The notes beneath the pieces are model-generated. The model saw nothing but the letters and a program-made list of their open reading frames with translations. It had not been told where the DNA came from and searched no databases. From NCBI RefSeq assembly GCF_025148285.1, contig NZ_CP102268.1, positions 3,203,001-3,267,000 on the forward strand: a stretch of DNA of 64,000 nt. Reading direction: 5' to 3'. A program made the position numbers and the translations under genes. The stretch's first letter is position 1, and each line of letters starts with the position of its first letter. This document shows positions 1 through 64,000 of this stretch, one piece after another. The stretch is from Marvinbryantia formatexigens DSM 14469. GTDB lineage: Bacteria; Bacillota; Clostridia; Lachnospirales; Lachnospiraceae.

Positions 1-528
1 ACTGTACCAATCGGAATGCTGATCGGGTATTATATTGTGAAGGCGGAACCTGCCGTTCAGATTTTAAACCGACAGGTAGAGGATATTACGGGAGGCATGA
101 TTTCCAGTAAGCAGATGAATCAGTGTCTCTCAATCGGAGTAGCCTGTGCAGTGGGGCTGGCGATGCTGCGTGCATTAACGGGAATCGCAATTTATTGGAT
201 TTTGATTCCCGGATATGTAGCGGCGTTCGTTTTAAGTATTTTTGTTCCGCAGGTTTTCGTAGGCATTGCGTTTGATTCCGGCGGGGTGGCCAGCGGTCCC
301 ATGACGTCTACATTTTTGCTGCCATTATCAATGGGTGTATGTACTGCTGTGGGCGGGAATGTGGTGACAGATGCTTTCGGTGTCATAGCATTAGTGGCAT
401 TAGCTCCTCTGATTGCAATACAGATTATGGGAATTATTTATAAATGCAAGATGAAGAAGAATACATTGCCGTCTGAAAAAGAAATAGCAGAAGATACGAT
501 TATTGAACTGGAGGAGGAATCGTTATGA
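1..528 (+). CDS. DUF1538-family membrane protein, C-terminal part
   Basis: The gene runs off the left edge of the window; the frame is open from base 1, so the true start is outside. What remains is a hydrophobic protein with several membrane segments and glycine-rich loops (FDSGGVASGPMTST, GVCTAVGGN), ending in a charged cytoplasmic tail rich in Lys and Glu. The loop pattern and the partner gene match the DUF1538 family, a membrane family of unknown transport role often paired with a P-II-like protein. The stop overlaps the next start in an ATGA, so the two genes are translationally coupled. The substrate is unknown. Confidence 0.75.
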   Translation, partial: TVPIGMLIGYYIVKAEPAVQILNRQVEDITGGMISSKQMNQCLSIGVACAVGLAMLRALTGIAIYWILIPGYVAAFVLSIFVPQVFVGIAFDSGGVASGPMTSTFLLPLSMGVCTAVGGNVVTDAFGVIALVALAPLIAIQIMGIIYKCKMKKNTLPSEKEIAEDTIIELEEESL

Positions 529-1220
529 AATCGAATATGCTGGCTATGCGTCTGCTGTTTACAATAACGGATGTGAAAGAGGCGAAAAAGATAGAAGAAT
601 TGCTTTTTCAAGCTCATTTACCTATTTATTATCAATGCAGAGGGCAGGGAACGGCGAAGTCAGAATTGCTGGATATTTGCGGGTTAAGCGGGAGAGCAAG
701 ACTGATCACAGTGACAATCCTGCCTCAGAAATTAGTGGATTCAATATTTACCAGTCTCTCGCAAAAGTATCATATTACCAGAAAGGGAATGGGGATAGCC
801 GGAACCATTCCGATAACTGGAATACAGGAAATCGTGCTGAAGATGATGGATGAAGAAATGCGCAGAAAACTGGAAGAAAATATTGAAAGGAATGAAATCG
901 AAATGAACAAAGATGCCATGTATACAATGGTTTTGACGGCAGTAAAAGAAGGATATAGCGATCATGTAATTGATGCTGCACTAAAGGCAGGCGCAAAAGG
1001 CGGTTCTGTAATTCGGGGCAGACGGAGGGGAAATGAAGCGATTGTACAGTTTTTGGGAATTTCCATGCAGGAAGAACAGGAATTTGTACTGGTAATTGTT
1101 CCAAAAGATAAGAAGGCAGATATTATGAAATCTGTCAGTGATTCCTGCGGATTAAAAACACCGGCAAAAGGAGTGATACTTTCGGTTCCTGTTGAAGAGA
1201 TTGCCGGTATGGAGAATTAA
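525..1220 (+). CDS. P-II-like regulator with two tandem domains
   Basis: This 231-residue soluble protein seems to hold two P-II-like ferredoxin folds, about residues 8-105 and 127-226. Each begins with a hydrophobic strand (LLFTIT, MVLTAV), continues through an amphipathic helix and a Gly-rich loop (GQGTAKS; GGSVIRGRRRG), and ends in a strand. Classical P-II proteins are about 112 residues and act as trimers; a double-length chain is the form seen beside DUF1538 membrane proteins. The start overlaps the upstream stop by four bases. By analogy with GlnK-AmtB it probably gates or senses the state of the DUF1538 protein; that is inference. I do not see the uridylylated Tyr motif of GlnB. Confidence 0.7.
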   Translation: MKSNMLAMRLLFTITDVKEAKKIEELLFQAHLPIYYQCRGQGTAKSELLDICGLSGRARLITVTILPQKLVDSIFTSLSQKYHITRKGMGIAGTIPITGIQEIVLKMMDEEMRRKLEENIERNEIEMNKDAMYTMVLTAVKEGYSDHVIDAALKAGAKGGSVIRGRRRGNEAIVQFLGISMQEEQEFVLVIVPKDKKADIMKSVSDSCGLKTPAKGVILSVPVEEIAGMEN

Positions 1221-1406
1221 CAGCAGGGAGATTTAGAAAAGATGATGGAATGACTGTTGTTTACGAAAGGTATATCAGACTGCCGGTTGTGCCGGGAAAA
1301 TGCAGGATGTGCCAGAAACCTTGAAATGAGAGAAAATATGGGTTACCGTTGGGGAGAACTATAAAAACTGTTTTTTATATTTTAAACGAACGGAGGGACA
1401 GGAATT

Positions 1407-3584
1407 ATGCAGGCAATGTGGATTACTGTATCAGAAGATCTGGGGGATATCTGCCCCGTATTCAGGAAAACATGGAATTGCAGCGGACATGTAAAATGCG
1501 CCAGAATTATGATGAGTTCTCTTGGAGTGTATGAAGCAGAACTGAATGGAAAACGAATTAGCGATTACGTGCTGGCACCTGGGTGGACGAGCTATAAAAC
1601 ACGTTTACAGTATCAGGAGTATGATATCACGGAAATGCTGGAAGAGAAAAATACGCTGGAGATAACGGTGGGAAAAGGATGGTTCCGTTCGCGTATGGCT
1701 GACTTTGCATATCCGGAAGAAGCAGAGAAGCGGCAAAAACAACCCTGCGGTCTTATTGCACAGCTTTCTGTTATCTATAAAGACGGAAAACAGGAAGAGC
1801 TGTATACGGATGAAACATGGGAATATGCAGAAAGTCCTGTCCGATTCAGTGAAATCTATGACGGTGAAGTATATGATGCATGTTTTTGTCCGGCGGACTG
1901 GAAACGGGCGGTGATACTAAACTGGTCTAAGGATATTCTGATTCCGCAGGAAGGATGTAAAATCAGGGAGATGGAGCGTATTTACGCAAAATCTGTGTTT
2001 CGAACACCAAGGGGGGAGTTAGTCGTCGATTTTGGACAGGAGGTGACCGGATATGTAGAATTTTCAGTGAATGCGCATGAGGGAGAGCGGATTCACATAT
2101 TGCATGGGGAAATGACTGACCATGAGGGGAATTTCTATAACGAAAATTACAGAAGCGCAAAGGCGGAAATTACTTATATCTGCCGCGCAGGGAGACAGAC
2201 GTGGCATCCCCGGCTTACATTTTTCGGATTCCGCTATATCATGCTGGATGAGTTCCCGAAAATGGAAGACAGTGAATTGTATACGGAACAGTTTACGGCA
2301 AATGCAGTTTATTCGGATATGGAACAGACCGGTCACATTGCATCATCGGATAACAGGCTTAATCGTCTTGTATCCAATATAATGTGGGGGCAGAAAGGAA
2401 ATTTCCTTGATGTTCCCACGGACTGTCCACAACGTGATGAGCGTCTTGGCTGGACCGGGGACGCCCAGGTATTTGTGAAAGCCGCTTGCTATAATTTCGA
2501 CACCGAGAAGTTTTTTACGAAATGGCTGCGGGATCTTGCGGCGGAGCAGAGGAAAGACGGGGCAGTGACGACGGTCGTACCGGATTATATGCCGGGGGAC
2601 AGACCAAGTGCAGCATGGGGAGACGCGGCAGTAATCTGTCCGTGGCAGATTTACATGATATATGGGAATGAGAAAATTCTGGAAGACCAGTTTGACAGCA
2701 TGAAAAGGTGGGTGGACTACATCACTGCTTCGACAAAGAAGCCCTTCCTCTGGACTGGCGGAGAACATTATGGAGACTGGCTGGGTCTCGACGCACCTGC
2801 GGGCAGCTATAAAGGATCCAGCAGGGAAGATTTGATTGCCACGGCTTATTATGCATATTCTACGGAGCTGCTGATAAGAGCGGGCAGAGTAATAGGAAAA
2901 GATATGGGCGAATATGAGGAGCTGCATAGAAGAATTGTCAGTGCTTTTCGGAAGACTTTTCCCGGATATTACACGCAGACCGAGCATGTATTGGCAGTAC
3001 ATTTTGGACTTGCAGAAGATGTACAGAAGACAGCGGATGACCTGGCGGAGCTGATCATACAGGATGGAACACAGATAAAGACCGGTTTTGTCGGTACGCC
3101 TCTGATTCTGCATGTGCTGAGCAGTTACGGGCATACGGCTCTTGCGTATTCTCTCCTGCTCAGAACCGGGTATCCCTCCTGGCTGTATCCCGTGGAAAAA
3201 GGAGCGACCACGATTTGGGAACACTGGGATGGCATACGGACTGACGGAAATTTCTGGAGCGCAGATATGAATTCTTTTAATCACTATTCTTACGGAGCAG
3301 TAGCAGACTGGATTTATGAGGTTGCAGCGGGAATCACACCAGTGGAGAAAGCACCGGGATTTCGCCGGGTAAGGATCGAACCGCACCCGGATGGAAGAAT
3401 TGGATGGCTGGAGGTTTCCGTCAGGACAAGGAACGGAATGGTATCTTCAAGGTGGAATTGCGAAAAAGACAGTATCCGCTACGATATTAAGACAGAGATG
3501 CCCGCAGAAATCATAATCGACGGAAAAACTATGAACGTAGAACCGGGAAAATATACATTCTGGGGCAGATTGCAGAATACCTGA
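1407..3584 (+). CDS. alpha-L-rhamnosidase, GH78
   Basis: A 725-residue cytoplasmic enzyme (no signal peptide) that should remove terminal alpha-L-rhamnose from plant glycosides or oligosaccharides. N-terminal beta-sandwich domains cover about residues 1-300 (GVYEAELNGKRISDYVLAPGW is typical of the rhamnosidase N domain), followed by an (alpha/alpha)6 catalytic barrel from about 320 to 640 and a C-terminal beta domain. The catalytic-region signatures DCPQRDERLGWTGDAQ and TTIWEHWDG are present, with the family's acidic residues in place. The start is supported by GGAGGG about ten bases upstream. It stands alone, with a 186-base spacer before it and no transporter beside it. It is shorter than many 900-residue GH78 enzymes but not obviously truncated. 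Confidence 0.88.
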   Translation: MQAMWITVSEDLGDICPVFRKTWNCSGHVKCARIMMSSLGVYEAELNGKRISDYVLAPGWTSYKTRLQYQEYDITEMLEEKNTLEITVGKGWFRSRMADFAYPEEAEKRQKQPCGLIAQLSVIYKDGKQEELYTDETWEYAESPVRFSEIYDGEVYDACFCPADWKRAVILNWSKDILIPQEGCKIREMERIYAKSVFRTPRGELVVDFGQEVTGYVEFSVNAHEGERIHILHGEMTDHEGNFYNENYRSAKAEITYICRAGRQTWHPRLTFFGFRYIMLDEFPKMEDSELYTEQFTANAVYSDMEQTGHIASSDNRLNRLVSNIMWGQKGNFLDVPTDCPQRDERLGWTGDAQVFVKAACYNFDTEKFFTKWLRDLAAEQRKDGAVTTVVPDYMPGDRPSAAWGDAAVICPWQIYMIYGNEKILEDQFDSMKRWVDYITASTKKPFLWTGGEHYGDWLGLDAPAGSYKGSSREDLIATAYYAYSTELLIRAGRVIGKDMGEYEELHRRIVSAFRKTFPGYYTQTEHVLAVHFGLAEDVQKTADDLAELIIQDGTQIKTGFVGTPLILHVLSSYGHTALAYSLLLRTGYPSWLYPVEKGATTIWEHWDGIRTDGNFWSADMNSFNHYSYGAVADWIYEVAAGITPVEKAPGFRRVRIEPHPDGRIGWLEVSVRTRNGMVSSRWNCEKDSIRYDIKTEMPAEIIIDGKTMNVEPGKYTFWGRLQNT

Positions 3585-3668
3585 ATTATTTTTTAATTGT
3601 GCAGCAGGGAGTGCCGTGGTAGAATAAAGAGCAGCCAACAGATGGTTATGGAAAGGAAGTACGGCATC

Positions 3669-4322
3669 ATGAGTTATAAGCTTGCGATTTTTGATATGGA
3701 TGGAACGATTCTGGATACACTGGAGGATCTGGAGAGCAGTCTGAATTTTGCACTGACGGAAGCGGGATTTCCTGTGCGGAAACGGGAGGATGTGCGGCGT
3801 TTCCTGGGCAACGGGATGCAGAGGCTGATTGAGCTGGCGGTTCCGTCAGACTGCCCGGAAGAAAAGAAAACGAAGATTCTGGAGCGTTTTAAGGAGCATT
3901 ACAAAATACACTGTGCGGACAGGACAAAGCCCTATGACGGCATCACGGAGCTGCTGCAGGATTTGCGGAAGAGCGGCTGCCGGACAGCGGTTGTCTCCAA
4001 TAAGGGGGACTTTGCCGTGCAGGAGCTGAATCAGCAATACTTTGCAGGGCTGATGGACTGCGCAATCGGCGAAAAGGAAGGCGTGAGGAAGAAACCGGCG
4101 CCGGACTCTGTGAACGAGGTTTTGAAAAAACTGCAGATTGACCGGCAGGATGCTGTATACATCGGCGATTCGGAGGTGGACATCCATACGGCGAAAAATG
4201 CCGGGATGGACTGCATCATCGTGAGCTGGGGCTTCCGGGAGCGGGATTTTCTTACTGCGCAGGGGGCGGAGCTGATCGTGGATTCTGCAGAGGAGCTGGA
4301 AAGACAGATTCTGGGGGCGTAG
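3669..4322 (+). CDS. HAD-family phosphatase (phosphoglycolate phosphatase-like)
   Basis: A 217-residue HAD hydrolase of the PGP/beta-phosphoglucomutase branch. Motif I DMDGTILDT (residues 9-17) carries the nucleophile Asp; motif II VVSNKGD, motif III Lys in RKKPAPD and motif IV YIGDSEVD complete the active site. A helical cap lies between motifs I and II. The substrate cannot be told from the sequence: phosphoglycolate and sugar phosphates are both possible. The start at 3669 is preferred over an upstream in-frame ATG because GGAAAGGAAG lies just before it. It is convergent with purC and shares a bidirectional terminator with it. Confidence 0.85.
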   Translation: MSYKLAIFDMDGTILDTLEDLESSLNFALTEAGFPVRKREDVRRFLGNGMQRLIELAVPSDCPEEKKTKILERFKEHYKIHCADRTKPYDGITELLQDLRKSGCRTAVVSNKGDFAVQELNQQYFAGLMDCAIGEKEGVRKKPAPDSVNEVLKKLQIDRQDAVYIGDSEVDIHTAKNAGMDCIIVSWGFRERDFLTAQGAELIVDSAEELERQILGA

Positions 4323-4436
4323 ACCAAGCCGCCGTTCTGCCCGTACGGCTTCAATTCAACAGACCATTTTCCGAAGCTCTCCGGGGAGTTTTACCGTACA
4401 GGCGGAGTTTTTTCATGGTGTTGCTGTTTATATGAT

Positions 4437-4520
4437 AAAAATGCCGCTGCTATCTTCGCAATGAGCAAAGAACGCAGCGGCATTTTTGAATTCATGGGAA
4501 TTTCTTAAATTTTCCCATGA
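4437..4520. terminator. bidirectional terminator between the HAD gene and purC
   Basis: A perfect 14-base inverted repeat (AAAAATGCCGCTGC and its complement, 4437-4450 / 4474-4487) has A-runs on one side and T-runs on the other, so it can stop transcription in both directions. A second hairpin, TCATGGGAA / TTCCCATGA (4492-4500 / 4512-4520), follows on the purC side. Confidence 0.8.
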
Positions 4521-4559
4521 GAAAGCAAATTTTACATACCTGGAATCTGCAGAGGGACT

Positions 4560-5435
4560 TTACAGCTTCTCTCCGGTGAGCAGCTCGTAAGCCTGCAGGT
4601 ATTTATCGATGGTTTTCTGTACGATATCCTCCGGCAGCGTCCAGTCGTTGCCCGGATTTGCTTTCAGCCAGTCGCGGGCGAACTGCTTATCAAAGGACGG
4701 CTGACCGTGTCCCGGCTCGTAGCCCTCTGCCGGCCAGAAACGGGAGCTGTCCGGGGTGAGCATTTCGTCGCCTATCACGAGATTGCCGTTTTCGTCCAGA
4801 CCAAATTCAAATTTGGTATCCGCGATGATAATGCCGCGGCTGAGAGCGTAATCCGCACATTTTTTGTAAAGTGCGATCGTGCAGTCGCGAAGCTTTACAG
4901 CATACTCCTCACCCTTGCCCGGAAAATATTTTTCCAGATGTGCAATGCTCTGCTCAAAGGAAATATTCTCATCGTGGTCACCGATTTCGGCTTTGGTGGA
5001 CGGGGTGTAAATCGGCTCCGGCAGCTTGTCGGATTCCTTCAGTCCTTCCGGAAGGCGGATGCCGCATACGGTACCGTTTTCCTTATAGCTTGCCCAGCCA
5101 CTGCCGGTGATGTAGCCGCGTACGATGCATTCAATCGGAAGCATTTCCAGCTTTTTGCACATCATGCTGTTGCCGTCAAAACGGGGCTGGCGGAAAAATT
5201 CCGGCATATCGTTCACATCTGTGGAAATCATGTGATTCGGAAGGATGTCTTCGGTCATATTAAACCAGAATTTTGACATCTGCGTAAGTACCGTGCCCTT
5301 TTTCGTTACCGTATTGTTCAGAATCACATCAAAGCAACTGATGCGGTCTGTGGCAACCATAATAAGGCTGTCGCCGTTGTCATAAATTTCACGGACCTTT
5401 CCTTCTTTTATCGGTTTCATTTCTTCTGCGCTCAT
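4560..5435 (-). CDS. purC: SAICAR synthetase (phosphoribosylaminoimidazole-succinocarboxamide synthase)
   Basis: This enzyme joins CAIR and aspartate using ATP to give SAICAR in purine biosynthesis. The 291-residue protein has the N-terminal nucleotide-binding GKVREIYDNGD, the SAICAR signature RGYITGSGWASYKENG and the second signature IIADTKFEFGLDENG. The length matches the longer PurC type (about 290-300) rather than the 237-residue E. coli form. The gene stands alone, not inside a pur operon, and converges on the HAD gene. The upstream region has an AT-rich palindrome and a possible promoter, but no guanine riboswitch is visible. Confidence 0.95.
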   Translation of the reverse strand: MSAEEMKPIKEGKVREIYDNGDSLIMVATDRISCFDVILNNTVTKKGTVLTQMSKFWFNMTEDILPNHMISTDVNDMPEFFRQPRFDGNSMMCKKLEMLPIECIVRGYITGSGWASYKENGTVCGIRLPEGLKESDKLPEPIYTPSTKAEIGDHDENISFEQSIAHLEKYFPGKGEEYAVKLRDCTIALYKKCADYALSRGIIIADTKFEFGLDENGNLVIGDEMLTPDSSRFWPAEGYEPGHGQPSFDKQFARDWLKANPGNDWTLPEDIVQKTIDKYLQAYELLTGEKL

Positions 5436-5486
5436 TCGTATCCACTCCTGTTTCAGTTATTATTTAAGCTATTACAGATACACTAT

Positions 5487-5524
5487 ACCATAGTTTATTT
5501 TATTTTGATATACCAAAATAAAAT
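5487..5524 (-). promoter_or_regulatory. putative purC promoter within an AT-rich palindrome
   Basis: On the minus strand TTGGTA and TATGGT are separated by 18 bases, 52 bases or more upstream of purC. The -35 side overlaps a perfect 11-base inverted repeat (ATTTTATTTTG, 5497-5507, and its complement at 5514-5524) that could be an operator. The binding protein is unknown. Confidence 0.4.
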
Positions 5525-5543
5525 ATATTTTTGCCTGTGCCGG

Positions 5544-5584
5544 GTGCACGTTACTGCGAACGAAGTGGACAGTGCCCTGTGCAC
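5544..5584. repeat. short palindromic repeat (GAACGAAGTGGACAG type)
   Basis: GTGCAC boxes at both ends (5544-5549, 5579-5584) enclose a nested hairpin ACTG / CAGT around GAACGAAGTGG. A related copy with GAACGGAGTGAACAG lies at 63746-63779. It looks like a dispersed REP-type element. Confidence 0.5.
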
Positions 5585-5666
5585 GGTTATGTCTGTTCAA
5601 ACGGAAGGTCTTCTGATATAATGAATTTATTCTGGCGGAAATTCGCAATAAGGCGGAAAGGATGGC

Positions 5667-6809
5667 GTGAGAGCGATGAATAATATGATTACTTATGCGG
5701 AAACGATGATGGACAGCTTTGCGGTGCGCCCGTTTAATTCGGTGGACAGTCTGATTTTGTCATGGGTTTCGTATATGCGTTTTCCGGAGTCAATGAGTGA
5801 AATAAGGAGCTGGCGCGGAATGGGTATCCGGGAGCTGCTTTGCGCGGAATATTTCTCGGAAATGTTTGCGGATTTATGGAATCCGGAGGGAAACCGGCAG
5901 CTTTTATTCGCGCTGGCGGCAAGTCCGCGGTTCCGCGGGATTACAGTCTGCGGCTATGTGGAGCAGCTTGACAGAGAGCGGGAAAAGCAGTTTTCTGCTA
6001 CCACTTTCAGAATCGGACCGGAACTTTCTTATGTTGCATTCCGGGGAACGGATGATACCATTGTGGGGTGGAAAGAGGACTTTAATATGGCGTTCCAGTG
6101 CCCGGTCCCCTCGCAGGAAGCCGCTGTGGGATATCTTAGTGAGGCGGCTTTGCACACGCAGGGAACGCTTCTGACAGGAGGACATTCCAAGGGTGGAAAC
6201 CTGTCTGTTTATGCGGCGGCAAAGTGCGCTCCCGAAATCCGGGAACGTATCCGGAAAATATACTCGCACGATGGTCCTGGCTTCCAGGAGACGGTGCTGA
6301 GCAGCGAAGCGTTCCAGCACACGCTGCCAAAGGTGGAAAAGACGATTCCGCAGTCGTCTCTGGTGGGAATGCTTCTGGAAAACCAGGAGGATTATCTGGT
6401 GGTCAGAAGCAGCAGCGTCAGCCTCTGGCAGCACGATCCGTTTTCCTGGATGGTGGAGGACGGGCAGTTCTGCATGTTAAGCGGGCTGACGCCGGGCGCG
6501 AAGATGCGGGACGCCGCGCTGAACGAATGGATTCGCAACCTCTCGGAGGAGGAACGGGAACGGTTTGTTGATGCGTTGTTTGAGGTAATTGCTGTAAACG
6601 GGATAGACACCATTTCCGAGTTTAGCTCCGGCTGGAAGAAAAACATTCCGGCGGCATTCCAGAAGGTATCGCAGCTTGATGCGGAAACGCGGGAATTTGT
6701 GTTTTGTGCGCTCAGAAATCTGGCGTCGCTCCGCATGAAGAACTTCCCGGAGCTGTTTAAGGTGCCGCGCAGCCAGGAACCGAAGAAGTCTCCGGAACCG
6801 GAAACATAA
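5667..6809 (+). CDS. DUF2974 (Mbeg1-like) alpha/beta hydrolase-like protein
   Basis: A 380-residue protein with a lipase-like fold: YVAFRGTDDT near residue 120 resembles the oxyanion region of class 3 lipases, GGHSKGGNL (about residues 170-178) is the nucleophile elbow with Ser, and YSHDGPGF near residue 200 supplies a conserved Asp. No signal peptide is seen, so it is probably cytoplasmic. The family (DUF2974) is common in Firmicutes and has no settled substrate. A GTG at 5667, four bases after AAAGGA, or the in-frame ATG at 5676 may be the start. Its 3' end overlaps the convergent histidine kinase gene by 53 bases. Confidence 0.8.
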   Translation: MRAMNNMITYAETMMDSFAVRPFNSVDSLILSWVSYMRFPESMSEIRSWRGMGIRELLCAEYFSEMFADLWNPEGNRQLLFALAASPRFRGITVCGYVEQLDREREKQFSATTFRIGPELSYVAFRGTDDTIVGWKEDFNMAFQCPVPSQEAAVGYLSEAALHTQGTLLTGGHSKGGNLSVYAAAKCAPEIRERIRKIYSHDGPGFQETVLSSEAFQHTLPKVEKTIPQSSLVGMLLENQEDYLVVRSSSVSLWQHDPFSWMVEDGQFCMLSGLTPGAKMRDAALNEWIRNLSEEERERFVDALFEVIAVNGIDTISEFSSGWKKNIPAAFQKVSQLDAETREFVFCALRNLASLRMKNFPELFKVPRSQEPKKSPEPET

Positions 6810-7713
6810 CCTGTATGGTAAAAAGCGGGAGGGTACCCCCGGCGCGGCAGGAGGCGCTGATGCTGCCGCCCATGTGCTCCGTCAGACTTTTGCTGATGGT
6901 GAGACCGAGACCGGTGCCGCCGCGGCTGCGCGACTGCTCCTGCATATAGAAGCGGTCGAAGAGGCGGGTGGGGTCGGAGGGCGCCTGTTCCGGCAGGATA
7001 TCGTTTTCAAAAAGAAAGCAGACGCTGCCGCCCGCCGGATTTTCCTGCACGCGCACAAAGATATGGCTTTGTGCGTAGCGCAGGGCGTTCTGCAGCAGGT
7101 TGACAAAGATGCGCTTCAGCGCATCTGCATCCCCGTGAATGCATATTTCGTGCGCGGGAAGCTGGCAGTTTATCTCCAGATGCGCTGCTTCAAACTGCGC
7201 ATAATGCTCCAGACAGGTTTCACGCAGAATCCGCGCCGCGTCCACGGATTCTTTTTTGACGGAAAAATCCTGTGAGGTGACGCGCGAAAGCTCGTAAAAC
7301 TGTGCAATCAGCGTCTGCAGCGATTCAGCTCTGCGGATGGCGGTCTCCAGATATCCGGCGTCTGCCGTATCCAGGGAATCTTTATTTATCAGCTTCAGAT
7401 AGCCGAGCACGGCTGTCAGCGGCGTGCGCAAATCGTGGCTGATGTTCTCAATCTGCTCCTTCAGGAGCTTTTCCTGTTTTTGATAGGTGATGTGCTCCTG
7501 CCGGATGGCGGTGAGATTTTCATTGATTACCTGCAGAAGCTCCTCCAGAGAAGCTTCATGAACGGGCAGCTTTACGATGCGGTTTTCTGGAAGAGCATCG
7601 TTTATTTCCCGCAGAGCGGCGGTGGTCTGGCGGATGGATTTTTGCAGCAGGAAGAAACGGTATGCAAAATACACTGCCGCCAGAATAAATAAAATAAGTA
7701 AAATTGTCTGCAT
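6757..7713 (-). CDS. sensor histidine kinase (antimicrobial-peptide type)
   Basis: A 318-residue membrane kinase with one N-terminal membrane helix (about residues 4-22), no obvious extracellular sensor domain, a coiled linker and a DHp domain with ISHDLRTPL (His93). The CA domain has NLLQNALRY (N box), LFDRFYM (F box) and GGTGLGL (G box). Small-sensor kinases of this sort often listen to a neighbouring ABC exporter. Start 7713 is chosen over 7731 because GGGAGG precedes it at good spacing. It is the last gene of a leftward set: response regulator, ATPase, permease, kinase. A repeat-containing gap of about 200 bases separates it from the permease. Confidence 0.88.
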   Translation of the reverse strand: MQTILLILFILAAVYFAYRFFLLQKSIRQTTAALREINDALPENRIVKLPVHEASLEELLQVINENLTAIRQEHITYQKQEKLLKEQIENISHDLRTPLTAVLGYLKLINKDSLDTADAGYLETAIRRAESLQTLIAQFYELSRVTSQDFSVKKESVDAARILRETCLEHYAQFEAAHLEINCQLPAHEICIHGDADALKRIFVNLLQNALRYAQSHIFVRVQENPAGGSVCFLFENDILPEQAPSDPTRLFDRFYMQEQSRSRGGTGLGLTISKSLTEHMGGSISASCRAGGTLPLFTIQVMFPVPETSSVPGCAAP

Positions 7714-7729
7714 AAAAGTTCCTCCCTTC

Positions 7730-7831
7730 AAAGCCAGTCGTCCGCGGCAGAGTGAAAGTGTGTAAAGCCAGCCGTCCGCGGCAGGGCGTCAGCAGATAGA
7801 GCCCCCACGATGGATAGAGCCCGCCACGATG
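7730..7831. repeat. two families of short direct repeats between permease and kinase genes
   Basis: A 21-base unit AAAGCCAGYCGTCCGCGGCAG occurs at 7730-7750 and 7764-7784. It is followed by an 18-base unit GATAGAGCCCSCCACGATG repeated from 7795 and 7813. The repeats are not coding. Confidence 0.7.
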
Positions 7832-7881
7832 GATGCGGCGGCCGCGCATTGTCCGGCGGAGCGCCAGCGCTTAAGTCGCCG

Positions 7882-7916
7882 TGCATACGACAAATGCGCC
7901 AGGCGGACGTTTTTTG
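7882..7916 (+). repeat. TGCATACGAC hairpin repeat, copy A
   Basis: TGCATACGACAAA followed by an imperfect hairpin and GGACGTTTTTTG. A closer palindrome with the same head and tail occurs at 59090-59123. The T-run on the plus strand makes it terminator-like in an orientation opposite to the surrounding genes. Confidence 0.5.
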
Positions 7917-7917
7917 C

Positions 7918-8691
7918 TTACAGCTCCAGGCGGCGCAGGCGAAGCACGCCCCAGATAAGAAAGATAACACAGCCGATAACGCCGGCGGCGATGCAGTGCA
8001 GCATCCCTCCTGCGGTATCCCAGATACTGTTGTAGGTGTTCATGGATACGACTACGTCCATGCGCAGGAAGTTGTACGGCATCCATTCTGCGATACGCGC
8101 AAAGAGCGCAGATTTCAGACCGATAAGAAAGCACGCCATCGGAATGCCGTAGAAGAGCAGGACCCACCAGAGCATGCCGGTTATTTCTTTGCGGCAGAGC
8201 ATGAATATGACATTCGCAAAAATCAGAGAGGCAACGGCGCTCGGCAGGGAGGCGGCGATAGCAAGCAGCATCTGCTGCACCGGCAGCCACTCCGGCTCCC
8301 GCAGGGTGAGAAAAGCACATGCAACATAAAATATAAAAACGACGAGAAGCAGGAGCAGGGCGGTCAGCAGGCTGACGATACACTTGCCAATCAAAATGCT
8401 TTCGCGGGAAATGCCGTAAGCGACGGTCGTTTTCAGAACGCCGGATTTCCGGTCTTCATTAAAGAGCACGCCCGCCACAGCGGCGCCGAGAATTACCATA
8501 ATAAACGGCTGCGCCACAAAGTTATTTAGGGAAAAGCGCACGGTGTTATAAGCAAAATCCGGGGTGAGCGCAGCGCCGATAATTAAGGCAATATGCGTAA
8601 GCAATACAATTCCACAGAGGACTGCGCCGAAGATATAAAGGGAGCGGCTGTGCAGGATACGGTAAATTTCACTTCTTATATAGTTTAGCAT
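7918..8691 (-). CDS. ABC-2 type permease
   Basis: A 257-residue integral membrane protein with six predicted helices: about 17-40, 62-80, 100-125, 135-160, 168-190 and 225-250. The order and the N-terminal MLNYIRSEIYRILHSRS match ABC-2 permeases of bacitracin/lantibiotic-type exporters (BcrB/NukE-like). It overlaps the upstream ATPase gene by seven bases, so both subunits are co-translated. The exported or sensed compound is unknown; resistance to, or detection of, a peptide antibiotic is the usual role of this arrangement. Confidence 0.82.
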   Translation of the reverse strand: MLNYIRSEIYRILHSRSLYIFGAVLCGIVLLTHIALIIGAALTPDFAYNTVRFSLNNFVAQPFIMVILGAAVAGVLFNEDRKSGVLKTTVAYGISRESILIGKCIVSLLTALLLLLVVFIFYVACAFLTLREPEWLPVQQMLLAIAASLPSAVASLIFANVIFMLCRKEITGMLWWVLLFYGIPMACFLIGLKSALFARIAEWMPYNFLRMDVVVSMNTYNSIWDTAGGMLHCIAAGVIGCVIFLIWGVLRLRRLEL

Positions 8692-9611
8692 GTTTTTGTA
8701 CCCCCGTTTTTCAGATTCATGTAATATTCTTCCAGCGACTGGTGACAGCGCATAAGGCTGTGCACTGCAAGGTGTGCGTCAACTGCCAGGGCGCTGTAGG
8801 CTTCCGTCGGGCGGTCCGCCTGTAATATGTGAATTTTCCCCTCCGGCAGAATCTGATAGTGCGTATGTCCGAATTTCTGCTCCAGAAGAACGGCGTAGAC
8901 CTGCGCGTCCGACACCTGGATTTCCACATAATCAGCGCATTTTTTATAAAGCGCTTCTGCGGAAATCTCCTCCAGCAGCTTCCCTCTCTGCAGAAATCCG
9001 AAAATGGTAGCAATCTGCTCCAGCTCGCTTAAAATGTGGCTGGATAATAAAATGGTGATGTTTTTCTCGCGGTTCAGCTTCAGAAGGAGGTTGCGCATTT
9101 CCAGAATCCCGCTGGGATCCAGTCCGTTGATGGGCTCATCGAGCAGCAGAAATTCGGGCACGCCGAGCAGGGCGACGGCAAGACCGAGGCGCTGCTTCAT
9201 GCCAAAGGAGAGCTCCCGGCAGGATTTCTTACGGAATTCAGACAGACCGGTCATCTCCAGCGCCTCCTCCAGAGGCTGTTTTCCGGGGATACCCTTCTGC
9301 AGACGGTAATATTCCAGATTCTGCTCGACGGTGAGCGTCGGATAAAAACCGGCCTCCTCAATCAGCACGCCGATACGGGAGCGCGCGCTTTGCAAATCCT
9401 TCTGTGTGTGCTTTCCGAACAGGGACAGCTCCCCGGCAGTCGGAAAAATCTGTCCCGAAAGAAGCTTCAGAAAGGTTGTTTTGCCGGCGCCGTTGTCGCC
9501 GACCAGACCGTAGATTTCCCCGCGTTTTATGGAAATAGACACTTTATCCAGCGCGCAGAAATTATGGTAATACTTTGTGAGTTCACAGGACCTTGCAGTA
9601 TAAGTTTCCAT
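8685..9611 (-). CDS. ABC transporter ATP-binding protein (BcrA-like)
   Basis: A 308-residue ATPase. Walker A GDNGAGKTT (residues 38-46), signature LSFGMKQRLG (about 132), Walker B FLLLDEP (about 152) and the switch His in LLSSHILSE are all present. The C-terminal 90 residues form the extension usual in BcrA/antibiotic exporters. It partners the ABC-2 permease that overlaps its 3' end. A gap of 156 bases follows the response regulator gene, with a separate -10-like ATTATA (9707-9712 on the plus strand), so it may have its own regulated promoter. Confidence 0.88.
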   Translation of the reverse strand: METYTARSCELTKYYHNFCALDKVSISIKRGEIYGLVGDNGAGKTTFLKLLSGQIFPTAGELSLFGKHTQKDLQSARSRIGVLIEEAGFYPTLTVEQNLEYYRLQKGIPGKQPLEEALEMTGLSEFRKKSCRELSFGMKQRLGLAVALLGVPEFLLLDEPINGLDPSGILEMRNLLLKLNREKNITILLSSHILSELEQIATIFGFLQRGKLLEEISAEALYKKCADYVEIQVSDAQVYAVLLEQKFGHTHYQILPEGKIHILQADRPTEAYSALAVDAHLAVHSLMRCHQSLEEYYMNLKNGGTKTC

Positions 9612-9706
9612 AGCTTTCTTAATTCCTTTCTCTATCAGTCGGCCGTTTGCAAAGCAGGGCTGCTTATGCCGGTAAAGCTTTTGCTTAACGGTCCGTTATG
9701 GATTGT

Positions 9707-9735
9707 ATTATAAAATCTGCACTTTAAATAAGTCC
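9707..9735 (-). promoter_or_regulatory. possible promoter for the ABC exporter genes
   Basis: A perfect minus-strand TATAAT (plus-strand 9707-9712) lies about 95 bases upstream of the ATPase start and lacks a recognisable -35 box. That fits a promoter that needs an activator such as the adjacent OmpR-type regulator. Confidence 0.4.
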
Positions 9736-9767
9736 TCAGGAAAGTTTAAAGAAATCATAAAGATTGC

Positions 9768-10457
9768 CTACGCCATTTTAAAACCAATGCCCCAGACTGT
9801 TTTTATGTATTCATTGTCTGCGTCGCAGGCGGCAATTTTTTTGCGCAGGTTGCTCACATGGACATTCACGGTGTTGTCCTCGCCGTAGTAGCCTCCCTGC
9901 CAGACGCGTTCATAGAGCGTCTCGCGGGAGAAGACCTTCTCAAGTTCCCGCGCAAGAAGCAGCAGGATGTCATATTCGTGGGGCGTGAGCACAAGCTCCT
10001 GCCCGTTTACCGTCGCTCTGCGCGCGGCGGGGCAGATGCACAGCTTTTTATAAGAAATGTCATCTGCGGCAGGCTTTGCCGCGGGCATTCTCTGCGCTCT
10101 GCGCAGGCAGGCGGTAATGCGCGCCAGCAGCTCCTCCGGCTCGAAGGGCTTTGTCATATAATCGTCCGCGCCGCCGGTCAGAAGCTGCACCTTGTCCGCC
10201 AGGGATGATTTTGCGGAGAGCACCAGAACCGGGATATCCGGCTGCTTTTCTGCGCGTATTCTTTTCAGCAGCTCCTCGCCGGTCATACCCGGCAGCATCA
10301 GATCAAGAATTATCATATCAAAGCTTTCCAGCTCCAGCCGCAGGAGAGCCTCCGTGCCCGAAAATGCCTGCGCTGTCTGCAGCCCGTTTTTTTCGCAGAT
10401 ACTGCGTATCAGATGATTAATGTCCGCGTCGTCCTCGGAAATCAGAATTTTTGCCAT
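9768..10457 (-). CDS. OmpR-family response regulator
   Basis: A 229-residue regulator. The receiver domain has acidic pocket SEDD (8-11), phospho-acceptor Asp52 in IILDLMLPG and Lys in MTKPFEPEE. The C-terminal winged helix has the OmpR features LTPHEYDILLLL and DNTVNVHVSNLRKKI. Start 10457 is supported by AGGAG eight bases upstream, rather than the ATG at 10526. It is the first gene of the leftward regulator-exporter-kinase set and probably controls the exporter genes. Confidence 0.92.
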   Translation of the reverse strand: MAKILISEDDADINHLIRSICEKNGLQTAQAFSGTEALLRLELESFDMIILDLMLPGMTGEELLKRIRAEKQPDIPVLVLSAKSSLADKVQLLTGGADDYMTKPFEPEELLARITACLRRAQRMPAAKPAADDISYKKLCICPAARRATVNGQELVLTPHEYDILLLLARELEKVFSRETLYERVWQGGYYGEDNTVNVHVSNLRKKIAACDADNEYIKTVWGIGFKMA

Positions 10458-10868
10458 ATGTTTTTCTCCTGTCTTTATCTGGTCTGATAAGGGAAACCGG
10501 GACCTGAAGCACCGGACCCATGTCATAGAATAGCATATCCGGGGCGGATGCGCTACTGGATTCCTGTGTTTTTCGCCGGGAGGCAGCCGCCTGATTCCTG
10601 TTCAGGCGTAAGCTATGCAGGCGGCAGACCGCCAGCTAAAGCAGGCTATCCGCTGCTGCCATATCTCCTGTCTGTGGCAGAACGGTGGAAGAAATGACGG
10701 CGTTTCTGAAAAAAACATAAATTTATTGTATAATATAACGAAAAAATCTTAAAAATTTCAATGTAAAAAGAAAAATATTCTATGTTTTTTCCGGAACAAC
10801 ATCGTGTATAATGTCGATATCAACAAACGGCACGGACAGAGGTCCGGTCAGAAGGGAGAATTTCAAGT
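10458..10868 (+). promoter_or_regulatory. mgl promoter region
   Basis: This 411-base gap between divergent genes holds two perfect TATAAT boxes (10729-10734 and 10807-10812), the second 57 bases before the mglB start with only a T-rich -35 region. Small hairpins lie at 10588-10608 (CGCCTGA/TCAGGCG) and 10833-10846 (CGGAC/GTCCG, in the probable leader). GAAGGGAGAA precedes the ATG. No clear operator was recognised. Confidence 0.5.
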
Positions 10869-12104
10869 ATGAAAAAGAGAATTTTTGCACTGACAATGGC
10901 AGCAGTTATGGGTCTTTCCATGACAGCATTTGCTGAGGGCGAGGTGGCTAACAAAGATAAGCCGCTTGTATGGTTCAACCGTCAGCCGTCCAACAGCTCC
11001 ACAGGTGAGCTTGATATGGCGGCTCTGAGCTTCAACGAGAATACCTATTATGTAGGATTTGACGCAAACCAGGGCGCAGAGCTTCAGGGAACAATGGTAA
11101 AGGATTATATCGAGGCACATGCAGATACGATCGACCGCAATGGCGACGGCGTAATCGGTTACGTTCTGGCAATCGGCGATATCGGACACAATGATTCCAT
11201 CGCACGTACAAGAGGTGTTCGTAAAGCTCTTGGCACAGGCGTTGACAAAGACGGCGACATCAACAGCGATCCGGCAGGTACAAATACCGACGGTTCCGCA
11301 AGCGTGGTACAGGACGGCACACTGGAAATCAACGGCACGACCTACGTGGTACGTGAGCTGGCTTCCCAGGAAATGAAGAACTCCGCAGGTGCTACATGGG
11401 ATGCAGCTACCGCAGGAAACGCAATCGGTACATGGTCCGCTTCCTTCGGCGATCAGATTGATATCGTTGTTTCCAATAACGATGGTATGGGCATGGCAAT
11501 GTTCAATGCATGGTCCAAAGACCAGGGCGTGGCAACCTTCGGCTACGATGCAAACAGCGACGCAGTAGCAGCTATCGCAGAGGGCTACGGCGGAACCATC
11601 AGCCAGCACGCAGATGTACAGGCTTACCTCACACTTCGTGTTCTGCGCAACGCACTGGACGGCGTAGATATCGACACCGGTATCGGCACAGCAGATGATG
11701 CAGGCAACGTTCTGACAGACGATGTATATGTATACAATGAAGAGCAGCGCTCCTACTACGCATTGAACGTAGCAGTTACCGCTGACAACTACGAAGATTA
11801 TCTGGATGCTACCGTAACCTACGCTCCGGTATCCAACCAGCTTGATGAGAGCGCACATGCAACGAAGTCTGTATGGCTGAACATCTACAACGCAGCAGAT
11901 AACTTCCTCAGCGCTACCTACCAGCCGCTCCTTCAGAAGTATGATGACCTTCTGAATCTGAATGTGGAATACATCGGCGGCGACGGACAGACAGAGTCCA
12001 ACATCACAAACCGTCTCGGAAATCCGAGCCAGTATGATGCATTCGCAATCAACATGGTTAAGACAGACAACGCAGCTTCCTATACATCTCTGCTTAGTCA
12101 GTAA
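10869..12104 (+). CDS. mglB: galactose/glucose-binding protein, circularly permuted
   Basis: A secreted binding protein of 411 residues with signal peptide 1-22 (AFA|EGE; no lipobox Cys). Compared from memory with E. coli MglB, the order is rotated. Residues 28-312 match the part from strand VVFFNKEPS to the normal C-terminus; residues 335-411 match the normal N-terminus (IYNAADNF for IYKYDDNF; FAINMVKTDNA for LAINLVDPAAA). The known sugar ligands are found as N37, H107, D109, R113, W177, N204, D227, D344 and F346; only N256 is changed (Q246). The Ca-site loop DRNGDGVIG (89-97) is kept in part. It is the first gene of mglBAC and is followed by a hairpin. The cut point is where E. coli has ARGQ|NVPVV. 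Confidence 0.88.
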   Translation: MKKRIFALTMAAVMGLSMTAFAEGEVANKDKPLVWFNRQPSNSSTGELDMAALSFNENTYYVGFDANQGAELQGTMVKDYIEAHADTIDRNGDGVIGYVLAIGDIGHNDSIARTRGVRKALGTGVDKDGDINSDPAGTNTDGSASVVQDGTLEINGTTYVVRELASQEMKNSAGATWDAATAGNAIGTWSASFGDQIDIVVSNNDGMGMAMFNAWSKDQGVATFGYDANSDAVAAIAEGYGGTISQHADVQAYLTLRVLRNALDGVDIDTGIGTADDAGNVLTDDVYVYNEEQRSYYALNVAVTADNYEDYLDATVTYAPVSNQLDESAHATKSVWLNIYNAADNFLSATYQPLLQKYDDLLNLNVEYIGGDGQTESNITNRLGNPSQYDAFAINMVKTDNAASYTSLLSQ

Positions 12105-12134
12105 GGTTGTTTGGATAAAGATGCAAGGATTATC

Positions 12135-12160
12135 AGGGAGAAGAAATTCTCCCTATTCCT
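12135..12160 (+). terminator. attenuator-like hairpin after mglB
   Basis: AGGGAGAA-GAAA-TTCTCCCT (12135-12154) followed by a T-containing run lies between mglB and mglA. It could partly stop transcription or protect the mglB 3' end, giving more binding protein than transporter. Confidence 0.55.
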
Positions 12161-12198
12161 TTTAGTAGGGGAAAATATCAGGCATAGGAGTAATAAGA

Positions 12199-13707
12199 AT
12201 GGCAGATAAGAAAGATGTAAATGTCTTATCAATACGCGGCATGAGCAAATCCTTCGGCAGAAACCGGGTGCTCGACCACATCAATCTGGACGTGAAGCGC
12301 GGGACGGTTATGGGTCTGATGGGCGAAAACGGCGCCGGCAAATCGACGATGATGAAATGTCTTTTCGGCACCTATCAGAAGGATGAGGGCACCATTTTCC
12401 TGGATGGAAAGGAAGTAAACTTTTCCGGACCGAAGGATGCCCTGGAAAACGGTATCGCGATGGTTCACCAGGAGCTGAACCAGTGTCTGGAGCGGAACGT
12501 AATCGACAACCTTTTCCTTGGCCGCTATCCGGTCAATTCACTGGGCGTCGTTGATGAAGGCAGAATGAAAAAAGAGGCTTCGGAGCTTTTCCGTAAGCTT
12601 GGAATGACAGTAAACCTTACGCAGCCGATGCGGAACATGTCCGTATCACAGCGGCAGATGTGTGAGATTGCCAAGGCAATTTCCTACAACGCGAAAGTAA
12701 TCGTTCTTGATGAGCCGACCTCCTCGCTTACCGTACAGGAGGTAAACAAGCTGTTTGAAATGATGCGGATGCTGAAGGAGCAGGGCATTGCACTGGTCTA
12801 CATATCTCATAAGATGGATGAGATTTTTGAAATCTGCGACGAGATTTCCGTACTGCGGGACGGTAATCTGGTCATGACCAAGGAAACAAAAGAGACCAAT
12901 ATGAACGAGCTGATCGCGGCGATGGTAGGGCGTTCCCTGGAGAACCGTTTCCCACCGGTGGACAACAAACCGGGAGACGTGGTGCTCTCCATCCAGAACC
13001 TTTCCACGAAATACGAGCCGCATCTGCAGGACATCTCCTTCGATGTGCGTGAGGGAGAAATCTTCGGACTGTATGGTCTGGTCGGCGCGGGGCGTACAGA
13101 GCTTCTGGAGACGATCTTCGGCGTCCGCACCAGAGCGGCGGGGCGCGTGTATTATAAGGGACAGCTTATGAACTTTGAAAATGCCAGGGAAGCGATGGAT
13201 CATGGCTTTGCGATGATTACTGAGGAGCGCAAGGCGAACGGGCTTTTCCTCAAGGAGGACCTGACGTTCAATACCACGATTGCGAACCTCGACCAGTATA
13301 AATCTGGCATTGCGCTTTCCGACCCGAAGATGGTAAAGGCGACGGCGAATGAAATAAAGGTTATGCATACAAAGTGCATGGGACCGGACGATATGATTAC
13401 CAGCCTTTCCGGTGGCAATCAGCAGAAGGTCATTTTCGGAAAGTGGCTGGAGCGCAGCCCTAAGGTATTCATGATGGACGAGCCTACGCGCGGTATCGAC
13501 GTAGGCGCGAAGTATGAGATCTACGAGCTGATTATCAGCATGGCAAAGCAGGGAAAGACCATCATCGTGGTTTCCTCTGAAATGCCGGAGATTCTGGGAA
13601 TTACAAACCGCATTGGCGTTATGTCGAACGGGCATCTTTCCGGTATTGTGAATACAAAGGAAACAAACCAGGAAGAGCTTCTGCGGCTCAGCGCGAAATA
13701 CCTATAG
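12199..13707 (+). CDS. mglA: galactose/methyl galactoside import ATPase MglA
   Basis: A 502-residue double ATPase typical of sugar importers of the ribose/galactose class. The first ATPase (about 10-245) has Walker A GENGAGKST (42-50), the Q-loop MVHQELN and Walker B VIVLDEPTSSL. The second (about 255-500) has the degenerate P-loop GLVGAGRTE, the signature LSGGNQQKV and Walker B VFMMDEPTRGID. The stretch MVHQELNQCLERNVIDNLFLG closely resembles MglA rather than RbsA. It lies 94 bases after mglB and 18 before mglC, and energises galactose uptake. Confidence 0.93.
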   Translation: MADKKDVNVLSIRGMSKSFGRNRVLDHINLDVKRGTVMGLMGENGAGKSTMMKCLFGTYQKDEGTIFLDGKEVNFSGPKDALENGIAMVHQELNQCLERNVIDNLFLGRYPVNSLGVVDEGRMKKEASELFRKLGMTVNLTQPMRNMSVSQRQMCEIAKAISYNAKVIVLDEPTSSLTVQEVNKLFEMMRMLKEQGIALVYISHKMDEIFEICDEISVLRDGNLVMTKETKETNMNELIAAMVGRSLENRFPPVDNKPGDVVLSIQNLSTKYEPHLQDISFDVREGEIFGLYGLVGAGRTELLETIFGVRTRAAGRVYYKGQLMNFENAREAMDHGFAMITEERKANGLFLKEDLTFNTTIANLDQYKSGIALSDPKMVKATANEIKVMHTKCMGPDDMITSLSGGNQQKVIFGKWLERSPKVFMMDEPTRGIDVGAKYEIYELIISMAKQGKTIIVVSSEMPEILGITNRIGVMSNGHLSGIVNTKETNQEELLRLSAKYL

Positions 13708-13725
13708 TGAGGGAGAACGATAAAT

Positions 13726-15381
13726 ATGGCAAATGGAAATGGAAAAATTCTGACGGCAGAGCAGGAGAAAAAGCTGCTTGCGCCCATTGAAGAATATGTC
13801 GGCAAGATTCAGAAAAAAATAGATGCGCTCAGAGCAGATGGCACCGATAAGGTCATCGCTGCCCAGAGCAGTATCGATGCAATTAAGAGAGACCGCACGA
13901 TGCCGGCCTCCGAGAAAGAAGCCGCGATTGCAAAGCTCCGCAGCGAGATGGAAAAGGCAAAGAGCGTAGAGGCGGCAAACAAAAATGAAGTCTCCAGGCT
14001 GATTGCCGATGCGGAAAACTATCTGAAGGCGCATTTTGATAAAGAGTATTATCAGCCGGTGAAGGAGAGCTGCGAGCAGGAAAAGGCGCTTGCCAAGACC
14101 GCCTATGAGGAAAAGGTGGCGAAATTAAAGGCGGAGCACCAGACGACGGTAGCGAAGCTGTCCAACAGCCAGGAAATCAAGGATGAGAAATATGTACATA
14201 AAAACCGTCTGTTTGACGCAAAAATGAGTCTGGAGAAGGATCTGCAGACGATTAAGGACCGCAGACACGCAGCTTACAGCTACAAGTATCATCTGATCGA
14301 CCTTCTGCGGATGTCGAAGTTCACCTTTGCGGAGACGCAGGCGCAGAAATGGGAAAACTACAAATATACCTTTAACCGCAGGGCATTCCTCCTGCAGAAC
14401 GGTCTGTACATTGCAATCGTGATTATTTTCATTGCGCTGTGTATCATTACGCCGATTGTCAAGCACACACCGCTGCTGACATACAATAACGTACTGAATA
14501 TTCTGCAGCAGGCATCGCCGCGAATGTTCCTTGCGCTCGGCGTAGCCGGACTGATCCTTCTTGCAGGTACCGACCTTTCCATCGGACGTATGGTAGGTAT
14601 GGGTATGACGACGGCGACGATTATCATGCATCAGGGCGTCAACACCGGTTCCGTATTCGGACATGTGTTTGACTTTACCGGAATCCCGGTGGTGGGGAGA
14701 GTCTTCCTCGGACTGCTTGCCTGCGTGGTTCTGTGTACGTTCTTCACAACGATTGCGGGCTTCTTCACGGCGAAGTTCAAGATGCATCCGTTTATTTCCA
14801 CGATGGCGAACATGCTGGTAATTTTTGGTCTTGTAACCTATGCGACAAAGGGTGTATCCTTCGGTGCGATTGAATCCTCGATTCCGAGCATGATTATCCC
14901 GAAGATTAACGGCTTCCCCACCATCATTCTCTGGGCGGTGGCAGCGGTCATTATCGTATGGTTTATCTGGAACAAGACAACGTTTGGTAAGAATCTGTAC
15001 GCGGTCGGCGGAAACGCTGAGGCGGCGGCAGTTTCCGGTATCTCGGTATTCAAGGTAACCGTTGGCGCATTCGTTATGGCAGGTATCCTTTATGGTTTCG
15101 GTTCCTGGCTGGAATGTGCGAGAATGTTCGGTTCCGGTTCCGCAGCTTACGGGCAGGGCTGGGAAATGGACGCTATCGCAGCCTGCGTAGTAGGCGGCGT
15201 ATCCTTCACCGGTGGTATCGGTAAGATTTCGGGCGTAGTAGTCGGTGTATTCATCTTCACCGCACTTACCTACTCCCTTACCATCCTCGGTATCGACACA
15301 AACCTGCAGTTCGTGTTCTCCGGTATCATCATTCTGGTGGCGGTAACACTCGACTGTCTGAAATATGTGCAGAAAAAATAA
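13726..15381 (+). CDS. mglC: galactose ABC permease MglC with long N-terminal coiled coil
   Basis: A 551-residue permease. Residues from about 226 onward form the usual membrane domain, with helices starting at GLYIAIVIIFIALCIITPIV, the family motif LAGTDLSIGRMVGMG and a C-terminal FSGIIILVAVTLD. Known MglC proteins are about 330 residues. Residues 1-222 form a charged, nearly all-helical extension rich in Lys, Glu and Ala with heptad-like spacing, likely a cytoplasmic coiled coil. Its role is unknown; binding to the ATPase or to a regulator is possible. The start follows GAGGGAG. It is the last gene of mglBAC, ended by a strong terminator. Confidence 0.9.
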   Translation: MANGNGKILTAEQEKKLLAPIEEYVGKIQKKIDALRADGTDKVIAAQSSIDAIKRDRTMPASEKEAAIAKLRSEMEKAKSVEAANKNEVSRLIADAENYLKAHFDKEYYQPVKESCEQEKALAKTAYEEKVAKLKAEHQTTVAKLSNSQEIKDEKYVHKNRLFDAKMSLEKDLQTIKDRRHAAYSYKYHLIDLLRMSKFTFAETQAQKWENYKYTFNRRAFLLQNGLYIAIVIIFIALCIITPIVKHTPLLTYNNVLNILQQASPRMFLALGVAGLILLAGTDLSIGRMVGMGMTTATIIMHQGVNTGSVFGHVFDFTGIPVVGRVFLGLLACVVLCTFFTTIAGFFTAKFKMHPFISTMANMLVIFGLVTYATKGVSFGAIESSIPSMIIPKINGFPTIILWAVAAVIIVWFIWNKTTFGKNLYAVGGNAEAAAVSGISVFKVTVGAFVMAGILYGFGSWLECARMFGSGSAAYGQGWEMDAIAACVVGGVSFTGGIGKISGVVVGVFIFTALTYSLTILGIDTNLQFVFSGIIILVAVTLDCLKYVQKK

Positions 15382-15392
15382 GAAGTTTTGCG

Positions 15393-15421
15393 AAAGAGCC
15401 GGCGGTGTCCGGCTCTTTTTT
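15393..15421 (+). terminator. mgl operon terminator
   Basis: An eight-base stem AGAGCCGG / CCGGCTCT (15395-15402 / 15409-15416) runs directly into a T-run, 12 bases after the mglC stop. Confidence 0.9.
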
Positions 15422-15574
15422 AATGTATAAGAGCAGCTTTTTCATGCAGAGCATGGAGTTATTCCAAATAGTATTCTGCTTAAAACTGCAGTAATAGAAA
15501 GAAATTGTAAAATACGACAAATACAAGGTCGGATTTATTAAAAATTATTAATTATTTTATGTGCAAAAATAATA

Positions 15575-15603
15575 TTGACACCGCTCCCATTTTATTGTAA
15601 TAT
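15575..15603 (+). promoter_or_regulatory. lacI-type gene promoter
   Basis: TTGACA (15575-15580), 17 bases, TAATAT (15598-15603): a near-consensus sigma-A promoter 29 bases before the regulator gene. Confidence 0.85.
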
Positions 15604-15631
15604 GTCAATATAACGAAGCGGGAGATAAAAA

Positions 15632-16621
15632 ATGGCAAATATTGATGATGTTGCAAAAAAAGCAGGAGTATCCAAAAGCACGGTATCACGCGTGCTGCTG
15701 GGGGGAAACAAGGTAAAACCTTCTACAAAAGAACGTGTATTAAAAGTAATAGAGGAAATGAACTATAGTCCGAATACTGCAGCACGTACACTGGCGGCGG
15801 GAAAAAGTCATAATATTGGAGTAATCAGCAGCTATACATTGAATGACCCGTTTTACTCGGCGGCAGGCGAGGAGATTTATCATGTATGTGGAGAAATGGG
15901 CTATAGTACGCTGTTTGTCATTAATCGTACAGATAAGAATGAGCATAAAGACCCGATTGCACTTCTGCACGGAAAGGTAGATGGATTTTTGTTCATGGGA
16001 GATAATTCTGTGACAAAGGAGCAGCTGGAAAAGCTGACAAAAATGGAACTTCCGACTGCGGTATTTAAAACGGGAGAATGGATTCCCGGAATTATTCAGG
16101 CAGATACAGATAATATAGATGGAGCATGCAGAGGAACAGAATATTTAATTCGTCTGGGACATAGAAGAATAGCGATTCTTACGGGAAAGGAAAATTATTA
16201 TGAGAGCATCGACCGAATGAAGGGGTATCAGAAAGCGTTGGAAGAAAATCATATCCGGTTTGAATCTGAACTGGTCTTTCCAGGTCAATTCTCCTATGAT
16301 AAGGCGAGAAATCTGGCAAAAGAAATTATTGCATCAAGAGCGACGGCTGTCTTTTGTTTTAATGATGTAATGGCACATGGTTTTATTCAGGGAGCAGGAG
16401 AGTGTGGATACCGGGTTCCGGAGGATATTTCTGTTCTGGGGTATGATAATATTATGTTCAGCAATTATGACTCTTATGTGCATTTATCAACGGTAAAACA
16501 GCCGATAAAGGAGATGAGTGCCTATCTTGTCAGAGCTCTGATTGCCCAGATTGAAGATGGACAGCCGCCTGTTCAGAAAATTTTTCCGACGAAAATTTCA
16601 GAAAAAGAAACTACGCGATAA
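15632..16621 (+). CDS. LacI-family transcriptional regulator
   Basis: A 329-residue repressor. Residues 2-55 form the LacI-type DNA-binding domain (IDDVAKKAGVSKSTVSRVL, hinge PNTAARTL). The rest is a periplasmic-binding-protein-like effector domain with GVISSYTLNDPFYS, FCFNDVMAHG and VLGYDN. A perfect 24-base palindrome downstream is its probable operator, so it likely represses the adjoining sugar transporter and GH43 genes until an inducer sugar binds. The inducer is probably an arabinose- or xylose-containing oligosaccharide, inferred from GH43. The surrounding DNA is more AT-rich than the flanking mgl and GNAT-maf regions. Confidence 0.93.
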   Translation: MANIDDVAKKAGVSKSTVSRVLLGGNKVKPSTKERVLKVIEEMNYSPNTAARTLAAGKSHNIGVISSYTLNDPFYSAAGEEIYHVCGEMGYSTLFVINRTDKNEHKDPIALLHGKVDGFLFMGDNSVTKEQLEKLTKMELPTAVFKTGEWIPGIIQADTDNIDGACRGTEYLIRLGHRRIAILTGKENYYESIDRMKGYQKALEENHIRFESELVFPGQFSYDKARNLAKEIIASRATAVFCFNDVMAHGFIQGAGECGYRVPEDISVLGYDNIMFSNYDSYVHLSTVKQPIKEMSAYLVRALIAQIEDGQPPVQKIFPTKISEKETTR

Positions 16622-16639
16622 GCGTATGTTTTTTTACCT

Positions 16640-16663
16640 AAAAATGGTAGCGCTACCATTTTT
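16640..16663. promoter_or_regulatory. LacI-type operator (24-base perfect palindrome)
   Basis: Half-site AAAAATGGTAGC and its exact complement meet at a central CG, as LacI-family operators do. It sits 19 bases after the regulator gene and 45 before the binding-protein ATG. Possible -10 boxes TATAAA at 16673 and 16684 follow at once, so occupancy would block the promoter. Confidence 0.8.
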
Positions 16664-16708
16664 GGGGAAACATATAAACAAACTATAAAGTAGAAAAGGA
16701 GTAGAAGA

Positions 16709-17989
16709 ATGAAGAAGAAAATTTGTGTACAAATGGCAGTGATGATGGCAGCAGGAAGTCTTATATCGGTTCCGGTACTGGCGGAAGAAAGTACAGATAC
16801 ATCGTCTTTAGAAGGAACGTTGACAATCTGGTCATGGACAGACGACCCTGTTTATCAAATTGAGGCTTTTGAAAAAGCATATCCGAATGTAAAGGTAGAA
16901 TTTACACAGATTGGACAGGATTATGATGTAAAAATGCAGACGGTAGTGGAAAATGAAGCAGATGGACCGGATGTTTTTTGCGCGGATGTTAAAACTCTGA
17001 AAAATTATATCGAGGCGGATGCATGGGAAAACTTAAGTGCGGAACCCTATAATGCAGAAGAAACAGTGGGAGAACTGATTGACTATACGAAAGAAGTGGC
17101 ATCCGACGCAGAAGGAAATTTACGCGCGGTAAGCTGGCAGGCGACACCGGGTGGGTTCTGGTATAAAAGAAGCCTTGCAAAAGAATATCTGGGAACGGAT
17201 GACCCGGAGGATATTTCTTCCATGCTCTCTACTATGGACGGCTTTTTGGAGACAGCACAAAAAGTTTATGATGCAAGTGATGGAAAGACAGCCTTTATTC
17301 CGAAGTATGATGATATCTGGACATTTGCATGCTACAGTGAGCGTGAAACGCCGTGGGTAGTGGATGGAGTTTTTCAGATGGATTCTTATGTAGATACTTA
17401 TTTCGATATTTGCAAACAGGTTCGTGACAATGGATATGATGCAAAGCTGGATGCATGGTCAACGGCATGGTATGCGGCAGCGGCGGATGATTCGTTGTTT
17501 GGATATGTATTGCCAACATGGGGTATGCAGTATGTGATTCAGGGGAGTGCTCCGGATTCTAAGGGAGACTGGGCGATTGCTTCCATGCCGAATTCCTACT
17601 TTAATGGCGGGACTTATATGGGTATATACAAAAAAAGTGAGAATAAGGAACTTGCATGGGAATATCTGAAATTTGTTACGACAGATGAGGATTATCTGAA
17701 ACAGTATATCGCGGATAAGTCTGATTTTCCGGCTTCGACAAAAGTGGTTGATGAGGTAGTAGCTGATTATGCTGATGAATGGTGTGCGGGTCAGAATACG
17801 TTCAGCTTTTTTAAAGAGGAGGCAGAAAAAATAGACGTTTCTCTTGTAACAAAATATGATGACACCATCAATAATCTTCTGAATCAGAATGTGGAATTAT
17901 ATGTGCAGGGAGAACTGGATAAGGACGAAGCAATTTCGCAATTTAAAGAAGACGTTGCAACGGCATATCAGAGTATTCTTGTAGAATAA
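16709..17989 (+). CDS. extracellular sugar-binding protein (family 1)
   Basis: A 426-residue binding protein of a CUT1 sugar importer. A signal peptide covers about residues 1-25, ending VLA|EES; the only early Cys (C6) is in the charged region, so there is no lipobox. The mature part starts LTIWSWTDDPVYQIEAFEK, typical of family 1 binding proteins, and carries many aromatic residues (WSTAWYAAA, PTWGMQY) suited to stacking on sugars. The two permease genes follow. The ATPase subunit is absent, so a shared MsmX/MalK-type ATPase elsewhere is expected. Confidence 0.9.
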   Translation: MKKKICVQMAVMMAAGSLISVPVLAEESTDTSSLEGTLTIWSWTDDPVYQIEAFEKAYPNVKVEFTQIGQDYDVKMQTVVENEADGPDVFCADVKTLKNYIEADAWENLSAEPYNAEETVGELIDYTKEVASDAEGNLRAVSWQATPGGFWYKRSLAKEYLGTDDPEDISSMLSTMDGFLETAQKVYDASDGKTAFIPKYDDIWTFACYSERETPWVVDGVFQMDSYVDTYFDICKQVRDNGYDAKLDAWSTAWYAAAADDSLFGYVLPTWGMQYVIQGSAPDSKGDWAIASMPNSYFNGGTYMGIYKKSENKELAWEYLKFVTTDEDYLKQYIADKSDFPASTKVVDEVVADYADEWCAGQNTFSFFKEEAEKIDVSLVTKYDDTINNLLNQNVELYVQGELDKDEAISQFKEDVATAYQSILVE

Positions 17990-18005
17990 GCAGGGTCTGT
18001 AAAAT

Positions 18006-18032
18006 GGGGCGGGCGGTGTCCGCCCCTGTTTT
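18006..18032 (+). terminator. hairpin after the binding-protein gene
   Basis: GGGGCGG / CCGCCCC (18006-18012 / 18020-18026) followed by TGTTTT, between the binding protein and permease genes. It is likely a partial terminator that sets subunit ratios. Confidence 0.65.
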
Positions 18033-18062
18033 CAACCATAAGAGAAAGGAAGGGGAATGTCC

Positions 18063-18944
18063 ATGAAACAAAAAAGAGCCAGATGCGGATACTTGTTTGT
18101 AACGCCATATCTGATTGTATTTCTGGTGTTTCAGTTGTATCCGATTTTATATACATTCGGATTGAGTCTGACAACAGACTATGATAAATCGTTTGCAGGA
18201 TTGGCGAACTATGAGCATTTGCTAAAAGACAAGGTTTTTTGGAAGAGTGTAATAAATACCTGGAAAATATGGCTTGGCTGTATTGTTCCGCAAATGATTT
18301 CGGCACTGATTCTGTCGGTTCTTTTATGCCAGTATCGTTTAAAAGGGCAAAACGTATTCCGGGCATTGTTTTATCTGCCGAATCTGGTGACAGCAGCTTC
18401 GATTGGTATTTTATTTGGCGTATTGCTTGATTGGCAGACTGGTACAGTTAATAAAATATTGCTGCAGTTAAACCTGATTGAAGAACCGGTAAACTGGATG
18501 GGAAGTCCTTCCTTTGCGCAGGGTATTACTTCCGCGATACAGTGGTGGATGTGGTTTGGACACAGTACGATTCTGCTGACTGCCGGTATAAAAGCCATTC
18601 CAAATGAGGTGATTGAATCTGCCGTGGTAGATGGAGCAGGAAGCGTACAGCGTTTTTTTAGAATTACATTGCCAATGATACGACCAACACTGCTGTATGT
18701 GGTGATTACTTCTTTGATTGGCGGCATGCAGATATTTGATATTCCAATGGCACTTACCGGAGGCGATGGGGAACCGCAGAAATCGCTGATGACGATGGTG
18801 TTATATTTGTATAATTCTGCGTTTAAAAATAAAAATTATGCATATGGAGCGACGGTCTCTTATGGGCTGTTTGCAATAATTCTTATATTTTCTGTACTGT
18901 TTTTCCGTGTATTGAATCCTAAGGAAGAAGGTGAGAATGGATGA
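18063..18944 (+). CDS. CUT1 sugar ABC permease (MalF/UgpA type)
   Basis: A 293-residue permease with six helices; the first is YLFVTPYLIVFLVFQLYPIL. The ATPase-contacting EAA loop is seen in VIESAVVDGAGSVQRFFRITLPMIRP (E-A-A as E-S-A, with conserved Gly and P). Start 18063 is favoured over the ATG at 18057 because AAGGAAGGGG is correctly spaced only from the second. It pairs with the next permease, overlapping it by four bases. Confidence 0.9.
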   Translation: MKQKRARCGYLFVTPYLIVFLVFQLYPILYTFGLSLTTDYDKSFAGLANYEHLLKDKVFWKSVINTWKIWLGCIVPQMISALILSVLLCQYRLKGQNVFRALFYLPNLVTAASIGILFGVLLDWQTGTVNKILLQLNLIEEPVNWMGSPSFAQGITSAIQWWMWFGHSTILLTAGIKAIPNEVIESAVVDGAGSVQRFFRITLPMIRPTLLYVVITSLIGGMQIFDIPMALTGGDGEPQKSLMTMVLYLYNSAFKNKNYAYGATVSYGLFAIILIFSVLFFRVLNPKEEGENG

Positions 18945-19765
18945 AAAGAAAATCAATATCAAGAGTTCTGATTTATCTTCTGTTGATTTTACTGACTATT
19001 ATTTGTTTTTTGCCATTTTATATTATGATTATCAATGCAACGCATAGTACAAACGAACTTATGACAGGGCTATATCTGCTTCCTGGTGACAGTCTGATTG
19101 AAAACTATCATAATATGACGAATATGATTGATATTGGCCGGGGATTTTTAAATAGTATAATTATAACTGTTAGCAGTACCGTTTTAAGTGGGTATTTTGG
19201 AGCATTGACAGCCTTTGGGCTTACGAAATATGAATTTAGGGGAAGAAATATTATTTTTGCGATTATCATGATGTCAATGATGATTCCGTCCCAGCTTGGA
19301 ATTATTGGATTTTTCCGTCTGTGCAAATATATGGGAATACTGGATACCTTTTTCCCTCTGATTCTGCCATCTATTGCAAATGCAAGTACAGTATTTTTTA
19401 TTATGCAGTATATTCGCTCCTCGCTTCCGGATTCATTACTGGAATGTGCAAGGATGGAAGGCTGCGGGGAATTTCTGATATTTAACAGAATTGTAATTCC
19501 GCTTATTAAACCAGCGATAGCGACAATGTCTATTTTTAATTTTGTAGCATCATGGAATAATTTTATGGTACCAATGATTGTATTGTTTAGTCAGAAAAAT
19601 TTTACTTTGCCGCTTCTGATTATGAATTTACGTGGTTCTTTTAACAGAGATTATGGTGCTACATATACAGCGCTGGCAATTTCGATTGTCCCCATTATGA
19701 TTGTATATGCCTTTATGTCAAAGCATATTACGGAAGGGGTAACGGCAGGAGCCGTAAAAGGATAA
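18941..19765 (+). CDS. CUT1 sugar ABC permease (MalG/UgpE type)
   Basis: A 274-residue partner permease with six helices. The EAA loop appears as LLECARMEGCGEFLIFNRIVIPLIKP and the C-terminus AVKG matches the family ending (GAVKG). The ATGA overlap with the upstream permease indicates translational coupling. Together with the binding protein it should import an oligosaccharide later split by the GH43 enzyme encoded next. Confidence 0.9.
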   Translation: MKRKSISRVLIYLLLILLTIICFLPFYIMIINATHSTNELMTGLYLLPGDSLIENYHNMTNMIDIGRGFLNSIIITVSSTVLSGYFGALTAFGLTKYEFRGRNIIFAIIMMSMMIPSQLGIIGFFRLCKYMGILDTFFPLILPSIANASTVFFIMQYIRSSLPDSLLECARMEGCGEFLIFNRIVIPLIKPAIATMSIFNFVASWNNFMVPMIVLFSQKNFTLPLLIMNLRGSFNRDYGATYTALAISIVPIMIVYAFMSKHITEGVTAGAVKG

Positions 19766-19825
19766 AACATTGTCAAAGATGAAGTGGACAGTATTATAAA
19801 TGAGATTGAGGGAGGAAGCTTACAA

Positions 19826-21073
19826 GTGAATCCGATATTACCGAAAAAATATTATATTCCTGATGTTGAAGCACGTCAGTGGAACAATGGAAGAATGTAT
19901 TTATATGGGTCAAATGACTGGCCGGGAGAGAGGTACTATTGCAGTGATATTTATCGGGTATTTTCTTCAGATGATTTATGCGTCTGGAGAAATGAGGGAA
20001 TTTCTTTTACAGGCAGGGAAGAAGGAGAAAACCATGCGGCGGAACCAGGTATTCTGTATGCACCGGACTGTATGTACATAGATGGTAAATATTATCTGTT
20101 TTATTGTCAGTCAAAGGGGGAGGAAGGAATTGCTGTCAGTGATTATCCGCAAGGACCATTTTGCGGGGCAAAACCAATTAAATATGCAGACCGAACACAG
20201 ATAGACCCGGCAGTATTTGTAGATGACGATGGAACAGTATATTATTATTGGGGTCAGGTATCGGCAAAAGCAGGGATTCTGGATATTGAAAAGAGAGCGA
20301 TAAAAAAAGAAACAATTATTGATGGAATTCTTACAGAAAAAGAGCATGGTTTCCATGAAGGAATTTCTATGAGGAAGAGAAACGGAATATATTATCTGGT
20401 ATACACAGATATTTCCAGAGGAAGAGCAACGAGTATCGGATATGCCACCAGCCTTTCACCGCTTGGTCCTTTCAAAAAACAGGGAATTATTATTGATAAT
20501 ACGGGATGTGACCCTGGAAGCTGGAATAATCATGGTTCTATCGCAGAATTCCGCGGACAGTGGTATGTGTTTTATCATCGCTCTACACATAATAGTGAAT
20601 TTAGCAGACGCGTGTGCGTGGAGCCGATTTATTTTGATGAAAATGGGCTGATAAGAGAGGTGGAAATGACAACGCAGGGAATTCATGGTCCGATTAAAGC
20701 GTCTGTCTGCATGGATGCAGCGAATGCGTGTCTGCTGCATGGAGGAATTTATATTGATTCAGATGGCAAAGAGGAGACCTTTTATGAATATCTGGGGCAT
20801 ATAAAGTCCGGTGACTGGGCGGCATATAAATACCTGCAGTTTGATGGACGGGAAACGGCGTTGGTTATACGATGCCGGAAGGGAAAAAACTGTAAGGTTT
20901 TTGTGAGATTAGATAATCCGGAAGGACAGTTGATAGCGCAGGGGAATCTCCGAACAGGAAAAAATTGTATGAAGCTGATAAAACAAGTATCTGGTCGACA
21001 TGCATTGTATTTGTGTTTTGACGGTACAGAAGAAGATTTACAGATTGTAGATTTACAGTTTGCAGTAGGTTAA
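19826..21073 (+). CDS. GH43 glycosidase with C-terminal CBM6-like domain
   Basis: A 415-residue cytoplasmic enzyme, probably an arabinofuranosidase or beta-xylosidase. The five-bladed propeller carries Asp13 (IPDVEA, general base), Asp127 (QIDPAVFVDDDG, pKa modulator) and Glu178 (FHEGISM, general acid). Residues about 290-415 resemble a family 6 carbohydrate-binding module (GDWAAYKYLQFDG). I choose GTG at 19826 because GGAGGAAG lies eight bases before it; an upstream GTG at 19784 lacks such a site. There is no signal peptide, so it acts on imported oligosaccharides. It is the last gene of the LacI-controlled cluster. Confidence 0.85.
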   Translation: MNPILPKKYYIPDVEARQWNNGRMYLYGSNDWPGERYYCSDIYRVFSSDDLCVWRNEGISFTGREEGENHAAEPGILYAPDCMYIDGKYYLFYCQSKGEEGIAVSDYPQGPFCGAKPIKYADRTQIDPAVFVDDDGTVYYYWGQVSAKAGILDIEKRAIKKETIIDGILTEKEHGFHEGISMRKRNGIYYLVYTDISRGRATSIGYATSLSPLGPFKKQGIIIDNTGCDPGSWNNHGSIAEFRGQWYVFYHRSTHNSEFSRRVCVEPIYFDENGLIREVEMTTQGIHGPIKASVCMDAANACLLHGGIYIDSDGKEETFYEYLGHIKSGDWAAYKYLQFDGRETALVIRCRKGKNCKVFVRLDNPEGQLIAQGNLRTGKNCMKLIKQVSGRHALYLCFDGTEEDLQIVDLQFAVG

Positions 21074-21102
21074 GCAAATACAGAAATAGTAATATATTTT
21101 GT

Positions 21103-21150
21103 TGCCGGACGAATTCCTGCATGGGAAAGCGTCCGGTTTTTTGTTTTTTT
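21103..21150 (+). terminator. terminator after the GH43 cluster
   Basis: CCGGACG / CGTCCGG (21105-21111 / 21130-21136) with an 18-base loop, then long T-runs. Confidence 0.85.
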
Positions 21151-21170
21151 TGGAAAGGTCTTTGCCGGTC

Positions 21171-21199
21171 TGTACAAAAAAGCGGGATTGTGTTAAAAT
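21171..21199 (+). promoter_or_regulatory. promoter of the GNAT gene
   Basis: TGTACA, 17 bases, TAAAAT, 35 bases before the start codon. Confidence 0.5.
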
Positions 21200-21234
21200 A
21201 GAGCACATTGAAAGCTTGCGGACAGGGAGGAAAT

Positions 21235-21789
21235 ATGAGCATAGTTTTAGAAACAGAAAGACTGATACTGCGCCGGTGGGAGGAGAGCGATGTGGAAAGT
21301 CTGTATGAATACGCAAAAGACCCGGATGTCGGTCCGATTGCGGGCTGGCCGCCTCATCAGAGCATTGAGGAAAGCAGGGAGGTTATCAGAAATGTCTTCT
21401 CCGGAGAGGAAGCATACGCCATCTGCCTGAAAACAGACAGGAGGGCAATCGGAGCGATAGAGCTGATGCTAAATGGTCATACGGATATTACTGAAAAAGA
21501 GGATGAATGTGAGCTGGGCTACTGGATCGGCAAGCCGTTCTGGGGACAGGGGCTGGTGCCGGAAGCGGCGAAAGAGCTGCTTCGCCGCGCATTTGAGGAC
21601 CTTGGCATGAAAAAGGTCTGGTGTGGCTATTACGAAGGAAACAGTAAATCCCGCCGTGTCCAGGAAAAATGCGGTTTCCGCTATCAGCGGACCGAGAAAA
21701 ATGTGGATGTTCCGCTTCTGCACGAAAAACGGACGGATTATATCAATCTGCTGACAAAAGAAGAGTGGGAGCGCGGCAGAAAACAATAA
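21235..21789 (+). CDS. GNAT-family N-acetyltransferase (RimJ/RimL-like)
   Basis: A 184-residue acetyltransferase. It opens with LETERLILRRWEESD, the usual start of the RimJ/RimL/ribosomal-protein acetyltransferase branch. The acetyl-CoA binding region is YWIGKPFWGQGLVPEAAKELL, and a C-terminal NSKSRRVQEKCGF motif follows (usually N-x-x-S-x-x-V-x-E-K-x-G-F). The acceptor may be a protein N-terminus or a small amine; not determinable. Start 21235 follows GGGAGG. Single gene with its own promoter and no recognisable terminator. Confidence 0.88.
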   Translation: MSIVLETERLILRRWEESDVESLYEYAKDPDVGPIAGWPPHQSIEESREVIRNVFSGEEAYAICLKTDRRAIGAIELMLNGHTDITEKEDECELGYWIGKPFWGQGLVPEAAKELLRRAFEDLGMKKVWCGYYEGNSKSRRVQEKCGFRYQRTEKNVDVPLLHEKRTDYINLLTKEEWERGRKQ

Positions 21790-21870
21790 ATTCTGTGGGT
21801 AATAGTTTGAAAAAACAGCTGGCAGAAGCATGATTCAATCTTTTGTGATGGAATATCGAGGCGCAGGCTG

Positions 21871-22042
21871 TATCCCCGGACGCTGTCAGACAAAGAAAAT
21901 GATAGACCGGCGACTGCGCTTCACAAGTTTTGTGCCCGGACGAGGAGCAGACGAATTTATCGCGAACGATGTCCGGGCAGATAAAACGCAGTGAAGCAAG
22001 GGAAGCCGGTCGTATTTTCGTGCCTGACAGCGTCCGGGGATA
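21871..22042. repeat. 172-base fold-back (MITE-like) element
   Basis: The ends form a perfect 19-base inverted repeat (TATCCCCGGACGCTGTCAG, 21871-21889, and its complement at 22024-22042). Complementarity continues inward with gaps (GACCGGC / GCCGGTC, CTTCAC / GTGAAG, GCCCGGAC / GTCCGGGC), so the whole piece can fold on itself. No coding capacity is seen. Resembles a miniature inverted-repeat element or a structured RNA. Confidence 0.7.
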
Positions 22043-22160
22043 ACAGACGTCACGGGATATTCTGTATCGGATAACAAATGTCACGGGATATTCTGTATCG
22101 GATAACAAATGTCATGGGACATTCTGTGTTGAATAACAGATATCACAGAACACTTTCATC
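22038..22160. repeat. 31-base tandem repeat, about four copies
   Basis: The unit begins GGATAACAAATGTCACGGGA and ends TTCTGTATC. Copies at 22038-22068, 22069-22099 and 22100-22130 decay progressively, and a poor fourth lies at 22131-22160. The first copy overlaps the right end of the fold-back element. Confidence 0.85.
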
Positions 22161-22181
22161 ATACATACAGGCGGGGAAATC

Positions 22182-22484
22182 ATGAAATTTGTATACGAAC
22201 CCGCGCTGCAGGAATACATGCAGCGCAGACGAAAAAATAAAATTGTTGTGGAGGTCATCACAAGCAACAATTCCGACTTTGAAGTGACAGAGCTGCATGT
22301 GCATCTGGCTGACGAAAAGCGGGCAGCGTTCTTTATCGAAAAAAAGCATTTCCGGGCACATGAAACGGAGTATGGCAGCGTACTGCTGCCGCCGTACCGC
22401 CTGGAATACGAAGAAACCGTTATCTTCGGGCTGAGAAAAATTCTGTTTGTGCACTGGCTGACCTGGCAGGGCATCCGTCTGTAA
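22182..22484 (+). CDS. small conserved-looking protein, unknown function
   Basis: A 100-residue soluble protein I cannot assign to a named family. It has a basic stretch (QRRRKNK), then alternating hydrophobic strands (IVVEVIT, ELHVHLAD), a charged helix, and a C-terminal LLPPYRLEYEETVIFGLRKILFVHW. It has no Cys, no membrane helix and no signal peptide. The start follows GGCGGGG six bases upstream. The strand-rich layout loosely recalls HesB/IscA-like folds, but the metal-binding Cys are missing, so this is only a suggestion. It lies between two tandem-repeat patches and upstream of maf. Confidence 0.6.
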   Translation: MKFVYEPALQEYMQRRRKNKIVVEVITSNNSDFEVTELHVHLADEKRAAFFIEKKHFRAHETEYGSVLLPPYRLEYEETVIFGLRKILFVHWLTWQGIRL

Positions 22485-22515
22485 GAAATTCAGTCCATAC
22501 CAGCCGGGGCGGACA

Positions 22516-22625
22516 GACAAAATGAAAATGCAGTCCCGCGCTGGGTGCACATAGACAAAATGAAAATGCAGACCCGCGCTGGGCGCATACAGGCAAAGTG
22601 AAAATGAAGCACTGCGCCCGTATGT
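22516..22625. repeat. 38-base tandem repeat, about 2.8 copies
   Basis: The unit starts GACAAAATGAAAATGCAG and includes CCCGCGCTGGG. Copies start at 22516, 22554 and 22592, the last divergent and partial. Not coding. Confidence 0.85.
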
Positions 22626-22677
22626 ACACGGCAGATAATATAGCTGATTGGCAGGGGAATGGGAAAAGGAGAAAAAT

Positions 22678-23244
22678 ATGGAAAAAATAATTTTGGCGTC
22701 CGGTTCGCCCAGACGCAGCGAGCTTCTGGAGCAGGCGGGCATTCCGTTTGAGGTAATCAAAAGCGGTGCGGAAGAAATCATCACAAAAACAGAGCCGGGA
22801 GAAATTGTGAAAGAACTGTCCTTTTGCAAAGCGCGGACCGTGGTGGAAGAGCATCCGGGGTGTCTGGTGCTTGGCGCGGACACCATCGTCGTGCTGGACG
22901 GGCAGGTGCTCGGAAAGCCAAAAACAAAGGAACACGCCATGCAGATGCTGCGAGAAATGCAGGGAAGAGCGCATCAGGTCTACACCGGCGTCACGGTAAT
23001 CCGCGACGCACAGACAGTATGCTCATTTTATGAAAAAACGGAGGTTGTTTTCTATCCGATGACGGATGACGAAATCCGTTCCTATGTAGAGAGCGGCGAC
23101 TGCATGGACAAGGCGGGCGCTTATGGAATCCAGGGCAGCTTTGCGGTTTACATAAAAGAAATTCACGGGGACTATTACAACGTCATGGGGCTGCCGGTCG
23201 GGAAACTGTGGCAGGAGCTGAAAGCATGCCATATAGCAGAATGA
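22678..23244 (+). CDS. maf: Maf-like nucleotide pyrophosphatase
   Basis: A 188-residue house-cleaning enzyme that hydrolyses non-canonical or modified NTPs to NMP and pyrophosphate; older work links Maf to septum inhibition. The N-terminal signature ASGSPRRSELLEQAG (residues 7-21), the GADTIVVLDG motif with catalytic Asp near 69, and DKAGAYGIQG are all present. Start 22678 follows AAGGAG at ideal spacing. The Maf is of YhdE/Maf type by the SPRR/R motif. It appears to be transcribed alone. Confidence 0.93.
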   Translation: MEKIILASGSPRRSELLEQAGIPFEVIKSGAEEIITKTEPGEIVKELSFCKARTVVEEHPGCLVLGADTIVVLDGQVLGKPKTKEHAMQMLREMQGRAHQVYTGVTVIRDAQTVCSFYEKTEVVFYPMTDDEIRSYVESGDCMDKAGAYGIQGSFAVYIKEIHGDYYNVMGLPVGKLWQELKACHIAE

Positions 23245-23619
23245 CATTAATGGAAGTTAGGAAAGCGCCGGCTTGCGGGGACATCCTGGGAGAGAAAAAG
23301 AGCAGGCCGGTCACATTTTTATTCGAAAAAATTTCCTTTAAAACCGTGTTATTATGCAGCATTTGCACGAATGAGAAGAACAATTCAGAACAATTCACTA
23401 CAAAAAATGGATAGAGATACATAAAGTCTAATAATCTGACAACTCTATAAAAATTTCCTATTTACAACTGAAGAAAAAGGGTGTATGATAATGCGTAAAT
23501 AAAATGCAAAATAAAATTCAATCGAAAAAATGAATTGATATGATGCATAAAATACGGCAGAGGCAGAAACGGGAGAAAAGCCCCGAAGACTGTGCGCCGT
23601 GAAAGAAAGGAAGAGGGTT
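23245..23619 (+). promoter_or_regulatory. gltBD promoter and leader
   Basis: A gene-free 375 bases. After maf there is a possible weak terminator (GCCGGC ... GCCGG then T-rich, near 23266-23325). TTTACA (23461-23466), 17 bases, TATGAT (23484-23489) forms a good promoter, leaving a leader of about 125 bases before gltB. I did not recognise a glutamine or T-box element in it. Confidence 0.6.
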
Positions 23620-26600
23620 ATGGCAAACAAGAGCACACGAAAGGCTCCGCCGCTGTACCGGCAGGAATTTGAGCATGACAACTGCGGAATCGGCGCAGTC
23701 GTAAACATTAAGGGAATCAAGACCAGAGAGACCGTAGAAAATGCCTTAAAGATTGTAGAAAACTTAGAGCACAGAGCCGGCAAAGACGCCGAGGGAAAAA
23801 CAGGGGATGGTGTAGGAATCCTTTTACAGATTTCGCACAAATTCTTTTCCAAAACCTGTAACGCCCTCGGTATTTCTTTGGGCAAAGAACGCGAGTACGG
23901 CGTCGGACAGTTCTTCTTCCCGCAGGATGAGCTGAAGAGAAAACAGGCAATGAAAATGTTCGAAATCATTCTGAACAAGGAAGGACTGGAGTTTCTGGGA
24001 TGGCGTACCGTTCCGACGGTGCCGGAAATCCTCGGACAGAAGGCGCTCGACAAAATGCCGTACATCATGCAGGCGTTTATTAAAAAGCCGGCGGATGTGG
24101 AGGCGGGGCTTCCGTTTGACCGCAGGCTGTATGTGGCGCGCCGCGAGTTTGAGCAGAGCAACGAGAATACCTATGTCGTTTCCCTCTCCAGCAGGACCAT
24201 TGTTTACAAGGGCATGTTTCTGGTAGGGCAGCTCCGCAAGTTTTTCACCGATCTGCAGAGCCCGGATTACGAATCGGCGATTGCCACCGTGCACTCCCGT
24301 TTCAGTACGAACACCAATCCGAGCTGGGAGAGAGCGCATCCGAACCGTTTTATCGTTCACAACGGAGAAATCAATACCATCCGCGGCAACGCTGACAAGA
24401 TGCTGGCGCGCGAGGAAACGATGGCGTCCCCGTATCTGCAGGATGATTTCCACAAGGTGCTGCCGGTCATCAATATGGCGGGTTCTGATTCTGCCATGCT
24501 GGACAATACGCTGGAATTTCTTATCATGAGCGGCATGGATATGGCGCTTGCCATGATGATTCTGATTCCGGAGCCGTGGGCGAACAACCAGAATCTCTCG
24601 CAGAACAAGCGTGATTTCTATCAGTATTATGCGACCATGATGGAGCCGTGGGACGGTCCTGCCGCTATCATGTTCAGCGACGGCGACCAGGTGGGCGCGG
24701 TGCTCGACCGCAACGGTCTGCGTCCGTCACGCTACTACATCACAAACGACGGCTACATGATTTTATCCTCCGAGGTGGGTGTGCTGGATATTCCGCCCGA
24801 AAAGATTGTCCGCAAGGAGCGCCTGCATCCGGGTAAAATGCTTCTGATTGATACCGTAAAGGGAAAAATCATTGATGACGAGGAATTGAAAGAATACTAT
24901 GCATCGCGCGAGCCTTACGGAGAGTGGCTGGACAGCAATCTGGTATGTCTGTCAGACCTGAAAATCCCCAATGTGCGCGTGCCGGAGTACACGGATGAAG
25001 AGCGTGCAAGGCTGCAGAAGGCATTCGGCTATACCTACGAGGAATACCGCACTTCCATCCGCAACATGGCATTAAACGGGGCGGAGGGAATTGCCTCGAT
25101 GGGTATCGACACGCCGCTGGCGGTGCTTTCCGATGAGCAGCAGCCGTTGTTTAATTACTTCAAACAGCTGTTTGCGCAGGTAACAAACCCGCCCATCGAC
25201 GCGATTCGTGAGGAAATCGTGACGTCGACCACCGTTTATATCGGTGAGGACGGCAACCTGCTGGAGGAAGCGCCGGAGAACTGCAAAGTGCTGAAGGTAA
25301 ATAACCCGATTCTGACGAACACCGATATGCTGAAAATCAAGCATATGAAGGTGGATGGCTTCAAGGTAGCGGAGGTTCCGATCACTTATTATAAGAGCAC
25401 CAGCATTGAGCGCGCGATTGAGCGTCTGTTTGTGGAGGTTGACAAGGCGCACCGCGATGGCGCGAACATTCTTGTGCTGACTGACCGCGGTGTGGACGAG
25501 AATCATGTGCCGATTCCGTCACTGCTTGCCGTATCCGCCGTGCATCAGTACCTGGTAAAAACGAAGAAGAGAACGTCGCTTGCCATCGTGCTGGAATCCG
25601 GCGAGCCGCGCGAGGTGCATCATTTTGCAACGCTGCTCGGTTATGGCGCCTGCGCAGTCAATCCGTACCTGGCGCAGGAGACTATCCGTCAGCTCATCGA
25701 TAACAAGATGATTGAGAAGGATTACTATGCGGCAGTCAACGATTATAATTCGGCGGTGCTGCACGGAATCGTCAAGATTGCGTCGAAGATGGGTATTTCC
25801 ACCATCCAGTCGTACCAGGGATCGCAGATTTTTGAGGCGATCGGCATCAGCAAGGAAGTAATCGACAAATACTTTACAAAAACAGTTAGTCGTGTGGGCG
25901 GCATCACACTGCAGGATATCGAGAACCAGACAGAAGCGCTGCACAACGAAGCGTTTGACCCGCTGGGACTGGGCAACGATCTGACGCTGAACAGCATCGG
26001 ACGTCACAAATCGAGAAGCCAAGGCGAGGAGCACCGCTACAATCCGCTGACGATTCATCTGCTGCAGGAATCGACGAAGCAGGGCAATTATCAGATGTTC
26101 AAGGAATACACGGCGCGCGTAAACCGCGAGGAATCCGGCTATCTGCGCAGTCTGATGGATTTTAACTATCCGGAGGAGGGCGTGCCCATCGATGAGGTGG
26201 AGAGCGTGGATGAAATCGTGAAGCGCTTTAAGACGGGCGCAATGTCTTACGGCTCGATTTCGCAGGAGGCGCACGAGACACTGGCAATCGCCATGAACCG
26301 TCTGCACGGAAAATCAAATTCCGGCGAGGGCGGCGAGAGCGACGAGCGTCTGGCGTCGGCGGGAACGGCAAACGACCGCAGTTCGGCGATCAAGCAGGTG
26401 GCGAGCGGACGTTTCGGCGTGACAAGCCGCTATCTGGTGAGCGCCAAGGAGCTGCAGATCAAGATGGCGCAGGGCGCGAAGCCGGGCGAGGGCGGACATC
26501 TGCCGGGCGGAAAGGTATATCCGTGGATTGCCAAAACAAGGCATTCAACGCCGGGCGTAAGCCTGATTTCCCCGCCGCCTCATCATGATATTTATTCGAT

Positions 26601-28158
26601 TGAGGATCTGGCGCAGCTTATTTATGATTTGAAGAATTCCAATAAAGATGCGCGTATTTCCGTAAAACTGGTGTCGGAAGCGGGCGTGGGCACTGTTGCG
26701 GCGGGCGTTGCCAAGGCGGGCGCGCAGGTAATCCTGATTTCCGGTTATGACGGCGGTACCGGTGCGGCGCCGCGCAGCTCCATCCACAATGCCGGTCTTC
26801 CGTGGGAGCTCGGACTTGCCGAGACGCATCAGACACTGATGATGAACGGGCTGCGCAACAAGGTGCGCATCGAGACGGACGGTAAGCTGATGAGCGGACG
26901 CGACGTTGCTATTGCGGCGATCCTCGGCGCGGAGGAGTTTGGTTTTGCCACCGCTCCGCTGGTAACGATGGGCTGCGTGATGATGCGTGTCTGCAACCTG
27001 GATACCTGTCCGGTGGGCGTTGCCACCCAGAATCCGGAGCTGCGCAAGCGTTTCCGCGGTAAACCGGAATATGTCATCAACTTTATGAGATTTATTGCGC
27101 AGGAGCTGCGTGAATATATGGCGAAGCTTGGCGTGCGCACGGTCGATGAGCTGGTCGGCAGAAGCGACCTTTTAAGAAAGGGCGAGGGCTTCTATAAGGA
27201 GAAAGCGGCGCGTGTGGATTTAAGCGCCATCCTTGATAATCCGTATGTCGGACAGAAATGCACGTTTGAGCCGGAGCATGTTTACGATTTCCATCTGGAG
27301 AAGACGGCGGACGAGCGGATTCTGCTGAAGAAGCTGAAGGGTGCGCTGGAGAAGAAGCAGAAACGCAGCATCGAGGTGGATGTATCCAATGTGGACCGTG
27401 CGTTCGGAACGATTTTCGGTTCGGAGATTACGAAGCTGTACGGTGATACGCTGGAGGACGATACCTTTACCGTGAAATGTACCGGTGCGGGCGGTCAGAG
27501 CTTTGGCGCATTTATCCCGAAGGGACTTACCCTGGAGCTGGTGGGCGACAGCAACGATTATTTTGGCAAGGGACTGTCTGGCGGCAGACTGATTGTGTAT
27601 CCGCCGAAGGGCATTACCTACAAGCAGGATGAGAACATTATCATCGGCAACGTGGCGCTTTACGGCGCGACCAGCGGTAGCGCCTACATCAACGGCGTGG
27701 CAGGCGAGCGCTTCTGCGTCCGCAATTCCGGCGCGATAGCGGTGGTAGAGGGTGTCGGCGAGCACGGCTGCGAATATATGACAGGCGGCAGGGCGGTCAT
27801 CCTCGGAAAAACCGGCAAAAACTTTGCGGCGGGCATGAGCGGCGGTATCGCCTATGTGCTGGATGAGGACAACGACCTCTATAAGAAGGTCAACAAAGAG
27901 ATGGTTTCCATCGAAAAGATGACGAGCAAATATGATGTGGAAGAATTGAAGAAGATGATTCAGGACCATGTGGCTTACACAAATTCTGTGAAGGGCAAGG
28001 AGGTTCTGGAGCATTTTGAAGAATATCTGCCGAAGTTTAAGAAGATTATCCCGAACGACTATAAACGGATGATGAACACGATTATCCAGATGGAGGAAAA
28101 GGGATTGAGCAGCGAGCAGGCACAGATTGAGGCGTTCAACGCCATCAAGAAAGGATAG
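23620..28158 (+). CDS. gltB: glutamate synthase large subunit
   Basis: The 1512-residue large subunit transfers the amide of glutamine to 2-oxoglutarate, forming two glutamates. An N-terminal class II amidotransferase domain has Cys22 (HDNCGIG) as nucleophile after removal of a short propeptide. A central domain and an FMN-binding TIM barrel with SGYDGGTGAAPRSS follow. The 3Fe-4S motif C-x5-C-x4-C is seen in CVMMRVCNLDTC, and a C-terminal beta-helix GXGXG domain closes the chain (GGQSFGAF, LSGGRL). Start 23620 is chosen because GGAAGAGGG precedes it. Operon with gltD, 12 bases apart. Confidence 0.97.
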   Translation: MANKSTRKAPPLYRQEFEHDNCGIGAVVNIKGIKTRETVENALKIVENLEHRAGKDAEGKTGDGVGILLQISHKFFSKTCNALGISLGKEREYGVGQFFFPQDELKRKQAMKMFEIILNKEGLEFLGWRTVPTVPEILGQKALDKMPYIMQAFIKKPADVEAGLPFDRRLYVARREFEQSNENTYVVSLSSRTIVYKGMFLVGQLRKFFTDLQSPDYESAIATVHSRFSTNTNPSWERAHPNRFIVHNGEINTIRGNADKMLAREETMASPYLQDDFHKVLPVINMAGSDSAMLDNTLEFLIMSGMDMALAMMILIPEPWANNQNLSQNKRDFYQYYATMMEPWDGPAAIMFSDGDQVGAVLDRNGLRPSRYYITNDGYMILSSEVGVLDIPPEKIVRKERLHPGKMLLIDTVKGKIIDDEELKEYYASREPYGEWLDSNLVCLSDLKIPNVRVPEYTDEERARLQKAFGYTYEEYRTSIRNMALNGAEGIASMGIDTPLAVLSDEQQPLFNYFKQLFAQVTNPPIDAIREEIVTSTTVYIGEDGNLLEEAPENCKVLKVNNPILTNTDMLKIKHMKVDGFKVAEVPITYYKSTSIERAIERLFVEVDKAHRDGANILVLTDRGVDENHVPIPSLLAVSAVHQYLVKTKKRTSLAIVLESGEPREVHHFATLLGYGACAVNPYLAQETIRQLIDNKMIEKDYYAAVNDYNSAVLHGIVKIASKMGISTIQSYQGSQIFEAIGISKEVIDKYFTKTVSRVGGITLQDIENQTEALHNEAFDPLGLGNDLTLNSIGRHKSRSQGEEHRYNPLTIHLLQESTKQGNYQMFKEYTARVNREESGYLRSLMDFNYPEEGVPIDEVESVDEIVKRFKTGAMSYGSISQEAHETLAIAMNRLHGKSNSGEGGESDERLASAGTANDRSSAIKQVASGRFGVTSRYLVSAKELQIKMAQGAKPGEGGHLPGGKVYPWIAKTRHSTPGVSLISPPPHHDIYSIEDLAQLIYDLKNSNKDARISVKLVSEAGVGTVAAGVAKAGAQVILISGYDGGTGAAPRSSIHNAGLPWELGLAETHQTLMMNGLRNKVRIETDGKLMSGRDVAIAAILGAEEFGFATAPLVTMGCVMMRVCNLDTCPVGVATQNPELRKRFRGKPEYVINFMRFIAQELREYMAKLGVRTVDELVGRSDLLRKGEGFYKEKAARVDLSAILDNPYVGQKCTFEPEHVYDFHLEKTADERILLKKLKGALEKKQKRSIEVDVSNVDRAFGTIFGSEITKLYGDTLEDDTFTVKCTGAGGQSFGAFIPKGLTLELVGDSNDYFGKGLSGGRLIVYPPKGITYKQDENIIIGNVALYGATSGSAYINGVAGERFCVRNSGAIAVVEGVGEHGCEYMTGGRAVILGKTGKNFAAGMSGGIAYVLDEDNDLYKKVNKEMVSIEKMTSKYDVEELKKMIQDHVAYTNSVKGKEVLEHFEEYLPKFKKIIPNDYKRMMNTIIQMEEKGLSSEQAQIEAFNAIKKG

Positions 28159-28170
28159 GAGGAGACGAAG

Positions 28171-29655
28171 ATGGGAAAACCAACAGGATTTATGGATTAT
28201 GAACGGGAGACTGCAGCGGCGGTTTCCCCGAAGGTCCGTATCAAAAATTTTAATGAATTCCATACTCCGCTCTCCAGAGAGAAGCAGCGCCAGCAGGCGG
28301 CAAGATGTATGGCGTGCGGCGTGCCATTCTGTCAGTCGGGCATGATGATCGGCGGTATGGCGTCCGGCTGTCCGCTGAAGAATCTGGTGCCGGAGTGGAA
28401 CGACCTTGTTTATACTGGAAACTGGGAACAGGCGTATCTGCGTCTGATGAAGACGAACTGCTTCCCGGAGTTTACATCGCGCGTATGCCCGGCGCTCTGC
28501 GAGGCGGCATGTACCTGTAATCTGAACGGAGACCCGGTGTCAACGAAGGAAAATGAGCGTGCAATTATCGAGAACGCTTACGAGAAGGGGCTGGTAAAGC
28601 CCAATCCGCCGAAGGTGCGCACCGGCAAGAAGGTGGCGGTGGTCGGCAGCGGTCCGTCCGGACTTGCTACGGCAATGCAGCTTAATATGCGGGGGCATTC
28701 CGTAACGGTTTTTGAGCGCAGCGACCGCATTGGCGGGCTTCTGCGCTATGGAATCCCGAACATGAAGCTGGAAAAGCATATCATTGACAGACGACTGGCG
28801 ATTATGGAGGCGGAGGGTATTACCTTCGTGACAAATGCCAATATCGGAGAGGATATTCCGGCGGAGCAGCTCCTAAAGGATTACGACCGCGTAGTGCTTT
28901 GCTGCGGCGCTTCCAACCCGCGCGATATCAAGGTGCCGGGACGCGAGGCAAAGGGCATTTATTTTGCGGTGGATTTTCTGAAGGCGACTACAAAGAGCCT
29001 GCTGGATTCCAATTTTGAGGACGGAAAATTTATATCTGCAAAGGGCAAAAAGGTGATGGTGATCGGCGGCGGCGATACCGGAAATGACTGTGTCGGCACC
29101 TCTATCCGCCTTGGCGCGGCGAGCGTGCTGCAGCTTGAGATGATGCCGAAGGCGCCCGATACGCGCGCGGCAAACAATCCCTGGCCGCAGTGGCCGAGGG
29201 TCTGCAAGACCGATTATGGTCAGCAGGAGGCAATCGCCGTATTCGGGCACGACCCGCGTGTCTACCAGACGACGGTTACGGAATTTATCGCTAACAAAAA
29301 GGGCGAGGTCTGCCAGGCGAAGCTTGTGAAGCTGGAAGGCAAGCGCGACGAAAAGAGCGGCCGCACGGTGATGGTGCCGGTGGAAGGCACGGAGGAAATC
29401 GTCGATGTCGATCTGGTGCTGATCGCAGCCGGCTTCCTTGGTTCCCAGAAATATGTGACCGATGCCTTCAAGGTAGCGCTTGATGGACGCACCAACGTGG
29501 CGACCGATCCGGGCAAATACCAGACCAGCATCCCCAACGTCTTTACCGCAGGCGATATGCACCGCGGACAGTCGCTCGTCGTGTGGGCGATCCGCGAAGG
29601 ACGCGAAGCGGCGAGAGCGGTGGATGAATCGCTGATGGGATATACAAATCTGTAG
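28171..29655 (+). CDS. gltD: glutamate synthase small subunit
   Basis: A 494-residue flavoprotein that feeds electrons from NAD(P)H to the large subunit. N-terminal Cys clusters for Fe-S centres are CMACGVPFCQS, CPL and CPALCEAACTC. The FAD-binding VVGSGPSGLA lies near residue 155, the NAD(P)H-binding VIGGGDTGND near 295, and the C-terminal FAD motif TAGDMHRGQSLVVWAI is present. The start follows GGAGG. It ends in a wobble-paired terminator. Confidence 0.96.
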   Translation: MGKPTGFMDYERETAAAVSPKVRIKNFNEFHTPLSREKQRQQAARCMACGVPFCQSGMMIGGMASGCPLKNLVPEWNDLVYTGNWEQAYLRLMKTNCFPEFTSRVCPALCEAACTCNLNGDPVSTKENERAIIENAYEKGLVKPNPPKVRTGKKVAVVGSGPSGLATAMQLNMRGHSVTVFERSDRIGGLLRYGIPNMKLEKHIIDRRLAIMEAEGITFVTNANIGEDIPAEQLLKDYDRVVLCCGASNPRDIKVPGREAKGIYFAVDFLKATTKSLLDSNFEDGKFISAKGKKVMVIGGGDTGNDCVGTSIRLGAASVLQLEMMPKAPDTRAANNPWPQWPRVCKTDYGQQEAIAVFGHDPRVYQTTVTEFIANKKGEVCQAKLVKLEGKRDEKSGRTVMVPVEGTEEIVDVDLVLIAAGFLGSQKYVTDAFKVALDGRTNVATDPGKYQTSIPNVFTAGDMHRGQSLVVWAIREGREAARAVDESLMGYTNL

Positions 29656-29698
29656 AGGCGAGCTCCGTGATGTGCAAACGCTGCTGAAGAAAGGAAAG

Positions 29699-29737
29699 AT
29701 CATATTTAGGGCTTCTGACCCCAACATCATAATATAG
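29699..29737 (+). repeat. dispersed repeat GGGCTTYTG-CCCC-AACATCAT, copy 1
   Basis: ATCATATTTAGGGCTTCTG continuing to ACCCCAACATCATAATATAG. Related copies lie at 57728-57766 and 62580-62620. A small hairpin GGG..CCC is central. Confidence 0.6.
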
Positions 29738-29779
29738 AAAGAGCTGTGTAGGAAGAAAAATGCTATATAGCTCTTTTTA
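29738..29779 (+). terminator. gltBD terminator
   Basis: AGAGCTGTGTAG pairs with CTATATAGCTCT through 12 base pairs including two G-U pairs, then TTTTT. Confidence 0.8.
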
Positions 29780-29803
29780 TGATTACATTGCAAATTAAGT
29801 TGC

Positions 29804-29888
29804 AAAAATTGTGTTTATGTGATAATCTAAATAATAGACAACCGTGTTACAGGGTGGTGAGCCTCCCGTACTTGCAAAAGAAGGGAGG
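29804..29888 (+). promoter_or_regulatory. toxin 1 promoter and SD-masking hairpin
   Basis: An extended -10 TGTGATAAT (29818-29826) follows TTGCAA (29800-29805). In the leader CCTCCC (29862-29867) can pair with GGGAGG of the ribosome-binding site (29883-29888), which would hold toxin translation low in the full-length transcript. Confidence 0.6.
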
Positions 29889-29897
29889 TGGTGTGAA

Positions 29898-29987
29898 ATG
29901 TCTGTATTCGAAGCGATTTCCTTAATGGTTTCATTCGGTATATTCGTAGTAACACTGCTTGCTTACATAGAAAACAGGCGAAAATAA
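29898..29987 (+). CDS. putative holin-like toxin peptide, copy 1
   Basis: A 29-residue peptide, too short for most gene finders: MSVFEAISLMVSFGIFV, then VTLLAYIENRRK. One membrane helix spans about residues 6-24 and ends in a basic tail, like the small holin-like toxins of Firmicutes type I systems (Hol_Tox family). A very strong GGGAGGTGG ribosome-binding site lies upstream but can be masked by a leader hairpin. Antisense RNA from the opposite strand covers the 3' end of its mRNA. The second copy differs only in the last residues. Expected to insert in the membrane and depolarise it when unbalanced. Confidence 0.8.
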   Translation: MSVFEAISLMVSFGIFVVTLLAYIENRRK

Positions 29988-30075
29988 AAATAAGCCTACC
30001 TTGTACTTGGCCGTCTGGGTAGGCTTATAATCCAAACCAGGAGGCTAACCACTTTGTGGGCGGTTGTTCTTCCTT
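29980..30075 (-). ncRNA. candidate antisense RNA antitoxin, copy 1
   Basis: On the minus strand TTGAAT (plus 30105-30110), 17 bases, TATAGT (plus 30082-30087) makes a near-consensus promoter. Transcription would start near 30075 and end at the 11-bp stem ATAAGCCTACC / GGTAGGCTTAT (29990-30000 / 30018-30028), which has a T-tract on the minus-strand side. The RNA of about 95 bases overlaps the 3' part of the toxin mRNA, the RatA/TxpA arrangement. Confidence 0.72.
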
Positions 30076-30324
30076 GTTTTTACTATAACACAGTTTGTTT
30101 TTTGATTCAAGTTTTTTGTGAGGTTTTTGAATGGTTTGCTGGTGAAAATTGTATCCGATGATTCCGAAGCAGGAAGAATGTCCGACGGGATAGATGTTTG
30201 ATACATTTAAATAAATTATAAATGAGTTGCAAAAATTATGTTTATGTGATAATCTAAATAATAGACAACCGTGTTACAGGGTGGTGAGCCTCCCGTACTT
30301 GCAAAAGAAGGGAGGTGGTGTGAA

Positions 30325-30414
30325 ATGTCTGTATTCGAAGCGATTTCCTTAATGGTTTCATTCGGTATATTCGTAGTAACACTGCTTGCTTACATAAACA
30401 GCGGGCGAAAATAA
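30325..30414 (+). CDS. putative holin-like toxin peptide, copy 2
   Basis: A 29-residue peptide identical to copy 1 through residue 24, ending AYINSGRK instead of AYIENRRK. Same leader hairpin, ribosome-binding site and downstream stem (30417-30427 / 30445-30455). Both open reading frames are intact, so neither copy is an obvious relic. Confidence 0.8.
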   Translation: MSVFEAISLMVSFGIFVVTLLAYINSGRK

Positions 30415-30502
30415 AAATAAGCCTACCTTGTACTTAGCGGTCTGGGTAGGCTTATAGTCAACCACGGGAGGCTAACCACTTTGTGGGCGGTTGTTCTTCC
30501 TT
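30407..30502 (-). ncRNA. candidate antisense RNA antitoxin, copy 2
   Basis: Same promoter as copy 1, with TTGAAT at plus 30532-30537 and TATAGT at plus 30509-30514, 17 bases apart. It differs from copy 1 in the loop (TTAGCGG vs TTGGCCG) and near 30456-30466, which may limit cross-talk. Confidence 0.72.
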
Positions 30503-30555
30503 GTTTTTACTATAACACAATTTGTTTTTTGATTCAAGTTTTTTGTGAGGTTTTT

Positions 30556-31233
30556 ATGGTTTTTACGGATGTTTTGCTGGTGGAGGACGACCAGGCGATT
30601 GTGGAGAATCTGACAGGATTTTTGAAGGAGGAAGGCTTCTGCGTGACGGCGGTTTCCGGGCAGGCAGCGGCGATGGAAGCGCTGGAGGCACGGGAGTTTG
30701 CACTGGTGCTTCTGGATGTCACGCTGGCGCAGGGGAATGGTTACAGCACCTGCACGGCAATTAAGAGCCGGGGAGATATTCCGGTGATTTTTCTGACGGC
30801 GCTTGGCGATGAATTCAGCGTGGTCACAGGGCTGGATATGGGGGCGGATGATTATATCAGCAAGCCATTCCGTCCGCGAGAGCTGGTTTCGCGCATGAGG
30901 ACAGTGCTGCGCCGCAGCGGACGGAGCCAGCGGGTGATGAAAATAGGAAATCTTTCGGTGGACATGGTGAAAGGAACGGTAGAAAAAGAGGGCAGGGAAA
31001 TATACCTGTCAGCGATGGAGTACCGTCTGCTGCTGATTTTCCTGAACCACAGAGGAATGGTGCTTACGCGGTCAGTGCTTCTGGAAGAAATCTGGGATGC
31101 GGCGGGTGAATTTGTGAACGATAACACGCTGACGGTATATATTAAGCGTCTGCGCGAGAAAATTGAAGATGACCCGGCAAACCCGCAGATTCTTCTGACT
31201 GTGCGTGGAGTGGGATACCGCCTGGGTGTGTAA
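30556..31233 (+). CDS. OmpR-family response regulator (orphan by position)
   Basis: A 225-residue regulator. The receiver domain has EDD (10-12), phospho-acceptor Asp54 in LVLLDVTL and Lys in ISKPFRPRE; the OmpR winged helix has LSAMEYRLLLIFL and NDNTLTVYIKRLREKI. GAGG six bases upstream supports this start. No kinase follows; a terminator and the oppositely oriented cellobiose phosphorylase do. The next kinase, at 43933, stands directly before an FtsX-type exporter and lacks a regulator, so the two are likely partners separated by an inserted sugar island. An upstream in-frame ATG lies inside the toxin cassette and is not favoured. Confidence 0.92.
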   Translation: MVFTDVLLVEDDQAIVENLTGFLKEEGFCVTAVSGQAAAMEALEAREFALVLLDVTLAQGNGYSTCTAIKSRGDIPVIFLTALGDEFSVVTGLDMGADDYISKPFRPRELVSRMRTVLRRSGRSQRVMKIGNLSVDMVKGTVEKEGREIYLSAMEYRLLLIFLNHRGMVLTRSVLLEEIWDAAGEFVNDNTLTVYIKRLREKIEDDPANPQILLTVRGVGYRLGV

Positions 31234-31339
31234 GCTGTTCTTGTATGGAACGAAGCACAAACGGAGGAATGGCGAAAATATCCGGTGCGCGGAGAATCCC
31301 GGACATATAAGGGAAAGGTACAATATATCAGAAAAGCTA

Positions 31340-31384
31340 AAAAACAGGAAAGCGCAGCGCAAAACTGCATTCTTTCCTGTTTTT
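31340..31384. terminator. bidirectional terminator between regulator and phosphorylase genes
   Basis: A perfect 13-base stem AAAAACAGGAAAG / CTTTCCTGTTTTT (31340-31352 / 31372-31384) serves both converging genes. Confidence 0.9.
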
Positions 31385-31462
31385 GTGTATCTGTGCCGCC
31401 GTATCTGCGCCGCCCTGTCCGCATCCGGACCGCTTTGCGGGGACAGTGTATCCGCGCTGCTC

Positions 31463-33898
31463 TTATCCCATCCGCACGGTTACGTGATATTCTGTTTTTC
31501 CGGCTTCCACTGGAATCAGATTGCCGGCAATTTCTTTTCCGTCGACAGAGATTCCGGAGACGCCCTTCTGTACGCCGTCCGGATTTTCCACGTCGATGTA
31601 GTAGGTGGAGCCGCGGAACTTTCGAATCAGCCGGAAGCTTCCGAAGGAGGATGGCACGCAGGGGTCGATGCGCAGTCCGTCGTAGTCCGGCTGCACGCCG
31701 AGGATTGCCTGGGAGATATTGACAAAGGTCCATGCGGCGGTGCCGGTCAGCCAGCTGTTCTTGGCCTCCCCGTGATAAAAGGCATCAGCGCCGGCAATCA
31801 TCTGGGAGTAAACGTACGGTTCTGTCCGGTGAATCTCGCTGATATGCTCAATGCAGGAGGGACAGGTTTTCTCGTAAATCTCAAAAGCGCGGTCGCCGCG
31901 TCCGATGACAGTTTCCGCGATGGAAATCCACGGATTGTTGTGACAGAAGATACCGGCGTTTTCCTTGTATCCCGGCGGATAGGAGGAAATTTCACCGAGG
32001 TTCAGATAATACTGCGTGTAGGCGGGCTGCAGAATCATGATACCATACTTTGTATCCAGCCGTTCCTTTACGGAATCCAGCGCTTTTTCCGCCAGTCCCT
32101 CTTCTACGCCGATGCCCGCCATAACGCAGAAGCCCTGCGGCTCGATATAAATCTGACCTTCTCTGCACTCCTTTGAGCCTATCTTTTCGGAGCTGGCGTC
32201 GTAAGCTCTGAGGAACCATTCCCCGTCCCAGCCGGCATCCAGAACACTCTGGTACATCTGCTCTGTGGCACGGAGGGCTTCCTCTTCATAATCCGTTCTG
32301 CCGGTCTGATGGCAGATTTCGGCAAATTCCCTGCCGTATTTTACAAACATACCGGCGATAAACACAGATTCCGCCACCGGACCCTCCGAAGGACCAGTCG
32401 TCTGGAAAGGCTCTCCCGGCTCTTTTGAGAAGCAGTTGAGGTTCAGACAGTCATTCCAGTCGGCGCGGCCGATAAGCGGGAGCTTATGCGGACCCAGGTG
32501 CGTACAGGTGTAGCGGAAGGAGCGGTACAGATGCTCCAGAAGCGGCTGTGCCAGCTCCGGGCGGTTGTCAAAGGGCACCACTTCATCCAGAATGGAAAAA
32601 TCCCCGGTCTCTTTCAGATAAGCGGCTACGGCGGCAATCAGCCAGAGCGGGTCGTCGTTGAAGCCGCTGCCGATGTCCAGATTTCCCTTCTTTGTAAGAG
32701 GCTGATACTGGTGATAAGCGCTTCCGTCCTCAAACTGGGTGGCGGCGATATCCAGAATCCGCTCTCTGGCGCGCTCCGGAATCAGATGCACAAAACCGAG
32801 CAGGTCCTGGCAGGAATCGCGGAAGCCCATCCCGCGTCCGGTGCCGGATTCGTAATAGGATGCGGAGCGTGACATATTAAAAGTAACCATGCACTGATAC
32901 TGGTTCCAGATATTAACCATGCGGTTGACATGTTCGTTGCCGCTCTCGACCGTAAAACGGGAGAGAAGCCCGTCCCAGTATTCGTTCAGCTGCGCGAACG
33001 CCGCCTCTGCCTGACGGGGTGTGGCAAAGCGCGCAAGAAGCGCGTGTGCGCCGTCCTTGCGGATAACGCCGGGCGATTCCCATTTTTCCTCTTCCGGGTT
33101 TTCGCAATAGCCGAGCACAAATACAAATTCCTTTTCCTCGCCCGGTGCGAGAGAAAGATTGATCTGATGGCTGGCAATCGGATACCAGCCGCTGGCAACA
33201 GAGCCGCGGCACTTCTTTTCCCGGACGGCGTCCGGAATGGCGTTTCCATTGCCTGCTCCGAGAAAGACGTCCCGGCTGGTATCAAAACCGTCCACGGGAA
33301 CATTTACACTGAAGAAGCTGTAATGATTCCGGCGCTCCCGGTATTCCGTCTTGTGATAAATGGTGCTTCCCTCGATTTCCACTTCTCCGATGCTTAAATT
33401 GCGCTGGAAATTGTTCATGTCATCGATGGCATTCCAGAGGCAGAATTCCACATAGGAAAACAGAGAAATCTGTTTCTTTGCGGAAGAAGTATTTTTCAGC
33501 TTCAGATGGTTGATTTCGCAGGCGGCGTCCACCGGAACGAAAGCAAGCAGATTGGCTTCCAGTCCGTTTTTGGAGGAGCAGAAGCGGCTGTAGCCCATAC
33601 CGTGACGGCATTCATAGGAATCGACCGGTGTGCGGGAGGGCATGGTTCCCGGATTCCAGATGGTTCCGTTATCATTAATATAGTAATATTTCCCGTTGGA
33701 ATCCGGCGGGAGGGAATTATAACGGTATCTCGTAATGCGCAGGAGCTTGGCATCCTTGTAGAAGCTGTATCCGCCGCAGGTGTTGGAAATAAGGGAGAAG
33801 AAGTCACGGCTTCCCAGATAATTAATCCAGGGGAGCGGAGTGTCCGGTGTAGTAATCACATATTCTTTTGCCATATCATCAAAATGACCGAAGTTCAT
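31463..33898 (-). CDS. cellobiose phosphorylase, GH94
   Basis: An 811-residue cytoplasmic enzyme that splits cellobiose with phosphate into glucose 1-phosphate and glucose. It opens [21 protein letters not shown], very like clostridial cellobiose phosphorylase, and has about the same length; cellodextrin phosphorylases are nearer 980. The (alpha/alpha)6 barrel carries [10 protein letters not shown] with the catalytic Asp, and the phosphate-site region follows in [11 protein letters not shown] and AYTQYY. It is divergent from the LacI regulator and belongs with the ABC transporter downstream of it. Beta-glucan disaccharides other than cellobiose cannot be excluded. Confidence 0.9.
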
Positions 33899-34371
33899 AG
33901 CGAGACCTCCTAAATTATTTTATAATACGAAATACAATTCGGGAAAAAACGGAAAAATTAAAAACGAAAACGAATAAGTTGAGAAAAAATAAGAGAAAGC
34001 ACGGCAAAGAAAAACTCTGTCTTTTATAGTATAGCGAAAATAATAGGAAAAATCAATAATAATCTGAAGGAAAAATGAAAAAAAGAAGATGAATTGCACG
34101 AAAAGAGAAAGCGGAGGATTCAGCCGTCCGAAAAAATCGGAAAGAAGAAATCAAAACACTTGGTTACGAAAATTTTCGTAGAAAAATGGTTTTTGTTATA
34201 AAAATGACATAAAAATGTAAAAAAGAGAAAAGCAAAAATTGTGCAGTAGGGAGAATGAATGCAAAATGCACAAACAAATGGAAAAAAGACTTGATTTTTT
34301 GTGCCAGATAGAATAAAATGAGTTTACGAAAACGATTAAGGGAAAAGAGAAAAGAAAGAGAGAGGATCCCG
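33899..34371. promoter_or_regulatory. divergent control region with repeated ACGAAAA sites
   Basis: A 473-base AT-rich gap. Candidate operators are ACGAAAACGAAT (33964-33975), the perfect palindrome TACGAAAATTTTCGTA (34165-34180) and ACGAAAACGATT (34326-34337). TTGATT (34291-34296), 17 bases, TAAAAT (34314-34319) is a promoter for the LacI gene, and the last operator lies at its expected start, which fits autorepression. The phosphorylase promoter is less clear (minus-strand TATTAT at plus 33922-33927). Confidence 0.6.
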
Positions 34372-35409
34372 ATGGTTTCCATGAAAGAAATTGCCCGCCG
34401 GTGCAATGTTTCGGTAGCCAGCGTCAGCAAGGCTATCAATGGATACATGGACATCGGCGAAGAAACCAGAAACTTCATCTTAAAAACGGCGTCAGAAATG
34501 GGATATTTCCCGAATTCCTCTGCGAGGACGCTGAAGACAAAGAGAAGCCACAATCTCGGAGTGCTGTTTATGGATGAAGCAATGAGTGGTCTGACACATG
34601 ACTTTTTTAATCATGTGCTGGAGAGCTTTAAACGCACAGCAGAGGAAAAGGGTTACGACATCACCTTTACAAACGGAAACATTTCCGGACAGAAGATGAC
34701 CTATTACGAACACTGCCGGTACAGGGGTGTGGATGGCGTGGTGATTGCCTGTGTGGACTGTAATTCGGAGGAAGTACGGGAGCTGGTCAATTCCGAGATT
34801 CCCGTAGTCACAATCGACCATATATTTGATGGAAGGATTGCGGTCGTATCGAATAACGTCCAGGGAATGCAGGAGCTGGTTTCCTACATATACAGTATGG
34901 GACACCGCAAAATTGCCTACATCCACGGAGAGGATGGATCGGCGGTAACAAGGAACCGTCTGGGCGCGTTCCACAGAACGCTGCATCTGCAGGGAATAGA
35001 GGTGCCGGATGAGTACACGATTATGTCTCCCTACCGTGATGCGGACGGAGCTGCGGCGGCAACCGGACAGCTTCTGGATCTGAAAGATCCGCCCACCTGT
35101 ATCTTATATCCGGACGATTTTGCTGCCATTGGAGGAATCAACGAAATCCGCGAAAGAGGACTGAGAATCCCGCAGGATATTTCTATTGCGGGATACGACG
35201 GAATCATTGTTGCAAGGGTTCTGGAGCCGAAGCTGACAACTATCTGTCAGGACACGGAGGCAATCGGAAGAATTGCGGCGGAGAAGCTGGTGAACCTGAT
35301 AGAGCATCCCAAAACCGCTCTGATAGAAAGGTATACCGTAGACGGCATGTTGTTCAAAGGCGCTTCTGTAAAACGGATAGAACCGTCGCAAAGCAAAAAC
35401 AAAATTTAA
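34372..35409 (+). CDS. LacI-family transcriptional regulator
   Basis: A 345-residue repressor: DNA-binding domain [24 protein letters not shown] and hinge PNSSARTL, then a sugar-binding-protein-like effector domain ([27 protein letters not shown]). Start 34372 is preferred because GAGAGGA lies just upstream. The in-frame ATG at 34318 falls inside the probable -10 box and cannot be used from that promoter. It should control the divergent phosphorylase and the transporter genes 13 bases downstream, in response to a beta-glucoside or xyloglucan-type sugar (inferred). Confidence 0.92.
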
Positions 35410-35422
35410 GGAGGAAGTAAGA

Positions 35423-36793
35423 ATGAAAAAGAGACAGATTATCAGCACGGCACTGGCAGCTACGATGGTTGCTTCACTTGGTCTGACCGCAGGTGCGGCT
35501 ACGGATGTGGCAGTGAATGACCTCGCTTACACAGGCGAACTTGAGATTATGCATTATTCGACCTCAGAGGAAGCGGAAGGCAACGGCGGTTCGGACGGAT
35601 TCCGTACAACGCTGGCTGCATGGAAAGAAGCGCATCCGGAAATCACGGTGAACGAAAACGTTCTGGCGAACGCAGAGTACAAGACACAGATCGCTACGCT
35701 GGCGGCGGCGGATGACCTCCCGGATGTATTCCTGCTGCAGGGTATGAATACCATCGACTGGGCGGAGCAGGGACTGGTTTACGACCTGACAGACACCATC
35801 AAGGCGTCACCGTACTACGACGATTATAACCAGGCATACTTCACCCCGTTTACATACAACGATTCCATCTACGGCTATCCGGCGCTGACAGGCGGCACCT
35901 GCACCGTAGTGATTTACGACAAGGCTATGTGGGCTGAGGCAGGCTACGATACCTTCCCAAGCACATGGGAAGAGGTAGAGAAGGCTTCCGAATACTTCAA
36001 TGAGCAGGGCATCTACACGATTGCATTCGGAAACGGCGGCAAGTGGCAGGCGAACTCCGACTTCCTGTCCACGCTGGGCAACCGCTACACCGGTGCAGAC
36101 TGGTTCATCAGCCTGATTGAGAAGAGCGGCGCTGCTTTCACAGACGAAGCATTTGTGAACGCGCTGACAGAGATGCAGAGACTCTTCACAGAGACCTCCA
36201 TCTTCAATGAAGATTTCAACGTAGTAACAAACGAAGATGCACGTGAATACTACATTTCCGGTTCTGCTGCAGCATTCATCGGCGGTAACTGGGATGAATC
36301 CTACATTGCGGCTACACTGGGCGGAACAGATGAAGTAGAAGGAACCGACCCGGAGAAATTCGCGAACATCGGATTTGCAGTGCTTCCGCAGCCGGCGGAC
36401 GCTACCGAGGCTCCGAATTCCCAGAATATCGGTCTTGGCTATGCGGTAGCTATCAGCTCCAAGGTTGCTGAGGACCCGGATAAGCTGGCGGCGGCAATCG
36501 ACCTGGCACAGGAACTTACCGGACCGGCATTCTCCAGCTTTGTAGCAGAGAACTATGCACTGAGCGGACTGACAACGGTTGACGAGGTTGACCTTTCCAG
36601 CTTCGACCAGATCACACAGGATTTCTACAACTGGTCCTATGTTGACACAGAGCCGTGCGAGATTTATGACTCCTATCTGACAAACGCTGTATGGGATGTT
36701 CTGAATACAGACCTGCAGACCATGCTCAACGGAGAGATAACTCCGCAGGAGGTTGCAGAGAACGCACAGGCGGCATATGAGGCAAATTATTAA
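35423..36793 (+). CDS. extracellular sugar-binding protein (family 1)
   Basis: A 456-residue binding protein with a signal peptide of about 25 residues, ending AGA|ATD, without lipobox. The mature protein begins with an acidic stretch and [17 protein letters not shown]; later [19 protein letters not shown] and [17 protein letters not shown] are typical of CUT1 binding proteins. AAGGAGG precedes the start. It belongs with the two permeases beyond the strong hairpin at 36857. No ATPase gene is present, so a shared ATPase is expected. Confidence 0.9.
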
Positions 36794-36856
36794 TCATGGC
36801 AGGCCGGGAAGCTAAAAAGGCGGCTTCCGAAAACAGAACGATGTGAAAAAGTGTGG

Positions 36857-36894
36857 AACCGTTCTGCCCGCGGCAGTGGGCAGAACGGTTTTTA
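36857..36894 (+). terminator. strong hairpin after the binding-protein gene
   Basis: A 13-base perfect stem AACCGTTCTGCCC / GGGCAGAACGGTT (36857-36869 / 36878-36890) and TTTTT, 27 bases before the permease start. It should stop most transcripts, leaving lower permease expression. Confidence 0.85.
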
Positions 36895-36920
36895 AACGGC
36901 AGGAAAGCGAGGAGTAAAGA

Positions 36921-37814
36921 ATGTTAACGACAATTAAGCCGAAAGGCAAAACAATTTTTTTGTACCTGCTGATTCCCGTGGCAATGTTTGTATTCACCGT
37001 GTTTGTACCGCTGATCACCGCGTTTGTGTACAGCTTTTTTGAGTGGAAGGGCGGACCGCAGAAGACCTTTAACGGTCTGGAAAACTATATAACGCTGCTG
37101 CACGACAGCACCTTCTGGGAGTCATTCGGGCACAATATGTATCTTGTTGTGGCGTGTATTATCGGTCAGGTCGGCATTGCGTTTGTACTTGTTATGATGG
37201 TAAATTCCAAGCTTGTCAGATTCAAGGCGATTCACCGTACCTTCGGGTTCTTCCCCAGCACGATTTCGGCTGTATGCCTTGGCCTTATCTGGAACATGAT
37301 TTATCACAATCAGTATGGTATCATCAACTGGTTTCTGCGTGCCATCGGGCGCCCCGATCTGTGCCAGGTGTGGCTGAACAATACGAAGCTTGTCATGCTG
37401 CTGGTAACGATTCCGCTTATCTGGCAGTATATCGGTTATTATATGGTCATTATTCTTTCTGCGATTGCATCTATTGATACGGACATTTTTGAGAGCGCGG
37501 AGCTTGACGGAGCCAACGGTTTCCAGAAGGCGGTTTACATTACGCTTCCTCTCATTAAAAATACAATGCTGGTATGCATTACGCTGTGTATCGCCGGCAA
37601 TATGAAGGCTTTCGATAATATTTACGTTATGACAAAGGGCGGACCGGGTACCGCATCAATGGTTATGGCAATGTACGGCTACCAGATTTCGTTCAATCAG
37701 AGTAACATGGGATACGGAAGCTGTATTTCCGTGGCGATTTTTGTTCTCTCGCTGCTGGTAATCGGCGGATCGCGCGGACTGATTGGCTGGCTGACCAGAG
37801 AAAAGGAGGCGTAG
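36921..37814 (+). CDS. CUT1 sugar ABC permease (MalF/UgpA type)
   Basis: A 297-residue permease with six helices, the first FLYLLIPVAMFVFTVFVPL. The EAA loop is IFESAELDGANGFQKAVYITLPLIK. It is the first permease of the pair, two bases before the next gene, and probably imports cellobiose or xylogluco-oligosaccharides given the enzymes around it. Confidence 0.9.
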   Translation: MLTTIKPKGKTIFLYLLIPVAMFVFTVFVPLITAFVYSFFEWKGGPQKTFNGLENYITLLHDSTFWESFGHNMYLVVACIIGQVGIAFVLVMMVNSKLVRFKAIHRTFGFFPSTISAVCLGLIWNMIYHNQYGIINWFLRAIGRPDLCQVWLNNTKLVMLLVTIPLIWQYIGYYMVIILSAIASIDTDIFESAELDGANGFQKAVYITLPLIKNTMLVCITLCIAGNMKAFDNIYVMTKGGPGTASMVMAMYGYQISFNQSNMGYGSCISVAIFVLSLLVIGGSRGLIGWLTREKEA

Positions 37815-37816
37815 GC

Positions 37817-38671
37817 ATGAAGGGTATAAATGGTACGAAAGTAAAAAGAGGCATTCTCGGTTTTTTCATGAACGCCATCCTGATTATATTTTCATTTTCC
37901 TGCATTTTTCCGATTATCTGGATGTTCTATTCCTCACTGAAGGAAAAGCGCGCATTTAATGCAGATATTATCGGACTTCCGAAGGACCCGACGCTGAGTA
38001 ACTATATCAGGATTCTCACCAATCCGGATTACCATCTGGGAGAATCCATGTGGAACAGTGTGCGCACGACGCTTATTTCGATCATACTGATCGTGCTGTT
38101 CAGCTTTATCGTCGGCTATATTCTGGCAAGAATAAAATTTAAGATGAACCGCGTTTTATACGTGATGTTCCTGATGGGTATGCTGATCCCGATCCACTCT
38201 CTGCTGGTTCCGATTTACGTCGTATTCCAGAGATGCGGAATTTCCAACAAATGGTTTACCCTGATTCTGCCTTACGTTTCCTTTGGATTGCCGATGGGGA
38301 TTTTCCTGGTCGAGGGCTTTGTCAAGTCGGTCCCGGTATCGCTGGAGGAAGCGGCGGCGATTGACGGCAGCAGCTTCAGCCGTACACTGTGGACGGTTAT
38401 TTTCCCGATCTGCCGTCCGATTCTGGTGACGGTGGCGATTATCCAGGTATTCAGCTGCTGGAATGAATTTTCCTTCGCGCTGGTACTGATCAAGGACGTA
38501 TCCCTTCAGACCGTGCCTCTGGCGCTGACCCAGTTTAAGGGACAGTTTGCGTCGGATTATCCGAAGCAGATGGCGGCGATGCTGATTACGATGGCGCCGA
38601 TTATCGTGCTGTACTTCGCATTCAGCAAACAGATTATCAAAGGTATGGTTTCCGGAGCCGTGAAAGGCTGA
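37817..38671 (+). CDS. CUT1 sugar ABC permease (MalG/UgpE type)
   Basis: A 284-residue partner permease with six helices. The EAA loop is SLEEAAAIDGSSFSRTLWTVIFP and the ending SGAVKG is the family C-terminus. GGAGG at the end of the upstream gene serves as ribosome-binding site. Confidence 0.9.
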   Translation: MKGINGTKVKRGILGFFMNAILIIFSFSCIFPIIWMFYSSLKEKRAFNADIIGLPKDPTLSNYIRILTNPDYHLGESMWNSVRTTLISIILIVLFSFIVGYILARIKFKMNRVLYVMFLMGMLIPIHSLLVPIYVVFQRCGISNKWFTLILPYVSFGLPMGIFLVEGFVKSVPVSLEEAAAIDGSSFSRTLWTVIFPICRPILVTVAIIQVFSCWNEFSFALVLIKDVSLQTVPLALTQFKGQFASDYPKQMAAMLITMAPIIVLYFAFSKQIIKGMVSGAVKG

Positions 38672-38726
38672 GTTTTCTTATGGTCCTTGCAGCGGATGCA
38701 AAGACCTGCTTAAACTGTTACTATAG

Positions 38727-38790
38727 GGCTGCACAAAATGAATTTCAAGGATTCTGAAAATAACCCTTCATCCATTTTGTGCAGCCTTTT
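38727..38790 (+). terminator. large hairpin between permease and GH31 genes
   Basis: A 14-base stem GGCTGCACAAAATG / CATTTTGTGCAGCC (38727-38740 / 38773-38786), 32-base loop, TTTT tail. Terminator or mRNA-processing element. Confidence 0.65.
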
Positions 38791-38832
38791 AAGATAATGA
38801 CAAAAACATGTGGCATAAGGAGGACAAAGAAC

Positions 38833-41160
38833 ATGAAATTTACAGAAGGCTACTGGCTGCGCAGCGAGCGTGCCAACGGACTGTTTGCTGCGGAAGCATA
38901 TGCGGTTGAAAAGATTCCGGGCGGTATGCGGGTGGTTGCGCCGGTCACAAGAATCGGCAGCAGGGGCGATACGCTGAATATGCCGGTGATTACCATAGAA
39001 TTCCGGGCGTGCGCGAAAGGGACGATATCCGTAAAGGCATGGCATTATGAGGGCTATGACAGCCATCTTCCGCAGTTTGAAAAAAAGGAGGACATCTATG
39101 ACGCTGATGTGCAGATAAGCGAAGAGGAGGCGGTGCTCGACACCGGTCTTCTGAAGGTGCGCGTCAGCCGGAAGAATTTTGGCTATTCCTTTGAGGCAGA
39201 TGGAAAGGTACTGACCTCCTGCGGGTTCCGGAACCTTGGCTATATGCGCTGGGACAGGCAGGTCAGCACCATGTATCCGGCGGATAATTATCTGACGGAA
39301 GCTCATAAGCCCTACATGGTGAACGAGCTGTCTCTTTCCGTGGGCGAGCGGGTGTACGGCTTTGGCGAGCGGTTTACGGCTTTTGTGAAAAACGGACAGA
39401 CGGTGGATATCTGGAATGAGGACGGCGGCACGGCGTCCCAGCTTGCGTACAAAAACATTCCGTTTTATATGACAAACAGAGGCTACGGCGTGTTTGTGGA
39501 CTGCAGCGATCATGTTTCCTTTGAGGTAGCGAGCGAGAAGGTGGAGTATGTGGGCTTCTCGGTTCCGGGCGAGTCTCTTTCCTATTATTTCTTCTACGGA
39601 CCGCAGCCGAAGCAGATTCTGAATGCTTACACGGCGCTGACCGGGCGTCCTGCCCTTCCGCCGGCGTGGTCGTTCGGGCTCTGGCTGTCCACTTCTTTTA
39701 CAACAAATTATGACGAGGAGACGACCAGCTTCATGATTGACGGGATGGCGCAGCGCGGGATTCCGTTGCGGGTGTTCCACTTTGACTGCTTCTGGATGAA
39801 GGCTTTCCACTGGTGCGATTTTGAGTGGGATAAGGACTGTTTCCCGGATATCCGGGGCACGCTGGCGCGTTATCATGAAAAGGGACTGAAAATCTGCGTG
39901 TGGATCAATCCGTATATTGCCCAGGGAACGCCGTTTTTCAAAGAGGGCGCCCAGAACGGCTATCTGCTGAAGAGGGCGGACGGAAAAGGCGTATGGCAGA
40001 CGGATAACTGGCAGGCGGGCATGGGACTGGTTGATTTTACAAATCCGGACGCTGTCCGCTGGTATACCGGTAAGCTGAAAACGCTCCTGGACTGCGGGGT
40101 GGACTGCTTTAAGACGGATTTCGGCGAGCGGATTCCGGTGAATGTCTCTTATTATGACGGAAGCGACCCGCATGCGATGCACAATTACTATACCTTCCTT
40201 TATAACAGGACGGTATTCAACCTGCTGAAGGAAGTAAAGGGCGAGCAGGAGGCTGTGCTGTTTGCGCGGAGCGCGACGGCGGGATGCCAGCAGTTCCCGG
40301 TGCACTGGGGCGGCGACTGCTTTGCCAATTATCCGTCGATGGCGGAGACGCTGCGCGGCGGACTCTCCTTTGCCATGAGCGGCTTTTCCTTCTGGAGCCA
40401 TGATATATCGGGCTTTGAGAGTACGGCGACGCCGGACCTGTATAAGCGGTGGGCGGCTTTTGGTCTGCTCTCGACGCACAGCAGGCTTCACGGCTCCAGC
40501 AGCTATCGTGTTCCCTGGAATTTTGACGAGGAGGCGTGCGACGTAGTTGCATTCTTTACGAAGCTGAAATGCAGGCTGATGCCGTACCTTTACGCAAAGG
40601 CGGTTGAGGCGCACCGGGAGGGAACGCCGGTGATGCGCCCGATGGTATTTGAGTTTATGGAGGATACAGCCGTGGCTTATATCGATACGCAGTATATGCT
40701 GGGCGAGGCGCTGCTGGTGGCTCCCATATTCCGGGAGGATTCCGTGTGCGAATATTATCTGCCGGAGGGAACCTGGACGCATCTGCTCGACGGCGGCGTA
40801 AAGGAAGGCGGCATATGGCGCAAAGAGACTTACGATTATTTTTCGCTGCCGCTGTATGTGCGTGAGAATACGCTGCTGGCGCTGGGCGCGGACGAGACGC
40901 GGCCGGATTATGCGTATGAAGAGGGAATGTCCCTGCGGCTCTATCAGCTTCAGGACGGACAGACGGCGGTGTGCCGCGTGCCGGATACCGCCGGGGAGAT
41001 TGTAAACGTGATTACCGCCCGGCGAAAGAATGCAGAGATCACCCTGTGCCTTGAAAAAGCCGCCGGGGATATCCCGCTTACCATATATGACGGGGAATGC
41101 ACAAAGGAGACGGTGATTCCGGCGGGAACCGGAGAACTTCAGGTTTCACTGGAGGACTGA
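38833..41160 (+). CDS. yicI: alpha-xylosidase, GH31 (YicI-like)
   Basis: A 775-residue cytoplasmic enzyme that releases alpha-linked xylose, for example from xyloglucan fragments. It has the N-terminal beta-sandwich, a (beta/alpha)8 barrel with FHFDCFWM (a YicI hallmark), nucleophile Asp in CFKTDFGERIP, acid/base Asp in FWSHDISGFE, and C-terminal beta domains. The closest described type is YicI; alpha-glucosidase activity is less likely from these motifs. AAGGAGG precedes the start. It follows the permeases and precedes a GH2 enzyme. Confidence 0.88.
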   Translation: MKFTEGYWLRSERANGLFAAEAYAVEKIPGGMRVVAPVTRIGSRGDTLNMPVITIEFRACAKGTISVKAWHYEGYDSHLPQFEKKEDIYDADVQISEEEAVLDTGLLKVRVSRKNFGYSFEADGKVLTSCGFRNLGYMRWDRQVSTMYPADNYLTEAHKPYMVNELSLSVGERVYGFGERFTAFVKNGQTVDIWNEDGGTASQLAYKNIPFYMTNRGYGVFVDCSDHVSFEVASEKVEYVGFSVPGESLSYYFFYGPQPKQILNAYTALTGRPALPPAWSFGLWLSTSFTTNYDEETTSFMIDGMAQRGIPLRVFHFDCFWMKAFHWCDFEWDKDCFPDIRGTLARYHEKGLKICVWINPYIAQGTPFFKEGAQNGYLLKRADGKGVWQTDNWQAGMGLVDFTNPDAVRWYTGKLKTLLDCGVDCFKTDFGERIPVNVSYYDGSDPHAMHNYYTFLYNRTVFNLLKEVKGEQEAVLFARSATAGCQQFPVHWGGDCFANYPSMAETLRGGLSFAMSGFSFWSHDISGFESTATPDLYKRWAAFGLLSTHSRLHGSSSYRVPWNFDEEACDVVAFFTKLKCRLMPYLYAKAVEAHREGTPVMRPMVFEFMEDTAVAYIDTQYMLGEALLVAPIFREDSVCEYYLPEGTWTHLLDGGVKEGGIWRKETYDYFSLPLYVRENTLLALGADETRPDYAYEEGMSLRLYQLQDGQTAVCRVPDTAGEIVNVITARRKNAEITLCLEKAAGDIPLTIYDGECTKETVIPAGTGELQVSLED

Positions 41161-41246
41161 CAGCGACAAAAAAAGTTTCCGGCTGTGCTGCCAGATGACA
41201 GCCGCACGGCCGGAACAGCTTTGACAGATGAGAAGGAGCGCAAAAT

Positions 41247-43799
41247 ATGATAACACAGAGTTTAAACGGTATCTGGCGGATGCGCCGCGTGGGAGACGAT
41301 GGCTTTCAGGAGGCTGTTGTTCCCGGAACGGTTTATACTGATCTGCTCAGAAACGGGCAGATGGAGGACCCGTTTTTTAAGGATAACGAGCAGAAGGCGC
41401 TGAAGCTGATGGATGAAGACTACGAGTATGTGACAGAATTTCCCTGCGGAGGCGGACTGTCTGCGTGCGACCGTGTTCTGCTGCACTTTGACGGAATCGA
41501 TACGCTGGCGGATATTTATCTGAACGGAGTGCATCTGGGGGACGCCTGCAATATGCACCGCATCTGGGAGTTTGAGGTGAAGCAGCTTTTAAGACCGGAG
41601 AAAAATGAGCTGCGCGTCGTCCTGCACTCCCCGACAAAATATATCGCAGAAGCTTTTAAGGTGAGCCAAACGCACGGCTCCGAGGATGCGATGGACGGCT
41701 TTGTTAATATCCGCAAGGCGCACTGCATGTTTGGCTGGGACTGGGGCGCACATTTGCCCGACGCCGGACTGTTCCGTCCGGTCACGCTGCTCGGCATCGA
41801 TGAGGCGAGACTGGAGAGCGTTTACATCCGGCAGGAGCACGGGGCGGATGCGGTGACGCTGCATTTTGAAGTGGAGGCGTCCGGCGGCGGATGCGGCAAA
41901 GCGGATGCGCGGGGACTGCATTATGAGGCGGAGACAGACGGCGGCGGATGCGGCAAAGCGGACGCGCAGGGACTGCATTATGAGGTGACGGTCACGGCGC
42001 CGGACGGCACGAAGATAACGGCTGCGGGCAGCCCCGGAAAGCTTGTGATAGAAAATCCGCAGCTCTGGTGGCCGAACGGCTACGGAGAGCAGAATCTGTA
42101 TACCGTGGAGGTTGCACTGTATGCCGGGGCGGAGGCGTGTGGAGACCAGATGGAACATCAGACGCAGCCCCGCGCGAAAAAACTGGATGTCTGGGAGAGA
42201 AGAATCGGTCTGCGGACCATGACGGTACACCGCGAGAAGGACCAGTGGGGCGAATCCTTTGCCTTCCAGGTGAACGGCATCGACATTTTTGCGATGGGAG
42301 CGGATTATATTCCGGAGGACCATCTGCTTGGCAGAGTGACGCCGCAGACCACCCGCACCCTGCTGGAAAAGGCGAAATGGGCGAATTTCAACTGTATCCG
42401 CGTCTGGGGCGGCGGCTACTATCCGGAGGACTGGTTTTATGATATCTGCGACGAGCTTGGTCTTGTCGTTTGGCAGGATTTCATGTTCGCCTGCGCGCTG
42501 TACGATTTGACACCGGAGTTTGAGGCGAATATCCGGGCGGAATTTATTGACAATATCAAACGGCTGCGCCATCATGCGAGCCTGGGACTGTGGTGCGGAA
42601 ATAATGAGATGGAGCAGTTTGTGTTCGAACGCAATGAGTGGCTGACGAAGCCGCAGGAGGTGCGCGATTATTTCCTGATGTACGAGCGCATCATTCCGGA
42701 AATTCTGCAAAAATATGACCCGCAGACCTTCTACTGGCCGGCGAGCCCGTCGTCCGGCGGCAGCCTGGATTTTCCGCAGGACCCGGACCGGGGCGACGTG
42801 CATTACTGGGAGGTATGGCATGGCAATAAGCCGTTTACAGAGTACCGGAAGTATTTCTTCCGCTTTGTGTCGGAGTTTGGCTTCCAGTCCTTCCCGGCGA
42901 TGAAAACGATTGAACAGATCAGCGATGACCCGTCCGACTATAATATCTTCTCCTATGTTATGGAGAAGCATCAGCGCAACGGCAGCGCGAACGGAAAGAT
43001 TATGAACTACATGCAGCAGACGTACCGGTACCCGTCGGATTTCCGGACAGTTCTGTACGCTTCGCAGCTTTTGCAGGCGGACGCCATCCGCTACGGGGTG
43101 GAGCATTTCCGCAGAAACAGGGGACGCTGCATGGGAGCGGTATACTGGCAGCTTAATGACTGCTGGCCGGTAGCTTCCTGGTCGTCGGTGGATTACTGCG
43201 GGCGTCTGAAAGCGCTGCATTATTACGCCGGAAGATTTTTTGCTCCGCTGCTGTTATCCTGCGAGGAGCAGGGACTGATGACCTCCGGCAAGGACCTGAA
43301 CCGGGAGCATTTTACGTTTGAAAAATCTATCCGCCTTAATGTGGCAAATGAAACCAGAGAGGAGGCGGTGGTGACGGTGCGTTATGCCCTGCGCAATCCG
43401 AAAGCGGAAATCCTGCGCAGCGGGGAAGAAAAAGTAATGGTGCCGGCGCTGACCAGCGTGTGGCTGGATAAGGTGGAATTTCCGGATGCCGATATTTACA
43501 CGGAATACATCAGCTACGAGCTGGAAAAGGACGGGGAGATTCTCTCGGACGGAACCGTAAACTTTTCCTATCCGAAGTATTTCCGCTATGAAGATCCGGA
43601 ACTTACGTACCGGCTGATTGGCGATGAGATAGAGGTTTCCGCGAAAGCTTACGCAAAGAGCGTGGAGATTCTCAACGAAGAAGAAAATCTGCTTCTGAGT
43701 GATAATTACTTTGATATGAATGCCGGTACAAAGCGTGTAAAGATTCTTGGCGGGGAGCCGGTGGGAATCCGCCTGCGCAGCGTTTACGATATTAAATAA
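41247..43799 (+). CDS. beta-mannosidase-like GH2 glycosidase with internal 19-residue duplication
   Basis: An 850-residue cytoplasmic GH2 enzyme. VPGTVYTDLLRNGQMEDPFFKDNE at the N-terminus is typical of beta-mannosidases. The catalytic barrel has acid/base Glu in LWCGNNEMEQ and nucleophile Glu in VSEFGFQSFP. Residues about 213-250 show a tandem duplication (GGGCGKADARGLHYE, then GGGCGKADAQGLHYE; period 19 residues, 57 bases) in the Ig-like domain before the barrel. The substrate could be mannose-containing oligosaccharide. It completes the island with GH94 and GH31. Confidence 0.87.
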   Translation: MITQSLNGIWRMRRVGDDGFQEAVVPGTVYTDLLRNGQMEDPFFKDNEQKALKLMDEDYEYVTEFPCGGGLSACDRVLLHFDGIDTLADIYLNGVHLGDACNMHRIWEFEVKQLLRPEKNELRVVLHSPTKYIAEAFKVSQTHGSEDAMDGFVNIRKAHCMFGWDWGAHLPDAGLFRPVTLLGIDEARLESVYIRQEHGADAVTLHFEVEASGGGCGKADARGLHYEAETDGGGCGKADAQGLHYEVTVTAPDGTKITAAGSPGKLVIENPQLWWPNGYGEQNLYTVEVALYAGAEACGDQMEHQTQPRAKKLDVWERRIGLRTMTVHREKDQWGESFAFQVNGIDIFAMGADYIPEDHLLGRVTPQTTRTLLEKAKWANFNCIRVWGGGYYPEDWFYDICDELGLVVWQDFMFACALYDLTPEFEANIRAEFIDNIKRLRHHASLGLWCGNNEMEQFVFERNEWLTKPQEVRDYFLMYERIIPEILQKYDPQTFYWPASPSSGGSLDFPQDPDRGDVHYWEVWHGNKPFTEYRKYFFRFVSEFGFQSFPAMKTIEQISDDPSDYNIFSYVMEKHQRNGSANGKIMNYMQQTYRYPSDFRTVLYASQLLQADAIRYGVEHFRRNRGRCMGAVYWQLNDCWPVASWSSVDYCGRLKALHYYAGRFFAPLLLSCEEQGLMTSGKDLNREHFTFEKSIRLNVANETREEAVVTVRYALRNPKAEILRSGEEKVMVPALTSVWLDKVEFPDADIYTEYISYELEKDGEILSDGTVNFSYPKYFRYEDPELTYRLIGDEIEVSAKAYAKSVEILNEEENLLLSDNYFDMNAGTKRVKILGGEPVGIRLRSVYDIK
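41883..41996 (+). repeat. 57-base in-frame tandem duplication inside the GH2 gene
   Basis: The units start at 41883 and 41940; the first 45 bases are nearly identical (GGCGGCGGATGCGGCAAAGC at each start), implying a recent event. Confidence 0.9.
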
Positions 43800-43848
43800 T
43801 GAAAGTATGTCGGCTGATGCCGGTATCATTTCACAGAAAAGTCGATTG

Positions 43849-43880
43849 CCCCGCGGTTTTGCCGCGGGGTATTTGAATTT
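43849..43880 (+). terminator. terminator after the GH2 gene
   Basis: CCCCGCGG-TTTTG-CCGCGGGG (43849-43869), then a T-rich tail. Confidence 0.75.
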
Positions 43881-43900
43881 TTGCAGATACATGGTAGAAT
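43873..43900 (+). promoter_or_regulatory. promoter of the histidine kinase gene
   Basis: TTGAAT (43873-43878), 16 bases, TAGAAT (43895-43900), 33 bases before the GTG start. It gives the kinase its own transcription start independent of the sugar island. Confidence 0.65.
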
Positions 43901-43932
43901 AAGAGTGATTTGTACGGATAAAAAGAGGGACG

Positions 43933-44856
43933 GTGAGAGACGTGTGGAGTTTTTTGCTGGGGCTGGCAGTGGGGCTGTGCGCGGCGTTTTCTATATACCG
44001 GCGATACCGCGCGCAGCGGCAGGAGCTGCGCAGGCTGAATGAGGAAATTGACCAGATTCTGCATGGAAATACGCATCTGGAGCTGAGCCGGTTCCGCGAG
44101 GGAGATATCAATGTCCTGCGCGACGAGATTTATAAAATGACGGTGCGCCTGCGGGAGCAGACGGAGCGGCTTTCGGAGGATAAGTGTAATCTGGCGGACG
44201 CCCTGGCGGACATTTCCCATCAGATTCGCACGCCGCTTACTTCTCTGAATCTGATGAACGCCCGGCTTATGGGCGGCGGGCTGACCGGGGAGGAGCGGCA
44301 GCGCATCTGTCTGGATATGCGCAAAATGCTGGAGCGGATTGAATGGCTGGTGACATCGCTTCTGAAGATGTCGAAGCTGGAGGCGGACGCGATTACCTTT
44401 AATATAGAAGAAATCCGCATGGAAGAGTTTGCGGGGGCGGCGCTGGAGCCGTTTCGCATCCAGGCGGAAATCCGCGATATCCATCTGGAAACAGCGGGGG
44501 AAGCGGATGTCTCTTTCCGGGGAGACCGCGCCTGGACGCTGGAGGCTGTCGGGAATATTATTAAAAACTGCATGGAGTATACGCCGGAGGGCGGCAGCAT
44601 CCTTGTTGCCTGGGAGGAAAATCCGCTGTATGTGCAGATAGCGGTGACGGACAGCGGACCCGGCATTGCACCGGAGGATCTGCCGCATCTGTTTGAGCGC
44701 TTTTACCGCGGGAAAAATGCCGGGGAAGGGAGCTTTGGCATCGGGCTGTCGCTGGCGCAGATGATCGTCAGCCGCGAAAACGGCGTCATCCGCGCGGAAA
44801 ATGCGCCGGAGGGCGGAAGCCGCTTTGCTGTGCGGTTCTATAAAAGTACGGTGTGA
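43933..44856 (+). CDS. sensor histidine kinase (exporter-linked)
   Basis: A 307-residue kinase with one N-terminal membrane helix (about 4-22), hardly any outside loop, a coiled linker and the H box ISHQIRTPL (His96). N box NIIKNCMEY, F box LFERFYRG and G box GSFGIGLSL are present. Small kinases of this type sense through a partner ABC transporter; an ABC/FtsX exporter is encoded next. The expected regulator is missing directly upstream and is probably the orphan at 30556. The start is a GTG shortly after GAGGG; GTG at 43942 is an alternative. Confidence 0.88.
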   Translation: MRDVWSFLLGLAVGLCAAFSIYRRYRAQRQELRRLNEEIDQILHGNTHLELSRFREGDINVLRDEIYKMTVRLREQTERLSEDKCNLADALADISHQIRTPLTSLNLMNARLMGGGLTGEERQRICLDMRKMLERIEWLVTSLLKMSKLEADAITFNIEEIRMEEFAGAALEPFRIQAEIRDIHLETAGEADVSFRGDRAWTLEAVGNIIKNCMEYTPEGGSILVAWEENPLYVQIAVTDSGPGIAPEDLPHLFERFYRGKNAGEGSFGIGLSLAQMIVSRENGVIRAENAPEGGSRFAVRFYKSTV

Positions 44857-44878
44857 AGCAGCAATTCAGCCATATGAA

Positions 44879-44916
44879 GTGACAAATCTGTCACCGGAAA
44901 GTCATGGTATTGTCAT
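44879..44916. promoter_or_regulatory. probable OmpR-type regulator binding site
   Basis: The inverted repeat GTGACA-AATC-TGTCAC (44879-44894) is followed by GTCAT at 44901 and 44912. GTCAC/GTCAT thus recurs every 11 bases (44890, 44901, 44912), one helical turn. TATACT (44927-44932) follows, with no -35 box, as at activated promoters. It lies upstream of the exporter ATPase gene. Confidence 0.65.
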
Positions 44917-45026
44917 CTGCGGACTTTATACTGTGAGCATAAAAGGAGCGCAGTGCAAAGCCCGCCCGCAAAAGTACGGGCGGGGAGGAAAATGCAGACT
45001 GCGCACATGCAGAAGGGAGCGGTATC

Positions 45027-45710
45027 ATGGAGATATTGAAGGTAGAGCATCTGTCGAAGGTGTATGGAAAAGGGGAAAACGCGGTGGCTGCCCTGCGGGA
45101 TGTGTCCTTTTCCGTGGACAAAGGGGAATTCGTGGCGATCATCGGTTCCTCCGGTTCCGGAAAATCAACGCTGATCCATCTGATCGGCGGGGTGGACCGT
45201 CCGACGGGCGGAAAGGTTTTTGTGGACGGCAAAGATGTTTACGCGCAGGACGAGGAGGCGCTGGCGATCTTCCGGCGCAGGCAGGTGGGGTTGATCTATC
45301 AGTTCTACAATCTGATCCCGGTGCTGGATGTGGTGGAGAATATGACCTTACCGGTGCTGATGGACGGCAGACAGGTAAACGAAGAGCGTCTGCAGGAAAT
45401 GCTGGACATTCTCGGTCTGGAGAATCGTAGGCATCATCTGCCGAACCAGCTTTCTGGAGGACAGCAGCAGAGGGTTTCTATTGGAAGAGCGCTGATGAAC
45501 GCACCCGCCCTGGTGCTCGCGGATGAGCCGACGGGAAATCTGGACTCGGCAAACAGCCGGGAGATCATGCAGCTTCTGCGCTATTCTAATGAAAAGTACC
45601 GGCAGACGATGATCGTGATCACCCATGACGAGAGCATTGCACTGCAGGCGGACCGCGTGCTGGAGCTGGAGGACGGGAGCATTGTGCGAAATGAGGTGAT
45701 CCGCAGATGA
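45027..45710 (+). CDS. ABC exporter ATPase (MacB/BceA type)
   Basis: A 227-residue ATPase: Walker A GSSGSGKST (40-48), Q-loop, signature LSGGQQQRVSIGRAL, Walker B LVLADEPTGNLDS and switch His in VITHDESIA. The DEPTGNLD string marks the MacB/LolD/BceA group that partners FtsX-like permeases. It overlaps the permease start by four bases (ATGA). Its expression is probably driven by the phosphorylated regulator through the site upstream. Confidence 0.93.
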   Translation: MEILKVEHLSKVYGKGENAVAALRDVSFSVDKGEFVAIIGSSGSGKSTLIHLIGGVDRPTGGKVFVDGKDVYAQDEEALAIFRRRQVGLIYQFYNLIPVLDVVENMTLPVLMDGRQVNEERLQEMLDILGLENRRHHLPNQLSGGQQQRVSIGRALMNAPALVLADEPTGNLDSANSREIMQLLRYSNEKYRQTMIVITHDESIALQADRVLELEDGSIVRNEVIRR

Positions 45711-48385
45711 AAAATATTTTTTTTGTCATCACCTTAAAAACAATGCGCCAGAACCGCGCACGGACGATCGTCACCATTATCGGCGTTATTCTGTCGACGG
45801 CGATGATTACGGCGGTGACGACCTTTGGAATGAGCATTCTCGGATTTCTGCGCGATTATGAAATCGAACGGAGCGGAAACTGGCACGTCATGGCGCAAAG
45901 CGTTCCCACGGAAAAGGTGACAGAGCTCACCGGGGATGAGCGTGTGGAGGCTGCCGTACGCATGGAGGAGCTCGGCTGCATAAAATGGGATAAGGCGATG
46001 GATAAAGGAAACGCCTGGGGTTATCTCTGCCTGGAGAGTCTTCCGGCAGAACGGCAGGATATGTTACCTGTTACGCTGCGGGAGGGAAGAATGCCGGAAA
46101 ATGAGAACGAAATCATTATCCCGTCGTATCTGGCGGTCAATGAGCCGGCCGGAGAGGAGACAAAGGTCGGCGATGTGCTGGAGGTGGAGGCGGGAGACGT
46201 TTATATAGACGGTGAGCGCCTTTCTCCGGCAGTCTATGTGGAAAACGAGCTGGCGGGAACGGAAACGCTGGAAAATACCAGGAAGCTGATGCTGACGGTA
46301 GTGGGCGTGTACGATTACGTTCTGTTTGAGACATACTGGAATGCTATCGCCACATTTATGGTGTATTGCGGTCCGGTTTCTCAGCCGTCTGCGTATGCGG
46401 ATGTGCTGGTGCGCATGAAGGATGCGCGGGAGGTTTACCGCTTTGCAGAGGACATGGAGGGAATCGCAAAGAAGTATTCTTTTAACAGCTCGCTGCTGCA
46501 GTGGGAGGGCGCGGCTGACAACAGTAATTATCAGAGCGTACTGACAGGGCTGGTGGCGATTGTGACCGGACTGATTATGGTGGGAGCAGTTTCACTGATT
46601 TACAATGCATTTTCCATTTCCCTGCGGGAGCGGACGACGCAGTTTGGACTGCTTTCTTCCATCGGCGCGACAAAAAGACAGCTTCGCCGGTCACTGCTTT
46701 ATGAGGCGTTTTATGTAAGTATTATCGGGATTCCTGTCGGTGTGCTTTCGGGAATCGTGGGAATCGGCATCACGCTGCGGTATGTCAGCTACGGAATTAC
46801 CGGGATGATGCACGGCGTGCAGCGCCAGATCGCGCTGAGAACGTCGGCGCCGGTGCTTGCGCTTACCGTGCTGCTGGCGCTGCTGACGGTGCTTCTGTCT
46901 GCCTGGGTGCCGTCCCGGCGCGTCAGCAAAATCTCTCCGATAGAGGCGATCCGCGCCAGCCGGGATATCAGGGTTCCGCCGCAGAAGACGCCGGCAAAGA
47001 GAGGATTGGCGGGACTGTTCGGGCTCTCCGGTATGCTTGCCGACAAAAATTACCGCAGAGACCGCAAAAAATACCGGAGTACGATTTTCTCACTCACGCT
47101 CAGCATTGTACTGTTTGTCTCGGCAATGAGCGTCAGCGATGCGCTGAAAAGAACCGGCTCCTTTGTTCTGGAGGCGCCGGAGGTGGAGCTACAGTATGTG
47201 ATCGACAGCTATCCGGAAGGGCAGACGCGGGAGAGCATCCGGACGCTTCTTACAGAGCAGGACGGCGTGCAGAAGGTGATCTGCTATCAGAGAGGCGTCC
47301 GGTATCTGGGATTTACGCAGAAGGTGCTGGAGGAGCAGGTGGAAATGAAGGATTACAGTACGCCGACGCTGCTTGAAGGAGAGCAGGCGGGAGCGGTTCT
47401 GGCGTATGTTCTCATCCTGCCGGACGATTTGTTTGACGCGGCGCTGCGGGGACAGGGGCTGGACCCGGCGGATTATCACGGACAGGAGACGCTGACGGCG
47501 GCGGTCTATGACACATACCGGTATTTTAACCCGGAAACGGAGCGCTATGAGCGGTATGAAATGTTTTCAGAGCTTCCGGCGGCATGTGAGATGGGATGGC
47601 TGGAAACGATACAGAAAACGGGAAGCGGTACAGACGATGAGACCGGTGCAGAGAAGGAAAGCGGCGGAAAGGAAACGCTGGTGCTGAACCGGCAGAATTC
47701 TCTGGTGCTGCAGGGCAGGCTGCAGGAGCTGCCGGAGGGAATCGTGGACAGCTATGAGAATTCTCCCCGCGTGCTGGTGCCGGAGAGCGAGGCGCAGCGC
47801 TGGAATCTGACGGCGGAGGAATCCGGGGGATTCTCCGAACGTTTTTCAATCATGTGCAGCGATTACCGGACTCTGTATGAGAAGCTGGAGGAGGACGGGA
47901 AAGAGATGGGGCTGCCGGATGTCAGCGAGCAGACGCTGCTCAATCTGGCGGCGCAGTACGAGCAGGACAGAAGCTTTCTGATGGCGATGGATATCCTGTC
48001 CTTTGGGTTTGTGACGCTGCTGACGCTGGTGGCGGCGGCAAATGCGTTCAACACGATTTCCACCAATCTGCTGCTTCGCCGCCGGGAGTTTGCGATGCTG
48101 CGCTCGATGGGAATGTCGGGGCGCGGTCTGAAAAAAAAGATGTGCTTCGAGAGTATTCTGTATACGCTGCACTCCATCCTGCCGGGAGCTATCCTGGCAA
48201 CGGGCGTCAGCTATCTGGTGTATCTGGTGCTCCATGTGGGAGCGGATACGGTATTCCGTATTCCGTGGGCGGCGATCGGGCTTGCCGCGGCGGGCGTATT
48301 TGTGATTGTATCGGGAACCATTGCTCTGACCATGCGGAAAATACAGAAGGCGGATATCTGCGAAGAACTGAAAATGAATGAATAG
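45707..48385 (+). CDS. FtsX-like ABC permease, large
   Basis: An 892-residue permease with two FtsX domains. There is a single helix near residues 20-40, a large extracellular part, three helices about 280-400 (ALVAIVTGLIMVGAVSLIYNAFSI and following), a second extracellular part up to about 750, and three C-terminal helices. It matches exporters that confer or sense resistance to bacitracin-type or lantibiotic peptides; no four-helix BceB-specific pattern is visible, so the substrate is open. It ends before a hairpin at 48402. Confidence 0.88.
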   Translation: MKNIFFVITLKTMRQNRARTIVTIIGVILSTAMITAVTTFGMSILGFLRDYEIERSGNWHVMAQSVPTEKVTELTGDERVEAAVRMEELGCIKWDKAMDKGNAWGYLCLESLPAERQDMLPVTLREGRMPENENEIIIPSYLAVNEPAGEETKVGDVLEVEAGDVYIDGERLSPAVYVENELAGTETLENTRKLMLTVVGVYDYVLFETYWNAIATFMVYCGPVSQPSAYADVLVRMKDAREVYRFAEDMEGIAKKYSFNSSLLQWEGAADNSNYQSVLTGLVAIVTGLIMVGAVSLIYNAFSISLRERTTQFGLLSSIGATKRQLRRSLLYEAFYVSIIGIPVGVLSGIVGIGITLRYVSYGITGMMHGVQRQIALRTSAPVLALTVLLALLTVLLSAWVPSRRVSKISPIEAIRASRDIRVPPQKTPAKRGLAGLFGLSGMLADKNYRRDRKKYRSTIFSLTLSIVLFVSAMSVSDALKRTGSFVLEAPEVELQYVIDSYPEGQTRESIRTLLTEQDGVQKVICYQRGVRYLGFTQKVLEEQVEMKDYSTPTLLEGEQAGAVLAYVLILPDDLFDAALRGQGLDPADYHGQETLTAAVYDTYRYFNPETERYERYEMFSELPAACEMGWLETIQKTGSGTDDETGAEKESGGKETLVLNRQNSLVLQGRLQELPEGIVDSYENSPRVLVPESEAQRWNLTAEESGGFSERFSIMCSDYRTLYEKLEEDGKEMGLPDVSEQTLLNLAAQYEQDRSFLMAMDILSFGFVTLLTLVAAANAFNTISTNLLLRRREFAMLRSMGMSGRGLKKKMCFESILYTLHSILPGAILATGVSYLVYLVLHVGADTVFRIPWAAIGLAAAGVFVIVSGTIALTMRKIQKADICEELKMNE

Positions 48386-48401
48386 AGGGCGTACAGAAAT
48401 A

Positions 48402-48440
48402 TTTACGGCACCAGCAGATAAAATCTGCCGGTGCCGTAAA
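48402..48440 (+). terminator. hairpin after the FtsX permease gene
   Basis: An 18-base stem with one mismatch (TTTACGGCACCAGCAGAT at 48402-48419 against 48423-48440). The T-tail is weak, but the stem is very stable. Confidence 0.6.
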
Positions 48441-48651
48441 CATTTAGAGGATATAATGTATGTAAACTTCCGTCCCGCAATGGCTTTGGGAAAAGGAAGA
48501 TTGTTGTTTGTCGAAGCCGGTTTGATGCAGACGCGCCGTACACCGCGTCGGCTTCATTTGATGTTTTTAGTATAGGACAGGTTTGTGTCCAAATGTTGTT
48601 TGAATTCGAAAAAAACTCTTAAAGAAAAGCAAACAAAGTAAAAACTGAAAA

Positions 48652-48741
48652 TTGTAAACTGAATGAAAAAATATAGTTGACAATCGGGCGCTCTTTGTGT
48701 ACAATCGCAATGTAAACAAATAATAAAGAAATGGTTTACAA
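48652..48741. promoter_or_regulatory. bioY promoter with two BirA-like operators
   Basis: Operator 1 is TTGTAAAC-N16-GTTGACAA (48652-48683); operator 2 is ATGTAAAC-N16-GTTTACAA (48710-48741). Both fit the biotin repressor dyad and spacing. The promoter TTGACA (48677-48682), 17 bases, TACAAT (48700-48705) overlaps operator 1, and operator 2 covers the likely transcription start, so BirA-biotin should block it twice. The region 48441-48651 upstream shows nothing I can name. Confidence 0.85.
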
Positions 48742-48805
48742 TTCTTCCGCCGCCGGAAGGACTCCGGGCGGAGAGAGTTTCTGACAAGATGAGGAGAGCG
48801 TGATT

Positions 48806-49360
48806 ATGGAAAACAAAAAAAGAATTTCAACAAGAAATGTAGTTTTTACCGGCATGTTTGTAGCGGTGCTGGCGGTACTTTCGCAGATAGCGATTCCGAT
48901 GCCGTCCGGTGTTCCGGTGACGCTGCAGACCTTTGCGGTGGCGCTGACGGCGTATGTGCTCGGCTGGAAAATGGGGACGGCGGCGACAGCGGTCTACATA
49001 CTGCTCGGCGCGGTGGGCGTTCCGGTATTTGCAAATTTCAGCGGCGGCGCGGACAAGCTGGTCGGCATGACCGGCGGTTTCATCTGGGGCTTTCTGTTTA
49101 TGGTGATTCTGTGCGGGCTGGGAATGAAGCAGAAAAATAAAATCCTCCTCGTGGTATTAAGCGCGGCGGGGCTGGCAATCTGCCATCTGCTCGGCATCTT
49201 CCAGTTTATGGCGGTGATGGAAATGGAGTTTGTTCCGGCGGCGCTGGCGGTTTCCGTACCGTACCTGGTAAAGGACATTATCTCGGTAGTGCTGGCATAT
49301 TTCGTGGCGCTGGCGGTGCGCAGAGGACTTTCTGCGGCGAACCTGGCTTATGGAATGTAG
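48806..49360 (+). CDS. bioY: biotin transporter BioY
   Basis: A 184-residue S component of the ECF-type biotin importer with six helices. The conserved ITIP-like stretch is present as VPVTLQTFAVAL, along with YILLGAVGVPVFANFSGG and GGFIWGF. Start 48806 has GAGGAG nine bases upstream; the GTG at 48800 is too close. It is controlled by BirA-like operators. EcfA/EcfT are not encoded nearby, so it may work with a shared module or alone. Confidence 0.93.
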   Translation: MENKKRISTRNVVFTGMFVAVLAVLSQIAIPMPSGVPVTLQTFAVALTAYVLGWKMGTAATAVYILLGAVGVPVFANFSGGADKLVGMTGGFIWGFLFMVILCGLGMKQKNKILLVVLSAAGLAICHLLGIFQFMAVMEMEFVPAALAVSVPYLVKDIISVVLAYFVALAVRRGLSAANLAYGM

Positions 49361-49784
49361 TCTCAGGCTGCGCATTCATCATCTGCTGTGCATCCCGCTG
49401 TTTGTAGGATACGGATACAGCGACGGCTTCTGCAGAAATATGGAGAACATGATTGGAATGCTGGAGGCGCATCAGGATGAACCTTTGAATGCGGTCTGCG
49501 CGCCGGATATCATCTGCGCAGGCTGCCCGAATCTGACGGCGGAAAACACCTGCCGGACGAGCGGAATGCAGGTGGAGAAGAAAGACGCCGCGCTGGCGGA
49601 AGCGCTTGGCATAGAGCAGGGACAGGTCTATACTTACCGCAGGCTGAAAAAACTGGCGGCGCAGAAGCTTACGGAGGAAATCTTTACCGGCTCCTGCAAA
49701 AACTGCCAGTGGTACGCAAAAGGTTTGTGCTCTTTTGAAAAATGGAAAATATTTTCAGACATCAATGCAGGAAAAAGCGAATAA
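49350..49784 (+). CDS. DUF1284 domain protein, Cys-rich
   Basis: A 144-residue protein starting with LRLRIHHLLCIPLFVGYGYSDGF, the hallmark of DUF1284, and carrying nine or more Cys including CAPDIICAGCPN and CKNCQWYAKGLC, likely for an iron-sulfur or zinc site. It overlaps the bioY end by 11 bases, so it is co-expressed in the biotin-controlled transcript. The function is unknown; a link to iron-sulfur supply for biotin synthase (BioB) is an idea only. Confidence 0.8.
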   Translation: MECSLRLRIHHLLCIPLFVGYGYSDGFCRNMENMIGMLEAHQDEPLNAVCAPDIICAGCPNLTAENTCRTSGMQVEKKDAALAEALGIEQGQVYTYRRLKKLAAQKLTEEIFTGSCKNCQWYAKGLCSFEKWKIFSDINAGKSE

Positions 49785-49799
49785 TTTTGAAGAAATATA

Positions 49800-49828
49800 T
49801 TGACAAACGCACAAAAATGTGTTAAAAA
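49800..49828 (+). promoter_or_regulatory. promoter of the riboswitch-hflKC transcript
   Basis: TTGACA (49800-49805), 17 bases, TAAAAA (49823-49828). Confidence 0.65.
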
Positions 49829-49835
49829 AATATCA

Positions 49836-49974
49836 AAGAAAAGGGAGTAGCTTACATCGTACAGTCGAATCAGATGGTACATGCGGCGTCAGAACGATAT
49901 TATTATCCGCCTCATGTGAGCAAATAGCGAGACTTTTGTTTCAGGGTATACACTGAAATGAAAGTCTTTTTTTA
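49836..49974 (+). ncRNA. yybP-ykoY-like (Mn2+) riboswitch with terminator
   Basis: AAAAGGGAGTAGC (49839-49851) at the 5' side and TAGCGAGACTTTT (49925-49937) at the 3' side match the conserved ends of this class, with P1 formed by AAAAG/CTTTT. Inside, GTAC..GTAC and GCGG..CCGC hairpins and CGTCAGAACGAT resemble the metal-site loops. The P1 3' strand is also the 5' strand of a terminator (GACTTT..TTTCAG / CTGAAA..AAAGTC, then T8 to 49974), so ligand binding would turn expression on. It lies 114 bases before hflK. Confidence 0.78.
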
Positions 49975-50087
49975 CACAGAAAATGATTCTGAAGCTTTTT
50001 GTGAAACAAGTCGCTTTGCCGGGATGAGCGCGGAAAGCTCCCTTCTCTTTGGAACCGCAGACAAATGCACATACGGGAGGAAAAGGT

Positions 50088-51140
50088 ATGACAGAATTCA
50101 GAAACGAAGGCGACTGGACGGGGGAACCGGAGGAGCTGAAGAAAAATGAACAGAAGAGAAGAAAAGGCAAAAAGGGGAAGGGAGCAGTCAAGATTGGCAT
50201 TGCGGCTGCTGCCGCTGTGATACTGGTGGCGGTATTCGCGGGCGATTCCTTTTATCAGATTGGCGAGGAGGAGCAGGCAGTCCTGGTGACGATGGGAAAA
50301 CCGAAGGCGGTGCCGGAGACCGGACTGCATTTCAAGATTCCGCTGATTCAGTCGGTATACAAGGTAAATACGACGATACAGGGCTTTCCGATCGGCTATG
50401 ACCTGGCGACGAACGAGAACGTGGAGGACGAGAGCCTCATGATTACCTCGGACTACAATTTTATTAATGTAGACTTTTTCGTGGAATACCGGATTACGGA
50501 GCCGGTGCAGTATCTGTACGCGGCGGGCGAGCCGGAGGCTATTCTGAAAAATATCGCCCAGAGCTCCATCCGCACGGTGGTCGGCAGCTATCAGGTGGAC
50601 GATGTGCTGACCACGGGAAAAGGGGAAATCCAGTCGAAAATCAAAGACATGATTACGCAGAAACTGGAGGAACAGGATATCGGCATCCAGCTCGTGAACA
50701 TTTCCATGCAGGATTCCGAGCCGCCGACAGCGGAGGTTATCCAGGCATTCAAGGAAGTGGAGAATGCGAAGCAGGGCAAAGAGACTGCGCTGAATAACGC
50801 GAACAAATACCGCAACGAGCAGCTTCCGGAGGCGGAGGCAGAGGCGGACCAGATTATCAAGGAAGCGGAAGCGCAGAAGCAGACGCGCATCAACGAGGCG
50901 GAAGCGCAGGTGGCGAGATTCAACGCCATGTACGAGGAATACCGCAAAAATCCGGTGGTCACCAAGCAGCGTATGTTCTATGAAACGATGGAGGAGGTGC
51001 TGCCGGGCATGAAGGTCGTGATCGACAGCGGAGACGGCGTACAGAAGGTACTGCCGCTGGATTCCTTTACCGGGGAAGACGCGGCAGCAGCGCGGGAGAG
51101 CGCGCAGACAGAAGCGGAAACAGAGACAGGAGGAAGATAA
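50088..51140 (+). CDS. hflK: FtsH modulator HflK (SPFH/band 7)
   Basis: A 350-residue membrane-anchored SPFH protein: charged N-terminus, one membrane helix (about 34-54), then the band 7 domain (SFYQIGEEEQAVLVTMGKP, ALLITSDYNF-like DESLMITSDYNFINVDFFVEYRI) and a long coiled coil with alternating Glu/Ala/Lys. In E. coli HflK and HflC cage FtsH and restrain its proteolysis. GGGAGG precedes the start. It is two bases from hflC and placed behind a riboswitch with metal-sensor features. Confidence 0.9.
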   Translation: MTEFRNEGDWTGEPEELKKNEQKRRKGKKGKGAVKIGIAAAAAVILVAVFAGDSFYQIGEEEQAVLVTMGKPKAVPETGLHFKIPLIQSVYKVNTTIQGFPIGYDLATNENVEDESLMITSDYNFINVDFFVEYRITEPVQYLYAAGEPEAILKNIAQSSIRTVVGSYQVDDVLTTGKGEIQSKIKDMITQKLEEQDIGIQLVNISMQDSEPPTAEVIQAFKEVENAKQGKETALNNANKYRNEQLPEAEAEADQIIKEAEAQKQTRINEAEAQVARFNAMYEEYRKNPVVTKQRMFYETMEEVLPGMKVVIDSGDGVQKVLPLDSFTGEDAAAARESAQTEAETETGGR

Positions 51141-51142
51141 CT

Positions 51143-52009
51143 ATGAAGAAAACAGCTATTGCGGCAGCGGCGGGAGCGGTTCTGGCAGTGGTTCTGCTTG
51201 GTTCCTCCCTCGTGGTGACAAACAAAGACGAATACAAGCTTATCCGGCAGTTCGGCAAGGTGGTAAAAGTGGTGGACCAGGAGGGCGTCAGCTTCAAGGT
51301 GCCTTTTGTGCAGAATGTTTCCACGCTGCCCAAGCAGACTCTTTTGTACGATCTGACGCCGTCGGACGTCATTACGAAGGAAAAGAAAACCATGATCAGC
51401 GACAGCTACGTGCTCTGGCGCATCAGCGACCCGCTGAAATTCGCGCAGTCGCTGAACTCGTCGATATCGAATGCCGAGAACCGTATCAATACAGCGGTGT
51501 ACAATGCCACCAAAAATACCATCGGCAGCCTGTCACAGGATGAGGTAATCAGCGGACGCAACGGAAAGCTTTCCGAAGCGGTGATGACGAGCGTGGGGGA
51601 CAATCTGACGCAGTACGGTATTGAGCTGCTGGAATTTGACATGAAGCAGCTCGACCTGCCGGACGACAATAAGGCTTCCGTTTACGAGCGTATGATTTCC
51701 GAGCGCAACAACATTGCGGCGACCTACACAGCGGAAGGAAATTCGGAAGCCAAAGTCATCCGCAATACCACGGACAAGGAGGTCGCGATCCAGATTTCCG
51801 ATGCAAAGCGGCAGGGCGAGATCCTGGTCGCGGAAGGCGAGGCGGAGTACATGAGGATTCTGGCGGACGCCTACTCGGATGAGGACAAGACCGACTTCTA
51901 TTCTTATGTGAGAAGTCTGGACGCGCTGAAGGCTTCCATGACCGGGGAAAACAAAACGATTGTGCTGCCGGCGGATTCGCCGATCGCGCAGGCGTTTACC
52001 GGGGAATAG
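51143..52009 (+). CDS. hflC: FtsH modulator HflC (SPFH/band 7)
   Basis: A 288-residue partner of HflK. A membrane helix lies at about residues 4-24, the SPFH domain from VTNKDEYKLIRQFGKVVKVV, and HflC-like KKTMISDSYVLWRISDPLKF follows. Near the C-terminus the motif EYMRILADAYS..DKTDFYSYVRSLDAL is characteristic of HflC. It is the last gene of the transcript; a promoter for the next riboswitch starts 33 bases downstream. Confidence 0.92.
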   Translation: MKKTAIAAAAGAVLAVVLLGSSLVVTNKDEYKLIRQFGKVVKVVDQEGVSFKVPFVQNVSTLPKQTLLYDLTPSDVITKEKKTMISDSYVLWRISDPLKFAQSLNSSISNAENRINTAVYNATKNTIGSLSQDEVISGRNGKLSEAVMTSVGDNLTQYGIELLEFDMKQLDLPDDNKASVYERMISERNNIAATYTAEGNSEAKVIRNTTDKEVAIQISDAKRQGEILVAEGEAEYMRILADAYSDEDKTDFYSYVRSLDALKASMTGENKTIVLPADSPIAQAFTGE

Positions 52010-52041
52010 AGGAAAAAACCTGAAAAATTTTTGCATTCTTC

Positions 52042-52070
52042 TGGACAAGTGAAAAATATTGGACTATAAT
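52042..52070 (+). promoter_or_regulatory. promoter of the cobalamin-controlled operon
   Basis: TGGACA (52042-52047), 17 bases, TATAAT (52065-52070). Confidence 0.75.
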
Positions 52071-52087
52071 GTATGACGTAAAATTAA

Positions 52088-52275
52088 ATAACATTTGCTG
52101 GTTTGAAGCCAGCCGTTGCAAGTTCCGCAAGGATTAATAGAGAAACCGGTGCAAGTCCGGTACGATCCCGTCACTGTGATAGCGAGTCTGAGAGCATTTA
52201 TGTCACTGGATTTTGATAAAGAAGATCTGGGAAGGCGCTTTTGGGCGATGAACTTAAGTCAGGAGAACTGCTTGC
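52088..52275 (+). ncRNA. cobalamin riboswitch
   Basis: Ordered class signatures: CTGGTTTGAAGCCAG near the 5' end, AACCGGTGCAAGTCCGGT (52144-52161), GATCCCGTCACTGTGAT, GAGTCTGAGAGCA, CACTGG, CTGGGAAGGCGC (52228-52239) and the B12-box region GATGAACTTAAGTCAGGAG (52247-52265). Adenosyl- or another cobalamin binding should reduce expression of the downstream transporter through the terminator at 52338. Confidence 0.93.
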
Positions 52276-52337
52276 GATTGTTTTTCGTTTGATTCTTACG
52301 GTCGATAAGAAGCAGCAGGTAATTTGTGTGTGAAATT

Positions 52338-52370
52338 ATGCCCGTATCAGTCTGTGATACGGGCATTTTT
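52338..52370 (+). terminator. riboswitch-controlled terminator
   Basis: ATGCCCGTATCA / TGATACGGGCAT (52338-52349 / 52355-52366) and TTTTT. It is the off-state of the cobalamin switch; the competing antiterminator was not resolved. The next 176 bases to the first gene show no further element. Confidence 0.85.
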
Positions 52371-52546
52371 GCAGGCGGGAACTTAGTGAGAGCTAATTTC
52401 TGCGCAGCAGGGAAATTTTGCGCAAAAATGCGCAGGCTGTCATGCCTTACATTCAGATATGATACATATTTGCGGTGCCGCGGGAAGAGAAAAACTTTTT
52501 CTGCGGCTGTTTTGTTTTAAAACGGGAAATGTAGGAAGGAGAAACA

Positions 52547-53485
52547 ATGTCAAAGAAACAAATTGGAAAAAGGCTTCTGCAGATTCTGGTAGTCCTGTTT
52601 GGCGTCACCTTTTTCACCTTTGCGCTCACCTATCTTTCCCCCGGCGACCCGGCGGAAATCATGCTGACAGAGTGCGGAAACCTGCCGACGCCGGAGCTGC
52701 TGGAGCAGACCAGGCATGAGCTGGGACTCGACCAGCCGTTTCTGGTGCAGTATGGAAACTGGCTGAAGGGCGTCCTCACCGGGGACATGGGCAATTCCTA
52801 TGCTTTTAAGATTCCGGTGGCGGAGAAGCTGATGAAGTGCTTCTGGCCAACCATGAAGCTATCGCTGTTTGCGCTTCTTCTGATGATTGTATTTTCGATT
52901 CCCTGCGGAATCCTCTCGGCAGTTTATCAGAACAAGTGGCCGGACTATCTGATACGCGGCATCACCTTTATGGGCGTATCTATTCCGAGCTTCTGGATCG
53001 GTCTTGTGCTTCTGAGCATTTTCGGCGTGCAGCTGCGCTGGGTAAACGTGGCGGGCGGTACGACGGACTTTAAGGCGATGATTCTGCCGGCGGTCACACT
53101 GGCGATGTCCATGTCCTCCAAGTATACCAGACAGGTGCGCAACGCTGTTCTGGAGGAGCTGCGGCAGGACTATGTAACAGGCGCCAGAATGAGAGGAATT
53201 AAGGAGGGGGCGATTCTCTGGAAGCATGTGCTGCCCAACGCCATGCTGCCCATCGTTACCCTGCTGGGACTGTCCCTTGGCTCTCTCCTTGGAGGTACGG
53301 CAGTCGTGGAGATTATCTACAACTGGCCTGGTATGGGAAGCATGGCGATCAAAGCGATTTCCTGCCGCGACTATCCGATGGTGCAGGGATATGTGCTGGT
53401 GATCGCGGTGCTGTATATGGCGATTAATATTCTGGTTGATCTGTCCTATACCTGGCTCGACCCAAGAATCAAGGAGGTCAACTGA
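52547..53485 (+). CDS. Opp/Nik-type ABC permease 1 (cobalamin-controlled)
   Basis: A 312-residue permease of the DppB/OppB/NikB family. The first helix is ILVVLFGVTFFTFALTYLSPGDPAE, the conserved YVTGARMRGIKEGAILWKHVLPNAMLPIVTLLGL loop contacts the ATPase, and the C-terminus is DPRIKEV. Because it sits behind a cobalamin riboswitch, the cargo may be cobalt, nickel or a corrinoid rather than peptides; B12-controlled Nik-type systems are known. AGGAAGGAG precedes the start. Confidence 0.9.
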   Translation: MSKKQIGKRLLQILVVLFGVTFFTFALTYLSPGDPAEIMLTECGNLPTPELLEQTRHELGLDQPFLVQYGNWLKGVLTGDMGNSYAFKIPVAEKLMKCFWPTMKLSLFALLLMIVFSIPCGILSAVYQNKWPDYLIRGITFMGVSIPSFWIGLVLLSIFGVQLRWVNVAGGTTDFKAMILPAVTLAMSMSSKYTRQVRNAVLEELRQDYVTGARMRGIKEGAILWKHVLPNAMLPIVTLLGLSLGSLLGGTAVVEIIYNWPGMGSMAIKAISCRDYPMVQGYVLVIAVLYMAINILVDLSYTWLDPRIKEVN

Positions 53486-53487
53486 AC

Positions 53488-54315
53488 ATGAAAAAGAAGA
53501 ACTTTTTTCTGGAGCATAAACAGTTTACCATTTTCTTTATTCTGGCGCTGGCTATCGCGGGCGTAGCGATTTTCGCTCCCTGGATCGCGCCGAAGGACCC
53601 GCTGGAGGCTGTTATGACGGATTCCCTGAAGGCTCCCTGCAAGGAATATCCGCTGGGCGCCGATAAGCTGGGAAGAGATCTGCTCTCCAGGGTAATCTAC
53701 GGCACCAGAACCTCTCTGGTATATACGCTGATTCTGGTGGCGACGATTTTCGTTACGGGAACGGTGCTGGGTATTATCGCGGGCTATTTCGGCGGCTGGA
53801 TCGACCAGGTCATCATGCGCGTTGCCGATATGATGATCTCCTTTCCGGGAATGATTCTTGCGATCGCGATTGCCGGTATGCTGGGTGCGAGCCTCCGAAA
53901 CGGCGTTATCGCCATTACGGCGGTGAGCTGGCCCAAATATGCCCGTCTGGCGCGCAGTATGGTTTTAAAGCTGAAACGGAATCTGTACGTGGAGGCTGCT
54001 GTGGTAAACGGTACCAGTACGGCAAAAATTTTGTGGAGGCACATCCTTCCCAACATGCTGACGACCATGACGGTGACAGCGGCGGCGGATATGGGAACGA
54101 TGATGCTGGAGCTGGCATCGCTCTCCTTCCTCGGTTTTGGCGCGGTGGCGCCCACACCGGAATGGGGACTGATGCTGAACGAAGGAAGAACCTATATGGC
54201 GAAAGCTCCGTGGCTGATGATCGCGCCTGGTATCGCCATTGTAATTGTAGTAGTTGTGTTTAATATGCTCGGCGACAGCATCCGTGACATTCTGGATCCG
54301 AGACAGGAAAATTAG
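53488..54315 (+). CDS. Opp/Nik-type ABC permease 2
   Basis: A 275-residue permease of the DppC/OppC/NikC family: PWIAPKDPLEAV near residue 35, KYPLGADKLGRDLLSRVIYGTR-like region with the invariant GAD.LGRD, and the helix loop YVEAAVVNGTSTAKILWRHILPN. It lies two bases after permease 1. It forms the heterodimeric channel with permease 1. Confidence 0.9.
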   Translation: MKKKNFFLEHKQFTIFFILALAIAGVAIFAPWIAPKDPLEAVMTDSLKAPCKEYPLGADKLGRDLLSRVIYGTRTSLVYTLILVATIFVTGTVLGIIAGYFGGWIDQVIMRVADMMISFPGMILAIAIAGMLGASLRNGVIAITAVSWPKYARLARSMVLKLKRNLYVEAAVVNGTSTAKILWRHILPNMLTTMTVTAAADMGTMMLELASLSFLGFGAVAPTPEWGLMLNEGRTYMAKAPWLMIAPGIAIVIVVVVFNMLGDSIRDILDPRQEN

Positions 54316-54329
54316 AGGAGGAAGAACAA

Positions 54330-55874
54330 ATGAAGGTAAGAAAGATGAAAAAATTAGCGGCGGCAGTGGCAGTCGGCGCAGCCGTAATGGCGGCGGGCGC
54401 GGTGGTTTCCGCAGCAGGCACGATGACCATCGGCGTGACCAGCTTTGCAGATACGCTGGAGCCGACGGAGCAGTATTTCAGCTGGGTAATCTCCCGTTAC
54501 GGCGTCGGACAGGGTCTGACAAAATTTGACGAGGAGGGCAACATGGTTCCGTGTCTGGCGACAGAGTGGAGCAACAGCGAGGACGGAAAAACATGGACCT
54601 TTACCATCCGCGAGGGCGTGAAGTTCTCCAACGGCAATGATATGACGCCGGAGCTGGTGAAGGCTTCTCTGGAGAGAACCTTTGAAATGTCCAACCGTGT
54701 GCCGGAATTCTTTGATGTGGCAAGCGTTGAGGTAGACGGGCAGAATCTGATTTTCAATCTGAACAGAGCAAACGCAAACATGGCAGGCTGCCTTGCGGAC
54801 CCGCTGTTCCTGATTATGGACACCAGCATTGACAACTCCAATATTGCCATGTCCGGTCCTGTCTGCACAGGTCCCTATGCTTTCCAGTCCTTCGACCCGT
54901 CGGGTGATACGGTTGTGGTGCGCAACGAGTATTATTGGGACGGTGAGGTGCCGAATGACAGCGTGACGCTGCGCATCATCGGCGACCAGACGACCCGTTC
55001 GATGGCGCTGCAGTCCGGCGAGATCGACGTGGCATATAATCTGAAGACAGAAAACGTATTTGAATTTGACGGCAACGATGCTTACACCATCCAGTCTCTG
55101 GAATCCCTGCGCTCCACCTATGCATTTATGAACCAGAACGGCGCGCTGGGTGATCTGGCGCTCCGTCAGGCGCTGCTGCGCGGTCTTGACAAGGAGACCT
55201 ACACAAGCGTGCTTCTGGAGGGCGGCGCTACCCCGGCAAAGGCTCCGGTTCCGCCGACACTGGATTATGGTTATGACGAACTGAACGACGCAAATGCTTA
55301 TGACCCGGAGGGCGCAAAGCAGCTTCTGGCGGATGCCGGTTACGTGGACAGCAACGGGGACGGCTATGTGGAGACGCCGGAGGGCGAGCCGCTGGAGCTG
55401 ACCTTCGTATATTATGACAGCCGTGCAGAGCTGGGCGTTTACGCGCAGGCGGCACAGGCGAGCCTGAAGGAAATCGGTATTAACATCAAGCTTGACTGCG
55501 TGTCCTACGAGACGATGCTTGATCGCCGTGATTCCGGACAGTATGATCTTCTGATCTGGAACGTGCTGGTTGCAAACACCGGCGACCCGGAGAACTATCT
55601 GCGTGAGAACTGGTACAGCACCTCCGCAAACAATACAGCGGGCTATGCGAATGCGGACGTTGACGCATGGCTGGATGAGCTGGCGGCGACAATGGATGCC
55701 GATGCGAGAAGAGAGCTGATTATAAAGATTCAGCAGGCGATTATGGACGACGCGGCAACCGTATTCTTCGGATATGAGAATACCTTCCTGATTTCCAAAT
55801 CTTCTGTGGAAGGACTGGTTATGTATCCGATGGATTATTACTGGGTAACAGCGGACATGAAAATGGCGGAATAA
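54330..55874 (+). CDS. family 5 substrate-binding protein (Nik/Opp type)
   Basis: A 514-residue binding protein of solute family 5. A signal peptide covers about 1-28, ending VSA|AGT, without lipobox Cys. The mature part has QGLTKFDEEGNMVPCLATEW, WTFTIREGVKFSNG (family signature region) and GPYAFQSFDPSGD. The riboswitch suggests a metal or corrinoid ligand; NikA-like binding residues cannot be confirmed by eye. Its place between permeases and ATPases matches nickel/peptide operons. Confidence 0.88.
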   Translation: MKVRKMKKLAAAVAVGAAVMAAGAVVSAAGTMTIGVTSFADTLEPTEQYFSWVISRYGVGQGLTKFDEEGNMVPCLATEWSNSEDGKTWTFTIREGVKFSNGNDMTPELVKASLERTFEMSNRVPEFFDVASVEVDGQNLIFNLNRANANMAGCLADPLFLIMDTSIDNSNIAMSGPVCTGPYAFQSFDPSGDTVVVRNEYYWDGEVPNDSVTLRIIGDQTTRSMALQSGEIDVAYNLKTENVFEFDGNDAYTIQSLESLRSTYAFMNQNGALGDLALRQALLRGLDKETYTSVLLEGGATPAKAPVPPTLDYGYDELNDANAYDPEGAKQLLADAGYVDSNGDGYVETPEGEPLELTFVYYDSRAELGVYAQAAQASLKEIGINIKLDCVSYETMLDRRDSGQYDLLIWNVLVANTGDPENYLRENWYSTSANNTAGYANADVDAWLDELAATMDADARRELIIKIQQAIMDDAATVFFGYENTFLISKSSVEGLVMYPMDYYWVTADMKMAE

Positions 55875-55903
55875 ACGCGGCGCGCATCAAAGGAGCGGAA
55901 ACT

Positions 55904-56692
55904 ATGCTGGAAATTAAGGATTTGGCAGTTCAGTATGGGAAACAGTCTCCCACCATCGAGCATTTTAATCTTTCCATGAAGAAGGGCGAGATTATCAGCG
56001 TGGTGGGAGAGAGCGGAAGCGGAAAAACCACGGTCATCCGTGCAGTCCTCGGCGCACTTGCCGGGGGCGGCCGGGTGACGCAGGGCGATATCACGTTTCA
56101 CGGGGAATCCCTGCTGAAGTATTCGAGAGAGGAATGGCGGAAACTGCGCGGCACGAAGATGTCCATGATTTTCCAGGATTGCGGCGGGACACTGAATCCC
56201 ATCCGCAAAATCGGCAGTCAGTATGTGGAATATATCTGTACGCACAGCAGCCAGTCGAAAAAGGAAGCGTGGAAGCTTGGCACCTCCATGCTGGAAAAGA
56301 TGCGTCTGCCGGAGGCGGAAAATGTGATGAACAGCTATCCGCATCAGTTGTCGGGCGGTATGCGCCAGCGCGTCGGCATCGCGATGGCGATGACTTTTAA
56401 TCCGGAGCTGCTGCTGGCGGATGAGCCGACCAGCGCGCTGGATGTGACGACGCAGGCGCAGATCGTGCGGCAGATGATGGAGCTGCGGGACAAGTCGCAG
56501 ACAGGCATTATCATTGTTACGCATAACCTGGGCGTGGCGGCTTATATGGCGGACAAGCTGATCGTTATGCAGTACGGTAAGGTGGTGGACGCGGGCACGC
56601 GCGACGAGGTGATGAACCACCCGACAAACGATTATACAAAGAGGCTGCTGGCGGCAGTACCGGAAATGGAGGGAGAACGGTTTGTTTCATGA
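55904..56692 (+). CDS. Opp/Nik-type ABC ATPase 1 (DppD/NikD type)
   Basis: A 262-residue ATPase: Walker [10 protein letters not shown] (about 38-46), signature [15 protein letters not shown], Walker [14 protein letters not shown] and switch His in VTHNLGVAA. At 262 residues it lacks the C-terminal oligopeptide-transporter extension seen in OppD, as in NikD, which leans towards a metal transporter. It overlaps the next gene by 11 bases. Confidence 0.9.
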
Positions 56693-57659
56693 AGCAGATG
56701 TTGTGATGAAAGCAGAGCACATTGTAAAACAGTTTCCCGCCTCCCACGGACGGACGCTGACGGCATGTAATGATGTGAATCTGACGGTGTATAAGGGAAA
56801 GACGCTTGGCATCGTGGGCGAGAGCGGATGCGGAAAGTCTACCTTCGTGCGGATGGTGATGTCGCTGGACGACCCGACGCAGGGAAAGATTCTCTATCAC
56901 GGACGGGATATGGCGTCGATGACGAAGAAGGAGCGCTGGGAAAACCGGCAGAATATCCAGATGGTATTCCAGGACCCGCTGGCGTCCTTTAATCCCAAGA
57001 TGAAGATTATTGATATTCTGACGGAGCCGCTGATGAATTTTGGAAAGCTGAAGCGGAGCGAAAAAGAGGCGAAGGCGCGTGAGCTTCTGGAAATGGTGGA
57101 GCTGCCGGCGGATTTTATGTACCGTTACCCGCACAATATGAGCGGCGGACAGCGGCAGAGAGTCAGCATTGCCCGCGCACTGTCGCTGGAGCCGGAGATT
57201 CTGGTGTGCGACGAGGCGACGTCGGCGCTGGATGTTTCTATCCAGAGAACGATTATTGAGCTGCTGGTGCGCCTGCAGGAAGAAAAAAATGTCAGCATGA
57301 TTTTTATCTGTCATGACCTGGCGCTGATTCAGTCGTTTGCGCATCAGATTGCCGTGATGTATCTGGGACACATTGTGGAGGTGATTCCGGGCGCGGATGT
57401 GGCGACGAAGGCGGTGCATCCGTACACGCAGGCGCTGCTGGGCGCGCAGTTCTCCATTCATATGGACCAGAATAAGAAGATTGAGAGCATTGAGAGCGAG
57501 GCGCCAAGTCCGCTGGATGTTCCGAAGGGCTGTCCTTTTGCAGACCGCTGCGAACACTGCATGGAGAAATGCCGGTCGCAGAAGCCTGTGCTGCAGGAGA
57601 TTGCTCCGGGGCATGAGGCGGCGTGCCATTATGTGGCACAGCAGCAGGCGCACGCCTGA
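56682..57659 (+). CDS. Opp/Nik-type ABC ATPase 2 (DppF/OppF type)
   Basis: A 325-residue ATPase: Walker A GESGCGKST, signature MSGGQRQRVSIARAL, Walker B ILVCDEATSALDV and switch His in ICHDLALIQ. The C-terminal oligopeptide/dipeptide extension carries CPFADRCEHCMEKC, the usual Cys motif that can hold an Fe-S cluster. A TTG start at 56682 with GGAGGGAG seven bases upstream is better supported than the ATG at 56706, which has no ribosome-binding site. Confidence 0.9.
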   Translation: MFHEADVVMKAEHIVKQFPASHGRTLTACNDVNLTVYKGKTLGIVGESGCGKSTFVRMVMSLDDPTQGKILYHGRDMASMTKKERWENRQNIQMVFQDPLASFNPKMKIIDILTEPLMNFGKLKRSEKEAKARELLEMVELPADFMYRYPHNMSGGQRQRVSIARALSLEPEILVCDEATSALDVSIQRTIIELLVRLQEEKNVSMIFICHDLALIQSFAHQIAVMYLGHIVEVIPGADVATKAVHPYTQALLGAQFSIHMDQNKKIESIESEAPSPLDVPKGCPFADRCEHCMEKCRSQKPVLQEIAPGHEAACHYVAQQQAHA

Positions 57660-57727
57660 GCGGATGGGTGCGGCGTGTTGGAGGATGTCTGGATGGCGGA
57701 CCGGCGCGCCGCACCTGGATGGAAATA

Positions 57728-57766
57728 ATGGGGGACTTTTGACCCCCGATATCATATTATAGATAG
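57728..57766 (+). repeat. dispersed repeat GGGCTTYTG-CCCC type, copy 2
   Basis: GGGGGACTTTTGACCCCC then GATATCATATTATAG. Same head-hairpin-tail layout as 29699-29737 and 62580-62620; it lies just before the binding-protein gene and could act as a terminator or RNA-processing site. Confidence 0.55.
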
Positions 57767-57779
57767 AAGGGCAGACGAT

Positions 57780-59018
57780 ATGAGAAAAAGAAGGTTTGCG
57801 GTATTTGGAATCATGCTCTGCTTTTTGCTTCTGTTCTGCGTGGGCGCGCAGGCGGAGGAGGCATCGGAGGATGGCACGGAGACGATGAAAATCGGCGTGG
57901 TCGTATATGACCCGGACAGCTCGGAAATGAGTATGTTCAGCAATTATTACCGTGATTATATCCAGGAGGGTTTTCCGGTGCAGTTTTTCTTCTCCGGCGC
58001 GGTTGCGACAGCGGAGGAGGAAAATCAGTTTATAGAAGCGGCAAAGGAGCAGGGGGCGGAGGGGATCATTTCCTTCTGCGGTTATGATCTGGAGAGCACG
58101 CTGGCGGTGTGCGCGGAAAATGAGCTGTATTATGTGCTTGGCTCAGGTATTGTTGCGGATGAGGCGTTTGACGCTGTGAAGGATAATCCGTGGTTTCTCG
58201 GCTCGGTAGGACCAGATCCGGCGGATGTGTACCAGACAGGTGTTAATATGGCGGAGTATTTTCTGGAGAAGGGCGCAAAGTCTTACGTGATTATGACGGG
58301 CGGCGCGTCCAGGGGAAATGCCACTCACGCATCCCGTGTGGAGGCGATGCTGGAGACATTTTCTGAACAGGCGGGGCTTGTGCTGGACGGCGAGGCGTCT
58401 GAGCTTGCCGCGGCAGAGGTGAATACGACGCTGACAAGCGCCGACGGAAGCATGACGGTGACGCTGGTGCCGGATTATACGGAGAACGGCGCCGGGCTTC
58501 AAAATCTGGAGGAGGCGTTTGCCGCCGGGAACTGCGATGCGCTGATGAGCGCTTTTCATGCATCCACGTATCTCGATAAGATTGCAGAAAAGGAAGCGGC
58601 GCAGGGAAGTAATATTATGGTAGGCGCGATTGACAGTTTTACGGAGGAGAATTTCGAAGCGATTAAGACGAAGGATTCTTTTGGAAATCCGCCGATTGAT
58701 TATGTGGAGGGCAAGTATGCCTCTATGGCGGGTCCGGCTTTTGCGATGCTTTATAATGCGGTTTCCGGATATCCGGAAGCGAACTCGGAGGATGGCGGGG
58801 CAATCCGCCTGTATCAGGGATTCTGGGTGGCAAAGAGCCGCGAGGAGTATATTGAGCTGTACGGCTATACGACCGGTATCTATGAGAACGCTTATAGCTG
58901 CGAGGATCTGATGCAGGTAATCCGGGTGTTTAATGAGGAGGCGTCGCCGCAGGCGCTGAAGGAGCTGACGGAAGCGTATACTGTGGAGGATGTGAAAGCG
59001 CGGATAGTGAATGGCTGA
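57780..59018 (+). CDS. lone type 1 periplasmic-binding-protein-like secreted protein
   Basis: A 412-residue secreted protein. A signal peptide of about 25 residues ends GAQA|EEA; a Cys at 20 follows Phe and does not form a lipobox. The body looks like a type 1 binding protein of the sugar/ABC class (MKIGVVVYDPDSSEMSMF, GIISFCGYDLEST, YVIMTGGASRGNATHASR), in normal order. It has no adjacent permease or ATPase. It follows the cobalamin-controlled operon by 120 bases and could be a read-through member or an independent receptor. The ligand is unknown. Confidence 0.75.
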   Translation: MRKRRFAVFGIMLCFLLLFCVGAQAEEASEDGTETMKIGVVVYDPDSSEMSMFSNYYRDYIQEGFPVQFFFSGAVATAEEENQFIEAAKEQGAEGIISFCGYDLESTLAVCAENELYYVLGSGIVADEAFDAVKDNPWFLGSVGPDPADVYQTGVNMAEYFLEKGAKSYVIMTGGASRGNATHASRVEAMLETFSEQAGLVLDGEASELAAAEVNTTLTSADGSMTVTLVPDYTENGAGLQNLEEAFAAGNCDALMSAFHASTYLDKIAEKEAAQGSNIMVGAIDSFTEENFEAIKTKDSFGNPPIDYVEGKYASMAGPAFAMLYNAVSGYPEANSEDGGAIRLYQGFWVAKSREEYIELYGYTTGIYENAYSCEDLMQVIRVFNEEASPQALKELTEAYTVEDVKARIVNG

Positions 59019-59055
59019 GTAAATGAGTAATTGAGTAATTGAGTGGCTGAGTGGC
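59016..59055. repeat. 8-base tandem repeat at the gene end
   Basis: Five TGAGTNNN units (TGAGTAAA, TGAGTAAT twice, TGAGTGGC twice) start at the stop codon. A GGGCGGT / ACCGCCC hairpin (59057-59063 / 59068-59074) follows. Confidence 0.85.
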
Positions 59056-59089
59056 TGGGCGGTGGAAACCGCCCGGCTTGTTGCTGCCA

Positions 59090-59123
59090 TGCATACGACA
59101 AAAACGTCCAGTGGACGTTTTTT
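59090..59123. repeat. TGCATACGAC hairpin repeat, copy B
   Basis: TGCATACGACA followed by the palindrome AAAACGTCC / GGACGTTTT with T-tail; related to 7882-7916. It can end transcription in both directions. Confidence 0.6.
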
Positions 59124-59214
59124 GGTTTATGCGTGTAGCTGCGTCTGTCGGATATGTTGCGCTGCATGCGTGCGGCTGCGTCTGGTAGATATGCTGTGCT
59201 GCATGCTTACGGCT

Positions 59215-59390
59215 GGACCCGGCACCATGCCTTCCGCCGCAGACACGTTGCTCTTTTTGACCTTGCTGCGCCGCCTATTGGCAGCAATTTTGCCTCCATA
59301 GAAGCTGGTCGGACAAAATTGCTGCCGCTATGCTCGCAAGGTCTGCAAGAGCTGCCTATCGTCTGCGGCGGAAGGCATGGCGCCGGGTCC
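59215..59390. repeat. 176-base fold-back (MITE-like) element
   Basis: The outer arms are a near-perfect inverted repeat of about 30 bases (GGACCCGGCACCATGCCTTC... at 59215 against ...GGCGCCGGGTCC ending 59390, one mismatch). The inner arms keep pairing: GACCTTGC / GCAAGGTC and GGCAGCAATTTTG / CAAAATTGCTGCC, with a short loop near 59294-59313. No gene. Confidence 0.75.
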
Positions 59391-59549
59391 GCCTGTCAGC
59401 GGCAGAGGCAGTATATTTGGCAGAAGCAGAAGCGGGAGGCGACGGCGGTTATTTTGCCGGATGTACAGTTGACAGAGTGCCATATCGGAAGCGAAAATGA
59501 TAGAGCGAGGTGTCGGGCGTTTTGCCGGATGCAGAAGCGGCAGGGAAGG

Positions 59550-59800
59550 GCGCCGACGGTGTGCAGTGTTGGATGCGGAACAGAAGGCAAGGCGCCGGCG
59601 GTGTGCAGTGTCTGATGCAGGGGCAGAAGGCAAGGTGAGGCGGAGTGCAGTGCTGGATGCGGGGCAGAGGGGAGACGCCGACGGTGTGCAGTGTTGGATG
59701 CGGGGCAGAAGGCAAGGCGCCGACGGTGTGCAGTGTTGGATGCGGGGCAGAGGGGATGGCGCCGACGGGGGTGTGTCTGATACAGGGGCAGCCGGGAAAA
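59550..59800. repeat. 42-base minisatellite, six copies
   Basis: Units start near 59550, 59592, 59635, 59676, 59717 and 59759 (41-43 bases), each containing GTGCAGTG and GATGCGG or GATGCAG with a GGCAG tail. A more degenerate copy may precede at 59510. The unit length is a multiple of three, so several false long frames cross it. Confidence 0.9.
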
Positions 59801-59829
59801 ATTGACAGATTGTAATGAGGAGGATGTGC

Positions 59830-60870
59830 ATGAGGATTGGAAGTATGGAGATTGGACCGGGAGAGAAGAAAGCGGGCTGGATTCCGGTGGAGGGAACGTC
59901 CTGGCGGCTGCCGGTGACGGTTATCTGCGGCGGCGCGGGGAAGACGACGCTGATTACGGCAGGGATTCACAGCGCGGAGCATGTGGGCGTGCAGGCGGTG
60001 ATAGAGCTGGCGGGAGAGCTGCAGCCGTCGGAGCTTGACGGGACGGTGATTCTGGTTCCGGTGGTGAATGTCAGCGGTTATGGATACCGCGGGACGAGCA
60101 TGGTCCGGGAGGACGGAAAGAATCTGAACCGTGAGTTTCCGGGGAGCAGGGAAGGCACTACGGCGGAGAAAATCTGCCGGACGGTGACGGATATTCTCTT
60201 TCCGGCTGCAGATTACTATATTGATTTGCATTGCGGGGATTATTTTGAGGATTTGTATCCGTATGTGTATTATGTGGGACCGGTGGAGGAGAAGGTGCGC
60301 GAGGTGGCGCGGGCGATGGCTTCTTGTGTGGATGTGAAGTATGTTGTGGAATCGCAGATTACGACAGGAGGCGCTTATAATTATGCCAGCGCGGCGGGAA
60401 TCCCGTCGGTTCTTCTGGAGCGCGGCGGCAGAGGACTGTGGAGCCGTGCGGAGGTGGATGCGGATAAGGCGGATGTAAGGCGTGTTCTGGAGCATATTTA
60501 TGGCTCTGCATGGATGGCAGAGAGTGAGCAGGCAGGACGGGCAGATAACGGGCGGCAGTCTGAACAGCCGGCGGGAGATGGCAAGAATATACGTCCGGTG
60601 GAAGCTGGTCAGGCAATGCGGCAGGCAGGCGTCGGTCAGACGGTGCTAACAGATGTCCGCTATATAGATGCGCCCGGAAGCGGGTGCTGGTATCCATTTT
60701 TTTCTGCCGGGGATATTTGCGGGAAGGGCGCGGTTCTCGGTGAGGTACGTGATTATTTTGGAAATGTGATTCATATTTGCCGGGCGGCGGAGCGCTGCGT
60801 CATTTTGTACCAGACGGTGAGCCTGAATCTGCCGGCGGGCAGCCCAATGGTGGCATACGGGGTATTGTAA
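59830..60870 (+). CDS. M14-family zinc deacylase/carboxypeptidase-like (AstE/AspA group)
   Basis: A 346-residue protein of the succinylglutamate desuccinylase/aspartoacylase group. Zinc ligands are His47 and Glu50 (AGIHSAEHVG) and His134 (IDLHCGD), and the probable catalytic Glu is in VLLERGGRG. The C-terminal part (about 280-346) is the beta domain of this group. Between them, residues about 230-275 form a low-complexity Gly/Ala/Gln insert absent from typical members. AGGAGG six bases upstream favours 59830 over ATGs at 59815 and 59824. The substrate is unknown, probably an N-acylated amino acid or similar amide. Confidence 0.8.
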   Translation: MRIGSMEIGPGEKKAGWIPVEGTSWRLPVTVICGGAGKTTLITAGIHSAEHVGVQAVIELAGELQPSELDGTVILVPVVNVSGYGYRGTSMVREDGKNLNREFPGSREGTTAEKICRTVTDILFPAADYYIDLHCGDYFEDLYPYVYYVGPVEEKVREVARAMASCVDVKYVVESQITTGGAYNYASAAGIPSVLLERGGRGLWSRAEVDADKADVRRVLEHIYGSAWMAESEQAGRADNGRQSEQPAGDGKNIRPVEAGQAMRQAGVGQTVLTDVRYIDAPGSGCWYPFFSAGDICGKGAVLGEVRDYFGNVIHICRAAERCVILYQTVSLNLPAGSPMVAYGVL

Positions 60871-60897
60871 CGCGTCCGCGGAAAAGGCTAAGTCATG

Positions 60898-60993
60898 CGG
60901 GAAAAGCAAAGCCTGCGGGAAAGGAAAAGACCTGCGGGAAAGGCAAAGCCTGCGGAAGAGGAAAAGCCCTCCGGAAGAATCCGGAAGGCTTTA
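60898..60993. repeat. short tandem repeats and shared terminator
   Basis: Three or four units of about 18 bases (TGCGGGAAAGGCAAAGCC type) at 60898-60957 lead into a hairpin AGCC.TCCGGA / TCCGGA.GGCT (60966-60991) with A- and T-runs, between the convergent M14 and symporter genes. Confidence 0.6.
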
Positions 60994-61001
60994 AGGCAAT
61001 G

Positions 61002-62339
61002 TCAGAGCGCTTTTTCGGCGTTCTGTCTCCGTTTTTCCAGTGCGACGGTCATTTCTTCGCGGATGCCGTCCAGCTTATAAAAGTAGGTAAGTATTGCAAT
61101 CAGCAGACAGAGAACGATTGGAATCCAGATGAAGCATATCTCTATGTAGGAGAGTGCTTTTTCTGTCTGCACGGCGTTTGCCACGTAGCCGCCGCTTTTT
61201 AGGAAGATACCGATGACAAAGCTTGTCAGTCCCATTCCGCCTTTTACGAAGAAGCCCTGGAAGGCGGCAATCAGTCCGGATACGCTGGCGTTCTTTTTGT
61301 ATTCCGAATAATCGATGACATCCGGCTGCATGGCAAAGGTAAGACCGAAGATGCCGTAGATTCCCAGTCCGGTTATTACCAGACCTGTCAGCAGACAGAC
61401 GGCGGAATTTTTTCCGGCAAATATGAGCAGGTCCCCGGCGATGTATAAAGCGACACTGAAGAACATCAGACTTCGTTTGCTGAACCGTTTTTCCAGCTCC
61501 GGCAAAAGCAGCAGCATCGGGAGTCCGGACAGAATGCCGAGGATTCCGACCAGAGAGAGCCAGTCCGGTCTGTTCAGGTTGTACTTAAAATAGTAGATGA
61601 CCGTGGTGCTTCTGACAACGTAGAGTGAAAAATAGAACAGGTTCAGCAGAAACAGAATCCATGCCTGCCCGGTCAGCCCTTTGAAGTCGTCGAAGATAGA
61701 AGTGTGCTCGCGGCTGACGGATGGCGGAACGACTTCCTTTGTGCTGGCAAATGTCACAAAGAAAATCAGCATGGCAGCGATTCCGTAGATGGTCATGGTT
61801 ATAAGATATCCACGCGCTTCGTCCCCTTTTCCGAAAAAGGATACCAGAGGCGAGGTGATGGACATAACGATGGCGGTTCCTGCCATTGCGCACACCATTC
61901 GTGTGGATACCAGAATGTCGCGCTCATGGACGTCGGAGGTAAGACGCGGAACAATAGTGTTCAGCGGAATATTTACCACCGTGTACGCTGTGCAGAGGAG
62001 GCAGTAGGTTATGTAAGCCCACACCAGCTTTCCGGTGCTTCCGAAATCCGGAATATAGAAGGTGAGAAATGTAAATATGGCAAACGGGACGGCGCCAAGC
62101 AGGAAGTACGGTCTTCCCTGTCCCCACTTTGAGTGTGTCCGGTCGACGATCAGTCCCATTCCGGTGTCTGTTATTGCGTCAATAAATTTTGTTACAAGCA
62201 TCATAGTGCCCGCCGCTGCGGCGGTAATTCCGAATACATCTGTATAAAAAACCATCAGATAGGATGCCATCGTACTGAAAACAAGATTACATCCGAGGTC
62301 CCCAATACCGTATCCAATTCGCTTTCCCCATTTTTTCAT
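61002..62339 (-). CDS. GPH-family sugar:cation symporter (MelB-like)
   Basis: A 445-residue transporter with 12 membrane helices. The N-terminal GYGIGDLGCNLVFSTMASYLMVFYTD and DAITDTGMGLIVDRTHSKWGQGRPY are hallmarks of the glycoside-pentoside-hexuronide family, with the Asp pairs used for cation coupling. Start 62339 has AAGGAGAA upstream; a further ATG at 62375 does not. The substrate is likely a glycoside or uronide, perhaps linked to the nearby SDR dehydrogenase. It is separated from that gene by a repeat element. Confidence 0.9.
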   Translation of the reverse strand: MKKWGKRIGYGIGDLGCNLVFSTMASYLMVFYTDVFGITAAAAGTMMLVTKFIDAITDTGMGLIVDRTHSKWGQGRPYFLLGAVPFAIFTFLTFYIPDFGSTGKLVWAYITYCLLCTAYTVVNIPLNTIVPRLTSDVHERDILVSTRMVCAMAGTAIVMSITSPLVSFFGKGDEARGYLITMTIYGIAAMLIFFVTFASTKEVVPPSVSREHTSIFDDFKGLTGQAWILFLLNLFYFSLYVVRSTTVIYYFKYNLNRPDWLSLVGILGILSGLPMLLLLPELEKRFSKRSLMFFSVALYIAGDLLIFAGKNSAVCLLTGLVITGLGIYGIFGLTFAMQPDVIDYSEYKKNASVSGLIAAFQGFFVKGGMGLTSFVIGIFLKSGGYVANAVQTEKALSYIEICFIWIPIVLCLLIAILTYFYKLDGIREEMTVALEKRRQNAEKAL

Positions 62340-62411
62340 GGCGTTCTCCTTTTCGATTTTTATTCCCGCGGGCAATGAGCCGGGTGCCGTGCCTGCCGCG
62401 GGGTATTTCGT

Positions 62412-62620
62412 TGTATGATGCCAGGGTCAAAAGGTCTGAGCTCACATGAGCTTGCTCATAAGTGGGCGTAAGACCTTGGGACCCGCCCCGATATGAGCAT
62501 AAAAGTGGGATGTATATCCCACGATATGCGAATAGCGGGTAGGATTGTGGAAGTGCGAAGCACGTAACAATCCGTAGGCATCATATTTAGGGCTTTTGCC
62601 CCCAACATCGTTGCATTATG
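62412..62620. repeat. about 205-base repeat element with inverted ends (copy 3 of the dispersed family)
   Basis: The left end (TATGATGCCAGGGTCAAAAG, from 62414) is roughly the complement of the right end (AGGGCTTTTGCCCCC-AACATC, 62588-62609). Inside, GAGCTCACATGAGC and GTGGGATGTATATCCCAC form hairpins. It is an intergenic element of the kind often scattered in Lachnospiraceae genomes. Confidence 0.6.
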
Positions 62621-62635
62621 CGGATGGTACGTTTT

Positions 62636-62795
62636 GTTAAAAATACCTCCGGCTGCGGATGCCGCCGGAGGGTAGTATTCCCGCATGCAGCAAAACAGGT
62701 GGCTGAATCTGTGCGGATATCTGGCGGTGCGGGGATTTGTTCCCCGCGGTTTGCTGCACGCAGCATTTTGCGTCCCGCAGTTTTTCTGCGGGGTA
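62636..62795 (-). terminator. hairpin cluster after the SDR gene
   Basis: In the minus-strand direction GCCGGAGG / CCTCCGGC (62646-62653 / 62664-62671) ends in TTTTT, a good terminator for the SDR gene. Further hairpins, CCCGCAG-TTTTT-CTGCGGG and GCGGGGA-TTTG-TTCCCCGC, lie between it and the stop codon. Confidence 0.6.
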
Positions 62796-62805
62796 TTGAC
62801 TCATT

Positions 62806-63582
62806 TTAGAAGCAGGTGAATGCTCCGTCGATGATGAAGTCTGAGCCTGTTGTGAAGGTGCTGGTATCTCCGGCGAGATATACGCAGATGGATTCCAGCT
62901 CTTCCGGTTTGCCCATTCTTCCGAGCGGTGCCATTTCGTTCCATTTCTCAATCAGCGGAATCAGTGTCGGGGAGTTCAGAGTAAGCTCTGTTCCGATGTA
63001 TCCCGGACTGATGCTGTTTACGCGCACGCCGCGCTTTGCCCATTCAATGGCGAGCGATTTTGTAAGCTGGATGACGCCGGCCTTGGAAGCGTTGTAAGCG
63101 CACTGCGGCTGCGGAACATTTACAATATGTGCGGACATGGAAGCGGTGTTGATGATGGAGCCGCCGCCGTTTGCCAGCATGTATTTTCCGGCTGCAATAT
63201 CCGTGAGGAAGATGCCGTTCAGATTGATGTTGATGACTTTGCTCCACTGCTCCCAGGTCATTTCTTCCGCCGGGGCGTTGATGCAGATGCCTGCGTTGTT
63301 GTGGCAGAAATCAAGTCCGCCGAGCTCCTGCACGACCTGTGCGACCATCGCGTCTACCTGGTCTTTGTCTGTGCAGTCGGTTTTGATGGCGATTACCTTT
63401 CTGCCTGTTTTTTCTGCGATTTCTGCAGCGGTTTTCTTTGCTTCTTCGATGTCAAGGTCTACGATTGCCACATCCGCGCCAGCTTCAGCGAAGGCGGTTG
63501 CCGTACACTTTCCGATACCTCTGGCAGCGCCGGTAACAAATCCTTTTTTTCCATCCAGTCTCATTTTTTCAATAATACCCAT
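62806..63582 (-). CDS. SDR-family NAD(P)-dependent dehydrogenase
   Basis: A 258-residue classical short-chain dehydrogenase. Rossmann motif VTGAARGIG (about 16-24), acidic residue in VDLD suggesting NAD preference, structural HNNAG, catalytic Ser in NTASMSAH and Tyr/Lys in YNASK. The PG motif is ISPGYIGTEL. It resembles sugar-alcohol or sugar dehydrogenases. AAGGAGAA lies ahead of the ATG. It is divergent from a probable ROK regulator with shared operator-like sites. Confidence 0.9.
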   Translation of the reverse strand: MGIIEKMRLDGKKGFVTGAARGIGKCTATAFAEAGADVAIVDLDIEEAKKTAAEIAEKTGRKVIAIKTDCTDKDQVDAMVAQVVQELGGLDFCHNNAGICINAPAEEMTWEQWSKVININLNGIFLTDIAAGKYMLANGGGSIINTASMSAHIVNVPQPQCAYNASKAGVIQLTKSLAIEWAKRGVRVNSISPGYIGTELTLNSPTLIPLIEKWNEMAPLGRMGKPEELESICVYLAGDTSTFTTGSDFIIDGAFTCF

Positions 63583-63599
63583 GTTCGTTCTCCTTTTCT

Positions 63600-63894
63600 T
63601 TTTGTAAAACTGTTTATGAATTTAATTTTGTAAAACGGTTTTATTTATTGTGATATTATAGTAACTCATTTTGCAAAATAGGTCAATATTACATTGTTTA
63701 CAAAGTTGAATGTCGATTTTTGTATATAATTACCAAAGAGGGGCGATGCACGGCTGTGAACGGAGTGAACAGCAGCCGGTATCCGGGGTATTCCACCTGT
63801 CCGGGGGATTTTTGTTGAAATAGAAGAAGATAAATTGTATAATGATTTTAGCAAATGGTTTTGCGAATATGACACCGGGGAGGAGCCTGCTATT
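63600..63894. promoter_or_regulatory. divergent SDR / ROK control region
   Basis: The SDR side has TTTGTAAAACNGTTT twice (63601 and 63628; the second contains the dyad TAAAAC-G-GTTTTA), the palindrome TTTTGCAAAA (63669-63678) and minus-strand TATAAT (plus 63655-63660). The ROK side has TTGAAA (63815-63820), 17 bases, TATAAT (63838-63843), followed by TTAGCAAA-TGG-TTTTGCGAA (63848-63867). The shared GCAAA/TTTGC elements suggest one regulator acting on both genes. Confidence 0.6.
63746..63779. repeat. short palindromic repeat (GAACGGAGTGAACAG type)
   Basis: GCTGT-GAACGGAGTGA-ACAGC hairpin, related to the element at 5544-5584 in its GAACGRAGTGRACAG core. Confidence 0.5.
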
Positions 63895-64000
63895 ATGAAT
63901 ACATTTTCGCTTACGGATATAAAGAAGAAAAATCTGTCGGATGTTTATCATTTTATTTATTATCATCCGGACTGCTCCAAGCAGTCGATTGCCAATGCGC
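63895..64000 (+). CDS. start of a probable ROK-family repressor (partial)
   Basis: Only 35 codons are in the window. The start follows GGGGAGGAG. The text TDIKKKNLSDVYHFIYYHP, then SKQSIANA, matches the N-terminal winged helix of NagC/XylR-type ROK regulators, where the second half is the recognition helix. It is divergent from the SDR gene and has its own strong promoter with an operator-like dyad just after it, suggesting autoregulation. The kinase-like sugar domain, if present, lies beyond the window. Confidence 0.65.
   Translation, partial: MNTFSLTDIKKKNLSDVYHFIYYHPDCSKQSIANA

Follow-up and report, generated by a model that had tools for sequence, protein, structure and literature searches.

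A circularly permuted MglB of the TpMglB-2-like class encoded upstream of an extended permease in Marvinbryantia formatexigens

Why would a sugar-binding protein be circularly permuted? The question is raised by mglB of Marvinbryantia formatexigens DSM 14469, whose genome is a single contig of 4,577,574 bases. The gene lies in the 64,000-nucleotide stretch of DNA analysed here (the window, C1:3203001-3267000), where it has an ATG start on the plus strand and encodes a product of 411 residues. The closest named relatives of this product are from Lachnospiraceae, with 97% identity to that of Lachnospiraceae bacterium UBA7225 among the best 80 of 467 relatives. An earlier note on this DNA had described the product as a circularly permuted galactose-binding protein, and our analysis bears this out: after a signal peptide, the chain opens with a strand from the middle of MglB and continues to what is normally the C-terminus, and its last segment is a homologue of the usual N-terminal part (Table 1). 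The product very probably serves a glucose/galactose ABC importer (mglBAC) as its binding protein, and is one of the permuted proteins, already known as a class, typified by TpMglB-2 (Tp0684) of Treponema pallidum. An antisense open frame of 331 residues also runs through mglB (window 10863-11858, minus strand), and we take it as a composition effect.

Table 1. Features of the permuted mglB operon and of a canonical-order mglB cluster (window positions unless a locus is named)
Feature	Position	Strand	Evidence
mglB, circularly permuted glucose/galactose-binding protein, 411 aa	10869..12104	+	ORF, phmmer, Pfam, hhalign, AlphaFold
Predicted signal peptide, ~residues 1-22, signal peptidase I type	10869..10934	+	Cleavage site by eye; no cysteine, no lipobox
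Segment equivalent to canonical MglB from ~residue 85 to the C-terminus, aa 29 to ~311	10953..11801	+	Contacts N37, H107, D109, R113, W177, N204, D227, Q246
Linker, ~aa 312-330	11802..11858	+	Lies between the segments with MglB homology
Relocated segment matching the canonical MglB N-terminus, aa 330-411	11856..12101	+	PF18610 at 332-402; contacts D344, F346
Strands of the relocated segment	residues 333-338, 364-369, 391-395	+	AlphaFold model
mglA-type ATPase, 502 aa	12199..13707	+	ORF, Pfam, equivalog search
mglC-type permease, 551 aa, with N-terminal extension	13726..15381	+	ORF, Pfam, equivalog search
MglC N-terminal extension, aa 1-215, predicted helical, probably cytoplasmic	13726..14370	+	Genome scan, model, alignment
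Canonical-order MglB with lipobox; LacI-like, YesM-like kinase, YesN-like regulator	L085:5148-6194 (mglB, strand as given); 6277-7383, 7238-9139, 9088-10809	-	

The permuted chain order is evident from the comparison with solved structures. The top three phmmer matches were TpMglB-2 sequences (5jx2, 6bgd, and 6bgc; E = 4.3e-89 to 4.1e-87), with a colinear alignment that placed residues 28-409 of the query on residues 19-385 of the chain; canonical MglBs among the solved structures matched the protein in two internal pieces only. Profiles of the two segments, taken from an alignment of 33 permuted proteins (A1), were compared by hhalign with 20 canonical MglBs from other clostridia. Residues 29-328 matched the canonical C-terminal part with a probability of 99.8%, versus 0.1% for the canonical N-terminal part, whereas residues 330-411 matched the N-terminal part with 84.8% (score 32.9, P = 6.5e-6; 69 columns, in register), versus 0.1% for the C-terminal part. 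This crosswise pattern is that expected of a circular permutation and departs from the canonical chain order. Residues 330-411 were still placed at the N-terminus when compared with the whole canonical protein (47.5%, P = 1.9e-4). The moved segment already has its own Pfam family, PF18610 (Peripla_BP_7), which covers residues 332-402, and PF13407 covers residues 57-265, matching just profile positions 94-256 of 258. The score against the canonical MglB equivalog NF011924 was 86.5 bits, below the cut-off of 420, as expected because the chain is permuted. With TpMglB-2 as the intermediary and the segment profiles as the second line of evidence, we consider the circular permutation confirmed.

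The origin of the moved segment deserves a separate consideration. Brautigam et al. (2016; PMC4990184) saw 13% identity for the relocated segment and left its origin from another gene open, raising the possibility of acquisition from an unrelated gene followed by convergence (PMC4990184). On that account, only part of the present protein would be MglB, and the likeness of its C-terminal ~80 residues to the N-lobe would be convergent. The signal against single canonical sequences is indeed weak (best domain, 9.1 bits), with some canonical proteins scoring no better than unrelated ones, and the permuted clade has a very long stem in a quick tree (4.48 changes per column, see below), both of which would suit such an origin. 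Three results argue against it. None of 100 column shuffles of the 330-411 profile reached the score obtained with the canonical N-terminal profile (best, 21.0). In the single-sequence test of 64 proteins, the ten best were all canonical MglBs, aligned at their N-termini, and the genome's other binding proteins scored lower. In addition, D344 and F346 in the segment occupy the positions of E. coli D14 and F16. We regard an unrelated origin as improbable; these sequence comparisons provide evidence for descent of the moved segment from the N-terminal part of MglB, the point left open in 2016.

Structure prediction, a check that the earlier note had proposed, gave a consistent picture. The AlphaFold model had a mean pLDDT of 80.3 and a pTM of 0.81 (59.5 to 80.3 across the five models), with weak ten-residue blocks at 171-180 (pLDDT 58), 231-240 (54), 341-350 (64), 371-380 (61), and 401-410 (65). 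It superposed colinearly on TpMglB-2 (6bgc_B; Z 40.4, 2.5 Å, 358 residues aligned, model 24-411 on chain 6-375), and on E. coli GGBP (2GBP) only over model residues 23-316 and chain residues 53-309 (Z 17.1, 4.2 Å, 228 aligned). For TpMglB-2 itself, 276 residues are reported to superpose at 2.2 Å after rotation. In Foldseek, the top ranks went to the four TpMglB-2 chains (E = 1.6e-34 to 1.4e-32), the next match having an E-value of 9.5e-10. Three strands are modelled in the relocated segment, and a linker sits between the two homologous segments in both the hhalign comparison and the model. The chance that this chain order is an artefact of assembly or annotation is next to negligible: the same order occurs in many independent assemblies and in the TpMglB-2 crystal structures. 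Among the homologues collected, 94 rows (duplicates included) share the chain start and end and 33 align full-length, which excludes the misassembly that the earlier note had named as a concern.

The topology itself is not new. It was described and named Type Ic/Cluster Bc by Brautigam et al., whose Fig. 4 presents a clade of mainly gram-positive organisms, many of them from the gut (PMC4990184). The same authors found that homologues of the tp0686 permease have a distribution similar to that of permuted MglB, and considered horizontal sharing possible (PMC4990184). The match to TpMglB-2, together with the crystal structure and the gut homologues published in 2016 (PMC4990184), rules out novelty of the topology. 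Like the class, the window protein has a colinear match over the mature chain, three N-lobe strands at the C-terminus, and conserved contact residues; the permutation is real, and the product is a further member of the published class, confirming it in another gut bacterium, like many of those in the clade of Fig. 4 (PMC4990184). Its likeness to TpMglB-2 (5jx2, 6bgc, and 6bgd) extends to the permuted order over nearly the whole mature chain (~40% identity), contact residues at all ten positions, a calcium-loop sequence that is similar by eye, and permease homologues of similar distribution (PMC4990184). Unlike TpMglB-2, which is a lipoprotein, the Marvinbryantia protein has no lipobox; it has D344, an aspartate as in E. 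coli, in place of N311, and has ~15 more residues in the aligned region (382 versus 367). It resembles E. coli MglB/GGBP (2GBP and 2FVY) in the fold of both lobes, the contact residues, and the transporter type, but differs in chain order and in having a glutamine at contact N256.

The ten sugar contacts (N37, H107, D109, R113, W177, N204, D227, Q246, D344, and F346) were mapped via the phmmer alignment to TpMglB-2 and Table 2 of the 2016 paper (PMC4990184). Nine are identical to those of E. coli, exactly as the earlier note had listed them, and the tenth, Q246, replaces N256, like Q215 in TpMglB-2. All ten positions are invariant among the 33 rows of A1. The site, two residues of which come from the relocated segment, is complete by sequence, which bears out the earlier note on this point. 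In TpMglB-2, no heat of glucose binding was observable once N19, D195, or F313 had been changed, and the W145A substitution raised the KD from 1.1 to 12.7 µM (PMC4990184); these four residues correspond to N37, D227, F346, and W177, respectively, in the permuted MglB.

From these data a conventional mode of action can be proposed. The chain starts inside the N-lobe, builds the C-lobe, would recross via the extra linker, and ends with the first three N-lobe strands; the result is the usual flytrap of two lobes, with a conventional sugar site and both termini in the N-lobe. In TpMglB-2, the rotation keeps the fold and adds one inter-lobe crossing, a fourth hinge cross-over with an extended linker is characteristic of the class, and D-glucose binding with closure is known (PMC4990184). 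In the present protein, glucose or galactose would be captured outside the membrane and close the two lobes, as in an ordinary type I binding protein, and the closed form would deliver the sugar to MglC, driven by MglA.

The 2016 authors interpreted the topology as a possible adaptation to tethering, and regarded a membrane tether as a probable commonality and not as a defining trait (PMC4990184). No cysteine occurs in the signal peptide of the window protein, which would be secreted without a lipid anchor. Among loci L001-L114, the permuted chain was found by pattern in 104 (92 distinct); among the remaining ten, L002 and L085 carry no permuted gene, reading by eye showed a lipobox in seven, and L114 was not recovered. 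A lipobox is present in 82 of the 92 distinct proteins; the 10 that lack one include the window protein and those of Parablautia, two Candidatus Limivivens, and Murimonas (L044 and L107 have no start codon fitting the signal-peptide rule). In a tree of the 92 permuted cores, whose bootstrap was unsettled, the 10 rows without a lipobox need five changes and the well-supported branches force one, so that one loss cannot be told apart from several. Lgt was found in all six genomes tested and LspA in five of the six, indicating that the lipoprotein pathway remains. Permutation persists where the tether seems lost, which bears on the suggestion of an adaptation to tethering (PMC4990184); an ancestral role in tethering is not refuted, because most relatives are tethered.

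Signal peptides of other binding proteins were also read by eye in the host genome (window 10869-12104 and 16709-17989; L145-L183, L190, L196, and L198-L203), and most lack a lipobox, although Lgt and LspA are both encoded there. For SBP_bac_1, 30 loci of 45 genome matches were read; 29 had a signal peptide, 28 of them signal peptidase I-like (three with an internal cysteine accepted by the loose pattern) and one with a lipobox. PF13407 gave 24 matches: ten binding proteins with a signal peptide over the family cut-off (seven without a lipobox and three, including the canonical MglB, with one), two under the cut-off (one with and one without), and 12 regulators or membrane-anchored proteins. 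All five PF00497 proteins had no lipobox (one frame contains a stop). Elsewhere (29 loci in 10 genomes), the binding proteins read in six genomes with a lipobox on the permuted MglB all had one too (17 of 17). The lipobox was absent from seven of nine in three genomes whose permuted MglB has none and from three of three in G518, which is of the same genus and has no PF18610.

The mglA- and mglC-type genes lie directly downstream of the permuted mglB, and it is in MglC that a second peculiarity of the operon is found. A query of MglC residues 1-215 was matched in all 33 tested genomes with PF18610 (32 of the window's family and G069 of the phylum sample; three matches, in the fragmented assemblies G398, G600, and G640, were partial) and in none of 37 others (PF18610 was searched for and not found in 23 of these, and the other 14 were picked solely for their canonical MglB). 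The permease encoded by canonical mglBAC regions of other clostridia is of normal length in all six regions taken (open frames of 335-372 aa) and aligns just from residue 217 or later of the window MglC. The pairing of permuted MglB with extended MglC is co-inheritance, since both genes share an operon.

The earlier note had proposed that the rotation perhaps alters docking on the extended MglC. Residues 11-198 of the extension were modelled as long helices (block pLDDT mostly 81-92) in an MglC model that is poor overall (mean pLDDT 55.9, pTM 0.38) and good at ~residues 11-190 alone. The first hydrophobic segment is at 218-252, with none earlier, and permeases of the MglC type have a cytoplasmic N-terminus. 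The extension, consisting of long helices ahead of the first hydrophobic segment, should therefore lie in the cytoplasm, probably out of reach of a secreted binding protein. Docking of the permuted MglB on the extension, in the form proposed, was set aside on this ground as unsupported. A contact of the extension with MglA or a regulator, on the cytoplasmic side, is our guess. MglC had no match at E ≤ 0.01 among PDB chains, its extension had no confident Pfam match (weak hits only, E = 0.028 or worse, below the cut-off), and a limited literature search found no publication on the permease extension. The tight pairing with an extended permease is possibly of wider interest. Neighbours of the operon (window 15632-21073) comprise a LacI-type regulator, a second sugar ABC system (a binding protein without a lipobox and two permeases), and a protein like glycoside hydrolase family 43 (named by eye).

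The host genome also encodes an MglB of canonical order (P0002; 348 aa, C1:1040150-1041193, minus strand), with a lipobox. Its neighbours are a LacI-like binding protein, a YesM-like histidine kinase, and a YesN-like response regulator, the last two assigned by eye (a module of this kind, on L085, is listed in Table 1). Of the 33 genomes with PF18610, 25 gave a match to P0002 at E ≤ 1e-25. The regions of 20 of these were fetched. In 16, the module follows the permuted operon, the gene order being permuted mglB, mglA, extended mglC, regulator, kinase, LacI-like binding protein, and canonical mglB. In three, the kinase and canonical mglB genes flank the permuted operon at its opposite end, and in one (G689) the sensory genes are ~24 kb away. 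In the other five of the 25, the genes are 2.17 Mb apart (G000) or on other contigs (G412, G598, G600, and G644). The eight genomes with no P0002 match, some of which are incomplete assemblies, suggest that the permuted operon can stand without the canonical paralogue. Among clostridia picked for canonical MglB, this protein usually adjoins mglA directly, a matching mglA frame being seen in 22 of 30 short loci. A narrow, limited literature search found no publication matching these side findings.

Within the window's family, 32 of 299 genomes have PF18610, as do two of 398 drawn across the phylum (the host genome being counted in both) and none of 14 control genomes. The permuted proteins are very alike across genera, the lowest pairwise identity being 71.6%; for the canonical paralogues that share their clusters, identity to P0002 is 41-67%. 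In a core tree built by a quick method with SH-aLRT support (58 rows, 24 of them permuted; no spirochaete, and one canonical row of the 20 clusters, L274, missed), the 24 permuted rows fall on one side of a branch with a support of 100. The stem of 4.48 changes per column means that the sister of the permuted clade cannot be told, be it the neighbouring canonical paralogue or another. Origin by tandem duplication and subsequent trimming is plausible; no duplicated intermediate was noticed among the loci read, none of which is from a spirochaete.

The presence of a separate MglB next to sensory genes bears on the role of the permuted protein. E. coli MglB serves in both uptake and sensing, and a chemotaxis role has been proposed for TpMglB-2 (PMC4990184), so the permuted MglB might itself be mainly a sensor or chemoreceptor ligand. 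This is very unlikely, given that its gene is directly upstream of mglA and mglC and that 19 of the 20 regions have a separate canonical MglB with a histidine kinase in one stretch with the permuted operon (16 downstream and three on the other side), the 20th region containing just the sensory genes. We infer instead a division of roles, in which canonical MglB would be used for sensing and permuted MglB for uptake.

A tentative extension of this division, which we consider possible but doubtful, is that permuted MglB and extended MglC form an uptake subtype of single origin, that the clustered canonical MglB serves YesM/YesN-like sensing, and that the termini insulate the paralogues from each other. 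The moved termini and altered surfaces may insulate two paralogues that share a compartment and a sugar, each docking on its own partner. The persistence of the permutation in proteins without a lipid anchor would then mean that anchoring is not what keeps it. With the paralogue and its two-component system side by side with the permuted operon, the question of why a binding protein should be permuted becomes a testable question of partner choice.
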